A DNA stretch of 42,752 bases from positions 1 to 42,752 of the forward strand of contig NZ_NTMG01000051.1 in NCBI RefSeq assembly GCF_002487355.1. Direction: 5' to 3'. Below, piece after piece: positions 1-42,752 of the stretch (its first letter is position 1; each line of letters opens with the position of its first letter). Made by a program: the position numbers and the translations under genes. This DNA comes from Candidatus Methanoperedens sp. BLZ2 (GTDB taxonomy: Archaea; Halobacteriota; Methanosarcinia; Methanosarcinales; Methanoperedenaceae). The notes below the pieces were generated by a model that was not told the origin of the DNA, made no database searches, and saw only the letters and a program-made list of their open reading frames with translations.

Positions 1-2
1 AG

Positions 3-1631
3 ATCAAGGATGAATACAAGGGCGATTTCAATGAGATAAAGAATAATCTCAATACATGTATTGATGCCGTGAACGCTCTTGTTGCAGATGCCAACATGCT
101 TGCCAAGGCAGCTGTTGAAGGTAAACTTGATACACGTGCTGATGCATCCAGGCACCAGGGCGACTTTATGAAAATAGTACAGGGTGTAAATGAAACGCTT
201 GATGCTGTTATCGAACCGATTAATGATGCTTCAAGAGTAGTGACCGCAATATCTGAAGGTGACCTGACAAAGCCAATTGAAGTTTCATGCCAGGGCGATC
301 TCAAAGCATTTGTCGATAATATTGAGCTGATGCGGCATGATTTAAACAGTATCATAGGCAAAATCAATAGCTCTGCCAACAGTGTAGCAATCTCATCACA
401 GGAAATGTCAGAAGCGACCAAAGAAATGAGTTCCAAGGCAGAACAGATCATGTGCGGAGCAAAAGAGATGGGCTCATCTTCGGAACAGGTTGCAAAAACC
501 ACACAGGAAATAGCCCATGGCAGTGAGCTGCAATCAGAAAAGATTAAAGGCATAACAAATGCAATGACTGATATGACAGCCAGTGTGGAAGCAGTAACTT
601 CCAATTGCCAGCAGGCAGCAACTGACACAAAAGACCTGACTGATTCTGCTGAAAAAGTGGGCGAATCTACCAGCCAGCTCGTATCAAAAATGAGTGATAT
701 AAAAGGAGCTGTCGACGAATCCGTGAATGTTATAAAAAATCTTGACCAGAAGTCAAACAAGATCGGTGAGATAGTAGGTTTGATTACCAATATCGCCGAC
801 CAGACAAATCTTCTTGCATTGAATGCTGCCATAGAAGCTGCACGTGCAGGAGAACATGGTCGTGGATTTGCAGTGGTTGCTGATGAGGTCAGGAAACTCG
901 CAGAAGAATCCCGAAAGGCAGCAGGCGAAATATCAACCCTCATTCATGAAGTCCAGGAGGGTACGGCAAAAACAGTGGCATCGATGGATATTGGCGCTAA
1001 ACAGGTAGCTGACGGCTCTGCAGCATTGAATAAGACTGCCTCAGAGATCAAGGGTATCGTGGATAAGATTACCAATATCTCGGCGAAGGTACAGGAAATA
1101 GCATCGTCTGCCGAGGCGCAATCCGTAGGTGTGGAAGAGGTCACAAGTTCCGTAGATGATATTTCAAAAACTGTAGTTGAATCGGCGGCTTCTACCGAAG
1201 AAGCATCTGCTGCAACAGAGCAGCAACTGGCAGCAGTTGAACAACAGATAAAGGCAATCGAATTGCAGGTTGAAGCGACCGGCGAGATGTCCAATAGCGC
1301 CGAGCAGTTATCTGTGTTGGGCGAAGAATTGAAGCAGATCGTAGGCCGATTCGTGCTGGATAATACAATTGCACAAGACCCTGAAGGAGCTGGAGCTGGA
1401 TCAATAGTCAAAAAACAGGCAAAGACACCTGATAAACGTGAATTAAAACCGAATTTGAAATCTGCGCCTGTGAAAGCAGAAAAAATAGCGGCTTCTTCAG
1501 TAAAAGAAACACCTGTACTTAAACAGAAAATACCTGAAAAGAAAGAACAGAGTTTTTCTGTTAAACCCGGTCATGCTGGTGAATCCGGTAAGAAGATAGC
1601 GCCTCTTTCTGGCAAGATTGCGCCAGAATAG
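3..1631 (+). CDS. Methyl-accepting chemotaxis protein, 5' end outside window
   Basis: C-terminal part of a chemoreceptor that would signal to a CheA/CheW complex. The reading frame is open to the left edge, so the gene begins upstream; a GTG at 69 is internal. Two HAMP-like repeats occupy the first ~100 residues (GDF..IK.NLN pattern followed by EGDL), then a long coiled-coil signalling domain. The conserved hairpin tip is clear ([20 protein letters not shown], encoded near 795-855), followed by the usual [13 protein letters not shown] stretch. Ala/Glu/Gln/Ser-rich methylation-type helices flank it. A ~90-residue Lys/Pro-rich tail follows and does not end in a CheR-binding pentapeptide. No membrane segment is visible in the part present. 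cheW starts 10 bases after the stop, so they are co-transcribed. Family call is certain; the ligand and membrane topology cannot be judged. Confidence 0.95.
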
Positions 1632-1640
1632 GAGGAAAAC

Positions 1641-2150
1641 ATGGCAGAACTATCACAAGAAAATGTACAAAAAAAATCAGACGGCGAGCTCCAGCTCGTC
1701 GTCTTTAATACCGGCAAAGAAGATTTCGGTATCGAGATAATGAATGTGCAGGAAATAATCCGCATGACCAATATCACAAAGATTCCGCAATCCCCAAGCT
1801 ATATAAGGGGTATAATCAACCTTCGCGGCAAGATCATTGTAGTAATAAATCTAAATGTGGTAATGGGAATGGAAAGCAGTGAACATGATGAGAATACCCG
1901 GATCATTGTTACAAGCATCAATGATACAGTGGTAGGATTCGTAGTAGACTCGGTGAGCGAAGTGCTTCGGCTTCCTTCATCAAGCGTGGAAGCTGCACCG
2001 GAACTTGTCTCTACAAAGATTGATTCCAGTTATCTAAAAGGCGTAGGTAAACTCGACAACAGATTACTTCTCCTGCTGGATATGGGACGGGTATTGAGCA
2101 AAGATGAAATGGCACAGATCCCTGCAATCCAGGAAATGTATAATACATAG
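1641..2150 (+). CDS. cheW: Chemotaxis coupling protein CheW
   Basis: A 169-residue CheW-domain protein of normal length. CheW is a cytoplasmic adaptor that joins receptors to the CheA kinase. Typical family features are visible: the LVVFNTGKEDFGIEI strand, the VQEIIRMTNITKIPQSP region, GIINLRGKIIVVINL and the VVDSVSEVLRLP strand. The ATG at 1641 follows an AGGAGG ribosome site (1630-1635) at 5 bases. It lies between the receptor and the CheR-like gene (5-base gap), so the three form one operon. No cheA is in the window; it may lie upstream or elsewhere. Confidence 0.95.
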   Translation: MAELSQENVQKKSDGELQLVVFNTGKEDFGIEIMNVQEIIRMTNITKIPQSPSYIRGIINLRGKIIVVINLNVVMGMESSEHDENTRIIVTSINDTVVGFVVDSVSEVLRLPSSSVEAAPELVSTKIDSSYLKGVGKLDNRLLLLLDMGRVLSKDEMAQIPAIQEMYNT

Positions 2151-2155
2151 TTGAT

Positions 2156-2761
2156 ATGGCTTTTACATTTTTTTTCAGGGACTTACAGACAATAGAAATG
2201 ATCCGCGACCATGTGGTTCCAGCTTTAAGAACACGCAAGTATATCAATATATGGGATGCAGGATGTGCAATGGGGCCTGAACCATATACCCTGGCTATTA
2301 TTCTGAGGGAAAATATGGGCGATATGATTTTTAGAAATGTTAAAATCCATGCGACAGACATCGATGGAAGCAACTTGTTTGGAAAGATCATCATTGAAGG
2401 GATATATCCTATGGAAACAGTCGAGCGAATCCCAAAAGGCATTTTCGACAAATATTTTGAACCTGCTGGTAAATCCGGCCATTTCAGGGTCATCGAAGCG
2501 ATCCGAAAGTGTATCTCATTCCAGAAGCACGATCTGCTTAGCCTTGAGCCTATTCGAAAGGATATGGGGCTGATAGTATGTAAAAATGTACTTCTCCATT
2601 TCAAGGAAGAGGAAAGAATCAACGTAATAAAGATGTTTCACGGTGCGTTGCAGGAAGGGGGATTTTTTGTCACTGAGCAGACACAGAAAATACCCAATGA
2701 ACTTGAGGATTTGTTCGAACCCGTGGTATCAAATGCACAGATATTCAGAAAAATCCAATGA
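2156..2761 (+). CDS. CheR-like methyltransferase lacking the N-terminal helical domain
   Basis: SAM-dependent methyltransferase of the CheR family, which methylates glutamates of chemoreceptors. It opens directly with the FFRD motif that normally sits ~75 residues into CheR, followed by the SAM-binding loop DAGCAMGPEPYTLAI (normally of the form SAGCSTGEEPYSLA) and the CKNVLLHF motif (normally C+NVLIYF). At 201 residues it lacks the usual N-terminal four-helix domain. The ORF cannot be extended because cheW ends only 5 bases before the start. Its stop overlaps the next gene's start (ATGA at 2758). Either a minimal CheR or a derived methyltransferase with a different target; adjacency to a receptor and CheW favours a chemosensory role. 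Confidence 0.82.
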   Translation: MAFTFFFRDLQTIEMIRDHVVPALRTRKYINIWDAGCAMGPEPYTLAIILRENMGDMIFRNVKIHATDIDGSNLFGKIIIEGIYPMETVERIPKGIFDKYFEPAGKSGHFRVIEAIRKCISFQKHDLLSLEPIRKDMGLIVCKNVLLHFKEEERINVIKMFHGALQEGGFFVTEQTQKIPNELEDLFEPVVSNAQIFRKIQ

Positions 2762-3351
2762 AGATCCAGAATCTTTCCAGCAGCAGTAAGATGTATACTT
2801 CTAACGTGTATCTTATTTCAGGAACCTTGAATGCCCTTAGTGATGTTAATACACTGATAGATGTCGGAAGGGACCTGGCTATAATTCCAATCATAAATAA
2901 TGCTTCAACTGGTATGGGTAAGAAGCGAGTAGACCAGGTAATCCTTACTCATAGCCATTATGATCACGCAAGCCTTTTGCCGCAGATACGTGAAATTTTT
3001 AATCCGAAAGTGTACGCTTTTTCACCCTTTTTAAGAGGTGTGGACCATCTATTGAAGGATGGAGAGATGTTAAGACTTGGTGACCGGATGTTCGAGATTA
3101 TTTATTCGCCTGGACACAGCAACGATTCAATATGCCTTTACTGTGAAGAAGACAAAGTCCTGTTTGTGGGTGATATGAATATCCAGATCTTATCGACCGA
3201 TGGCACTTATGAGGAAGGGTTTGTAAAGGCCCTGGAAAAGATCAGCCGAATGGATGTGAAGAGGATTTATTTCGGGCATGGGGATCCTATATTTAATAGA
3301 TGCAATGAAATTATACGGACTTCATTGGAAAATGTCAGGAAAGGAGGATAA
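2758..3351 (+). CDS. Metallo-beta-lactamase-fold hydrolase, copy 1
   Basis: A 197-residue cytoplasmic MBL-fold protein. The full metal set is visible: H65-x-H67-x-D69-H70 (THSHYDH), H120 (PGHSND), D139 (VGDMN) and H174 (FGHGD), so a dinuclear metal hydrolase of the glyoxalase II-like group is expected; the substrate is unknown. The ATG overlaps the stop of the CheR-like gene by 4 bases, so translation is coupled to the chemosensory genes. A paralogue lies at 4363-4977, with roughly three quarters of residues identical by eye. It has the complete hydrolase ligand set rather than the HxExD variant of flavo-diiron or ODP oxygen sensors. Confidence 0.88.
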   Translation: MKIQNLSSSSKMYTSNVYLISGTLNALSDVNTLIDVGRDLAIIPIINNASTGMGKKRVDQVILTHSHYDHASLLPQIREIFNPKVYAFSPFLRGVDHLLKDGEMLRLGDRMFEIIYSPGHSNDSICLYCEEDKVLFVGDMNIQILSTDGTYEEGFVKALEKISRMDVKRIYFGHGDPIFNRCNEIIRTSLENVRKGG

Positions 3352-3352
3352 A

Positions 3353-3526
3353 ATGAAAGAGCCAGACACTTGGAGTTTATTTTCATCGCTTTTAGTGCCT
3401 ATGCCAGATCAACTATCAACAAGTTTAAGGGTGCGAGAGGAGACATTGTATGAGATTGATGAGCATTCCAATGCTGGCGCAAGGCCAGTTACCAGGAATG
3501 GATACCAGAGCGAAATAAACAACTGA
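3353..3526 (+). CDS. Hypothetical 57-residue protein
   Basis: Not recognised. A short ORF starting at the ATG at 3353, preceded by a strong GGAGG site (3343-3347) inside the end of the upstream MBL gene, with only one base between the MBL stop and this start. The product begins MKEPDTWSLFSSLLVP and is hydrophilic after residue 20, with no Cys and no clear membrane segment. A longer reading from 3278 in the same frame is unlikely because it would run through the MBL gene and ignore the ribosome site. The next gene begins 25 bases later, so it would be part of the operon. The second MBL copy lacks an equivalent. Evidence is the start signal and spacing only. Confidence 0.5.
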   Translation: MKEPDTWSLFSSLLVPMPDQLSTSLRVREETLYEIDEHSNAGARPVTRNGYQSEINN

Positions 3527-3551
3527 ATTTATGATCATATTGGAGAAAATG

Positions 3552-4352
3552 ATGTCTCAAACAAAAGTAATGGTTGTCGAAGATGAAAGAATAATTGCAG
3601 AAGATATTCGAAGAAGCCTTCTAAATTTAGGATATGAGGTATCTTCGATAGTATCTTCTGGAAACAAGGCTATTGAAGATGCAGAAAAATACCACCCGGA
3701 TATCATATTGATGGATATCGTTCTGAAAGGTGAGATGGACGGGATAGAAGCTGCCGGGCATATACATCGTCGTATAAATATCCCGGTTATTTATCTTACG
3801 GCTTATACTGATGAACAAATAATGGAAAGAGCAAAAATAACAGAGCCTTTCGGCTATATTATCAAACCCTTTAACGAAAGGGAATTGCATATCAATATCG
3901 AGATAGCCCTCTATAAGTATAAAATGGAAAAAAAGTTAATGGAGAGTGAAAGACTGCTTTCTGCTACAATAAAAAGTCTTGGCGAAGCCGTAATAGCCAC
4001 CGACACAGAGGGTAATATTACGATCATGAATCCTTCTGCAGAGTGCCTGACCTGCTGGAAGCAGGAAGATTCTATGGGGAAGCCTCTTATGACCGTCTTC
4101 AATATTATCTGCGAAGATACCGGCCGCCAGGTAGAAAATCCTGTATCACAGATAATAAGAGAAGGTATTTTTTACGGATTTGATGTAAACACAGTTTTAA
4201 AAACAAAAGAAGGCTCAGTATTGCCTGTTGATATTATAGGTACGCCTATAAAAGATAACAATAATAACATAGTTGGCATCGTGATCGTTTTTGACGATAT
4301 TACACAGCGCAGGCAAATGGCACAGATGCTCCGTGAAAATTCCGGCCATTAG
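3552..4352 (+). CDS. Receiver-PAS protein without an output domain
   Basis: Response-regulator-like cytoplasmic protein of 266 residues. Residues 1-120 form a receiver domain with the acidic pair ED near residue 11, phospho-acceptor Asp55 (LMDIVLKG), Thr in YLTAY and Lys in IIKPFNERE. Residues ~135-258 form one PAS domain ending in FDDITQRRQ. The protein stops just after PAS with no kinase, DNA-binding or GGDEF part. ATG 3552 is chosen because GGAG lies 6 bases upstream and the product then matches the start of the paralogue at 8110 (M-x-QT-x-V-M-x-VEDE); ATG 3549 and an ORF from 3531 are possible. It closely resembles the first half of the 8110-9534 protein, so it may be a truncated copy acting as a phosphate sink or CheY-like output. 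Confidence 0.88.
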   Translation: MSQTKVMVVEDERIIAEDIRRSLLNLGYEVSSIVSSGNKAIEDAEKYHPDIILMDIVLKGEMDGIEAAGHIHRRINIPVIYLTAYTDEQIMERAKITEPFGYIIKPFNERELHINIEIALYKYKMEKKLMESERLLSATIKSLGEAVIATDTEGNITIMNPSAECLTCWKQEDSMGKPLMTVFNIICEDTGRQVENPVSQIIREGIFYGFDVNTVLKTKEGSVLPVDIIGTPIKDNNNNIVGIVIVFDDITQRRQMAQMLRENSGH

Positions 4353-4362
4353 GAATCGTACA

Positions 4363-4977
4363 ATGAAGATCCAGAACCTTTCCGGCGGCAGCACGATATA
4401 CACCTCCAACGTATATCTTATTACAGGTACATGGAATGCCTTTAATGATGTTAATACATTGATAGATGTCGGAAGGGATCCAGCCATAATAGAAATAATA
4501 AATAACGCTTCGACCGGTGTAGGTAAAAAGCGAATTGACCAGGTAATCCTTACCCACAGTCATTATGATCATGCAAACCTTTTACCACGGATTCGTGATA
4601 TTTTTAATCCGCAGGTGTTCGCTTTCTCACCTTCATTAGAAGGTGTGGATCATTTGTTAAAGGATGGAGAAGTATTAAAAATGGGTGACCGGATTTTTGA
4701 GATAATCTATGCACCCGGACATAGCAACGATTCGATATGCATTTACTGTGAAGAAGAACAGATTCTTTTTGTTGGTGATACGAATATTCATATACAATGC
4801 ACCGATGGCTCTTATGAAAAAAGATTTGTAATGGCACTGGAAAAACTCAGGCGAATGAATGTAAAGAGAATCTATTCAGGGCATGGGAACCCGATATTGA
4901 ATAATTGTAATGAAATTATACGGACTTCACTGGAAAATGTCAGGAAAGGCAAGATCAACAGGACTTACCTTGAATAG
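4363..4977 (+). CDS. Metallo-beta-lactamase-fold hydrolase, copy 2
   Basis: A 204-residue paralogue of the MBL protein at 2758-3351 with the same complete metal ligand set (THSHYDH, PGHSND, VGDTN, SGHGN). The ATG at 4363 is chosen because the product then aligns residue for residue with copy 1 (MKIQNLS start); the frame is open back to 4291 but that part overlaps the receiver-PAS gene and has no counterpart. A weak AGGA lies upstream. The two genes are similar at DNA level over their whole length, including the shared 3' stretch before the stop, which points to a fairly recent tandem duplication. It ends the first half of the signalling block; 320 non-coding bases follow. Confidence 0.87.
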   Translation: MKIQNLSGGSTIYTSNVYLITGTWNAFNDVNTLIDVGRDPAIIEIINNASTGVGKKRIDQVILTHSHYDHANLLPRIRDIFNPQVFAFSPSLEGVDHLLKDGEVLKMGDRIFEIIYAPGHSNDSICIYCEEEQILFVGDTNIHIQCTDGSYEKRFVMALEKLRRMNVKRIYSGHGNPILNNCNEIIRTSLENVRKGKINRTYLE

Positions 4978-5044
4978 AAGTTTTTGTTTCAGAATTTGAA
5001 AGATGACAAACTTTATTAAACCTCATATTCATTATTCTAATATG

Positions 5045-5150
5045 TAATGCCTGTGAATATATTGTGCAATCGTCTACACAATACTTACCATATAATCGTA
5101 TATTGATTTATCCACTCAATAATAAAAAGGCCGGTATATCACAGGCATTA
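5045..5150. repeat. 12-bp perfect inverted repeat in the intergenic region
   Basis: TAATGCCTGTGA at 5045-5056 is repeated as its exact reverse complement TCACAGGCATTA at 5139-5150. With small indels the match extends on both sides (TAATAT before and TATA after the left arm). The arms are 82 bases apart in the 322-base AT-rich stretch (4978-5299) before the histidine kinase gene. Nothing else convincing is in that stretch. It could be a two-site operator around the kinase promoter, a folded leader, or the remnant of a small mobile element. Confidence 0.5.
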
Positions 5151-5299
5151 TATTAAATGCCAATACGAACAGGTTGTTGCGAGTCAAATGGTCAGCAACA
5201 AACATGAAAACAGAAATGAACTGAATAAAGAACTGCAATTGCATGATAGTTTTTCTCACTATTGCTGTAAAAATCACCTTGTTATGATCCGGAGGTCCA

Positions 5300-8110
5300 G
5301 TGCACGTGGATGAAAAACAAAAACTAAAATTAAAATCACTATCACATATTGCTTCTATTGATAACACTCTTGAATTTGACAAAATCCTTCCGGATATCCT
5401 GAAAATCACCTGCGAAACAATGAGGGCGCACTCGGGTACCATTCTGCTTGTTGATGAAGCTACCGATGAACTAAGGATGGTTGCCGGATACGGATTGGGG
5501 CAGGATTATCCCGAAAGGGTACATAAAGCAGAGAAAAAAGCAGGCACATCGCTAAAACATAGCCCTTTCGGCATTGTGTTAAAGACCGGGAAATCCTACA
5601 TAGTTCCAAATGTATTGGAGGAGCCAAAAGGTAAGCCCTTGTTACATCCGGGAAAAGTGCCTGGATTTTCATCAATCTTTACCCCCATGATAAAGGGGTT
5701 AAAAGTCATAGGATTATTAAATATTTACATGGCACAGGTGCATCAGTTTACAGAAGAGGAAATTGATTTTACGACTATTGCTGCATCCCAGGCGGCATCC
5801 GTGGTTCACAATGCCAGAATCAGCAAGAGGCTGGAAAATAAAATTAACGAGCTTGAGGAATCCAGGCAAAAACTGAGCCAGCAAGCTTGCCTATCGGTTT
5901 TAGGGTCGGAAGTTAGCTTTGCGCTTAACCATGGCGGCACCCTGCAGGAAACCTTGAACCTATGCGCCGAGTCTATGGTCAGAAATCTTGACGCGGCTTT
6001 AGCACGGATCTGGACGCTTAATAAAGGAAAGAACATGCTGGAGATGCAGGCAAGCGCAGGGATGTATACCCATACAGATGGATTTCACAGCCGCATACCT
6101 GTCGGCAAGTTCAAAATAGGTCTCATTGCCAGAGAGCGCATACCGCATTTGACCAATGAGATTAGCAGCGATCCCCGCATTCACGACAAGGAGTGGGCAA
6201 AGGGTGAGGGCATCGCAGCTTTTGCCGGGTATCCTCTGATCATCGAGGAAGAGCTTGTAGGGGTAATGGGGATATTCGCCCGCAAGCCATTAACGGATTT
6301 TACAGTCTCTGCCCTGGCATCCGTGGCTGATAATATTGCCCTTTGTATTACGCGCAAGCAAGCAGAAGAAGAAGCATGCGCAACCTTAGTTCGGCTTAGG
6401 GAGGAGAAAGCCAAGACAGAAGCAATCATCGCTGCTATAGGAGATGGGGTTAGCACACAGGATACCGATTTTAAGATATTATATCAAAATAAAATTGTTA
6501 AAGATTGGATGGGGGACCATGCAGGTGAATATTGTTATAGGGTATATGAGCAAAAGGACCACATCTGCAAAGGGTGTCCTGTTGCTATTTCATTCCAGGA
6601 TGGCAAAGTCCACAGGGCACAAAGAAGTGTACCCGGGAAAAACGGAACATCTTACTTCGATATTACAGCTTCGCCATTAAGGGATTCAACAGGAAAAATC
6701 ACAGCAGGTATCGAGATCGTAAGGGATATCACAGAGAGCAAAATATCAGAAGAGGCTTTGAAACAATCCGAAGAAAAATACCGGATTTTAATTGAAAACA
6801 GCCAGGATGGCATCTTTATTATACAGGATGCAAAGATCGAATTTGCAAACGAGACATTTGCCAGAATGGCAGGCTGCGCAGTTGACCAAATTATCGGAAA
6901 GGATTTTCAGGAGTTTATTTCTCCGGAAGACTTTAAGATGGTTGCGGACCGCTATAAAAAAAGGCAGGCAGGAGAAGATGTTCCTAGCGAGTATGAATTC
7001 TATGTTCTTGATAATAGAAAAAACAGAATACTTGTCAGGATGAACGTCGGGCTCATAACATATCGCGGCAGGATAGCAAGCATGGGGACGATAAAGGATA
7101 TCACCCGGAGCAAACAGGCAGAATTGGAATACAAAACTTTACTCAAGACCGCTCTGGATGGTTTTTATGTTGTTGATACACGGGGATGCATTCTGGATGT
7201 CAATGATTCTTATTGCCATATGATAGGTTATAGCCGGGATGAATTGCTAAATATGAACATAAAGGATGTCGATGCCATAGACACAGAAGAAGTGATAGGT
7301 GAACGTGTTTCACGAATAATGAAGATTGGCTGGGACCGTTTCGAAACGCGCCACAGACGCAAAGATGGCAGAATTATTGAAATTGAAGCCAGTGTCAATT
7401 ATATAAATGCTGGAATTGGAAAGCTCTTTGTATTTATGCGCGACATTACCGAACGCAAAGAAGCAGGGGAGAAAATTGAAGAATCTCTCAAAGAAAAAGA
7501 GATACTTTTACGCGAGATACATCACAGGGTCAAAAACAATATGCAGATCATTTCCAGCCTTTTGAAACTCCAGGCTGGCACCATTAAAGATGAAAAATAT
7601 CTTGATATATTCAAAGAAAGCCAGAACAGAATATTGGCCATGTCTCTTGTCCATGAAACACTCTATAGATCCGAAGGCTTCTCAAGAATAAATGCCAGGG
7701 ATTACATAACGAGCATTAGTAATGGCATAGTCCAGTCTTATAGAGATAGGGGGAACAACATTTCAATGAATTTGAACATAGAGGATATAGCACTTGGAAT
7801 AGATTCATCAATTCCTTGCGGGCTGATAATCAACGAGCTTATTACAAATTCTTTAAAACATGCATTTCCGGATAGAAGAAATGGCGAAATAAAAATCGTT
7901 CTTACTAATATAAATGGACATGAATATGAATATGAATTGATAGTTAGTGATAATGGTATTGGTCTTCCCGAAGATATCGATTTCAGGAAAACCGAAACAT
8001 TGGGATTACATTTAGTTTCAATGCTGGCAGAAGACCAGTTATCAGGGACGATAGATCTTTACCAGAATAATGGAACAGAATTTAAAATCAGATTTAAAGA
8101 TGGAAAATAA
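5300..8110 (+). CDS. Soluble sensor histidine kinase, GAF-GAF-PAS-PAS-PAS-HisKA_2
   Basis: A 936-residue multi-sensor kinase with no membrane segment. Order: GAF (~15-165), GAF (~205-350; includes HLTNEI and AGYPL), short coiled coil, three PAS domains (~375-475, ~485-605, ~608-725), then a HisKA_2 dimerisation domain (EIHHRVKNNMQ, His741/742) and an HATPase domain with N box (INELITNSLKH) and DNGIGLPE. The first PAS carries Cys412, Cys423 and Cys426 (CKGCPV), a redox- or metal-type signature. The GTG at 5300 follows GGAGGT (5291-5296) closely; the GTG at 5306 has better spacing and is equally possible. Its stop overlaps the next start (TAATG), so the partner kinase is translationally coupled. 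Likely cytoplasmic redox or small-molecule sensing. Confidence 0.92.
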   Translation: MHVDEKQKLKLKSLSHIASIDNTLEFDKILPDILKITCETMRAHSGTILLVDEATDELRMVAGYGLGQDYPERVHKAEKKAGTSLKHSPFGIVLKTGKSYIVPNVLEEPKGKPLLHPGKVPGFSSIFTPMIKGLKVIGLLNIYMAQVHQFTEEEIDFTTIAASQAASVVHNARISKRLENKINELEESRQKLSQQACLSVLGSEVSFALNHGGTLQETLNLCAESMVRNLDAALARIWTLNKGKNMLEMQASAGMYTHTDGFHSRIPVGKFKIGLIARERIPHLTNEISSDPRIHDKEWAKGEGIAAFAGYPLIIEEELVGVMGIFARKPLTDFTVSALASVADNIALCITRKQAEEEACATLVRLREEKAKTEAIIAAIGDGVSTQDTDFKILYQNKIVKDWMGDHAGEYCYRVYEQKDHICKGCPVAISFQDGKVHRAQRSVPGKNGTSYFDITASPLRDSTGKITAGIEIVRDITESKISEEALKQSEEKYRILIENSQDGIFIIQDAKIEFANETFARMAGCAVDQIIGKDFQEFISPEDFKMVADRYKKRQAGEDVPSEYEFYVLDNRKNRILVRMNVGLITYRGRIASMGTIKDITRSKQAELEYKTLLKTALDGFYVVDTRGCILDVNDSYCHMIGYSRDELLNMNIKDVDAIDTEEVIGERVSRIMKIGWDRFETRHRRKDGRIIEIEASVNYINAGIGKLFVFMRDITERKEAGEKIEESLKEKEILLREIHHRVKNNMQIISSLLKLQAGTIKDEKYLDIFKESQNRILAMSLVHETLYRSEGFSRINARDYITSISNGIVQSYRDRGNNISMNLNIEDIALGIDSSIPCGLIINELITNSLKHAFPDRRNGEIKIVLTNINGHEYEYELIVSDNGIGLPEDIDFRKTETLGLHLVSMLAEDQLSGTIDLYQNNGTEFKIRFKDGK

Positions 8111-9534
8111 TGCCGCAAACACAGGTAATGATTGTTGAAGACGAAAGGATTGTTGCTGAGGATATCCGAAGAAGCCTGCAAAAATTAGGATATGGGGTTT
8201 CATCCATAGTATCTTCAGGCGAGAAGGCAATTGATGAAGTAAAAGAAAATCCTCCTGACCTTGTACTGATGGATATCGTGCTGAAAGGAAAGATGGACGG
8301 GATAGAAGCAGCTGGATATATTCGATCACATTTTAATATCCCTGTTGTATATCTTACCGCTTATTTGGATGATATTGTACTGGAACGTGCAAAAATAACA
8401 GAACCCTTCGGATATATCATTAAACCCTTTAATGAAAGGGAATTGCACATTAATATCGAGATTGCTCTTTACAGACACAAAATAGAAAAGGAATTAAAAG
8501 AGAGCAGGAAATGGTTTTCTACAACGCTAAAAAACATCGGGGATGCAGTTATCGCCACAGACCCGAAAGACCATATAATTTTCATGAATCCTGCTGCCCG
8601 GTCGTTGACAGGCTGGAATATCGGGGACAAGCCGGACAAGTCGGGAAAGCCCCTGAAAGGTGAAATAGAATTGATCTGCAGGGACGGGACAAAAAGACTT
8701 ATTGAGGAATGTCGCGCCCCTAATATGGATGAAAAGGGAAATATCATTGGCTCAGTGATTATTTTTCGCGATATTACAGAGCGAAGGAAGATAGAAGAAA
8801 TACATCTTGAAAATAAACTCCTGATGTATGCAAATAAACTAAAGAGCGAATTCCTGGCAATCATGAGCCATGATATCCGAACTCCTTTGACTTCTATTCT
8901 TGGATTTTCGCAGCTTCTTAAGCAAAAGAAAACAGGAGAATTAAATGCAAAACAAGAACATTATGTCGATAATATCCTTTCAAGTGGTAAATTCCTGTTA
9001 GACCTGATCAATGATATTCTTGATCTTAGTAAGATAGAAGCTGAAAAGATGGAATTGGATATCGATCAAATGTGCCTGGAAAAATCCATAACTGAGATAT
9101 TTGGTATCTTGAGGGAACAGGCGGAAAAACATAATATAACCATGATTAACAATATCGAACCCGGACTGGATTTTATCCGGGCTGATGAGCGAAGATTCAA
9201 GCAGGTGCTTTTCAATCTGCTCAGTAATGCTTTGAAATTCAGTAAAGAAGATGGGGGAGTTATAAAACTTTCCGCAAGGAAAGAAGGAAATATGGTCAGG
9301 TTCTCTGTATCGGATACAGGGATAGGCATAAAGGAAGAAGAACTTGGAAAATTGTTCGATAAATTTAAACATCTGAATTCCGGATATGTAAGAAATAACA
9401 AGGGAACCGGACTTGGGTTAGTGATCTCAAAGAAACTCGTGGAATTGCACGGCGGTGAAATCACAGTGGAAAGCAAATATGGGCAGGGAAGTATATTCAC
9501 ATTTACTATTCCGATAAATGAAATTCTTTATTAG
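8110..9534 (+). CDS. Hybrid receiver-PAS-histidine kinase
   Basis: A 474-residue protein. Residues 1-120 are a receiver with Asp55 (LMDIVLKG) and the T and K residues of an active receiver; ~130-235 is a PAS domain ending FRDITERRK; ~244-310 is HisKA with His254 (MSHDIRTPL); the rest is HATPase with the N box (NLLSNALKFS), DTGIGI and GTGLGL motifs. A receiver at the N-terminus makes it a likely phosphate acceptor from the coupled upstream kinase, feeding into its own kinase core. The start overlaps the upstream stop by one base. Its first half is closely related to the shorter protein at 3552-4352. No DNA-binding domain is present and the final target is unknown. Confidence 0.93.
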   Translation: MPQTQVMIVEDERIVAEDIRRSLQKLGYGVSSIVSSGEKAIDEVKENPPDLVLMDIVLKGKMDGIEAAGYIRSHFNIPVVYLTAYLDDIVLERAKITEPFGYIIKPFNERELHINIEIALYRHKIEKELKESRKWFSTTLKNIGDAVIATDPKDHIIFMNPAARSLTGWNIGDKPDKSGKPLKGEIELICRDGTKRLIEECRAPNMDEKGNIIGSVIIFRDITERRKIEEIHLENKLLMYANKLKSEFLAIMSHDIRTPLTSILGFSQLLKQKKTGELNAKQEHYVDNILSSGKFLLDLINDILDLSKIEAEKMELDIDQMCLEKSITEIFGILREQAEKHNITMINNIEPGLDFIRADERRFKQVLFNLLSNALKFSKEDGGVIKLSARKEGNMVRFSVSDTGIGIKEEELGKLFDKFKHLNSGYVRNNKGTGLGLVISKKLVELHGGEITVESKYGQGSIFTFTIPINEILY

Positions 9535-9581
9535 TTAGTAATCCTATCTTACATGAACATTTGTGATACGAAGGTGATATT

Positions 9582-9893
9582 ATTCAGGAGTACTCGTTTA
9601 AAAGAGGGTTTTCCCCGGATATCGGGCGAATAAAAAGCGCGCTTGAGAAAAATTTTGCGGCCGAAATAAAAGAGGATAATGGGAAATTAACCATTACTTA
9701 TGGTGCTTTCAGTCGTTTAACCCTCTATGTCGAAAATAAAAAACTGATCGTGGATTCAGAATCCAATAAAATAGTAAAAGATGAAGAGATTCTTGACACC
9801 AACAAGCGTTTCAGGATTTTTCTTGAAGAGGCAACAGGCTACACGGCCAAAGAACGCCTCAAAATGGCAAAGAAAGCAGTTCAAGGAGTTTGA
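9582..9893 (+). CDS. DUF5611-like archaeal protein with a probable ATT start codon
   Basis: An open frame of 103 residues (x-QEYSFKRGFSPDIGRI ... AKKAVQGV) that resembles the small archaeal DUF5611 family. The frame has an in-frame TGA at 9564-9566 and then no ATG, GTG or TTG until a GTG about halfway through, which would remove the conserved N-terminus. A strong AAGGTGAT ribosome site lies at 9571-9578, followed by ATT ATT CAG GAG, so ATT at 9582 (or 9579) is the likely start. The stop overlaps the start region of the next gene, whose AAGGAG site lies inside this gene, so they are coupled. Function unknown. A sequencing error or a mutated ATG in this strain is the alternative. Confidence 0.75.
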   Translation: MQEYSFKRGFSPDIGRIKSALEKNFAAEIKEDNGKLTITYGAFSRLTLYVENKKLIVDSESNKIVKDEEILDTNKRFRIFLEEATGYTAKERLKMAKKAVQGV

Positions 9894-9895
9894 AT

Positions 9896-10393
9896 TTGCA
9901 GGATGTCCTCAGGAGACCTGATATTCCTGCCTGCCTCAGGATATGCGCAGGCACGGATGGCTCGGTCACGCAGCTTCTTGAGGTGCTTACCGGAAAAAGC
10001 GTAAAAGTTGAAACGATTTCCCAGGGTGTCATAAAGGCAACAAGGGAAATTGCCAGGCTTCTTGATATTGAAACAGGGGAAGATGTCAATGATCGTCTTG
10101 TTACATTGAAGGTCGATGACATTGTTTATGTGCTTGCAAAATCCCTGGCGCCTATTAACAGGATGCCAGAGGCTGTAAGGGCCGATCTGATGCGGGCTGA
10201 TATTCCCATAGGCAAGATATTGCGTGAGCATAAACTTGAGACAAGGCGCGATATTCTTAAAATGGAAATAGTGCACAGGAATTTTTTCGGGGAGCTCCCT
10301 GTTCTTTCAAGAGAATATAAGATAATCTATGAAAATGCTGTGCTGATGTGGATAAATGAATGTTTTCCGGTGGATGAACGATGGAAAATGTGA
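9896..10393 (+). CDS. Chorismate lyase-like protein (DUF98 family)
   Basis: A 165-residue cytoplasmic protein. The C-terminal pattern SREYKIIYENAVLMWINECF matches the end of the archaeal chorismate lyase family (DUF98, MJ0807 type), which makes 4-hydroxybenzoate from chorismate for methanopterin. The Arg and Glu in this motif fit substrate binding in UbiC-like lyases. Start: TTG at 9896 is preferred over TTG at 9890 because AAGGAG (9883-9888) lies 7 bases before it. It follows the DUF5611-like gene with a 2-base gap and precedes gatC by 76 bases. The family call rests on motif memory, so it is moderately sure. Confidence 0.68.
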   Translation: MQDVLRRPDIPACLRICAGTDGSVTQLLEVLTGKSVKVETISQGVIKATREIARLLDIETGEDVNDRLVTLKVDDIVYVLAKSLAPINRMPEAVRADLMRADIPIGKILREHKLETRRDILKMEIVHRNFFGELPVLSREYKIIYENAVLMWINECFPVDERWKM

Positions 10394-10469
10394 AATGTTT
10401 GATTTTCATTAACCCGATGCAAAACAATGGTAAGGCTTATTACATTAAATTAAGATTGCAGGAGGTATT

Positions 10470-10751
10470 ATGATCACTAAAAAAGACCTTGAGCATATCG
10501 GGTGGCTTTCGCGCCTTGAATTAAGCGAAGAAGACAGGGAAAAATACACACCAAAGCTCAATTCTGTCCTTGATTATTTCGGGGAGCTTGATAAAGCTGA
10601 TACCGGGGGTGTGGAACCTTCATATCATGTAATGCCTATGAGCAATGTTTTCAGGGAAGATGTTCCCATAGCATCGTTGTCGCAGGAAGAAGCGCTTTCC
10701 AATGCCCCGAAGAACCAGGATGGGTTCATCAAGGCCCCAAGGATGATGTAA
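10470..10751 (+). CDS. gatC: Asp/Glu-tRNA amidotransferase subunit C
   Basis: A 93-residue GatC of normal length, with the N-terminal pattern ITKKDLEHIGWLSRLELSEE and the C-terminal conserved tail around DGFIKAPRMM. GatC helps assemble the GatCAB complex, which converts Asp-tRNA(Asn) and/or Glu-tRNA(Gln) to the amide. The ATG follows GGAGG (10461-10465) at 4 bases. The stop abuts the gatA ATG with no gap, so gatC-gatA-gatB are one translational unit. Confidence 0.96.
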   Translation: MITKKDLEHIGWLSRLELSEEDREKYTPKLNSVLDYFGELDKADTGGVEPSYHVMPMSNVFREDVPIASLSQEEALSNAPKNQDGFIKAPRMM

Positions 10752-12170
10752 ATGGCATCGATCAATGAACTTATAGAAAGGATTCATGCCGATTCCTCCG
10801 AAGAAATCGTTACCGAATACCTGGAGAAGATCGAAAAGAGCAAATTGAATGCTTTTATAACAGTAGCAAAAGAAAGCGCACTTTTGCGTGCAAAGGAGAT
10901 CGATTCACAGGGGCATGACGGGCCGCTTGCCGGGATACCAATAGCAATAAAGGACAATATTTCGACAAAAGGTATTGCGACAACATGCGCCTCAAAGATA
11001 TTGACAGGTTATATTCCCCCTTATGATGCCCATGTTATTGAAAAATTAAAGGAAGCGGGTGCGATCATCATCGGGAAGGCGAACATGGATGAATTCGCAA
11101 TGGGCTCATCCACAGAGACAAGTTTCTATGGACCGACACTTAATCCATGGGATACGACAAGAGTCCCTGGCGGCTCATCGGGCGGAAGCGCAGCAGCAGT
11201 GGCAGGAGGCGAAGCGCCGTTGTCACTTGGTTCTGATACTGGCGGCTCAGTCCGCTGCCCTGCATCGTTTTGCGGCGTTGTGGGATTAAAACCAACTTAC
11301 GGAGTTATATCCCGTTACGGGCTTATTTCATATGCCAATTCGCTTGAGCAGATAGGACCATTTGCAACAAGCGTTCGTGATGTTGCGACTCTTTTTGATG
11401 TAATTTCAGGCCACGATCCCCGTGATTCAACATCTGTTGACAGGGAAACAAATTATTCCTCTGCGCTTATTAACGATGTGAAGGGATTGAAAATCGGGGT
11501 TCCTGAAGAATATTTTGCAGAAGGGACTGACAAGAATGTTGAAAAGTCAGTAAGGGATGCCATCAATACGCTTGAAGAACTTGGGGCGACAAGTGTTGAG
11601 GTAAAGATGCCGCATACAAAATATGCACTTTCTGCTTACTATGTAATTGCAATGAGCGAAGCATCATCCAACCTTGCCAGGTTTGACGGGATGAGATATG
11701 GCCTTCGAACAGAGGATTCTGACTGGCATACGACATTCTCACAGGTAAGGGCAGCAGGCTTTGGCGATGAGGTCAAACGGCGCATCCTCCTGGGGACATA
11801 CGCCCTTTCGGCAGGATATCATGATAAATATTACTTAAAAGCCCTGAAGATCAGGACTCTTATAAAACAGGATTTTGAGCGCGCATTCAGGGATGCGGAT
11901 GTTCTTATTGCACCGACGATGCCATATCCGGCATTCAAGCTCGGTGAAAAGATCGATGACCCGATATCGCTTTATCTTGCTGATGTTGATACTGTTCCAA
12001 TCAACCTTGCAGGTGTTCCTTCCATATCATTGCCATGCGGTTTTTCAGGAGGTCTCCCTATCGGGATGCAGGTGATAGGGAAACATTTTGATGAAGCCGC
12101 GATTTTGCGCACAGCTTTTGCATTTGAAGAGAATACGGATTTCCACACAAGGCAGCCGGAGGGATCGTAA
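10752..12170 (+). CDS. gatA: Asp/Glu-tRNA amidotransferase subunit A
   Basis: A 472-residue amidase-signature protein of normal GatA length. It releases ammonia from glutamine for the amidation done by GatB. The catalytic triad Lys-Ser-Ser is visible: Lys in PIAIKDNI, the cis-Ser in GSDTGGSVRCPA and its neighbour in GGSSGGSAAAV. The C-terminal GVPSISLPCGF and LPIGMQVIG motifs are typical. It follows gatC directly, with the ribosome site AAGGATGATG in the gatC 3' end, and its TAA overlaps the gatB ATG by one base. Confidence 0.97.
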   Translation: MASINELIERIHADSSEEIVTEYLEKIEKSKLNAFITVAKESALLRAKEIDSQGHDGPLAGIPIAIKDNISTKGIATTCASKILTGYIPPYDAHVIEKLKEAGAIIIGKANMDEFAMGSSTETSFYGPTLNPWDTTRVPGGSSGGSAAAVAGGEAPLSLGSDTGGSVRCPASFCGVVGLKPTYGVISRYGLISYANSLEQIGPFATSVRDVATLFDVISGHDPRDSTSVDRETNYSSALINDVKGLKIGVPEEYFAEGTDKNVEKSVRDAINTLEELGATSVEVKMPHTKYALSAYYVIAMSEASSNLARFDGMRYGLRTEDSDWHTTFSQVRAAGFGDEVKRRILLGTYALSAGYHDKYYLKALKIRTLIKQDFERAFRDADVLIAPTMPYPAFKLGEKIDDPISLYLADVDTVPINLAGVPSISLPCGFSGGLPIGMQVIGKHFDEAAILRTAFAFEENTDFHTRQPEGS

Positions 12171-13585
12171 TGTACGAAAATCCTGATGGCGTAATGATAG
12201 GGCTTGAGGTTCACGTGCAATTGAACAAGCTAAAAACAAAGGTGTTCTGCGGATGCAGCACAGATTACCATAACGATCCGCCTAACTCGCATGTGTGTCC
12301 CGTGTGCCTGGGACTTCCGGGATCGCTGCCTGTGATCAACAGGAAAGCAGTTGAAGCAGCCATAAAAATCGGGCTTGCCCTTAACTGCAAGGTGGAAGAG
12401 CATACACAGTTTTACAGGAAGAACTACTATTATCCTGATCTTCCCAAAGGCTTCCAGATAACGCAGTATGATTTTCCCATTTCAAGCGGCGGCTACATAA
12501 TGATTGAAGGTGAAGATGGAGAACACAGGGTGGGAATAACGCGGGCTCACATGGAAGAAGACCCAGGCAGGCTTGTGCATGAAGGAACGATCGACAAATC
12601 AAAATATACGCTTATCGATTACAACCGTTCAGGGATGGCCCTGATCGAGATTGTAAGCGATCCTGATATGCGAAGCCCGAAAGAGGCGCGCAGATATCTT
12701 GACAAGCTGAGGAATATCCTTGAATATCTTGATATTTTCGACGGGGATCTTGAAGGCGCACTCAGGGTTGACGCCAACATTTCCATCATGGGCGGCCAGC
12801 GCGCCGAGATAAAGAACATCTCATCGCACAAAGGCGCAGAACGCGCGCTTTTGTTTGAGATCGTGCGCCAGAAGAACGTGCTCAGGAGGGGCGGCGTGGT
12901 AGTCCAGGAAACCCGCCATTTTGACGAGGCGCGCGAGATCACGCTTTCCATGCGCTCCAAAGAAGAAGCGCATGATTACCGATATTTCCCGGAACCTGAC
13001 CTTGTGCCGCTCAAGATATCAGGCTGGGCGCCTGCGATAAAGGAAATGCTGCCAGAGCTGCCTGATGCAAGAAGGATGAGATTCGTGGAGCAATACGGTA
13101 TCATGGATGACCATGCCAAGGCGCTCACATCTGAGCGCAAAGTTGCGATATTCTACGAAGAGGTCGCAAAAATCGCCGATCCGAAAATATCAGCAGTCTG
13201 GATATGCGATGTTCTCAAAGGTGAACTGAATTACCGCGACCTGACTATCGAGGCTTTCAGGAAAGAGGATATGCTTTCTGTTATAGAGCTGCTCATGAGC
13301 AAGAAAATAACAGAGGATGGAGCAGTTGATATTATCAGGACTCTCCTTGATAAAGGCGGCTCGCCCGAAGAGATCGTGAAAGAAAAAGGTCTTCTGAAAG
13401 TGGAAGGCGATATCGTTTCAACGGCGGCAGAAGAAGCCATCAAAGAGAATCCGGTCGCTGTTTCTGATTTTAAAGCAGGGAAGGAAAAGGCGCTCAACTC
13501 GCTTGTGGGATCTGTTATGAAGAAGACGAAAGGAAGGGCGGATGCGAGAGCGGCGCGGGAGATATTGCTGGGGAAGCTGGGGTAG
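12170..13585 (+). CDS. gatB: Asp/Glu-tRNA amidotransferase subunit B
   Basis: A 471-residue GatB. It binds mischarged tRNA, activates the side chain with ATP and transfers ammonia. The start MYENPDGVMIGLEVHVQL and the cysteine cluster FCGCSTDYHN...CPVCLGLPG (zinc-type site) are family hallmarks, followed by KNYYYPDLPKGFQITQYD and a C-terminal YqeY-like helical domain that contacts tRNA. Start and stop leave the usual length. It overlaps gatA by one base and closes the operon. GatB rather than GatE at this locus, so archaeal GatDE must be elsewhere if present. Confidence 0.97.
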   Translation: MYENPDGVMIGLEVHVQLNKLKTKVFCGCSTDYHNDPPNSHVCPVCLGLPGSLPVINRKAVEAAIKIGLALNCKVEEHTQFYRKNYYYPDLPKGFQITQYDFPISSGGYIMIEGEDGEHRVGITRAHMEEDPGRLVHEGTIDKSKYTLIDYNRSGMALIEIVSDPDMRSPKEARRYLDKLRNILEYLDIFDGDLEGALRVDANISIMGGQRAEIKNISSHKGAERALLFEIVRQKNVLRRGGVVVQETRHFDEAREITLSMRSKEEAHDYRYFPEPDLVPLKISGWAPAIKEMLPELPDARRMRFVEQYGIMDDHAKALTSERKVAIFYEEVAKIADPKISAVWICDVLKGELNYRDLTIEAFRKEDMLSVIELLMSKKITEDGAVDIIRTLLDKGGSPEEIVKEKGLLKVEGDIVSTAAEEAIKENPVAVSDFKAGKEKALNSLVGSVMKKTKGRADARAAREILLGKLG

Positions 13586-13644
13586 GCAAAGCCACCCACC
13601 TCCGATGGCGTTGCTGCGCATTATCACATGCCTCAATAAGAGAT

Positions 13645-13803
13645 TTATACAATATACCCTTTATCATCCCTGCCGACCTGATAATAAGGCTGGTTGAATT
13701 GAAACTCATCTCAAAAGATGAAGCTATGGGTGCACTAAATAAACTCAAACCCTATGTTAGCCAAAAAAATTATAATAATGCAAAAGAAAATCTGGAGGAT
13801 TGA
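13645..13803 (+). pseudogene. Remnant of a PIN-type toxin (C-terminal part only)
   Basis: An open frame with no start codon before its conserved part reads YNIPFIIPADLIIRLVELKL, then ISKDEAMGALNKLKPYVS and KNYNNAKENLED, before TGA at 13801. This looks like the C-terminal third of the PIN-domain (VapC or DUF3368-like) proteins that pair with UPF0175 antitoxins. The acidic catalytic residues of the N-terminal part are absent, and upstream sequence in this frame (from 13588) reads as non-coding. It ends 2 bases before the antitoxin start and carries that gene's GGAGG site. Interpreted as a toxin gene decayed from its 5' end. Assignment to PIN is from pattern only. Confidence 0.5.
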
Positions 13804-13805
13804 AT

Positions 13806-14105
13806 ATGGAAACAGTATCTTATCCATTAAGAATACCAAAAAACGTCATAGATCTTGCGAATCTTAAAACAAAAGAAGAACATGTAGATAAATCTACAGC
13901 ATTAAGGCAGTTCCTCTATCTGGGTGCAAGAGACTACGTGATGGAACTATACCAGAAAGGCAGGATCTCGCTTGGCAGAGCAGCGGAACTTCTCGATGTG
14001 AGTACATTTGATATTCTGAGATTGGTAAAAGAGCAGGTTTATCCTGAAATAACTGTGGAGCAACTCAAAAAAAGTAAGAAGACAGCAAAAAGTTTAACAA
14101 TATGA
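13806..14105 (+). CDS. UPF0175 family antitoxin
   Basis: A 99-residue DNA-binding protein of the UPF0175 family, usually the antitoxin of a PIN-domain toxin. It starts with a ribbon-like strand (VSYPLRIPKNVIDLA) and ends with a helix-turn-helix (KGRISLGRAAELLDVSTFDILRLV). ATG 13806 is chosen over TTG 13800 because GGAGG (13794-13798) lies 7 bases before it. The upstream neighbour is a PIN remnant and no toxin follows: 138 bases of apparently empty DNA separate it from a convergent glycosyltransferase. It may persist as a stand-alone regulator or be on its way out. Confidence 0.85.
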   Translation: METVSYPLRIPKNVIDLANLKTKEEHVDKSTALRQFLYLGARDYVMELYQKGRISLGRAAELLDVSTFDILRLVKEQVYPEITVEQLKKSKKTAKSLTI

Positions 14106-14243
14106 GCCAATGAAATTCCTATTATATGGCTAATATGCAAAGAGGGGGCTTGGAAACTCCTCGATATTTTTTCTCATATGCAGCGACAGAGCTTATCAGA
14201 ATAGAATTATTTTGTTCAATCAGATGGTCAAGTAATCCTGCTA

Positions 14244-15326
14244 TTACTTCTTCTCCTGTTTTAAGATTTTCTCATATACCAGCTCATATTTATCCACCAT
14301 TTTTTGGAGGCTGAAGTTCTCTTCAACATGGCGGCGGCATGCTTCTCGATCGATAGAGTTAATTTTTTTAACTGCCCGGACCATCCCATTCAGGTCATCA
14401 ACGATAAAACCTGTCATGCCATCCTTTATAATCTCCTTGACTGAGCCGCGGTTAAAAGCGATCACAGGTGTGCCGCATGCCATAGCCTCGATCATTACCA
14501 GGCCAAACGATTCTTCTAATTTTATCGGGAAAAGAAGGGCTGCAGCACTTTTATATAAGCGGGACATATCGGAAACGGGAAGTATTCCTTCATAACTGAT
14601 TATACCACCAATTGCAGGTTTTATTTTTTTCATCCAATAACTATTTGTACTGACAGCAGGCTCACCAGCAATTTTCAGTGGCAAATTTGTTCTCTGAGCA
14701 ACTTTAATTGCTACATCAATTCCTTTTTCTGGCACAAACCTTGAAGCAGATAATAGGTAATCTCCCTGCCGGGCACTAAATGGATATATTTCAAGATCGA
14801 TACCATGATATACTGTATCTATAAAATTTATATTTTTAAGCGGCAAGCGCTGGGAATCACTTATTGATACATAATAGATGTTTTTATTCTCTCTATACAT
14901 GGAATAAATAAAGCGTCGCCAGTTGGAAATGGGATCATGCAGGGTAAAAACGGTAGGAACTTTGCTATTGATTGCAAAGTTGATTGCCATATCAACCGGA
15001 TGAATATGAATAATATCAAATTCTCCTTCCGCAGCTCTACGATAAATCTCCGAGATAAATACCTGCTCATAAAAATTTATAGTGCTATGATTTTTAAAAT
15101 CTATTGAATCACCTATTTGTGGATGATTAAACAGTGGCGGTAGATTTAAATCAACGACCGTTGCTTTTGATTTTGTGCCCTTAGCTCCAAAGAGTGTCAC
15201 AGAATGACCACGTTTTGCCATCTCAGATGCCAGGGCGGCTGTCAGATGAAGCGGGGCATAAATTATGTTTTCTTTGTTTGCCGGGGGCGTAGGCAGCAAA
15301 CCACTGCAAAACATGGCAATGCGCAT
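14244..15326 (-). CDS. Glycosyltransferase family 4-like protein
   Basis: A 360-residue GT-B glycosyltransferase that would transfer a sugar from a nucleotide donor to an unknown acceptor. The N-terminal Rossmann half begins MRIAMFCSG and has the substrate-loop region RGHSVTLFGAKGTKSKA; the C-terminal half carries the donor-binding pattern FPIKLEESFGLVMIEAMACG followed by VIAFNRGSVKEII. No membrane segments. It is divergent from a second GT4 gene at 15463 with a 136-base shared promoter region. The neighbouring trehalose genes suggest a role in sugar, compatible-solute or surface-glycan metabolism; the product is not predictable. Confidence 0.9.
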   Translation of the reverse strand: MRIAMFCSGLLPTPPANKENIIYAPLHLTAALASEMAKRGHSVTLFGAKGTKSKATVVDLNLPPLFNHPQIGDSIDFKNHSTINFYEQVFISEIYRRAAEGEFDIIHIHPVDMAINFAINSKVPTVFTLHDPISNWRRFIYSMYRENKNIYYVSISDSQRLPLKNINFIDTVYHGIDLEIYPFSARQGDYLLSASRFVPEKGIDVAIKVAQRTNLPLKIAGEPAVSTNSYWMKKIKPAIGGIISYEGILPVSDMSRLYKSAAALLFPIKLEESFGLVMIEAMACGTPVIAFNRGSVKEIIKDGMTGFIVDDLNGMVRAVKKINSIDREACRRHVEENFSLQKMVDKYELVYEKILKQEKK

Positions 15327-15462
15327 AACTTCTTATTTGGATAACTTTGATATATAGTCTTATCCGTGTTGCATAAATATGTGAAGTTACATACATAAGA
15401 CTAGGGAGTTTAGTTTAAGAAATAATAAAAGAATTTAAGAGTTTAGTGGGGAAAAGACAGAA

Positions 15463-16626
15463 ATGAGAATTGCAATAGTTGCTCCTTCAGTCTGGTACAG
15501 GATAGCTCCCCCGCATGAATCAAAATATGGCGGGGCAGAAAAAATTGTTTATTGGTTATGCGAGAAGTTAGTGGAATGGGGTCATGATGTAACCTTATTT
15601 GCCACAGGAGATTCGAAAACTTCGGCAAAACTGGTACCAACATATCCCTGTTCTGTTCTTGGACAGGATAATAATAATAACAATAATAAAAACAATGGAC
15701 AAAATGGTAAAAATAGCATTTCCTGGGATGATATAACTGATAATCTGCTAAGCTTACGGAAAGCGTTAGAAGTTGAAGAGAAATTTGAAGTTATACATTC
15801 TCATGTATATTGTGATCCGCTTGTAACTTCTTCATTAAATGGATCGGGAGTCCATGTACTGAGCACAATACACAATAGTATGAGCGCTAAAGACATGGGT
15901 TGGGGAAATATTATGCTATATAAATATGCAAAAAACAGAAAACATCATCGTTTTGTTGCTATTAGCAAATCACAGACAATACACGATGATGCAGGATTGC
16001 CTTACAAAGATATCGTACATAACGGGATTGATCTTTCCAGCTATAAAACCAAAAAACGATTGAAGAGAAAAAATGACACGCTCCTGTGTCTTTCCAGGAT
16101 TGACCCGCATAAAGGTATAGAATATGCTATCGATGCAGCGGAAAAATCAGGCATGAAACTTATTATAGCCGGAAGAAAACATCCTGGTAAGGAAGAAGAA
16201 TTCTTCAAGGACCGCATAGAACCGCGCTTACAAAAAGGTGTAGTGGAATACGCTGGTGAGGTAAGCGATAAAGAAAAAGTCAAGCTGCTCAATGTAACTG
16301 CAGGAGTAATTTTTCCATCATTATGGAGAGAACCTTTTGGTCTGGTACCTATTGAAGCCGGGGCCTGTAGTTCGCCTCTGGTCGCATTTGAATGCGGGGC
16401 AATTCCTGAAATAGTTATAAATGGCAAAACCGGTTTTTCTGTTCAGCCGCGTAATAAAGATGGAAAGCTAAACATAAAAGAATTGGTACAAGCAATAAAG
16501 AGAATAGATGAAATAGAACCAAAAGACTGTCTTGATCATATTAAAAATAAGTTCACAGCAGACAGAATGGTCGAAAAATATTTAAATATATATAAAGAAT
16601 TAGAAAACCGGAAAATTTCCCTATAG
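15463..16626 (+). CDS. Glycosyltransferase family 4-like protein with Asn-rich insert
   Basis: A 387-residue GT4-type glycosyltransferase. The N-terminus has MRIAIVAPSVWYRIAPPHES and KYGGAEKIVYWL, the pattern of GT4 enzymes related to UDP-glucose-tetrahydrobiopterin-type and archaeal solute transferases; the C-terminal half has LWREPFGLVPIEAGACSSP and CGAIPEIVINGKTGF. Around residues 69-83 is a low-complexity Asn-rich run (GQDNNNNNNKNNGQN) encoded by AAT/AAC repeats at 15661-15710, probably a surface loop that arose by slippage. The ATG is preceded by a purine-rich GGGGAAAAG. Its end overlaps the convergent MFS gene by 6 bases. Confidence 0.9.
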   Translation: MRIAIVAPSVWYRIAPPHESKYGGAEKIVYWLCEKLVEWGHDVTLFATGDSKTSAKLVPTYPCSVLGQDNNNNNNKNNGQNGKNSISWDDITDNLLSLRKALEVEEKFEVIHSHVYCDPLVTSSLNGSGVHVLSTIHNSMSAKDMGWGNIMLYKYAKNRKHHRFVAISKSQTIHDDAGLPYKDIVHNGIDLSSYKTKKRLKRKNDTLLCLSRIDPHKGIEYAIDAAEKSGMKLIIAGRKHPGKEEEFFKDRIEPRLQKGVVEYAGEVSDKEKVKLLNVTAGVIFPSLWREPFGLVPIEAGACSSPLVAFECGAIPEIVINGKTGFSVQPRNKDGKLNIKELVQAIKRIDEIEPKDCLDHIKNKFTADRMVEKYLNIYKELENRKISL

Positions 16627-18240
16627 AGTTTTGTTAGTCTCCTCGGTTACCTCCTTTCGCGAGATGCTCCTTAAGCGCTTTTTAAATGCGGATTTGAACA
16701 TAGCATTTTTAATTACCCGCCTTCTATTGAAACTGCTGAGTGAACTTTTAAAATTATTTATAGCTCTTACATTCCCGATTGTGCCCCTCAAAACAGAAAA
16801 TGGAAATTGCACCGTGCTTCGTAAACCGCTTGCAGTGGAAAATGACCTCATATCTCTTCTTACTTCAGAAATAATTTCATCTATCACGATCTTCTCCTCA
16901 ACTTCTCCGACTTCTTTTACCAGTGCCAGTCTGTGTATGGAATAAAAACCGATCAGGAATGCAAAAAGAAAAAAGAAATCCAACGATTGAAAATACAGCG
17001 CATTAAAAGCACGAGTACTTACCGGACTTCTCCAGCCAATTTGCGCCCAGAGTTCGCTGAGTTCGAAAAAATCTGCAAATAATCCACCAAGCACCGGTGC
17101 AATACCTGCTGCTAACGAATTAACAAAACTGTTTGCTGCTAAATATGACGTAGCCTGTCCTTGTGGTGCTAATTTGAGCCCGATATTTCCGGATGAAAGA
17201 GTTATTCCTGCTGAGGAAATACCCATCAGGATATGGATGGCCACCAATAGTGGCATGGTAAATATATGCTTATCAGGTCTTGCTGTAAAAGTCCATGCAA
17301 GAATGCATACTATGAATAAAGGACCATTTATGCTGAGTATAGATTTATTACTGAATCTGTCGGAATATTTTCCCCACAAACGTAAGAATGCAATACTGGT
17401 GACCTGGTTCAATACCATAAGAATTATAATAGTTGACATATCAAGATTTAATCTTTTAAGCATGTAAACTGTGAAAAAAGGAGCTGCCAGGTTTACGGCA
17501 AAATTCCACGATCCAAGGAAAATAATCAGGTTTTTAAAATTGGTATCCTTGAAAGGTTGAAAAAGCAGTCTGGAAAAATTGATTTTTTCTTTGATGATTA
17601 TCATACGAGGCTCAGGTATCTTTGAAAGAAAATACAGTCCTGACATACCTGCCAGGAATCCGACAAAAAAAACATATGAATATGCATATAACTCATTATC
17701 AGGATATAGGCGCTTCCAGTAATCTATAAAAATTCCAGCAGCAAGACTGAATAAAATTCCCACTATACTTGCATATATCATTCGTTTACCGAAAAAAGAT
17801 CCCATTTTATTCATGGGAACAAGATCGCGCATCCATGAATTCCAGCTACAGGCTCCGACGGCAGATAATGCCGCATTTATTATTAAAGCAATGATGAGCA
17901 GGGTCAGGGGGTTCTTGATAAAAACTAAGAAAGGGATCAGAGCTATCAGCAGCCAGAATGACCTGCTTAGTGCCGTACTCAGGATACATATTTCTTTTCT
18001 GATCCTGTATTTTTCCACAATATATATCGCAGGTAATTGGATCAGCTGTCCAAGAGGCGGGATGGCTGCGAGAATACCGATAGTCAGGTTTGAAGCACCA
18101 AGTTTTAATGCAAAAGCAACAAGGAACACTCCTCCCGTCAGCGTCGCTATTGCCTGTGTTGTGAGGCCGTCCATTATCACATTCTTAAGACCGGATTTCA
18201 ATTCATCTTCTGTTAACGAATCTTTAGCTGGGAATTTCAT
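16621..18240 (-). CDS. Major facilitator superfamily transporter
   Basis: A 539-residue membrane protein with about 12 hydrophobic segments in two halves, the MFS pattern. The first helices read TTQAIATLTGGVFLVAFALK and LTIGILAAIPPLGQLIQLPA, and the cytoplasmic loop has the basic IYIVEKYRIRKEI motif. A ~100-residue basic, soluble C-terminal tail follows the last helix and is longer than in most MFS proteins. The substrate is not evident. Its start overlaps the end of otsAB by 17 bases, so they are co-transcribed; export or import of a trehalose-related sugar is a reasonable guess, but only from position. Confidence 0.88.
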   Translation of the reverse strand: MKFPAKDSLTEDELKSGLKNVIMDGLTTQAIATLTGGVFLVAFALKLGASNLTIGILAAIPPLGQLIQLPAIYIVEKYRIRKEICILSTALSRSFWLLIALIPFLVFIKNPLTLLIIALIINAALSAVGACSWNSWMRDLVPMNKMGSFFGKRMIYASIVGILFSLAAGIFIDYWKRLYPDNELYAYSYVFFVGFLAGMSGLYFLSKIPEPRMIIIKEKINFSRLLFQPFKDTNFKNLIIFLGSWNFAVNLAAPFFTVYMLKRLNLDMSTIIILMVLNQVTSIAFLRLWGKYSDRFSNKSILSINGPLFIVCILAWTFTARPDKHIFTMPLLVAIHILMGISSAGITLSSGNIGLKLAPQGQATSYLAANSFVNSLAAGIAPVLGGLFADFFELSELWAQIGWRSPVSTRAFNALYFQSLDFFFLFAFLIGFYSIHRLALVKEVGEVEEKIVIDEIISEVRRDMRSFSTASGLRSTVQFPFSVLRGTIGNVRAINNFKSSLSSFNRRRVIKNAMFKSAFKKRLRSISRKEVTEETNKTL

Positions 18241-20488
18241 TATAAATCTCTTTATTAATGATATCCGATATCACGTTAACTTCAACCATTTGCCTGAGAA
18301 GTTCTATAACTTCCACATAATTATGAAGATTAAACCTTGCATATGATTGAGTAATCCCGACCCTGATTGAATAAGCAGTGTCAGGAAGGATTCTGAATAG
18401 ATCCTCATCTGTGAAATCATCGCCAATCGCAAGTATGAAATCGTATTCATTTTTCGATATCCAGTGCATTCCAGCTGTGCCCTTGTTAAAGCCTGTGTTG
18501 CGGATTTCCACAACTTTATTGCCCTGCATTATCTGAACATCAATATTTGCAGTAAGATTTACCAGAGTATCCATCAGGTCTTTTGCTTGCTGAGAACTTT
18601 GTTCAGGGTCAGCTTTGCGATAATGCCATGCAATAGAAAAACCTTTTTCTTCTATGAAAGATCCGGGGACCCTGTCCACATATAACCTGAGTAAAGGGAG
18701 TATCCTGGTTTTCCATTGATCATTCAATTGTTTAGCTATGCTCCAATCACAATTTTTTTCCTTGATCAATATCCCATGTTCAGCCACAATGTTTATATTC
18801 GGCAATTCAAACCATCGCCCAAGCGTATCTTTGTCCCGGCCGCTTAACAGAACAATTTCATTTCGCATATCTTTTAAATAACTAATAAGAATATTCAGAA
18901 TGTCCTGGTTCGGTACTGCCATCTCAGGGCTTGGAGCAAAAGGAACAAGTGTTCCATCATAATCCAATAAAATAAGCCTCCTTCTGGCTTTATTGAAATC
19001 CACTTTCATTTCTTCTTTGACTTTACGATTTAATAATTTTGCATCGAATCTTTTTTGTTCTTCACCTACGGAAATCAGATCATTAAGGAAATCATGCGCC
19101 CATTTCACAACATCATAACATTTAAGCCTTTCCTGCATGATATGATTCTTCCTGATCTGCTCTTCCCGGGGCATCTCCAGCGCCTCTTTTAATGCTTCAA
19201 TTATCTCTTCCGTATTATTGGGATTTATAATTATGGCTTCTCCAAGTTCTTTTGAAGCACCTGCCATTTCACTCAGTATAAGAACACCTGTCTTATCGGT
19301 TCTTGCTGCAATATATTCTTTTGAGACGAGATTCATACCATCTCTTAAGGGCGTAATCAATGCAATGTCGCTTCTTTTATAAAGGGCAATAAGAGAGCCA
19401 AATGGCAGGAACTTGTACTGGTAGGATATTGGCGTCCAGTCGATGCTGCCGAACTTTCCATTTATCCTGCCGACAAGTTCATCTATTTCTTTTTTATTCT
19501 GCTGATAGTGTTCTACTCCTATGCGTGAAGGAACAACTATTAATAGAAGTATTAATTTTTTATGCCATTGTTTATATCTCTCAAGGAAAATTTCATAGCT
19601 GCGAAGACGGTTGATAATACCTTTAGTATAATCCAACCTGTCAATCGAAAGAATTATTCTGTAGTTTGCAAGCGTCCTGTCGAATTTATCTTCTTCTTTC
19701 TGAACCTGCATATTGTTTGTATGATTATTGAATTTCGGGAAATCAATACCCATGGGATATGTATCAGCTCTTACGATCTTGTTCTTCGTGATAATCTTGC
19801 CCATATTGTGCTCATGACCCAATATGCGCAGAACACATCTTAAAAAATATTGGGTATATTCATGCGTATGGAATCCGGCCAGATCAGCTCCCACGATCCC
19901 TTCCAGTAATTCCTTCTGCCATTTTTTGGGCAACATCCTGAAAATTTCAAATGAAGGAAAAGGAATATGGAGAAAAAATCCAACCGGATTTTCAGGGGAC
20001 CTTTTTTTCAGGAGTCCGGGAAGAAGCATGAGATGATAATCATGGACCCAGACGATATCATCCGGTTTTATGATTTCCATAATAGCTTCGCAGAACATTT
20101 CATTTACATGCTTGTAACATTTCCATGAATCCTCATCATATACAGTATAAAACGGAAAATAATGAAATAGCGGCCAGATGGTTTTATTGCAGAATCCATG
20201 GTAGAATTTATCCATGATTTCTTCGGAAAGAAAAATGGGATATGCATGGAAATCAGAAAGCGCTTTTAACTTTAATTGTTCTTTCTGTTTTATATCTTCA
20301 ATTGTTATCCCGGGCCATCCGATCCAGATATATTTTAACTCTATAAACGAAGAGGTTTTCATTGAATCAATATACGCTGAAAGACCTGACACCATGCCGC
20401 CTACGCTTTCCTTAAATTCGAACATACCTTCTTTTTCAATAACAGTGAAAGGCAGCCGATTTGAAACTATGAGCATTCTCATTAACAT
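18224..20488 (-). CDS. Fused trehalose-6-phosphate synthase / phosphatase
   Basis: A 754-residue bifunctional enzyme for trehalose synthesis. Residues ~1-475 are a GT20 synthase that joins UDP-glucose (or another donor) with glucose-6-phosphate: LIVSNRLPF, VWVHDYHLMLLPGLL, SIDRLDYTKGI and TPLRDGMNLVSKEYIAAR are visible. Residues ~500-740 are a HAD phosphatase of the OtsB type: LILLDYDGTLVPFAPS supplies the DxD nucleophile, then LSGRDKDTL and GDDFTDEDLF. The OtsA-OtsB fusion resembles the bifunctional yeast and some archaeal/bacterial proteins. Starts at 20488, 20482 and 20476 are all ATG in frame; 20482 fits the GGGGA upstream best. First gene of a two-gene operon with the MFS transporter. 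Confidence 0.95.
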   Translation of the reverse strand: MLMRMLIVSNRLPFTVIEKEGMFEFKESVGGMVSGLSAYIDSMKTSSFIELKYIWIGWPGITIEDIKQKEQLKLKALSDFHAYPIFLSEEIMDKFYHGFCNKTIWPLFHYFPFYTVYDEDSWKCYKHVNEMFCEAIMEIIKPDDIVWVHDYHLMLLPGLLKKRSPENPVGFFLHIPFPSFEIFRMLPKKWQKELLEGIVGADLAGFHTHEYTQYFLRCVLRILGHEHNMGKIITKNKIVRADTYPMGIDFPKFNNHTNNMQVQKEEDKFDRTLANYRIILSIDRLDYTKGIINRLRSYEIFLERYKQWHKKLILLLIVVPSRIGVEHYQQNKKEIDELVGRINGKFGSIDWTPISYQYKFLPFGSLIALYKRSDIALITPLRDGMNLVSKEYIAARTDKTGVLILSEMAGASKELGEAIIINPNNTEEIIEALKEALEMPREEQIRKNHIMQERLKCYDVVKWAHDFLNDLISVGEEQKRFDAKLLNRKVKEEMKVDFNKARRRLILLDYDGTLVPFAPSPEMAVPNQDILNILISYLKDMRNEIVLLSGRDKDTLGRWFELPNINIVAEHGILIKEKNCDWSIAKQLNDQWKTRILPLLRLYVDRVPGSFIEEKGFSIAWHYRKADPEQSSQQAKDLMDTLVNLTANIDVQIMQGNKVVEIRNTGFNKGTAGMHWISKNEYDFILAIGDDFTDEDLFRILPDTAYSIRVGITQSYARFNLHNYVEVIELLRQMVEVNVISDIINKEIYNEIPS

Positions 20489-20674
20489 TCCCCATTATAA
20501 CATAATTTCCGATATTAATATACCTATCTGGTTCGATATTAGGAATCTTCATTTCAAGGTTAATTAGAAATAGCCGATTAAAATAGATAAATAGGATTTT
20601 TTTAACTGTCATAATTAGTAAAATAATTTTAATGAGCATTATAATTATAATTATTATTTAATAAATTCAATAAA

Positions 20675-20682
20675 TTTATATA
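20675..20682 (+). promoter_or_regulatory. Probable box A (TATA) promoter for the surface protein gene
   Basis: TTTATATA at 20675-20682 in a strongly AT-rich region, 38 bases before the ATG at 20720. Archaeal transcription would start about 25 bases downstream, near 20706, leaving a very short leader that contains the ribosome site GAGGTAGG (20705-20712). Confidence 0.5.
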
Positions 20683-20719
20683 GCTAAGAGTTCAATTTGA
20701 TTTAGAGGTAGGTTTAATT

Positions 20720-22417
20720 ATGAAGAATGGCTATTTAATTAGAGTATCACTAACAACAATGTTGATGTTACTCTTTTTTGGAATTTCAGCTACTAACGTT
20801 TTGGCTGATGGAACAGAAACTTTAGGTGATCCGAGCATATCACTTTCTCCGGGTTCTGGGGTTGTGGTTGCGGGAACCGGTATGGAGACACAACCTGGAA
20901 CGATTAATATAAATGTTCCCGGAACTGTAAAACAGGTATTGCTTTACTGGTCAGGTGGAGGCGATAATAAAACTATTGGTGATAATATCGTTACCGTAAA
21001 TGGAACTCCAGTAACAGGGACGCTAATTGGGGGACCAGCCTTTTTTTACACATACAATATAAATTATTATTTTTCAAGCTATCGAAAGGACATAACAGGA
21101 TTAAATCTTGTAAGTCAGGGACTAAATTCTCTTAAAATAGAGGATATGGACTTTGGGGGTGATGAGAACAATGGGGCCGGCATATTGGTAATCTATGATA
21201 ATGGCGTAGATAACGCTGAAATCAGCCTCAAAGATGGGATTGATTTAGCGTTTATTGATTTCCCTGAACCAAGGAAAAGCACAGTTCTCCAGACTTTAAA
21301 CTTTACTCCGGATACAGTCTCCCGGACTGCTAACCTGGCCATGTTTTTTGGGAGTATATCCAGTAATGGTCGACCGAATTCCATTGAAGTCGTTACCGGG
21401 GGAATAAAAACAGTTTACAGTGATTTACTTGCAAGTGTAGATGGACCGCAGTGGGATTCCCTGAACTTGCCTGTTAATATCCCCCCTGGAGAAACGAATT
21501 TGACTGTCCAGGCATTTTCACGGGACGATACTTCCGGAACAGATCTTCCTGCTTCATTGACCTGGACTGCAGCCAGTCTTTCGATACTAATGACAAATCC
21601 AGCGATCACAATTAAGAAATACACTAATGGCAGTGACGCTGATACTGCGCCAGGTCCTTACTTAACAACAGGTAACCCTGTTATATGGACGTATATTGTC
21701 ACTAACATTGGTAACGTGGATCTGGACAATGTAATTGTTACTGATGACAAAGGTGTTACGGTAATATGCCCGAAGACTATACTGGCAGTTGGTGAATCAA
21801 TGACATGCAATGCATCGGGTACGGCTGTAGCAGGCCAGTATGAGAACATTGGTACAGCTAACGGAACAAACGGTAGCAAAACTGTGACTGCGACCGATCC
21901 GAGCCATTACTATGGTAAAGCAAAGACATTGGTAACGAGAACACCAGGATACTGGCAGACTCACTATGTGGAGGCAGATAGAGAATGGGCAAAAGTAGTT
22001 GCTGCGGGTAATGCCCTGCAATGCGGTGCACCTGAAAACTTCATTGTAAATAATACACCCGGATTGGAAGGTGGGTTCTGGTCCAGCATATCATATGAGA
22101 CAAATAAACATAAAAGAACATCAGTAGATCAAGCAAGGATGCAGCTTGCATTCCAGCTATTGGCGGCCATACTTAACAACCAGGCTTTCGGCAGCGACCC
22201 AGGCGGCACAGTTCTTAATGATGCCAGGACAAACTTCTGCGGTACCAATAGGAATGCTATGTTAGCATCCAAATCCCTGCTGGATACCTTTAACAATGGT
22301 GGAAGCAACAAGCTGTTCCCGACAGGGTACATTAATGGAAAAGCAGATCCGAAAACATCTCAATCTGTAGCAGCAAAAGTATATTGGAACCAGCCAACTT
22401 TGCCTGGAATACCTTAA
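20720..22417 (+). CDS. Secreted surface protein with DUF11/DUF7507-like domain
   Basis: A 565-residue exported protein. A Sec signal peptide is visible (basic NGYLIR, hydrophobic VSLTTMLMLLFFGISATN, then VLADG). Residues ~30-295 are a beta-rich domain with LLYWSGGGDN and MDFGGDENNGAGILVIYDNG; ~297-390 is a DUF11/DUF7507-like repeat (ITIKKYTNGSDAD, WTYIVTNIGNVDLDNVIVTDD); the C-terminus begins with RTPGYWQTH, a motif found in bacterial and archaeal surface proteins, and continues with a helical QARMQLAFQLLAAILNNQ stretch. There is no PGF-CTERM or other C-terminal anchor. Probably a soluble or S-layer-associated exoprotein; function unknown. It is monocistronic, with its own promoter and terminator. 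Confidence 0.82.
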   Translation: MKNGYLIRVSLTTMLMLLFFGISATNVLADGTETLGDPSISLSPGSGVVVAGTGMETQPGTININVPGTVKQVLLYWSGGGDNKTIGDNIVTVNGTPVTGTLIGGPAFFYTYNINYYFSSYRKDITGLNLVSQGLNSLKIEDMDFGGDENNGAGILVIYDNGVDNAEISLKDGIDLAFIDFPEPRKSTVLQTLNFTPDTVSRTANLAMFFGSISSNGRPNSIEVVTGGIKTVYSDLLASVDGPQWDSLNLPVNIPPGETNLTVQAFSRDDTSGTDLPASLTWTAASLSILMTNPAITIKKYTNGSDADTAPGPYLTTGNPVIWTYIVTNIGNVDLDNVIVTDDKGVTVICPKTILAVGESMTCNASGTAVAGQYENIGTANGTNGSKTVTATDPSHYYGKAKTLVTRTPGYWQTHYVEADREWAKVVAAGNALQCGAPENFIVNNTPGLEGGFWSSISYETNKHKRTSVDQARMQLAFQLLAAILNNQAFGSDPGGTVLNDARTNFCGTNRNAMLASKSLLDTFNNGGSNKLFPTGYINGKADPKTSQSVAAKVYWNQPTLPGIP

Positions 22418-22431
22418 ATTCCATACGTTAA

Positions 22432-22463
22432 CGAGTATGCCCATAGCATACCGTTTTTTTTTT
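22432..22463 (+). terminator. Hairpin plus T-tract terminator
   Basis: GTATGC (22435-22440), 5-base loop, GCATAC (22446-22451), then ten T (22454-22463). An outer ACG/CGT pair lengthens the stem with one mismatch. It follows the surface protein gene by 15 bases and separates it from the convergent cutA. Confidence 0.7.
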
Positions 22464-22493
22464 CTTTTTTAACCTCAAAAACCTCAAAATGTG

Positions 22494-22814
22494 TCATTCA
22501 TATTGTTCTCCCACAGACTCATCTATCCAATTAAGGTAATCTGTCAAACCTTCCTCGATCACAAACGACACAACGCATGGAACTTCATAACTGTGGATTT
22601 CTTTTACTCTCTTCTCGATTTCCTTTACTTTATCTGATCTTGTTTTTACGATTATTGCGAATTCATTTGTTTCATCTATGCTCCCTTTCCATCTGAAAAT
22701 GGAAGTGATAGGGAAAATATTCGCGCAGGCAGCAAGGCGCTCCTCGACAAGTTTGCGACCGATCATCCTCGCTTCTGCCATATCCCCGGCGGTTATATAT
22801 ATTATTGAAAACAT
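22494..22814 (-). CDS. cutA: CutA-family divalent cation tolerance protein
   Basis: A 106-residue CutA1 homologue of normal length, a small cytoplasmic trimer related to PII proteins and linked to metal tolerance in bacteria. Typical motifs: RLAACANIFPITSIFRWKG, EFAIIVKTRSDKV and IHSYEVPCVVSF. The ATG at 22814 is preferred to a TTG at 22826 because GGGTGAC lies just upstream and the conserved sequence starts there. Convergent with the surface protein gene and divergent from the membrane protease (70 bases between starts). Confidence 0.93.
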   Translation of the reverse strand: MFSIIYITAGDMAEARMIGRKLVEERLAACANIFPITSIFRWKGSIDETNEFAIIVKTRSDKVKEIEKRVKEIHSYEVPCVVSFVIEEGLTDYLNWIDESVGEQYE

Positions 22815-22884
22815 TAAGTCACCCAAAGCTTAATATGTATAATGAGTTTAATAATTTACTGATAATGCTTACGGAGACAAATTT

Positions 22885-24624
22885 TTGAATTACACTGATC
22901 TTTTATTGCCACTGTTCTTAGTCTACTGGCTCATTGTCATGATCCTTAACAGGCGCGGGACACTGGCAAAATATAATATAACTGCGTATGGCCCATTACT
23001 GATGATCCGCACAACGAAAGGACAGGAATTCCTTGACAGGCTTGCAGTTCATAAAACATTCTGGAGAACATTTGCAAATATCGGACTGCCTGCTATGCTT
23101 CTCGGTATGCTGATAATGTTTCTATTGATACTGTTCATCGATTATTCACTGATAACATCATTCCAGACGCAGACAGTACCCCAGCCCACCAAATTCAACG
23201 AACCCCGCAATATTTTCCTCATCCCCGGAATTAATGAATATATCCCATTTTACTGGGGGGCAATTGCATTGATTGTAACGCTCATGGTACATGAGTTTTC
23301 CCATGCAATCCTTTGTAAAGTGGAAGGTATCAGGGTAAAATCCATGGGAATATTGCTGGCTCTTGTCCCTGTGGGTGGTTTTGCGGAACCTGACGAAGAA
23401 CAGCTGCTGGGGAAAAAGGAAGAAAGGACCGATATAGAAAAAGAATCCCGGACTGAAGAATCCCGGGTGGATGTACCCGGAACAGAAGAACCTGCTGAAC
23501 CAAAGCGAATAGCCACCCGCAGAGAGCGCGTGCGGGTGCTTACAGCAGGAGTAATGGCTAATTTTGTCACAGCAATTATTGCTTTTTTCCTGTTTTTCAC
23601 ATTACTTGGCTCTATTTCAACAGTAGGAGACGTAATGGTCACATCGGTTATCCCGGGCTCTCCTGCGCAACTTGCTGGTGTTAACCAGAGCACGATATTG
23701 ACAGGAATAAATGATATTAAAGTCAATAACGCATCCGATTTTCTTTCATATGCCAGCACGATCACACCTGGCAGCAATATAAAATTAAATCTGGTTGAGA
23801 ACGGTGTACGAAAAGAAATAAATCTGATAGCTTCCGGGAAAAACGTTACACTTGCAGGTGTAAAGGTATTGACCGTAACAGAAGGTTCGGCTGCCCAGAC
23901 CGCAGGAATAAAAGAAGGCATGATAATAACCAGAATAGATAATACCGAGATCAAAGAACTCAAAGATTTCATCAATTTCATGAATTCCACAAAGCAGGGG
24001 CAGAAAATCGATATATATCTATTAAGTAACAGCTCTCTTGATGCTTCGACTGAAGTATTCAAAGGTGTTGAACTCGGGAAAAATCCCTCCCCTGTGAATG
24101 TCAATAAAGGTTTCCTTGGTGTATCCTATTCTCCTGAACAGGGAGCAGTAAGTTATTCCATCGGGATAGGAATAGGTGAATTCCAGGCAAAAACATATCT
24201 TAATATGTTGAAGAGTATTCCATCGTTAATGACCGGGATATATGGGTGGGTAATTATATTTGGTCTTCCATTATTTGGTTTTGCTGGTGAGGGATTTCCA
24301 GGCTTTAGCGGCATGCTAATGAATTTTTATGAGCCCACAGGCTGGGTAGCAGTGTTCGGTGTAGTTGTGTTCTGGATGTTAAATGCCCTGTTGTGGATCG
24401 GATGGATGAATTTCTATGCCGGGCTATTTAACTGCCTTCCTGCAGTACCTCTTGATGGCGGGCATGTGTTCCGCGATGTTATGACTTCATTCCTGTCAAA
24501 GGTGTTCGGAGATGGCGAGAAGGTGGAACGGCTATCCAATACGATCGTGATGGTATTTGCAGTATTGATCCTTTTGTCTTTTGTGTTCGTGATGATCGCA
24601 CCATACGCAGCGCATGGGTTTTGA
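22885..24624 (+). CDS. Site-2-type membrane metalloprotease with two PDZ domains
   Basis: A 579-residue M50-family intramembrane zinc protease. The active-site helix holds H136-E137-x-x-H140 (MVHEFSHAIL), and the third zinc ligand motif is NCLPAVPLDGGHVF near residue 515. Two PDZ-like domains (~240-310 and ~315-395) lie between the catalytic membrane segments, and a charged Glu/Arg-rich insert (~165-215) lies just after the active site. Start: TTG at 22885 with GGAG 8 bases upstream; no ATG lies nearby in frame. Such proteases usually cut membrane-bound regulators or signal peptides; no substrate is visible among the neighbours. The ZIP-like gene follows 47 bases later. Confidence 0.93.
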   Translation: MNYTDLLLPLFLVYWLIVMILNRRGTLAKYNITAYGPLLMIRTTKGQEFLDRLAVHKTFWRTFANIGLPAMLLGMLIMFLLILFIDYSLITSFQTQTVPQPTKFNEPRNIFLIPGINEYIPFYWGAIALIVTLMVHEFSHAILCKVEGIRVKSMGILLALVPVGGFAEPDEEQLLGKKEERTDIEKESRTEESRVDVPGTEEPAEPKRIATRRERVRVLTAGVMANFVTAIIAFFLFFTLLGSISTVGDVMVTSVIPGSPAQLAGVNQSTILTGINDIKVNNASDFLSYASTITPGSNIKLNLVENGVRKEINLIASGKNVTLAGVKVLTVTEGSAAQTAGIKEGMIITRIDNTEIKELKDFINFMNSTKQGQKIDIYLLSNSSLDASTEVFKGVELGKNPSPVNVNKGFLGVSYSPEQGAVSYSIGIGIGEFQAKTYLNMLKSIPSLMTGIYGWVIIFGLPLFGFAGEGFPGFSGMLMNFYEPTGWVAVFGVVVFWMLNALLWIGWMNFYAGLFNCLPAVPLDGGHVFRDVMTSFLSKVFGDGEKVERLSNTIVMVFAVLILLSFVFVMIAPYAAHGF

Positions 24625-24671
24625 TATAATGTCGAAAAGGATAAAAGCAATCAAGTAGTTCCAGAGCTTCA

Positions 24672-25370
24672 ATGATCCCCATTCTTCTGGCATTCTTTGC
24701 AGGCCTTTCAGATCTTATTAGCGGTTTGATCCCATTTTATTACAGGCTGGAAGAGTCAAGTACAAGATACATAATCGGGTTTGCAGCAGGAACGATGCTT
24801 GGGGCTGTATTTTTCGAGATGCTGCCTGAAATTCCGCCCGCAGATTCTTTATATATCGGGATCGGCTTCTTTTTTTTCTACTTGCTTGAACGTCTTACAA
24901 TGATCCATTCATGCGGAGAATATGAATGTACCTCTGAAGTTCACAAGATAGGCTGGCTCCCTGTTCTGGGGATGGCTTCGGACAACATAATAGACGGGGT
25001 CGGGATCGCAGTTGCTTATCTAATAAATCCTCTCACTGGAATAGTAGTTGCACTATCTGTGATTATTCATGAGGTCCCGCAGGGTATTACTACAACGCTC
25101 CTTCTCGAACGCGCAGGGCAGGCAAAACCCAAGATCCTGATCGCACTATTTGTGGAAGCAATTCTTTATCCAATAGGCGCTTCCCTTGCAGTCTTTGTCC
25201 CCGAAGGATTAAATACGATTATCCTGGCGATAGTTACAGGAGATTTCCTGTATATTGCTGCAAGTGACCTTCTGCCGGATGCACATAAGAAATTTAATGT
25301 AAAAGTTATTTTTGCAGTTATTCTTGGCGCTGTGATCGTCTACACGCTTGAATATTTCTTGAAATTGTAA
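24672..25370 (+). CDS. ZIP-family-like metal transporter with altered metal motifs
   Basis: A 232-residue protein with about 8 hydrophobic segments and the length of bacterial/archaeal ZIP permeases. The two metal-binding helices are recognisable but changed: DNIIDGVGIAVAY where ZIPs usually have HNFxDGxAIG, and IHEVPQGITTTLLL where HEIPHEL is usual. The first His and the last His are thus replaced by Asp and Gln. A Cys-containing loop (HSCGEYECTSEVHK) sits before the first motif. Substrate may be iron, zinc or another divalent ion; the substitutions make specificity uncertain. It sits downstream of the protease and is convergent with tatC. Confidence 0.8.
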   Translation: MIPILLAFFAGLSDLISGLIPFYYRLEESSTRYIIGFAAGTMLGAVFFEMLPEIPPADSLYIGIGFFFFYLLERLTMIHSCGEYECTSEVHKIGWLPVLGMASDNIIDGVGIAVAYLINPLTGIVVALSVIIHEVPQGITTTLLLERAGQAKPKILIALFVEAILYPIGASLAVFVPEGLNTIILAIVTGDFLYIAASDLLPDAHKKFNVKVIFAVILGAVIVYTLEYFLKL

Positions 25371-25378
25371 AATAAAAC

Positions 25379-26281
25379 TTATTTTCCTGTTAATTTCATT
25401 ATTACCAGGCTTGCTTCATACAGTATTATAAACGGCAGCGCGACCATGACCTGGGTGAACATTGTGGGGTCAGGTGTGATCCAGGCTGCGATTATCAGAA
25501 GTATGATGTATGCATGCTTCCTGTAATGAGCAAGAGTCTTCCTGGATGCAACCCCGAGATGAACAAAAAATGTTAATATCACGGGTAATTCAAAAGCAAT
25601 TCCAAGGATCACTGTGGTCATTACAATAAAAGAAATGAATTCATAAATTGAAAACGTCGCGTTTATCCCCAGGTTCATGGCATCCTGATAAAGGAAACTC
25701 AGGAAAAATGGAAGCATATAAAAATACGCATATCCTGCGCCAATCAGGAACAAAGCTATTGAAGCAATTATTGTTAAAACAATAAGTAATTTTTTTTCAC
25801 GTATAAATGGAAGATCGGTTAGCCTGCCTTTTGCTCCCCTGTAAGCGTAATACAGTATGAGAGGGGAGACTATCAAAACACCGAATATAAGGGACATCTT
25901 GAACTCAAGCATAATTACTTCCATCGGTGTCAGGTAAATAATATTCGGTTTATATAAATACAGGTTCTGGGAAATGTTCAAAATATCATTGGAGGCCCTT
26001 GTAAGGTTCTGGGCAATTATGGAATTATTCCCTGAAATGGAATTATTATCGGCAAGCCTGTTTGATATCGATGCAAGGTCACTGGAAATCTCAAGCAATT
26101 GTTTAGCAGAATCCGGTCTATCAGGAATGTTCAAACGCCAGAACATATCCGTTTCTATTTTTTTAATTACCTCTCCCATATATGAAAAAGATAGAAGCGC
26201 TCCTGCTCCAAAAACAGCGATAATATAAATTATTTTTTTTTTAATATGAGAAATTATTGAAAAAACCCCTTCAAAAGCCAT
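25379..26281 (-). CDS. tatC: Twin-arginine translocase subunit TatC
   Basis: A 300-residue TatC, the receptor of the Tat pathway that exports folded proteins. About six hydrophobic segments; conserved features include IIYLTPMEVIMLEFKMSLIF before TM2, the IAFELPVILTFFVHLG segment and AWITPDPTMFTQVMVALP in the last loop. The first outside loop carries an extra ~70 residues (about 40-110, rich in Asn/Ser/Leu, with N-x-S/T sites), so the protein is ~50 residues longer than usual. The ATG directly follows the nadX stop, so it is co-transcribed with nadX. No tatA is nearby. A Tat substrate (multicopper oxidase) lies at 28367. Confidence 0.9.
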   Translation of the reverse strand: MAFEGVFSIISHIKKKIIYIIAVFGAGALLSFSYMGEVIKKIETDMFWRLNIPDRPDSAKQLLEISSDLASISNRLADNNSISGNNSIIAQNLTRASNDILNISQNLYLYKPNIIYLTPMEVIMLEFKMSLIFGVLIVSPLILYYAYRGAKGRLTDLPFIREKKLLIVLTIIASIALFLIGAGYAYFYMLPFFLSFLYQDAMNLGINATFSIYEFISFIVMTTVILGIAFELPVILTFFVHLGVASRKTLAHYRKHAYIILLIIAAWITPDPTMFTQVMVALPFIILYEASLVIMKLTGK

Positions 26282-27094
26282 TTATGTCCCTATCTGTAAT
26301 GGTTCAGTTATCTTTTTCAAAGTTGCGATTGCCGATAGCGCTGCCAGAAGACTTGTCCTTGGATTATCAGGCGACGGGACATTTTCTATGCGGGATGTGA
26401 ACATTCCAAAATCCCCGATAACCGTAATTTCATGAATATTCCTTGTAGCTTCAGGGTCAACAAAAACTTTCACATGTGTTTTTTCAGCTCCGATCCCTGC
26501 AAGGCTCAATGAGGCGGCTACATTGACATTTGCCGGGAATGACCTGACTGCTTCCTTTGCATTTCCTTCAAATATCAGGGTCTTTTCGTAAAAAGAACTA
26601 AGATCGATATTATTTTCAACGATAAAAGGTGCGCCGCTTAATCCTTTCGGGTTTTTCGTGGTTGAAAGAACAACTTTATCTATTGTTGCTATTGATGCTG
26701 ATTTTAAACCGTCGATCCCGGCTATGGCTCCTGAAGGTGCATAAATCCTGCAATCATTTTTCCTGGCAGCCAGAATGAATTCTTTCAACAGATCCGGGTC
26801 CATGAGAGCGCCTACACTCATAACCATGAGGTCTTTTCCCCGTTCCAGGACCGAAAGCCCAAGTTCTCTCACTGCGGCCTGGGAAGCGCATTCCACGACA
26901 ATATCTGCTTTTGATATTAATTCCAGAGGCCGGGCGATCACAGGTTTATTTTCAAGTGACTTGAACAAATTCTCACAATGTTCACTGCTCCTGTCATAAA
27001 TTGCTACAAGCTGTGCATTTATATTCCCGGTGTCTATGGCCTTACATATCCTGGCACCTATTGCACCGCAGCCGATAACTCCTATTTTAAGCAT
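26282..27094 (-). CDS. nadX: L-aspartate dehydrogenase
   Basis: A 270-residue NadX-type enzyme, which oxidises L-aspartate to iminoaspartate for NAD synthesis. The N-terminal Rossmann motif is VIGCGAIGARICKAID; conserved APSGAIAGIDGLKSA and SLAGIGAEKTHVKVFVDP match the family, with the C-terminal His and Ser-Arg region. ATG 27094 is chosen because AGGA lies 8 bases upstream and the product then begins with the Rossmann strand; the frame is open to 27145. It is divergent from nadC, with 81 bases between starts, so the pair may share a control region. nadA is not in the window. Confidence 0.93.
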   Translation of the reverse strand: MLKIGVIGCGAIGARICKAIDTGNINAQLVAIYDRSSEHCENLFKSLENKPVIARPLELISKADIVVECASQAAVRELGLSVLERGKDLMVMSVGALMDPDLLKEFILAARKNDCRIYAPSGAIAGIDGLKSASIATIDKVVLSTTKNPKGLSGAPFIVENNIDLSSFYEKTLIFEGNAKEAVRSFPANVNVAASLSLAGIGAEKTHVKVFVDPEATRNIHEITVIGDFGMFTSRIENVPSPDNPRTSLLAALSAIATLKKITEPLQIGT

Positions 27095-27175
27095 ATATAT
27101 TTCCTGATATGTTTCCTGATAATTTAACAGTAGCCTATAAGTCATCTCTGGATAATTAATTATAGGGATTTGATT

Positions 27176-28012
27176 ATGCTATTAACTGAACTTGAACGTT
27201 TTGTTGAAGAAGATATCGGTTATGATGATGTTTCATGCAATATAATTCCGGATTGCAGGGTCAACGCAGAAGTTATTGCTAAGGAATTCGGTATTGTTGC
27301 AGGTTTAGCTGAAGCCACGCAGATCTTTGAATATTTTGAAGTTTTTCCGGCTACGGATTTCCAGGATGGGGATATGGTAAAAGAAAACGATATCATTCTC
27401 AGCCTCGATGGCGGGTCAAGATCAATACTAAGAGCAGAAAGGCTTGCTTTGAATTTCCTGGGAAGAATGAGTGGTATCGCAACCATTACGCGCGAGTATG
27501 TGGAAAGAGCCGGGGGGCCAAGGATCGCAGGTACCAGGAAAACAACACCCGGATTTCGAAAATTTGAGAAAAAAGCAATAGCTGCGGGGGGCGGAGATCC
27601 TCACAGGTATAATCTTTCAGATGCTGTCATGATAAAAGATAACCATATTGCTGTGATCGGGCTTGAAAAAGCCATAATAGCAGCTAAAAGAGCAGCAAGT
27701 TTCACGCAGAAAATAGAAGTTGAAGTGGAAACAGTAGATGATGCAGTGCTTGCGGCAAAAATGGGTGTGGATATCATAATGTTCGATAACATGACAGTGA
27801 AGGAAATTCAAAGGGCAGTAAAAACACTTGAAGAAAAAGGGCTCAGGAATAATATCACACTTGAAGCATCAGGCGGCATATCCATTGAAAACGTGGATAA
27901 GTATGCAAGTACAACTGTTGATGTTATATCGATCGGAGCGCTAACACATTCATCGAACTGGCTTGATATCAGTCTTCGAATTAACCCGGATATACAGGAA
28001 GGAACTTTATAG
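27176..28012 (+). CDS. nadC: Nicotinate-nucleotide pyrophosphorylase (QPRTase)
   Basis: A 278-residue NadC of normal length. It converts quinolinate and PRPP to nicotinate mononucleotide. Visible motifs: DIGYDDVSCNIIP at the start, LNFLGRMSGIATITREYV, AGTRKTTPGFRKFEKKA (the TRKTTPG phosphate-binding loop) and LSDAVMIKDNHI, then EVEVETVDDA and EASGGI of the barrel. ATG 27176 is preferred over a TTG at 27170 because AGGG (27164-27167) is 8 bases upstream. Divergent from nadX, the enzyme two steps earlier in the same pathway. tRNA-Pro follows. Confidence 0.96.
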   Translation: MLLTELERFVEEDIGYDDVSCNIIPDCRVNAEVIAKEFGIVAGLAEATQIFEYFEVFPATDFQDGDMVKENDIILSLDGGSRSILRAERLALNFLGRMSGIATITREYVERAGGPRIAGTRKTTPGFRKFEKKAIAAGGGDPHRYNLSDAVMIKDNHIAVIGLEKAIIAAKRAASFTQKIEVEVETVDDAVLAAKMGVDIIMFDNMTVKEIQRAVKTLEEKGLRNNITLEASGGISIENVDKYASTTVDVISIGALTHSSNWLDISLRINPDIQEGTL

Positions 28013-28057
28013 GAAAGAATAAAATACTCTTGAGGATATCTAAGGCCATGCACCTGC

Positions 28058-28132
28058 GGGGTCGTAGGGTAGCCTGGTCCATCCTTCATGCTTGGGGTGC
28101 ATGAGACCTGAGTTCAAATCTCAGCGACCCCA
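28058..28132 (+). tRNA. tRNA-Pro (anticodon GGG)
   Basis: A 75-base cloverleaf: acceptor GGGGTCG/CGACCCC, anticodon stem CATGC/GCATG around the loop TTGGGGT (anticodon GGG), T arm CTGAG-TTCAAAT-CTCAG and discriminator A. The CCA end is not encoded. The D arm is GGGTAGCCTGGTCCATCC. Confidence 0.95.
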
Positions 28133-28301
28133 TAAAATCTTTCACTTATTTTAAAGCTAAGCTACTTGGATCATAATTTAAAATAGATGCGTTAAATATA
28201 AATATCATGAAAACAGTATAAAATATGGTAGGATGTGGAATTAGATTTGACCAACAAATTATATCTTTACAATAATAGGATTTTGTAAAAAGACTTCTAG
28301 T

Positions 28302-28320
28302 GCAAAAAACATCTTTTTGC
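28302..28320. promoter_or_regulatory. Short inverted repeat upstream of the multicopper oxidase
   Basis: GCAAAAA (28302-28308) and TTTTTGC (28314-28320) form a 7-bp inverted repeat with a 5-base centre, 47 bases before the ATG at 28367. It sits in the 234-base spacer between tRNA-Pro and the oxidase gene, in the expected leader or promoter region, and could be an operator or a leader hairpin. Nothing else in that spacer is convincing besides AT-rich TATA-like stretches near 28194-28206. Confidence 0.35.
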
Positions 28321-28366
28321 CACATTCATAAAAGCTGGGAAATTAGTGAAAATTGGAGTGACAAAT

Positions 28367-30832
28367 ATGAAAGAAGACGAAATAATAGAGAGTGGCCTCA
28401 CGAATTCAGTTGAGGTAAGAAAGAATCATTTTGTAAGAATGGATAGGAGAACATTTTTAAAAATGGCAGGTGTGGCAGCAGCCGCTATAGCTCTGAACCC
28501 GAAGCTGGTTGATACAGCTACAGCGTCTACCCTTGTTCCCCAGGTGCCATTTCCGGGCAAGAACATACTTCAATACATAGATGCATTACCAGTATTCGGA
28601 CCTGCGGGTGGTCTTAATCAAATTCCGAGGGTGAATGGAAATAATCCGATAACTGTTACATTGAAACCCTTCAGCCAGCAGGTTCTTTCTACAGGGACTA
28701 TACTTGCTCCGGGGGTTATTGTCGGTCCAGCAGTTGGATTGACAAATGTATGGGCTTATGATTTGAATGGGATAGCAAATTATCCGACAGTTACCATAGA
28801 GGCTACAAAAGGTACACCCACCCAGGTGACCTATGTAAATAACCTGACACCCGACCTCTACAAGTACCTGACAGTTGACCAGACCCTGCACTGGGCTGAC
28901 CCGCTTATGAACATGCAAAATATGCCGATGGCGCCATACCAGGGTCCTGTTCCTGTAGTTACGCACCTGCATGGCGGAGAGGTGCCACCACAGGTTGATG
29001 GCGGCCCGGATGCATGGTGGACTCCCAATGGATTACAAGGGCATGCATACTTCTCGGAACCTGGAGCAGCACTTAATGCCGCCAAATATATATATCCTAA
29101 TGTCCAGGAGAGCACAACGCTGTTTTTCCATGACCACGCCCTGGGCGTCACGCGACTGAATGTTTTTGCAGGTCTTGTCGGTTTCTATTTCATAAGGGAT
29201 GCTCTTGAGACCGCAGTAAGTCCTCCTCTTCCTGCTGGTCCCAATGAGATAGAGATGGCAATACAGGACAGGGTGTTTGACACCGCAGGTCAGTGGTTCT
29301 TCCCGGATCTTGGCCTGAATCCTACTGTACATCCTTTCTGGATCCCGGAATTCTTCGGGGATGCAATTGTTGTGAACGGAAAGACATGGCCATTCCTCGC
29401 GGTGCAGCCGCGCAGGTATCGTTTCAGGTTCGTGAACGGCTCGAATGCTCGTTTCTATCTCTTTGACCTCGGACCGAAGCTGGTATTCTGGCAGATAGGC
29501 ACTGATGGTGGTCTTCTCGACGCGCCTGTAGCAGTAAACCAGCTGCTTCTTGCACCGGGTGAGCGCGCCGATGTCATTATAGACTTTACCGCCTTTGCAG
29601 GGAAGACTATCATCATGACAAACAGCGCCAAGGCACCATTCCCGGCAGGAAAGAACCCGGATCCAAAGACGACTGGCCAGATCATCCAGTTCAGGGTGAG
29701 TCCAACGCTGGTAACAGATGGCAGCTTCAATCCAGCAGCAGCTGGTGCGACCCTTCGTAGTTTACCGAACCAGATCGTGCGGTTAGTGAATCCCCTTACT
29801 GGAACCCTGGCTCTAAATGTGACTCCTACCAAAAAGCGCCAGATGACCCTGAATGAGGTCATGGGGCCTCTTGGACCTCTTGAGGTCATACTCAACAATA
29901 CCAGGTGGACCGGTTTGTGGCCCGGAACAGCGCCAATGTCGCCACCTCGCGTCAGGACACTTCCGGGCGGAATAACGGACTTCTCGCCGTTTACTGTTGG
30001 GGGTGTTACAACATATTACTCTGAAATAGTGCAAGAGGGTACAACTGAAGTGTGGGAGATCATCAACCTGACAAGGGATGCACATCCGATACACCTGCAT
30101 CTGGTGCAGTTCCAGCTCTTGAACAGGCAGCCTTTCAATAAGACACAATATCTGGCAGCATACAATGCACTGTTCCCAGGAGGAACATTCGACGGTGTGC
30201 TTTATGCGCCCGGAGCTTATATACCAGCCTATGGCCCGCCATCAAATTACAACGTGGCTAATACAGGAGGTTATGTTGGCGGCAACCCGGATGTTCTGCC
30301 AGCTTTGCAGGGTACTGCTGTCCCGCCGAATCCCAACGAAGCCGGATGGAAGGACACTGTAGTTGCATATCCCAGAGAAGTGACACGTATTGCTGTGCGA
30401 TTCGCGCCACTTGATAAACCGATCACAGATCCGAACCTGTATTATCCATTCAACCCCAACGGCGGCCATGGTTATGTCTGGCACTGCCACATCATCGACC
30501 ATGAGGACAATGAGATGATGAGGCCGTATAGTGTGACACCAGCAACTGTAGCTGCTCCGACAGTGGTTATTACGGCTCCAGCGACTGGAACTGTGAATAC
30601 AGCTATCACTCTGACTGTCACTCCAAACTATGCACCAGGATTAACAGGAAATATAGTATGGTCGGGTGCTGATCCGATAACAGGATTACCGATAAGTTTC
30701 GTACCGGATATAATAAATCCTGATACCGTTGCATTTACACCCGTTAATGCTGGAACATATACAATAACAGCTACGGTCAAAGATAGCCGAGGAAATACCG
30801 GCAGTTCGACCGCTACGATTATTGTTGCGTAA
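28367..30832 (+). CDS. Tat-exported multicopper oxidase with C-terminal Ig-like domain
   Basis: An 821-residue secreted oxidase (three-cupredoxin laccase or bilirubin oxidase/CotA-like type). A Tat signal is visible at the N-terminus: MDRRTFLKMAG followed by VAAAAIAL. All four copper motifs are present: H200-x-H202 (HLHG), H255-x-H257 (FHDHA), H573-x-x-H576-x-H578 (HPIHLH) and H706-C-H-x3-H712-x4-Met717 (WHCHIIDHEDNEM), so a type 1 site plus trinuclear cluster is expected. Residues ~725-821 form a PKD/Ig-like domain (VVITAPATG...GTYTITATVKD). ATG 28367 is chosen because GGAGTG lies 6 bases upstream; GTG 28346 is alternative. Such enzymes oxidise metals or organics with O2. Monocistronic, with its own terminator. 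Confidence 0.93.
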   Translation: MKEDEIIESGLTNSVEVRKNHFVRMDRRTFLKMAGVAAAAIALNPKLVDTATASTLVPQVPFPGKNILQYIDALPVFGPAGGLNQIPRVNGNNPITVTLKPFSQQVLSTGTILAPGVIVGPAVGLTNVWAYDLNGIANYPTVTIEATKGTPTQVTYVNNLTPDLYKYLTVDQTLHWADPLMNMQNMPMAPYQGPVPVVTHLHGGEVPPQVDGGPDAWWTPNGLQGHAYFSEPGAALNAAKYIYPNVQESTTLFFHDHALGVTRLNVFAGLVGFYFIRDALETAVSPPLPAGPNEIEMAIQDRVFDTAGQWFFPDLGLNPTVHPFWIPEFFGDAIVVNGKTWPFLAVQPRRYRFRFVNGSNARFYLFDLGPKLVFWQIGTDGGLLDAPVAVNQLLLAPGERADVIIDFTAFAGKTIIMTNSAKAPFPAGKNPDPKTTGQIIQFRVSPTLVTDGSFNPAAAGATLRSLPNQIVRLVNPLTGTLALNVTPTKKRQMTLNEVMGPLGPLEVILNNTRWTGLWPGTAPMSPPRVRTLPGGITDFSPFTVGGVTTYYSEIVQEGTTEVWEIINLTRDAHPIHLHLVQFQLLNRQPFNKTQYLAAYNALFPGGTFDGVLYAPGAYIPAYGPPSNYNVANTGGYVGGNPDVLPALQGTAVPPNPNEAGWKDTVVAYPREVTRIAVRFAPLDKPITDPNLYYPFNPNGGHGYVWHCHIIDHEDNEMMRPYSVTPATVAAPTVVITAPATGTVNTAITLTVTPNYAPGLTGNIVWSGADPITGLPISFVPDIINPDTVAFTPVNAGTYTITATVKDSRGNTGSSTATIIVA

Positions 30833-30853
30833 ATACTCCCAGGAAATCGGTAT

Positions 30854-30905
30854 TGACAGGCAAATGTGTGATACCTGTCAGGGCTGCTTTTGCAGCCTTT
30901 TTTTT
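30854..30905 (+). terminator. Double hairpin with T-tract after the multicopper oxidase
   Basis: TGACAGG (30854-30860) pairs with CCTGTCA (30874-30880), and immediately after GGCTGC (30882-30887), loop TTTT, GCAGCC (30892-30897) and eight T (30898-30905). The second hairpin has the form of an intrinsic terminator. It starts 21 bases after the oxidase stop. Confidence 0.75.
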
Positions 30906-31018
30906 AAAAAATTCAAACTGATATTTTTATGTGTAAACCTTAATGGAAAAAATAATAATAGCAATTCTTGCCTCATGGGTAAATCATTTAAGAAGGAAAG
31001 AACAATAAAAGGATGAAA

Positions 31019-31267
31019 ATGACTACGGTTGAACTTTATTATTCAGATACCTGCTTAACCTGCCATCAAGTCAGGGCTCTTTTAATGGAGACACTTCCAA
31101 AAACCGTGAAATTCAAAGAGATCAACACATCCTATCCTGAAGGAAAGCAAAAGGCATCCGAACTAAATATTATGTCGGTGCCAACAGTGGTTATTGATAA
31201 GGATGTTGTTTTTGTTGGAAGAGTTTCAAAAGATGAACTCTTAAAGGAGTTATCTTTGAGGAAGTAA
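31019..31267 (+). CDS. Small thioredoxin/glutaredoxin-like protein
   Basis: An 82-residue thioredoxin-fold protein with redox motif C-L-T-C near the N-terminus (YYSDTCLTCHQV), cis-Pro in MSVPTVVI and a C-terminal helix. The size matches archaeal mini-thioredoxins or glutaredoxin-like proteins; it probably reduces disulfides in the cytoplasm. ATG 31019 is chosen over ATG 31013 because AAAGG ends 7 bases before it. The gene follows the oxidase by ~185 bases, separated by a terminator, so it is transcribed separately. The region upstream also holds a 21-codon ORF of doubtful reality. Confidence 0.85.
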   Translation: MTTVELYYSDTCLTCHQVRALLMETLPKTVKFKEINTSYPEGKQKASELNIMSVPTVVIDKDVVFVGRVSKDELLKELSLRK

Positions 31268-31394
31268 TATTTTTTCCTTTACTGATTTTTTTCAATTAAT
31301 TCAAGAAAAAACAGAAAGATATATTTACCATGAGCATAATCATACTCACAACTAAAAACGGTGAGGTATATAACTTAATAAGGATGGTAAAAAA

Positions 31395-31721
31395 ATGAGG
31401 CGAAGCAGAATTGATATTGTTGTTAAAATATTGGATGTAGCGAAAAATGGAGTAAACAAAACAGCTATCGTTTATAGGTCAAACATTAATTTCACGCTGG
31501 CAGGGAAATATCTTAACCTGTTGGAAAAACAAGAACTCCTTGAGAACAAATCTGACAAATATACTACAACAGATAAAGGAAAGGTATTTTTACAAAAAGC
31601 TAAAGAATTAACTCTGCAGCTGGAAGCTCCAATACAAGAGGCTAAAGAAATGACCCCGTGGTTAGAAGTACCTCAGAAGGTTAAAATGAAATCCCGGGCG
31701 AGTGGAGCCATATACCTGTGA
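31395..31721 (+). CDS. Archaeal winged-helix regulator
   Basis: A 108-residue protein. Residues 1-80 have the pattern of small archaeal winged-helix proteins: RRSRIDIVVKILDVAKNGVN, KTAIVYRSNINFTLAGKYLN (recognition helix), then the wing YTTTDKGKVFLQKAKEL. The remaining ~25 residues are a charged tail without a known domain. ATG follows AAGGATGG at 8 bases. A TATA-like GATATATTTA lies near 31318. The target is unknown; 128 bases separate it from the thioredoxin-like gene. Confidence 0.82.
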   Translation: MRRSRIDIVVKILDVAKNGVNKTAIVYRSNINFTLAGKYLNLLEKQELLENKSDKYTTTDKGKVFLQKAKELTLQLEAPIQEAKEMTPWLEVPQKVKMKSRASGAIYL

Positions 31722-31803
31722 AAGCAGCTGTGCTTTCTTATCCGATCTGGAAGCACTTTATGGAAAGTGAACCATATTGAAATTCTTCATAAGTTTGTGG
31801 TTA

Positions 31804-32298
31804 TCATCTATACGATTTCAATATTTCAATACCTTTTTCTGGAAGTTCGAGCAGGCTTTTCTTTAGATCGTCTCTATTATTTAATATTTGTTTTCCTGTT
31901 GATGCGGTCAAATGCTCTGTGTGTACTTCCTGCGCACTTCTTTTAAAATCGTTATGAAAGTAAGTATTTATGATCAGGTCACTCAAATCGAATTTTTCAT
32001 CAAATGTGGGTTCCTTTTCAAATAGTGCAGGAACTGTAATCAGGTTTTTTCCTTCACAAGTCTTCGATAAAAAACAAAAAATAGTCCTTCCGATATATTT
32101 CTTTGCAGCCGCAGCCACAAGCCTTCCGGTTAAACCTCTTCCCTTGATACTATTTATCAACAACCCGCAATACCCGATCTCCCCACCCTTTATGAAATAC
32201 CTGGCATTGAGAACCAATTCCACATGCATTATGGGAACTTTGACCTGGGAATGCTCTTTATCAACTGAAAGTTCCTCAAAACCATTTAAGGTATCCAT
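31804..32298 (-). CDS. Hypothetical 164-residue protein
   Basis: Not recognised. A mixed alpha/beta-looking cytoplasmic protein without signal peptide or membrane helices. A central segment reads GYCGLLINSIKGRGLTGRLV followed by AAAAKKYIGRTIFCFLSKTCEG, with two Cys; the C-terminal third is charged and helical (DDLKKSLLELPEKGIEILKS). The gene starts 21 bases after the ferritin-like stop on the same strand and has no clear ribosome site of its own, so it may be read through from that gene. A functional link to the ferritin-like protein is only positional. Confidence 0.6.
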   Translation of the reverse strand: MDTLNGFEELSVDKEHSQVKVPIMHVELVLNARYFIKGGEIGYCGLLINSIKGRGLTGRLVAAAAKKYIGRTIFCFLSKTCEGKNLITVPALFEKEPTFDEKFDLSDLIINTYFHNDFKRSAQEVHTEHLTASTGKQILNNRDDLKKSLLELPEKGIEILKSYR

Positions 32299-32319
32299 GA
32301 ATAATCGTCGTATTGGAAT

Positions 32320-32730
32320 TTACTGACTGATTTTTTCAAGTCTCATCCTGAACTCTTTCCTGTGCCTTTTTTCTTCATCGAGTATATGCTTTAACACGCC
32401 AATAACTTCCTGATCATCAATACTTTCGATCTGATGTTTGTATATTTCTATGGTTTCAGTCTCAAGCGCGATCTGCTTTTTGAGTTGTCCATAAAGGTCA
32501 TCCCCGCCAAAATCAAGTTCTTTATGTTCCATACCGGGCTTTCCACCCCGTTTCACTATTAGTTCGGCAAGCCAGTTCATATGCCTCATTTCATCTACAG
32601 CTATCGCTTCGGTCACCCTGCTGGGATCGCATCTGGGCATGATAAAAGCATTTCTTACATAGATCAATGAGGCTTCAATTTCCCTTACGAAATCTTCATT
32701 CAATAAACGGATTATTTCATCGACTTCCAG
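32320..32730 (-). CDS. Ferritin-like (bacterioferritin-type) protein, probable CTG start
   Basis: A four-helix ferritin-like protein of 136 residues. Iron-site pattern: Glu in NEDFVREIEASLIYVRNA, E-x-x-H in AIAVDEMRHMNWLAEL, Glu in KKQIALETETIEIYKHQI and DEEKRH in the last helix. The usual start at TTG 32703 would cut the first helix short and has no ribosome site. The frame continues upstream as LEVDEIIRLLNEDF, and CTG at 32730 lies exactly 7 bases after GGGAGG (minus strand of 32738-32743). CTG initiation is therefore favoured. It may store iron or detoxify peroxide. Divergent from the YqaA-like gene. Confidence 0.82.
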   Translation of the reverse strand: MEVDEIIRLLNEDFVREIEASLIYVRNAFIMPRCDPSRVTEAIAVDEMRHMNWLAELIVKRGGKPGMEHKELDFGGDDLYGQLKKQIALETETIEIYKHQIESIDDQEVIGVLKHILDEEKRHRKEFRMRLEKISQ

Positions 32731-32828
32731 ATCAAGTCCTCCCGAATTATAGAAGATTGAACAACATAAGAGTATTTATCTTTAATTAAATACCATGTTT
32801 TTTATATCCGGCAGGTATATTCCAGCCT

Positions 32829-33284
32829 ATGTTTGAATCCCTTGAAAGCATGCTGCTTAATTATGGTTATCATGGTCTTTTCCTGGCAAGTTTCCTGGCA
32901 TCGACCATTCTTCCTTTCGGAAGCGAAGGTATCCTGATTTATCTTGTCCAGAAGAAATTCAACATACCTGCACTGGTATTGGTAGCATCGGTTGGTAACT
33001 TTCTTGGAGCCTGTACAAGCTATTACATCGGTTTTAAGGGAAGAATACTTGTCGAAAAATACCTGAGGTTTGATCCGAAAGAACTTGAAAAGGGAGAAAA
33101 AATTTTCACTAAATATGGCTCATTTGTATTGTTATTTACATGGCTTCCTTTCATAGGAGATGTAATTACAGTGGTTGGCGGATTACTGCGCCTGAATTTC
33201 AAGATTTTTTCGGTCCTTGTATTTACGGGCAAATTTCTTCGCTATCTGGCAGTAGCATATATTACAGCGTCTGTTTTTCTGTAA
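32829..33284 (+). CDS. YqaA/DedA-like membrane protein (VTT domain)
   Basis: A 151-residue integral membrane protein of the YqaA group of the DedA/SNARE-associated superfamily. Visible: GLFLASFLASTILPFGSEGI with re-entrant-loop features, VASVGNFLGACTSYYIGFKG and FTWLPFIGDVITVVGGLLR (the conserved R/G region). About four hydrophobic segments. DedA relatives work in membrane lipid or undecaprenyl/dolichyl-type carrier translocation; the YqaA branch is uncharacterised. It stands alone on the plus strand between the ferritin-like gene and the radical SAM gene, with which it is convergent at 11 bases. Confidence 0.85.
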   Translation: MFESLESMLLNYGYHGLFLASFLASTILPFGSEGILIYLVQKKFNIPALVLVASVGNFLGACTSYYIGFKGRILVEKYLRFDPKELEKGEKIFTKYGSFVLLFTWLPFIGDVITVVGGLLRLNFKIFSVLVFTGKFLRYLAVAYITASVFL

Positions 33285-33295
33285 TTATGTGCTTA

Positions 33296-34378
33296 TCAGG
33301 GTATGATCTCGCACCCATTATTGAATTCCGGATAGTCAAAATCCGATTTTTCAATAACTCCAGCATAAATAAGCTCTTGAATTTGCGGCAAAGCATCCTG
33401 TAATTCCTTTACCAGGTATCGGACGGTGCTGCATATCATTTCATATCCGTTTTCTCTTAGCAGCTGCTGCGACCGGTTAACAAAAAGGCATCTACCTCCA
33501 CAAATCCGAAAAATATCGCATGATGTGCAGGGTTCACCAACTTCTGCTTTACCAGGAAGAGATGACGGGACATCATCGTATATTGATCCTATGACTGAAA
33601 AATCAAAATCAATTGAAACCGGACAGGCAGAAATCCTGCCATCTGGCATTATTGTAAAAAAATCGGTTCCGGAACCGCATCGAAGGTGCGAATCCGTACC
33701 ATTAAGAAGAGAATTCATCACACCTATAAATGGTACGATCCCGGCAACCTGGCCAGTTCTCTCCATCTTAGACACCCACCATTTAATAAGTGAAGAGATC
33801 CCGGAATTATAAGAGTTTATCCACTCCTGAAGGCCGGGCACTGTATGTTCCCATGCTTCCCAGAACATTTCAAAATCAAGCTGCCAGTGAACATGGTCAA
33901 AACCCGGCTGGGTAAGAAGATGCATGACATTTTCATAAATATCAGTCCCCTGAGCCACGGTCATCCTGGCGACAAGGTCTCCTGCAAATTCCCTTTGCCT
34001 GATCAGCTTTATATTATCCATGATCCTGTCATAGACTCCTGTACCACGCGCCCTGTCTGTCACATTTTTTGTCCCATCTATTGATAGCAGGATCGAATGG
34101 AACTTTTTTAAATAATGATATTTTAGTTTATTAAGGAGAAGACCATTAGTCTGGATAACAAATCTTGCGGACAATGAATCTATGATCTGTTCCATAGTTC
34201 CAATGCGAAGGAGAGGCTCTCCCCCATAGAATTCAAGTATTGGTTTTTCATCAAGAGAAATGAACTGTTTAAGTTCGTCTATTGAGTACTGGATCTCCCC
34301 GGGTAATGAATCGCTTCCCCCTCCGCAATATTCGCATTTGAGGTTGCAGTCTTTGGTCAGGATTATATGGTAATGCAT
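33296..34378 (-). CDS. Radical SAM/SPASM protein, putative peptide-modifying type
   Basis: A 360-residue radical SAM enzyme. The SAM cluster is C11-x3-C15-x2-C18 (CNLKCEYC), followed by FYGGEPLL and the IQTNGLLL strand. The C-terminal SPASM region binds further clusters: LRCGSGTDFFTIMPDGRISACP, then GEPCTSCDIFRICGGRCLF. This arrangement is that of archaeal peptide-modifying enzymes of the AF1577/Mhun_1560-like groups (recalled, not searched). No obvious Cys-rich precursor peptide is next to it. It begins 94 bases downstream of a TrmB-like regulator on the same strand. Substrate unknown. Confidence 0.88.
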   Translation of the reverse strand: MHYHIILTKDCNLKCEYCGGGSDSLPGEIQYSIDELKQFISLDEKPILEFYGGEPLLRIGTMEQIIDSLSARFVIQTNGLLLNKLKYHYLKKFHSILLSIDGTKNVTDRARGTGVYDRIMDNIKLIRQREFAGDLVARMTVAQGTDIYENVMHLLTQPGFDHVHWQLDFEMFWEAWEHTVPGLQEWINSYNSGISSLIKWWVSKMERTGQVAGIVPFIGVMNSLLNGTDSHLRCGSGTDFFTIMPDGRISACPVSIDFDFSVIGSIYDDVPSSLPGKAEVGEPCTSCDIFRICGGRCLFVNRSQQLLRENGYEMICSTVRYLVKELQDALPQIQELIYAGVIEKSDFDYPEFNNGCEIIP

Positions 34379-34472
34379 GGATATTCTTGATTATCCATTC
34401 AAAAGATAGCTCTTATGCCTTTCAAACTTTAAAATTATTAAAAAAGAAAAGAATTCACCAAACAGGGATTTT

Positions 34473-34847
34473 TTATTTGGTCAATTCCTTCAAGCGCTTT
34501 ATGCTTGCCATCATTGCCTGTGATTCTTTTTTCTTCTGTGTTTCAAGATGTTCAATGATGGCTTCAATGTCTGTTTTTAGTTGATATATCTTATATGGTC
34601 TGCCTTTTCCAGGTTTTTTCTCCTCTCTTTCTGCTATCCAGCCCAACTCTTCAAGCTCGCGCATAGCTATGCTAACCTCGGGTTGTCTAAGATCGGAGCC
34701 CATTTCAAGATCCCTGGAAGTTACATCCTTAACGTTTTTCAAATAAGTAAGTACTTTTGCAACATTTCTTTTTAATCCCAGCTCAATAAGTGTATCGGCA
34801 AACTCTTCATCCGCTTTGTCAAGAACATTAACTGAAAGACTTTTCAT
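34473..34847 (-). CDS. TrmB-like winged-helix transcriptional regulator
   Basis: A 124-residue DNA-binding protein. The helix-turn-helix reads NVAKVLTYLKNVKDVTSRDL then GSDLRQPEVSIAMRELEELG, followed by a wing with GKGRPYKIYQLK and a C-terminal coiled coil. The family is the archaeal predicted-regulator group related to TrmB/TFE-type winged helices. It has a clear AAGGTGA ribosome site 6 bases upstream and a TATA-like element at 34881-34888. It precedes the radical SAM gene and could control it, but a T-rich run between them suggests separate transcripts. Confidence 0.87.
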   Translation of the reverse strand: MKSLSVNVLDKADEEFADTLIELGLKRNVAKVLTYLKNVKDVTSRDLEMGSDLRQPEVSIAMRELEELGWIAEREEKKPGKGRPYKIYQLKTDIEAIIEHLETQKKKESQAMMASIKRLKELTK

Positions 34848-34880
34848 AACATTTCACCTTATCTTTAAATGTGGTCATTA

Positions 34881-34888
34881 AATATAAA
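34881..34888 (-). promoter_or_regulatory. Probable box A (TATA) promoter for the regulator gene
   Basis: On the minus strand this reads TTTATATT within GATTTATATTTAATG, about 34 bases before the ATG at 34847. This predicts a leader of roughly 10 bases containing the AAGGTGA ribosome site. The wider 247-base spacer (34848-35094) is very AT-rich and shows no gene. Confidence 0.45.
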
Positions 34889-35094
34889 TCTTCCGTTTAA
34901 ATATATTGTATATAAGAAAAGTATTTATAATTAAAAGCTGCAAAAAAAAATTATACCCAATAAGGGTAGACTTAGTCTCATAAGTATAAACTCATCATAA
35001 TTATAAACATCATATTTAAGTGAGAGCAAAAAAAGTCAATTTAATATTATACTGGAATTTTTTATAAAAAAAGTATTATGTAAGAACAAAGTCC

Positions 35095-36252
35095 TTATGC
35101 GACATCGATATGCCTGTAAAGAGTATCCCTCTGTTGCGGCAATCTGTTCATTTGTTTTATCAATATCTCAAACTCAGAAGGCGCCATATACTCACCACTT
35201 GTAGACCCGGCGCTTTTTGATATCTGTTCTTCCATCAATGTCCCGCCAAGGTCGTTCGCTCCGCATGTCAGGGCACTTTGTGCAAGTTCCCTGCCAAGTT
35301 TTACCCAGCTTGCCTGGATATTCCTGACAGATGGATAAAGAATTACCCTGGCAAGGGCGTGTAGTTTCAAATCTTCAATTCCCCGGGAAACTCTTTTGCC
35401 CATTCCAAGTATATTATTGGAAGGCATAAAAGGAAGCGGCACAAATTCAGTGAAACCGCCTGTTTTTTTCTGGATATCCCTTATCAACATTATATGTTCG
35501 ATCCGTTCCTGCAATGTCTCAATATGCCCGTACATTATTGTTGCAGTTGTGGGTATCCCTGAATTATGGGCTGTCTTTATGACATCTATCCATTCATGCG
35601 CTGTAAGTTTATCAGGGCAGATTTTTTCCCTTACACGGTCAACGAGTATTTCGGCGGCCGTGCCGGGCATCGAACCAAGACCCGATCTTTTTAAATTTGA
35701 AATTGTTTCTTTATAACTCATATTGCTATTTTGCGAAGCATGATAAACTTCCATTGGAGAAAAAGCATGGATATGCATATCCGGGAATTCATTCTTAATA
35801 TTCTCAAGTATGTTGCAGTAATTAAAAACATCCCAATCAGGAAGAAGTCCTCCCTGGATACATACTTCAGTAGCATTGATCTTTGCAGCTTCTTTTGTCT
35901 TTTCAAGAATTTCAGAAATCGGCATGACATACCCTTCTTCTTTCTTGAATGCGCAGAATTTGCATGTACCGATGCACATATTTGTAAAATTTATATTCCT
36001 GTTGATGACATAGGTAACTTTATCCCCCGCGGTTTTTTTCCGAAGTTTGTCAGCAAGTGAAAATAAAATATCCGGATTATTTAAAAGCGTAAATGCATCA
36101 TCAATTGTGCAATTTCCTGCCTCGATGCGTTCTGTGCTGTCATCACAAATCTTTCGTAATTCCTGTTTGGTCTGCAATTTTTGAATATTACCACCAGAAT
36201 TTGCAGTTTTAATGAGATACTTACTTATAAGTTTTCCGAAATCCTTCTGCAT
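35095..36252 (-). CDS. cofH: FO synthase subunit 2
   Basis: A 385-residue radical SAM enzyme. With CofG it makes 7,8-didemethyl-8-hydroxy-5-deazariboflavin (FO), the chromophore of coenzyme F420, joining tyrosine to a ribityl-diaminouracil. Cluster motif CIGTCKFCAF; further hallmarks CIQGGLLPDWDVFNY, PGTAAEILVDRVR and the C-terminal GANDLGGTLMEEQISKSAGS. The start is unsettled: the frame is open to GTG 36288 (AAAGGATGG upstream), but that overlaps cofG by 68 bases; ATG 36252 overlaps by 32 bases, and TTG 36177 lies after the cofG stop. Operon with cofG. Confidence 0.95.
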   Translation of the reverse strand: MQKDFGKLISKYLIKTANSGGNIQKLQTKQELRKICDDSTERIEAGNCTIDDAFTLLNNPDILFSLADKLRKKTAGDKVTYVINRNINFTNMCIGTCKFCAFKKEEGYVMPISEILEKTKEAAKINATEVCIQGGLLPDWDVFNYCNILENIKNEFPDMHIHAFSPMEVYHASQNSNMSYKETISNLKRSGLGSMPGTAAEILVDRVREKICPDKLTAHEWIDVIKTAHNSGIPTTATIMYGHIETLQERIEHIMLIRDIQKKTGGFTEFVPLPFMPSNNILGMGKRVSRGIEDLKLHALARVILYPSVRNIQASWVKLGRELAQSALTCGANDLGGTLMEEQISKSAGSTSGEYMAPSEFEILIKQMNRLPQQRDTLYRHIDVA

Positions 36253-37213
36253 CAGAAAGACGGTGCAATAGATCCTTGATATCTTCACTGTACCATCCTT
36301 TTTTTACATATCCGGGATATATGGGCAGGCGTTCGCGAAGGGGAACATCCACCATTGCCTGTAATTCAAGATAATTCGGCCATGGCGCCCCGGGATTAAT
36401 AAAATCGATGGTTTCCGGCGATATGCCCCCAAGATCGCCTGCGCCGCATTTCACCAGATCCCGGGGAGGAATAAGATTGGGCGGCACCTGTATGGTTATT
36501 TCCGATGGGAGCAGCTTACGTGCCATCTTTACCGTCCGTATCATCTCATCTAATCCCGGAGCAGCACATGCTGCCATTCTGGTTCCCTGTTTGGGGATAA
36601 AATTCTGGATTATGATTTCCTGGATATGCCCGAATTCTTCATGTAAGTCTTTTATTTTACTGATCGAGCGCATCCGTTCTTCCCATGTTTCACCTATCCC
36701 CACCAGTATCCCTGTCGTGAACGGGATTTTGAGTTCTCCTGCATATTCAATAGTCTTAATGCGAGGCCTGGGATTCTTTCCGGCGCAGCCCTCATGTCCT
36801 TTGATATCTGCAAGGGTCTCAAGCATCAGTCCCATGCTTGCATTATATGGTTTTAATTTTTCAAATTCCGACATTCCAAGTATGCCTGGATTGCTGTGAG
36901 GTAAAAGGCCAAGATTGATCGAAAGTTTGCACAGGTCAAGAAGATAATCGATTATATCCTCATAACCAAATTCCAAAAGCCATTCCCTGAACCCCGGAAC
37001 TTCCCCGGGACGCTCCCCAAATGTGAAAAGCGCCTCAGAGCATCCCGCGCGCGCGCCTTTTAAAAGTATATCCTTAACTTCGTCGGGTGAGAGAAGTTTT
37101 GCTTCGGGATGATACATCTCGCGCCTGAACCCGCAATATCCGCATTTGTTCCTGCAGATATTAGTAAGAGGAATGAATACATTTCGCGAGAAAGTGACAA
37201 AAGGCAAAGACAT
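36221..37213 (-). CDS. cofG: FO synthase subunit 1
   Basis: A 330-residue radical SAM enzyme that acts with CofH to form FO for coenzyme F420. Cluster Cys at 20, 24 and 27 (CRNKCGYCGF), then EALFTFGERPGEV and LPHSNPGILG, followed by PNLIPPRDLVKCGAGDLGGI near the C-terminus, all as expected. The ATG at 37213 begins the product MSLPFVTFSRNVFIPLT; the ribosome site (AAGG) is unusually close. Upstream are repeated TGACCT half-sites. Its 3' end overlaps the likely start of cofH. Confidence 0.96.
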   Translation of the reverse strand: MSLPFVTFSRNVFIPLTNICRNKCGYCGFRREMYHPEAKLLSPDEVKDILLKGARAGCSEALFTFGERPGEVPGFREWLLEFGYEDIIDYLLDLCKLSINLGLLPHSNPGILGMSEFEKLKPYNASMGLMLETLADIKGHEGCAGKNPRPRIKTIEYAGELKIPFTTGILVGIGETWEERMRSISKIKDLHEEFGHIQEIIIQNFIPKQGTRMAACAAPGLDEMIRTVKMARKLLPSEITIQVPPNLIPPRDLVKCGAGDLGGISPETIDFINPGAPWPNYLELQAMVDVPLRERLPIYPGYVKKGWYSEDIKDLLHRLSDAEGFRKTYK

Positions 37214-37214
37214 A

Positions 37215-37258
37215 GACCTTAATTAGGTCATATTATACATAATCATATATGCTGACCT
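37215..37258. promoter_or_regulatory. Repeated GACCT/AGGTC half-sites upstream of cofG
   Basis: GACCT at 37215-37219 and AGGTC at 37225-37229 form an inverted pair around AT-rich DNA, and a further TGACCT lies at 37253-37258, opposite to AGGTCA at 37225-37230. The intervening DNA is the AT-rich probable promoter of cofG on the minus strand. The arrangement resembles an operator for a dimeric regulator; no regulator is assigned. Confidence 0.35.
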
Positions 37259-37310
37259 CTTTTAAAAAATATACATTGAACCCATTGAGTGAGTTCAATG
37301 CCTTTCGCGC

Positions 37311-38759
37311 CTAAGCCGTGCTTGTAGAACCAGATACAGGTCTCATCCACATATCTGATATGCTGGAAAACATATCCGTATATGCTCTGGCTGCTTTCTT
37401 TACAGGTTCCACCACAGGTTTTATCGGACTCATTACAGGTACATACGTAAAGAAATCATCAAAAGCCCTTTCATACATACTTACCCAGGAGTTATAGGTA
37501 TTCAGGTTAACCTCCATAATCTTCGTAAAACTATCAGTTATCTCCTTTGAAGCGGATCTGACAGACTCGATATTGAATAGCCTGTCATAGGTATTCCTGT
37601 ACGTATCGATCCACAGGTCATAAAATTCCTTGTATGCTTCCGGTCTGGCTTCTCCCCTGGATAGCTCTGCCATTTTTTCGGAAAACGATGGCATTGAATC
37701 AACCCATGGGCGGAATAAATGCTGGTAGGAATCATTCCAGAGTTTTGCTATCTGTGCAAAGTTCCTGAAATAGATATTTGGCATGCCTCCATAGTTCTCA
37801 AAGATAACTGCTGTACTTCCCTTAGTCGGCATTTCGATAAAATCCTGGAATATTTTTTCGTACGTTCTTGTCCACGTATTATAGAGTTCTCTATATTTCC
37901 CTGGATCAGGTGTGCCCTGGAGCAATTCCTGCGTCATCCTGGAATTCTCATCTAACAGGTCAATCCATGATTGGAAGAGATTTTTTGATTCCTCTGCGCT
38001 TTCCTTCAGTTTCTCAAGTGTTTCTTTATCAAACTGCTGCGTCATGCCCGGATAAAGTTTACCAAAGGTGTTCTGGTACGTCCTGATCCATTCATCATAG
38101 AATGACTTATAATTCTCAGGTGTAGCATTTATTGAGAGTTCAGCCGCCTTACTGTACAGCTCTACTGTGGATTCAATCCATGGCTTTTGCAGGTTAGTTG
38201 AGAAGTCCTCTACTATTCTTGAAACTGCGGCATAGCTACCTGACATTACCTGAGAGATATCTCTCTTTTCTTCACCTTCTTTTTTCACCTCTTTTGCCCG
38301 CCTCTCTTGCTCCGTTATGGAAATGATCTCTTCAATATTCTTTCCTTCTTTTAATAGCTCTTGTATCGGTTTATTATATAGGCTTTCAGTCTGTCTTTCC
38401 TGTTCATACCTTTCCTGCTCTTCTCTATAACGTCTCTCCTGGTCTTCCGGACTTGGTCTTTCTATTATTGTTCTTCTCTCTTCCCACCAAGAAGATGTAG
38501 ATGTTGGGATATCCCTGCGAGCCTCTGTCTTGAAAACTTCTTTTCCTTCTTCGCTTTCTACCCCTATTGGTTCCTCAGATTCGCTCTCTACCCCTATTGG
38601 TTCCTCAGATTCGTATTTCTCTTCTTCGAATCTTTCCGGCTCTTGAGGTCCTTCTGTTATGTATCCTTCCCCCTTCTCTTGTTCTAATCTTTCCTGTTCT
38701 TCTCTGTAATGCTTTTCCTGATCTTCCAGTCTTGGTCTTTCAATTCTTCTTCGGGCCAT
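37311..38759 (-). CDS. phaE: PhaE-like class III polyhydroxyalkanoate synthase subunit
   Basis: A 482-residue cytoplasmic protein. The C-terminal ~330 residues match the PhaE pattern: repeated aromatic-rich helices such as YKSFYDEWIRTYQNTFGKLY, YRELYNTWTRTYEKIF and YKEFYDLWIDTYRNTYDRLF, with SWVSMYERAFDDFF near the end. PhaE activates PhaC in class III PHA synthases. The first ~150 residues are a charged, disordered or coiled-coil region with repeats of R-P-x-x-E-D-Q-E-(K/R) and EEPIGVESE. ATG 38759 is chosen because AGGGAG lies ~10 bases upstream; the frame is open to 38810. No phaC is in the window. PHA synthesis is reported for Methanoperedens, which supports the call. Confidence 0.8.
   Translation of the reverse strand: MARRRIERPRLEDQEKHYREEQERLEQEKGEGYITEGPQEPERFEEEKYESEEPIGVESESEEPIGVESEEGKEVFKTEARRDIPTSTSSWWEERRTIIERPSPEDQERRYREEQERYEQERQTESLYNKPIQELLKEGKNIEEIISITEQERRAKEVKKEGEEKRDISQVMSGSYAAVSRIVEDFSTNLQKPWIESTVELYSKAAELSINATPENYKSFYDEWIRTYQNTFGKLYPGMTQQFDKETLEKLKESAEESKNLFQSWIDLLDENSRMTQELLQGTPDPGKYRELYNTWTRTYEKIFQDFIEMPTKGSTAVIFENYGGMPNIYFRNFAQIAKLWNDSYQHLFRPWVDSMPSFSEKMAELSRGEARPEAYKEFYDLWIDTYRNTYDRLFNIESVRSASKEITDSFTKIMEVNLNTYNSWVSMYERAFDDFFTYVPVMSPIKPVVEPVKKAARAYTDMFSSISDMWMRPVSGSTSTA
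38551..38610. repeat. 30-bp tandem duplication inside the phaE-like gene
   Basis: Two adjacent 30-base units (38551-38580 and 38581-38610) differ at only one base (TCGCTTTCTACC... against TCGCTCTCTACC...). They encode a 10-residue repeat (EEPIGVESES-like) in the disordered N-terminal region. The near identity points to a recent replication-slippage event, probably variable between strains. Confidence 0.9.
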
Positions 38760-38908
38760 ACTATTCACACTCCCTTTAGTTACGTTATTGAGTTTAGTAT
38801 TATATAGCAATATTAGATAAGGATTACGGTTATGTTATGCCAGGAAGCGCTGTTACGGAAGCGTTAGTTTAAAGTAACCCAAGAGATATTTAACGTCACT
38901 TCCCTTGT

Positions 38909-38991
38909 GCGGGGATAACCAAGCGGCCAAAGGTGCAGGACTTAAGATCCTGTCTCGCAGGAGTTCGTGGGTTCAAATCCCATTCCCCGCA
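38909..38991 (+). tRNA. tRNA-Leu (anticodon TAA)
   Basis: An 83-base class II tRNA: acceptor GCGGGGA/TCCCCGC with discriminator A, anticodon stem CAGGA/TCCTG around CTTAAGA (anticodon TAA), long variable arm (TCTCGCAGGAGTTC) and T arm with GGTTCAAATC. CCA is not encoded. It marks the boundary between the cofGH/phaE region and an accessory-looking stretch. Confidence 0.95.
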
Positions 38992-39011
38992 TAATGATTT
39001 TCTTAATGATT

Positions 39012-39201
39012 TTAATAGAATTGAAAAATTGAATCTTTGATATCATCAGGAACTTCTATGCTGTGTTCCTCAATCAATTTGCTCACAATCAAAACAGAGG
39101 TCTTCAAATAATATATCCTCGAAGACTTTTCCCGCTCTTGCTATCTGCAAATTGCTTTTTGCCCTTTTCAACCATACTTTAGCCTTGGCTACGTTTTTCA
39201 T
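39012..39201 (-). pseudogene. Broken HEPN-domain (HepT-like) toxin gene
   Basis: A minus-strand ATG at 39201 overlaps the nucleotidyltransferase gene end by 23 bases, as in MntA-HepT modules, and reads MKNVAKAKVWLKRAKSNLQI then FEDILFEDLCFDCEQ, a clear HEPN N-terminus, but stops at 39070 after 43 codons. A shifted frame continues SKLIEEHSIEVPDDIKDSIF and stops at 39012. Intact relatives have ~30-40 residues between these parts (including AAEKALKA) and a longer C-terminus with the R-x4-6-H catalytic motif, both missing here. Interpretation: internal deletion plus early stop, so the toxin/RNase partner is inactive. Confidence 0.72.
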
Positions 39202-39499
39202 AAACCACCTTCCCATATTTTGAAATTTCTTTATATATCATGAAAGGATTATCTTTCAGTTCTTCGAAACGCTCCGGGGTTTCAACAATAATATCGATAG
39301 GTACTCCAACACCATAGAGAAACCTATAAATCTGCTGGGCAAGTTTTCTTCTATGCGAGACATCTTTTTTAATTACGCATATATCATAATCACTTTCTTT
39401 CTTATTATCGCCTCGCGCGCGTGAACCGAAAAGAATGATTTTATCAGGATTTATCGACCGGATTATAATTTCTATTGCTATATCAAGCGGGTTTGTCAT
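39179..39499 (-). CDS. MNT-domain nucleotidyltransferase (MntA-like antitoxin)
   Basis: A 106-residue minimal nucleotidyltransferase. The catalytic loop is LFGSRARGDNKKESDYDICV (GS-x10-D-x-D form), with the third Asp in VPIDIIVETPE. Such proteins pair with HEPN toxins and inactivate them, for example by AMP transfer to a Tyr. ATG 39499 is preferred because GAGG lies 9 bases upstream; ATG 39505 and TTG 39514 are in frame. The HEPN gene overlaps its 3' end but is broken, so the antitoxin-type gene has lost its partner here. Confidence 0.87.
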   Translation of the reverse strand: MTNPLDIAIEIIIRSINPDKIILFGSRARGDNKKESDYDICVIKKDVSHRRKLAQQIYRFLYGVGVPIDIIVETPERFEELKDNPFMIYKEISKYGKVVYEKRSQG

Positions 39500-39619
39500 T
39501 TTCATTTTCCTCAAATTGCTTCTTTAGATAATTAGGTATATTTTATGACCTGAATTCGTATGGCATTATAATGGTGATTTATATACATTATCTTTTTTAT
39601 CCCTGATACCTTAATAAAA

Positions 39620-39686
39620 GATGGGTGAGCCCATCCACCCGCCGCCCCTGCATCCCTAACGGCGCGATGGATTGGGGTATTGGGCG
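39620..39686. repeat. GC-rich intergenic repeat, copy A
   Basis: A GC-rich island within AT-rich spacer DNA (39515-39753). It has a perfect 6-bp hairpin GATGGG-TGAG-CCCATC (39620-39635) and, at 39649-39686, a segment starting TGCATCCCT and containing GATTGGGG and ATTGGGCG that matches copy B at 41770-41807 in the same orientation, roughly three quarters of positions by eye. No protein is evident. Probably a small non-coding repeat or RNA-like element. Confidence 0.45.
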
Positions 39687-39753
39687 AAGAATATACATCT
39701 CATACACATAACTATTTTAAATTTTAATATAATTTTATTAGAAGGATAATTAA

Positions 39754-39873
39754 ATGGACAGGTTGATTGTGTGGGAGTGTTATGGAAAAAAGTTATTCAA
39801 CCTGCCCTCAATATATTGTATGATTATAATTATACTTATATCTTGCGATTTAGTTCTTGTTAATGAGAAATGA
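39754..39873 (+). CDS. Possible 39-residue membrane peptide
   Basis: ATG at 39754 preceded by AGAAGGAT with 6 bases of spacing, and a TATA-like AT-rich stretch (TTTAATATAA) ~25-30 bases further upstream. The product starts MDRLIVWECYGKKLFN and has one hydrophobic stretch (YCMIIIILISCDLVLV), then a short charged end. No family recognised. An internal inverted repeat CAGGTTGA (39759-39766) / TCAACCTG (39797-39804) could instead mean a structured RNA. It lies opposite to, and ends 9 bases before, the deacetylase gene end. Confidence 0.35.
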   Translation: MDRLIVWECYGKKLFNLPSIYCMIIIILISCDLVLVNEK

Positions 39874-39881
39874 TACCTCTG

Positions 39882-40907
39882 TCAAGCATAGAACCTCCTG
39901 AGAAATTCTACAATTTTTTCAAAAATACTTTTTTCTGGTTCTTTTGTAATATTCTCCTGGTTATTTACTGCTACCCAACCACCACTGGATATTTGAATAT
40001 TAAGATCCGGTGTTTCAGCAGATTTTGGCGTGGCAACCTCTATTGGTTGTGTTTCAGCAGGTATATAGTATACTCTCTCAATAGTATAGTCGGACCTGGT
40101 ATTTTTTGGTGCTGCTGGAATACCAGCAACCGGAGAATTAGTGATTATTGGTACTACCCCAAAATAATCTGATAATGTACGTACATCAACATTTCTACTC
40201 TTTAGATAATTGCTGACCTTCTGAAAATCTGATGTCGTGAATTCTGTTTCTGCATTTGTAGCATTTGCAGACAGAGTATCTACTATCTTGTGGAATGCTA
40301 ATATCAATAATCCATTGGATGCAATTGTATTATCGATCTGATTTATAATTGTAGTATCATTGTCCTGTCCACCTATAACCTCATAACTCTTAAGGCTAAA
40401 TATATCCGGACTGCTCAAATTATAATGCATATTGTTTGTTGAAGCTTCAATTGTTCTTGCTGCAACATACCCGTTGGCTTTTAATGCTGCTATTACGTTA
40501 GAGTTATAGTCCCCATACGGGTACGCCAACAACATCGCACCTCCTGGATATCCATTTGCATTCAACCAGTCCTTACTTGCAGCCAATTCATAATTTAATG
40601 TTGTATTATTCGCTGTTGTGAGAGCTATATGCGAGTATGTATGGCTTGATATATCCCAGCCTGCCGCATATAATGTGTTTAATTGGGACCGCTGAGTAAA
40701 GTCTGACCATCCTCCTAATATTGGATCAATAATGACAAAGTCTACACCCTTTTGATTGTTAGCTTGCATTATTGGATATGCCTTATTATAAACAGACAAC
40801 CATCCATCATCAAATGTAATTATCACTGTTGGTCTTTCTGCTGCTCCCACCATAGTTAAAAACATTAAACAAATCGTAATTCCGATTAATATTTTTGTTT
40901 TACTCAT
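39882..40907 (-). CDS. Secreted polysaccharide deacetylase (NodB-like, CE4)
   Basis: A 341-residue exported enzyme that removes acetyl or similar groups from surface polysaccharide. Signal peptide: KTKILIGITICLMFLTMVGAAE. The NodB domain (~28-255) shows the TFDDGW motif, the metal-binding S-H-T-x-S-H (DISSHTYSH), the AYPYGDYN region and a late LAFHKI His. The last ~90 residues are a linker and a basic amphipathic helix (FEKIVEFLRRFYA) that may touch the membrane. It shares direction with the lipoprotein at 40940, 32 bases upstream, so they likely form an operon. Both are of a kind common in bacteria, so transfer from bacteria is plausible. Confidence 0.92.
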   Translation of the reverse strand: MSKTKILIGITICLMFLTMVGAAERPTVIITFDDGWLSVYNKAYPIMQANNQKGVDFVIIDPILGGWSDFTQRSQLNTLYAAGWDISSHTYSHIALTTANNTTLNYELAASKDWLNANGYPGGAMLLAYPYGDYNSNVIAALKANGYVAARTIEASTNNMHYNLSSPDIFSLKSYEVIGGQDNDTTIINQIDNTIASNGLLILAFHKIVDTLSANATNAETEFTTSDFQKVSNYLKSRNVDVRTLSDYFGVVPIITNSPVAGIPAAPKNTRSDYTIERVYYIPAETQPIEVATPKSAETPDLNIQISSGGWVAVNNQENITKEPEKSIFEKIVEFLRRFYA

Positions 40908-40939
40908 AAATCCGCCTATATTATTTTTATTTTAATATT

Positions 40940-41584
40940 TTAATGTTCGCCGTCAATTCCAGAATCCCAGGCAATCCGGGATTGAGTAATTATTTCTGTC
41001 CATGGGCCATCTGGCACATTCCTGGATTCGATAAATTGCCAATTTATCTTGTCTATATCTTCCAATCCTAAATAATCTCGGACCGCAGGTGAAACGTCTA
41101 ATCCGGCGTTATCATTAATATCATTTTTTGGTTTACTATTGCCAAAAACATAGTCAATATCATCTATTTCAAATGGACCTACATCCTCCCATTGTGCATA
41201 AACAGTTTTATCGCCTTTAGTTATCTTTATCCATTTATTTTTGCAAATTGGTTCGCAAAACGACTCTTTCGATTTGTTGCTGCCATTTATATCAAAATCA
41301 TTATAAGGTAGCGCAAAATAAAACGGGTTTTCCTTCGGAATAAAATTTCCTGGATAGAAACCTTTTCTATCATAAGGATCGTCTATTCCACCAAAATGAT
41401 CCTTCCAGTTACTATCCCATGCACTCTGACTGTTCTGGATATAATTATTTTCATCAGTTGCATTTTCTCCGATCCAAAAAATTGTTACAGTAATATCCCT
41501 GTGCAAGGGATACTGATTGCTGCTCTTGTCCACACATCCGCTTAGAACCACTAAAAGAAAAATGAATAGACAGACAGGTCGCAT
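40940..41584 (-). CDS. Lipoprotein with likely double-psi beta-barrel (RlpA/expansin-like) domain
   Basis: A 214-residue surface lipoprotein. The signal ends in a lipobox, VCLFIFLLVVLSGCVD, with Cys17 as the lipid site. The C-terminal region has TVYAQWEDVGPFEIDD and GLDVSPAVRDYLGL, the pattern of double-psi barrel proteins (RlpA, expansin), which have a catalytic or structural Asp in the D-V-S-P segment. Two further Cys (CEPIC) could form a disulfide. It probably binds or cuts cell-surface glycan with the deacetylase downstream. The fold is inferred from the motif only. Confidence 0.68.
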   Translation of the reverse strand: MRPVCLFIFLLVVLSGCVDKSSNQYPLHRDITVTIFWIGENATDENNYIQNSQSAWDSNWKDHFGGIDDPYDRKGFYPGNFIPKENPFYFALPYNDFDINGSNKSKESFCEPICKNKWIKITKGDKTVYAQWEDVGPFEIDDIDYVFGNSKPKNDINDNAGLDVSPAVRDYLGLEDIDKINWQFIESRNVPDGPWTEIITQSRIAWDSGIDGEH

Positions 41585-42033
41585 TTTTACTCCTCTTTTC
41601 GAGCAATATCGCTAGTGATGTTTAATAAATGCTTGTGTTGTAAAGATATCGTTTCGGGTTATCCGGACGCATGTTCAATCATTTCAGCAACTTCATAAAA
41701 ACCCATCCTCCCACTCCCGGCGTCAATTATCGTATCTAACCCACCGATGCGCTCATTGACCTGCACCTTTGCATCCCTGGCTGCACACTGAATTGGGAGA
41801 TTGGGTGGTACTGCGCACTCCGAACCCTTAACAATTTTATTTCATTTTCTTTCTATAATAGTTATTATGCTCATTTTATATGATGGAAATGTATTTATTA
41901 CATGATAATTATAATCATTATATACGGGCATTTTTGCCATTCCTATCAATACATCTCGCCTGCTCTATCCAATCAATAAATCCTCTGGAATTAATAATAG
42001 CTGAACATCAGTCCGAAAGAAAAGAAGATAATT
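41585..42033. other. Non-coding stretch with GC-rich repeat copy B
   Basis: About 450 bases without a convincing gene. A GC-rich part (about 41690-41815) includes repeat copy B: 41770-41807 begins TGCATCCCT and contains AATTGGGA and ATTGGGTG, matching 39649-39686 as a direct repeat. The rest is AT-rich, with a near-palindrome ATGATAATTATAATCAT at 41902-41918. ORFs here (for example 41880-42074) lack ribosome sites and family features. Confidence 0.5.
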
Positions 42034-42429
42034 ATGACCCAAACAAAGAAAAGCATAATACGAGAGAAATCTGAGCGGACGGCTAATGAACCGGAACACA
42101 AAGATGACATATCGAATATTGTAACAACAATAATAAAAGAACCAGTAATAGGTTTCATAGTTTCGGCAGCTGAAAGAGATGACGGCTCTAAATTTCTGTG
42201 GGTCACCCCGATATCATTGAACTGGGAAGGTTTGCTCAATGATGAAGACCTGGATGCTCTTGTTTCTAAGGCATCGGTGCTTGGTGTTTTACCTGCACCA
42301 GTCGAATCATATAAAGTATTTGGGTCAGATGCCCAGAATGATGAACTAAAAGCGCTTGGGTTTGAATTCAAAGGATGTTATCATCCTGAGTGGATAAAGG
42401 AATTCAAAAATAAGTTAAACCCGGATTGA
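42034..42429 (+). CDS. Hypothetical 131-residue protein
   Basis: Not recognised. A hydrophilic cytoplasmic protein with an N-terminal charged segment (~25 residues) and a compact domain after it: EPVIGFIVSAAERDDGSKFL, WVTPISLNWEGLLNDEDLDA and a C-terminus with GFEFKGCYHPEWIKEF. Codon use is like its neighbours. The ribosome site is weak (AAGAAGATAA region). It reads like a genuine coding ORF because of its composition, but no function can be given. The following 323 bases to the window end are empty. Confidence 0.55.
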   Translation: MTQTKKSIIREKSERTANEPEHKDDISNIVTTIIKEPVIGFIVSAAERDDGSKFLWVTPISLNWEGLLNDEDLDALVSKASVLGVLPAPVESYKVFGSDAQNDELKALGFEFKGCYHPEWIKEFKNKLNPD

Positions 42430-42752
42430 AAATAAGAGTTTATGACCGTTTCCCATTGTCTCAGATTACTACCATAGGTACGAAAAAAGCGAATGTAGAG
42501 TTAGAACAAAGTTCTCCACAGCAGAACTGTTTGGTATATTCATCAAAATCAAACCCAAAGAAACCAGCACAATAATCCTTAATAACGCAATTACTTTGAA
42601 ATTATGCTGGAAGGAGGGCTTTCTTGTTTTATGCTTGAAGATCATCACAATTTATCGATGCCATAAATCAGGAAGGGCAAGATCTGGAGTGCTTAATTAG
42701 GGAGTGTAATCTTTTTTGCTGAAACTATCCTTATGAATATCCCTTCATATTT
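42430..42752. other. No recognisable gene to the window end
   Basis: No supported coding region is seen. One frame (about 42432-42575) is open and reads KIRVYDRFPLSQITTIGTKK at its start, but it has no start codon with a ribosome site and only ~45 codons, so it is at most a fragment. A GGAGG-containing stretch lies near 42610. Confidence 0.4.

Follow-up and report, generated by a model that had tools for sequence, protein, structure and literature searches.

Genes and features at the locus

We analyzed a 42,752-nucleotide stretch of DNA from Candidatus Methanoperedens sp. BLZ2 (the window), which is the entire contig C9 of a genome of 3.7 Mb in 85 contigs. Relatives were drawn from a set of 31 genomes of the genus Candidatus Methanoperedens, labelled by G-numbers, in which the genome of the window is G000. 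Listed ORFs have at least 80 aa. Up to about 33 kb, coverage of the window consists of the ORF, tRNA, composition, and Rfam listings, and Rfam matches at the gathering score comprised two tRNAs and nothing else. The features considered here lie close to the right end of the contig:

38908-38992, plus strand: tRNA-Leu, anticodon TAA (ARAGORN, Rfam RF00005), whose 3' side is the variable junction
38993-39215, minus strand: relic of a HEPN toxin gene, lacking 83 nt and frame-broken relative to an open gene of 131 aa in G003
39179-39514, minus strand: MNT/MntA-like nucleotidyltransferase (NTase; Pfam NTP_transf_2, 9.1e-13), with no intact HEPN partner
39619-39640, minus strand: weak terminator-like hairpin at the edge of repeat A, from a consensus scan
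39649-39686: repeat A, a GC-rich relic; homology to repeat B of G020 widens it to 39631-39684
39754-39856: 103-nt block containing an 11-bp inverted repeat; G021 has it next to the same gene, and G000 has one further copy on contig C63
39882-40907, minus strand: NodB-family polysaccharide deacetylase, 341 aa (PF01522, 4.7e-22), with a signal-like N-terminus by eye
40940-41584, minus strand: lipoprotein, 214 aa, with a lipobox-like LSGC by eye and no family match above the cut-off
41770-41807: repeat B, within 41662-41808, where the minus strand can be read as the last part of an open frame; ortholog in G020 only
42034-42429, plus strand: gene of 131 aa with no family, which accompanies the pair in G020 and G021 as well

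The lipoprotein gene comes first and the deacetylase gene follows 32 bp further on the same strand, an arrangement in which the two would form an operon. Repeat B lies upstream of this pair and repeat A downstream. A third listed ORF between the repeats (39870-40172, plus strand) is antisense to the deacetylase gene and was not taken as a gene. The 131-aa gene is read divergently and adjoins the pair in G000, G020, and G021.

The deacetylase scored 78.7 bits against PF01522 (gathering score 23.1); its weak matches to eight NCBIfam deacetylase models, HfsH, IcaB, PdaB, and PgaB among them, all fell short of the respective cut-offs. The motifs TFDDG, SHTYSH, AYPYGD, and AFHKI, which we take to be the NodB-type motifs, read as intact. 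As judged from its sequence, the protein is probably secreted and active on polysaccharide; it would deacetylate a polysaccharide of the surface or matrix, its presumed substrate. We found no literature linking Methanoperedens with polysaccharide deacetylase. The lipoprotein had no Pfam or NCBIfam match above the cut-off. The guess that it is RlpA-like, with a double-psi barrel, met with no such Pfam match and no solved relative by sequence, and the pLDDT of its structure model (39.8) was too low for a fold search. Adjacency in three genomes suggests that it may serve as a membrane-anchored partner of the deacetylase. A sequence-only reading of the window had described two bacterial-like surface genes between the repeats. 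The two genes are there; a bacterial-like character was not established, the lipoprotein having no family match above the cut-off and turning up in genomes of the genus alone, in searches that covered bacteria by close-relative scans.

The 3' side of tRNA-Leu(TAA) is an insertion hotspot

The flanks of tRNA-Leu(TAA) were compared in 25 of the 31 genomes (24 relatives and G000); the other six (G003, G009, G014, G017, G022, and G023) had their locus at the NTase gene or none. The 5' (left) side was syntenic in 16 of the 25. Fourteen of these left flanks were alike by tblastx within 1.5 kb, and those of G000 and G021 matched each other; these two genomes also have a stretch with CofG and CofH in common further left. 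Several genomes, including G004, G008, G011, G012, G015, G019, G027, and G030, were not among the 16 (perhaps another leucine tRNA; left flank missing or unlike). The 3' (right) side mostly differed among the 16. Within 1.5 kb, the right flanks of G006, G010, G016, and G026 were alike, G013 and G029 shared a small stretch, and no other pair among the 16 matched at an E value of 1e-5; the right flanks of G028, G002, and G007 were shorter than 1.5 kb.

In 5 of the 16 genomes (G006, G010, G016, G025, and G026), what appeared by eye to be the same gene follows the tRNA at a distance of 71 to 2,855 nt. The two of these five that were checked matched PF18490, the one in G016 also a class II tRNA synthetase core, and we take this gene to be a seryl-tRNA synthetase. 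The gap between it and the tRNA holds differing genes: G016 looks like an empty site, and G026 has an NTase-HepT pair directly after tRNA-Leu. A tyrosine integrase gene directly follows the tRNA in G018, then genes for a DUF3987 protein and a family A DNA polymerase, and an exact duplicate of the final 20 bp of this tRNA gene lies 33.3 kb away in the same orientation. The G018 stretch also contains an IS21 pair. In the search for an empty site with a single repeat copy, the right flanks of tRNA-Leu in 17 relatives (0.3 to 12 kb) contained no lipoprotein gene, and G020 was the one relative with a copy of the repeats, located at its own pair.

The variable 3' flank, together with the integrase and the exact 20-bp repeat in G018, marks this side of tRNA-Leu(TAA) as a real insertion hotspot, as the sequence-only reading had supposed. 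That reading was also right about the neighbors of the pair, the tRNA and a broken toxin module. The NTase scored 40.5 bits against the NCBIfam MntA model, below its cut-off of 60, and its gene is patchy in the genus; the HEPN partner in G003 is an open frame of 131 aa. The sections on integrase and tRNA in PMC9674854 contain no description of this site. On the evidence of our comparison, tRNA-Leu(TAA) serves as an insertion site in Methanoperedens: one relative carries an integrase-bearing segment there, and others carry different cargo. This is of use for tracking the mobile elements of these methane oxidizers.

Distribution and divergence of the deacetylase and lipoprotein genes

Matches to the lipoprotein occurred in 5 of the 31 genomes and to the deacetylase (E value of 1e-20 or better) in 6. 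The 131-aa gene was matched in 5 genomes, at just 46% identity in one of these. In the searches made, which covered bacteria by close-relative scans of genome contigs only, the lipoprotein was found solely in genomes of the genus. Its profile matched 1 of 392 sampled Halobacteriota genomes, G000 itself, and thus the other four carriers lie outside that sample. Phage records, plasmid records, and viral contigs gave no match. G000, G020, G021, and G003 resemble one another most at the CGS-type gene, and all four hold the lipoprotein gene. It is also present in the distant G005 but missing from G019, G004, and G002, three genomes that the CGS-type gene places closer. Given the patchy occurrence of the lipoprotein gene across the genus, the clade ancestor may have acquired the genes at an earlier time.

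We computed synonymous divergence (dS) codon-wise for the genes of the locus and for a backbone consisting of CofH, CofG, a radical SAM gene, the CGS-type gene, and dphB; a PHA-subunit-like gene was added for G021. The names CofG and dphB were given by eye. Pfam assigns CofH_C and Radical_SAM in the window, TP_methylase (PF00590) to the dphB-like gene, and Cys_Met_Meta_PP (PF01053) to the CGS-type gene. Between G000 and G020, dS was 0.117 for the deacetylase, 0.119 for the lipoprotein, and 0.075 for the 131-aa gene, compared with 0.080 (CofH), 0.137 (CofG), 0.127 (radical SAM), 0.125 (CGS-type), and 0.136 (dphB) for the backbone. The corresponding values between G000 and G021 were 0.313, 0.429, and 0.153, compared with 0.256 (CofH), 0.413 (CofG), 0.308 (radical SAM), 0.314 (CGS-type), 0.268 (dphB), and 0.211 (PHA-subunit-like). 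For the lipoprotein, dS between G000 and G003 was 0.365, and the CGS-type and dphB genes gave 0.39 to 0.43; between G021 and G003 it was 0.58, a pair with no backbone value alongside.

Since dS to the relatives is like that of the backbone, the deacetylase-lipoprotein pair looks vertically inherited within the small clade. For the deacetylase, vertical descent rests on G000, G020, and G021, because the best match in G003 is only 50% identical and located elsewhere. In every pair measured, dS of the 131-aa gene was below the backbone (0.216 for G003, in addition to the values above), for which we offer no explanation. The NTase gene gave 0.824 between G000 and G003, compared with 0.39 to 0.43 for the backbone. 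With G005, dS was 1.30 for the lipoprotein and 1.14 for the deacetylase, compared with 2.5 for the CGS-type gene and saturation for dphB; these lower values could mean transfer, although dS is unreliable at that range. The raw DNA identity between G000 and G020 is 86.9% for the block that holds the genes and 95.5% for the backbone. We rejected transfer as the cause of this low identity because codon-wise dS is backbone-like; spacer, gaps, and amino acid change must therefore explain it.

The block changed place between close relatives

The block lies between the dphB-like and CGS-type genes in G021, away from tRNA-Leu, and the 7.3 kb to the right of tRNA-Leu in that genome lack the lipoprotein gene. 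It begins at the equivalent of position 39754, directly against the dphB-like gene, and a TnpB-type IS (OrfB_IS605) takes the place of the B stretch. The left edge at 39754 is common to all three copies of the 103-nt block (39754-39856). In G000, C57 carries the CGS-type gene at a point 15 kb inside the contig, and a related TnpB IS (72%) lies about 0.5 kb off. The block of G020 lies at the start of a contig, with 0.1 kb before it on the side of the deacetylase gene, and is followed by a 117-aa ORF and then by the CGS-type gene, a neighbor common to G020 and G021. The dphB-like gene is on other contigs in G000 (C6) and G020 (C33). G003 has the lipoprotein gene on C53 and the 131-aa gene on C49; beside the former, a 59-bp stretch resembles the end of the deacetylase gene (76%, E value of 6e-5) and is a possible relic of it, as if most of the gene had been deleted. 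The lipoprotein and deacetylase genes of G005 are on different contigs.

Between G000 and G021, then, the block changed place; as the contigs are broken, we make no claim about which place is the older. In our preferred reading, a rearrangement would have brought the block to tRNA-Leu(TAA), a direction and a cause that we infer. Surroundings that differ among such close genomes are unusual for a quiet gene pair.

Alternatively, the block might have arrived as the cargo of an element that integrated here and has its far end past the end of the contig, with A and B incidental. The integrase-bearing segment of G018, with its exact copy of the tRNA end, would provide a precedent on the same side of the tRNA, and the window contig ends 0.3 kb past the 131-aa gene. 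The block of G020 may also be near tRNA-Leu, since the contig with this tRNA ends 1.8 kb past it, the block contig breaks there as well, and the two are compatible in orientation, with no overlap found. Against such an arrival, no integrase was identified among the ORFs of at least 80 aa between the tRNA and the contig end of the window, blastn-short found no second copy of the tRNA end up to that point, and the genes have backbone-like dS. We consider integration as cargo unlikely, if still the most credible of the alternatives to the rearrangement that we prefer.

Repeats A and B are probably homologous relics

The repeats exist where the sequence-only reading had placed them. A (39649-39684) and B (41770-41805) are in the same orientation and match without gaps at 27 of 36 positions (75%), with 2,121 nt from start to start, and the region of A (39626-39690) has 65% GC and adjoins a stretch of 26% GC. 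Their alignment score was attained by 6 of 2,000 dinucleotide shuffles of narrow windows and by 70 of 500 shuffles when larger flanks (1,007 x 450 nt) were compared. Judged on these alignments, the A-B match taken alone is weak, barely above chance. The likeness might then be accidental, with both repeats merely GC-rich spacer, and it agrees with this view that A and B matched no RNA or protein family and fold no better than shuffles. The copy of B that G020 carries at the orthologous place argues otherwise. It aligned to A with a score of 40 that none of 2,000 shuffles attained, blastn against the loci compared gave 54 bp at 74% (E value of 0.004), and both A and B of G020 lack 45 to 50 nt that are present in B of G000. 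We therefore regard a chance likeness as improbable; given the better alignment between A and B of G020, A and B probably share ancestry. At only 75% likeness, and with its better alignment to B of G020, A is no recent duplicate of the neighboring B.

The repeats are confined to very few genomes. A pattern built from the three copies (A, B, and B of G020), with up to 3 mismatches, matched twice in G000, both times at the window locus, and once in G020 (B); the other 29 of the 31 genomes contained no match, and a reversed control likewise gave none. Accordingly, A was matched in G000 only and B in G000 and G020 only, the contig of G020 breaking near the expected place of A. G021 has the gene pair without either repeat.

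Several identities for A and B were tried. Structured RNA was rejected, with folds at the level of shuffles, the two tRNAs as the only gathering-score Rfam matches, and a single chance-level Rfam line away from both repeats. On the minus strand, B reads PPNLPIQ...EHASG and then a stop, and A and B of G020 are readable alike. Pfam, NCBIfam, plasmid records, viral contigs, and genome contigs held no coding relative above thresholds; the sole PHROGs line (phrog_12569, E value of 0.027) and matches among 99 relatives (E values of 0.2 to 0.7) were too weak. Because no relative passed the thresholds, a dead gene is only a guess. B as a remnant of an IS, considered in view of the TnpB-type IS at that spot in G021, was dropped when no resemblance was noticed by eye. 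The terminator-like hairpin at the edge of A is weak, because the scan of 39500-42100 gave 2 overlapping sites where 1.2 are expected. A and B are probably two decayed copies of a single short sequence, perhaps what is left of a dead gene.

The sequence-only reading had interpreted the pair and its repeats as an acquired cassette. Repeats that share orientation, bracket exactly the pair, and are probably homologous could indeed be the ends of a composite mobile element that carried the two genes here. Its cargo, however, has a dS like that of the backbone in G000, G020, and G021, and for the lipoprotein also in G003. The repeat-free pair of G021 sits in a block that starts at the equivalent of 39754, with an IS in place of the B stretch, between the dphB-like and CGS-type genes. 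The assembly of G020 has B and not A, its contig starting close to where A is expected, and the DNA common to G000 and G020 does not stop at B but reaches the 131-aa gene. From the tRNA to the contig end no ORF was recognized as a transposase, recent duplication is contradicted by the alignments of A, and further copies of the repeats, which the sequence-only reading had proposed to seek in the genome, are absent from the rest of G000 at up to 3 mismatches. We thus hold a composite cassette to be very unlikely. That reading had itself named vertical inheritance of both genes and widespread repeats as observations that would count against it; the genes look vertically inherited within the clade, and the repeats are not widespread.

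A related idea is that A and B are relic ends of an undescribed small mobile unit that shuttled three genes (lipoprotein, deacetylase, and 131-aa), jointly or one by one, among chromosomal sites in Methanoperedens. It is suggested by the different surroundings of the block in G000 and G021 and by the separate sites of the lipoprotein and 131-aa genes in G003, and we give it just as little credence. Nothing indicates that A and B moved anything.

Overall, we favor with fair assurance a reading in which the deacetylase and lipoprotein genes would be an ordinary two-gene unit of a small Methanoperedens clade, vertically inherited and now at a true insertion hotspot beside tRNA-Leu, with A and B as decayed relics and the surroundings of the block changed. 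In the window, the 3' side of the tRNA also holds the decayed NTase/HEPN module. The analysis puts right a tempting misreading, that of taking the short GC-rich repeats on either side of two genes next to a tRNA for the ends of a freshly acquired cassette.

Comparison with known systems

The deacetylase resembles NodB-type polysaccharide deacetylases (carbohydrate esterase family 4) in its PF01522 score well above the cut-off and, by eye, in its signal-like N-terminus and catalytic motifs; it differs in that its eight matches to NCBIfam deacetylase models are all weak and under the cut-off. As in HEPN/MNT (MntA-HepT) modules, an NTase gene is followed by a HEPN gene, and the pair is open in G003, whereas the HEPN gene is broken in the window. 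G026 has another NTase-HepT pair after tRNA-Leu. With respect to tRNA-gene hotspots and the integration sites of tyrosine recombinases, the site is like them in its syntenic 5' flank and variable 3' flank and, in G018, in an integrase gene next to the tRNA together with an exact repeat of its last 20 bp at a distance of 33 kb; the window itself differs in that neither an integrase nor a duplicate of the tRNA end was found before the contig stops.

Gene content on either side of tRNA-Leu(TAA)

The features considered here lie at the following positions.

37311-38810 (window), PHA synthase subunit-like gene (PF09712, 1.3e-7)
38993-39514 (window), NTase (antitoxin-like) gene with its broken HEPN partner
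39754-39856 (window), L069:10317-10413 and L079:5389-5487, 103-nt block
About L069:12245-13487 (relative G021) and L138:7440-8484 (G000, the genome of the window), related TnpB-type IS copies (72%)

The PHA synthase subunit-like gene sits between CofG and tRNA-Leu in both G000 and G021, and the alignment of a second relative, G020, skips it. On the other side of the tRNA gene, both frames of the NTase/HEPN pair are open in the relative G003 and HEPN is broken in the window; DNA resembling the NTase gene is also present in four further relatives (G009, G017, G022, and G023).

In the relative G018, the last 20 bp of tRNA-Leu(TAA) recur without a mismatch and bound a stretch of ∼33.3 kb on contig C39 (L158:10680-10699 to L078:6947-6966). 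A tyrosine integrase adjoins the tRNA gene there, and the stretch also carries DUF3987, an IS21 pair, and a DNA polymerase of family A.

Repeated elements around the deacetylase-lipoprotein pair

The 103-nt block carries an 11-bp inverted repeat flanking a 30-nt loop. Its left edge is the same at all three loci, one of which, on contig C63, is apart from the pair. The TnpB-type IS occupies the place of repeat B in G021, and its relative in G000 lies ∼0.5 kb from the CGS-type gene. Near the end of the window, 25 bp (42698-42722) recur exactly, in inverted orientation, at positions 31-55 of C57, another contig of this genome; because of this match, the two contigs may both end in a common repeat.

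The lipoprotein and the 131-aa gene

Synonymous divergence of the 131-aa gene (42034-42429) from its counterparts in G020, G021, and G003 is lower than that of the backbone genes. Within the lipoprotein (40940-41584), the WEDVGPF and AGLDVSPAVRDYLG stretches are strongly conserved. The two stretches are reminiscent of RlpA-like barrels, an identity that is our guess and for which Pfam gave no support.
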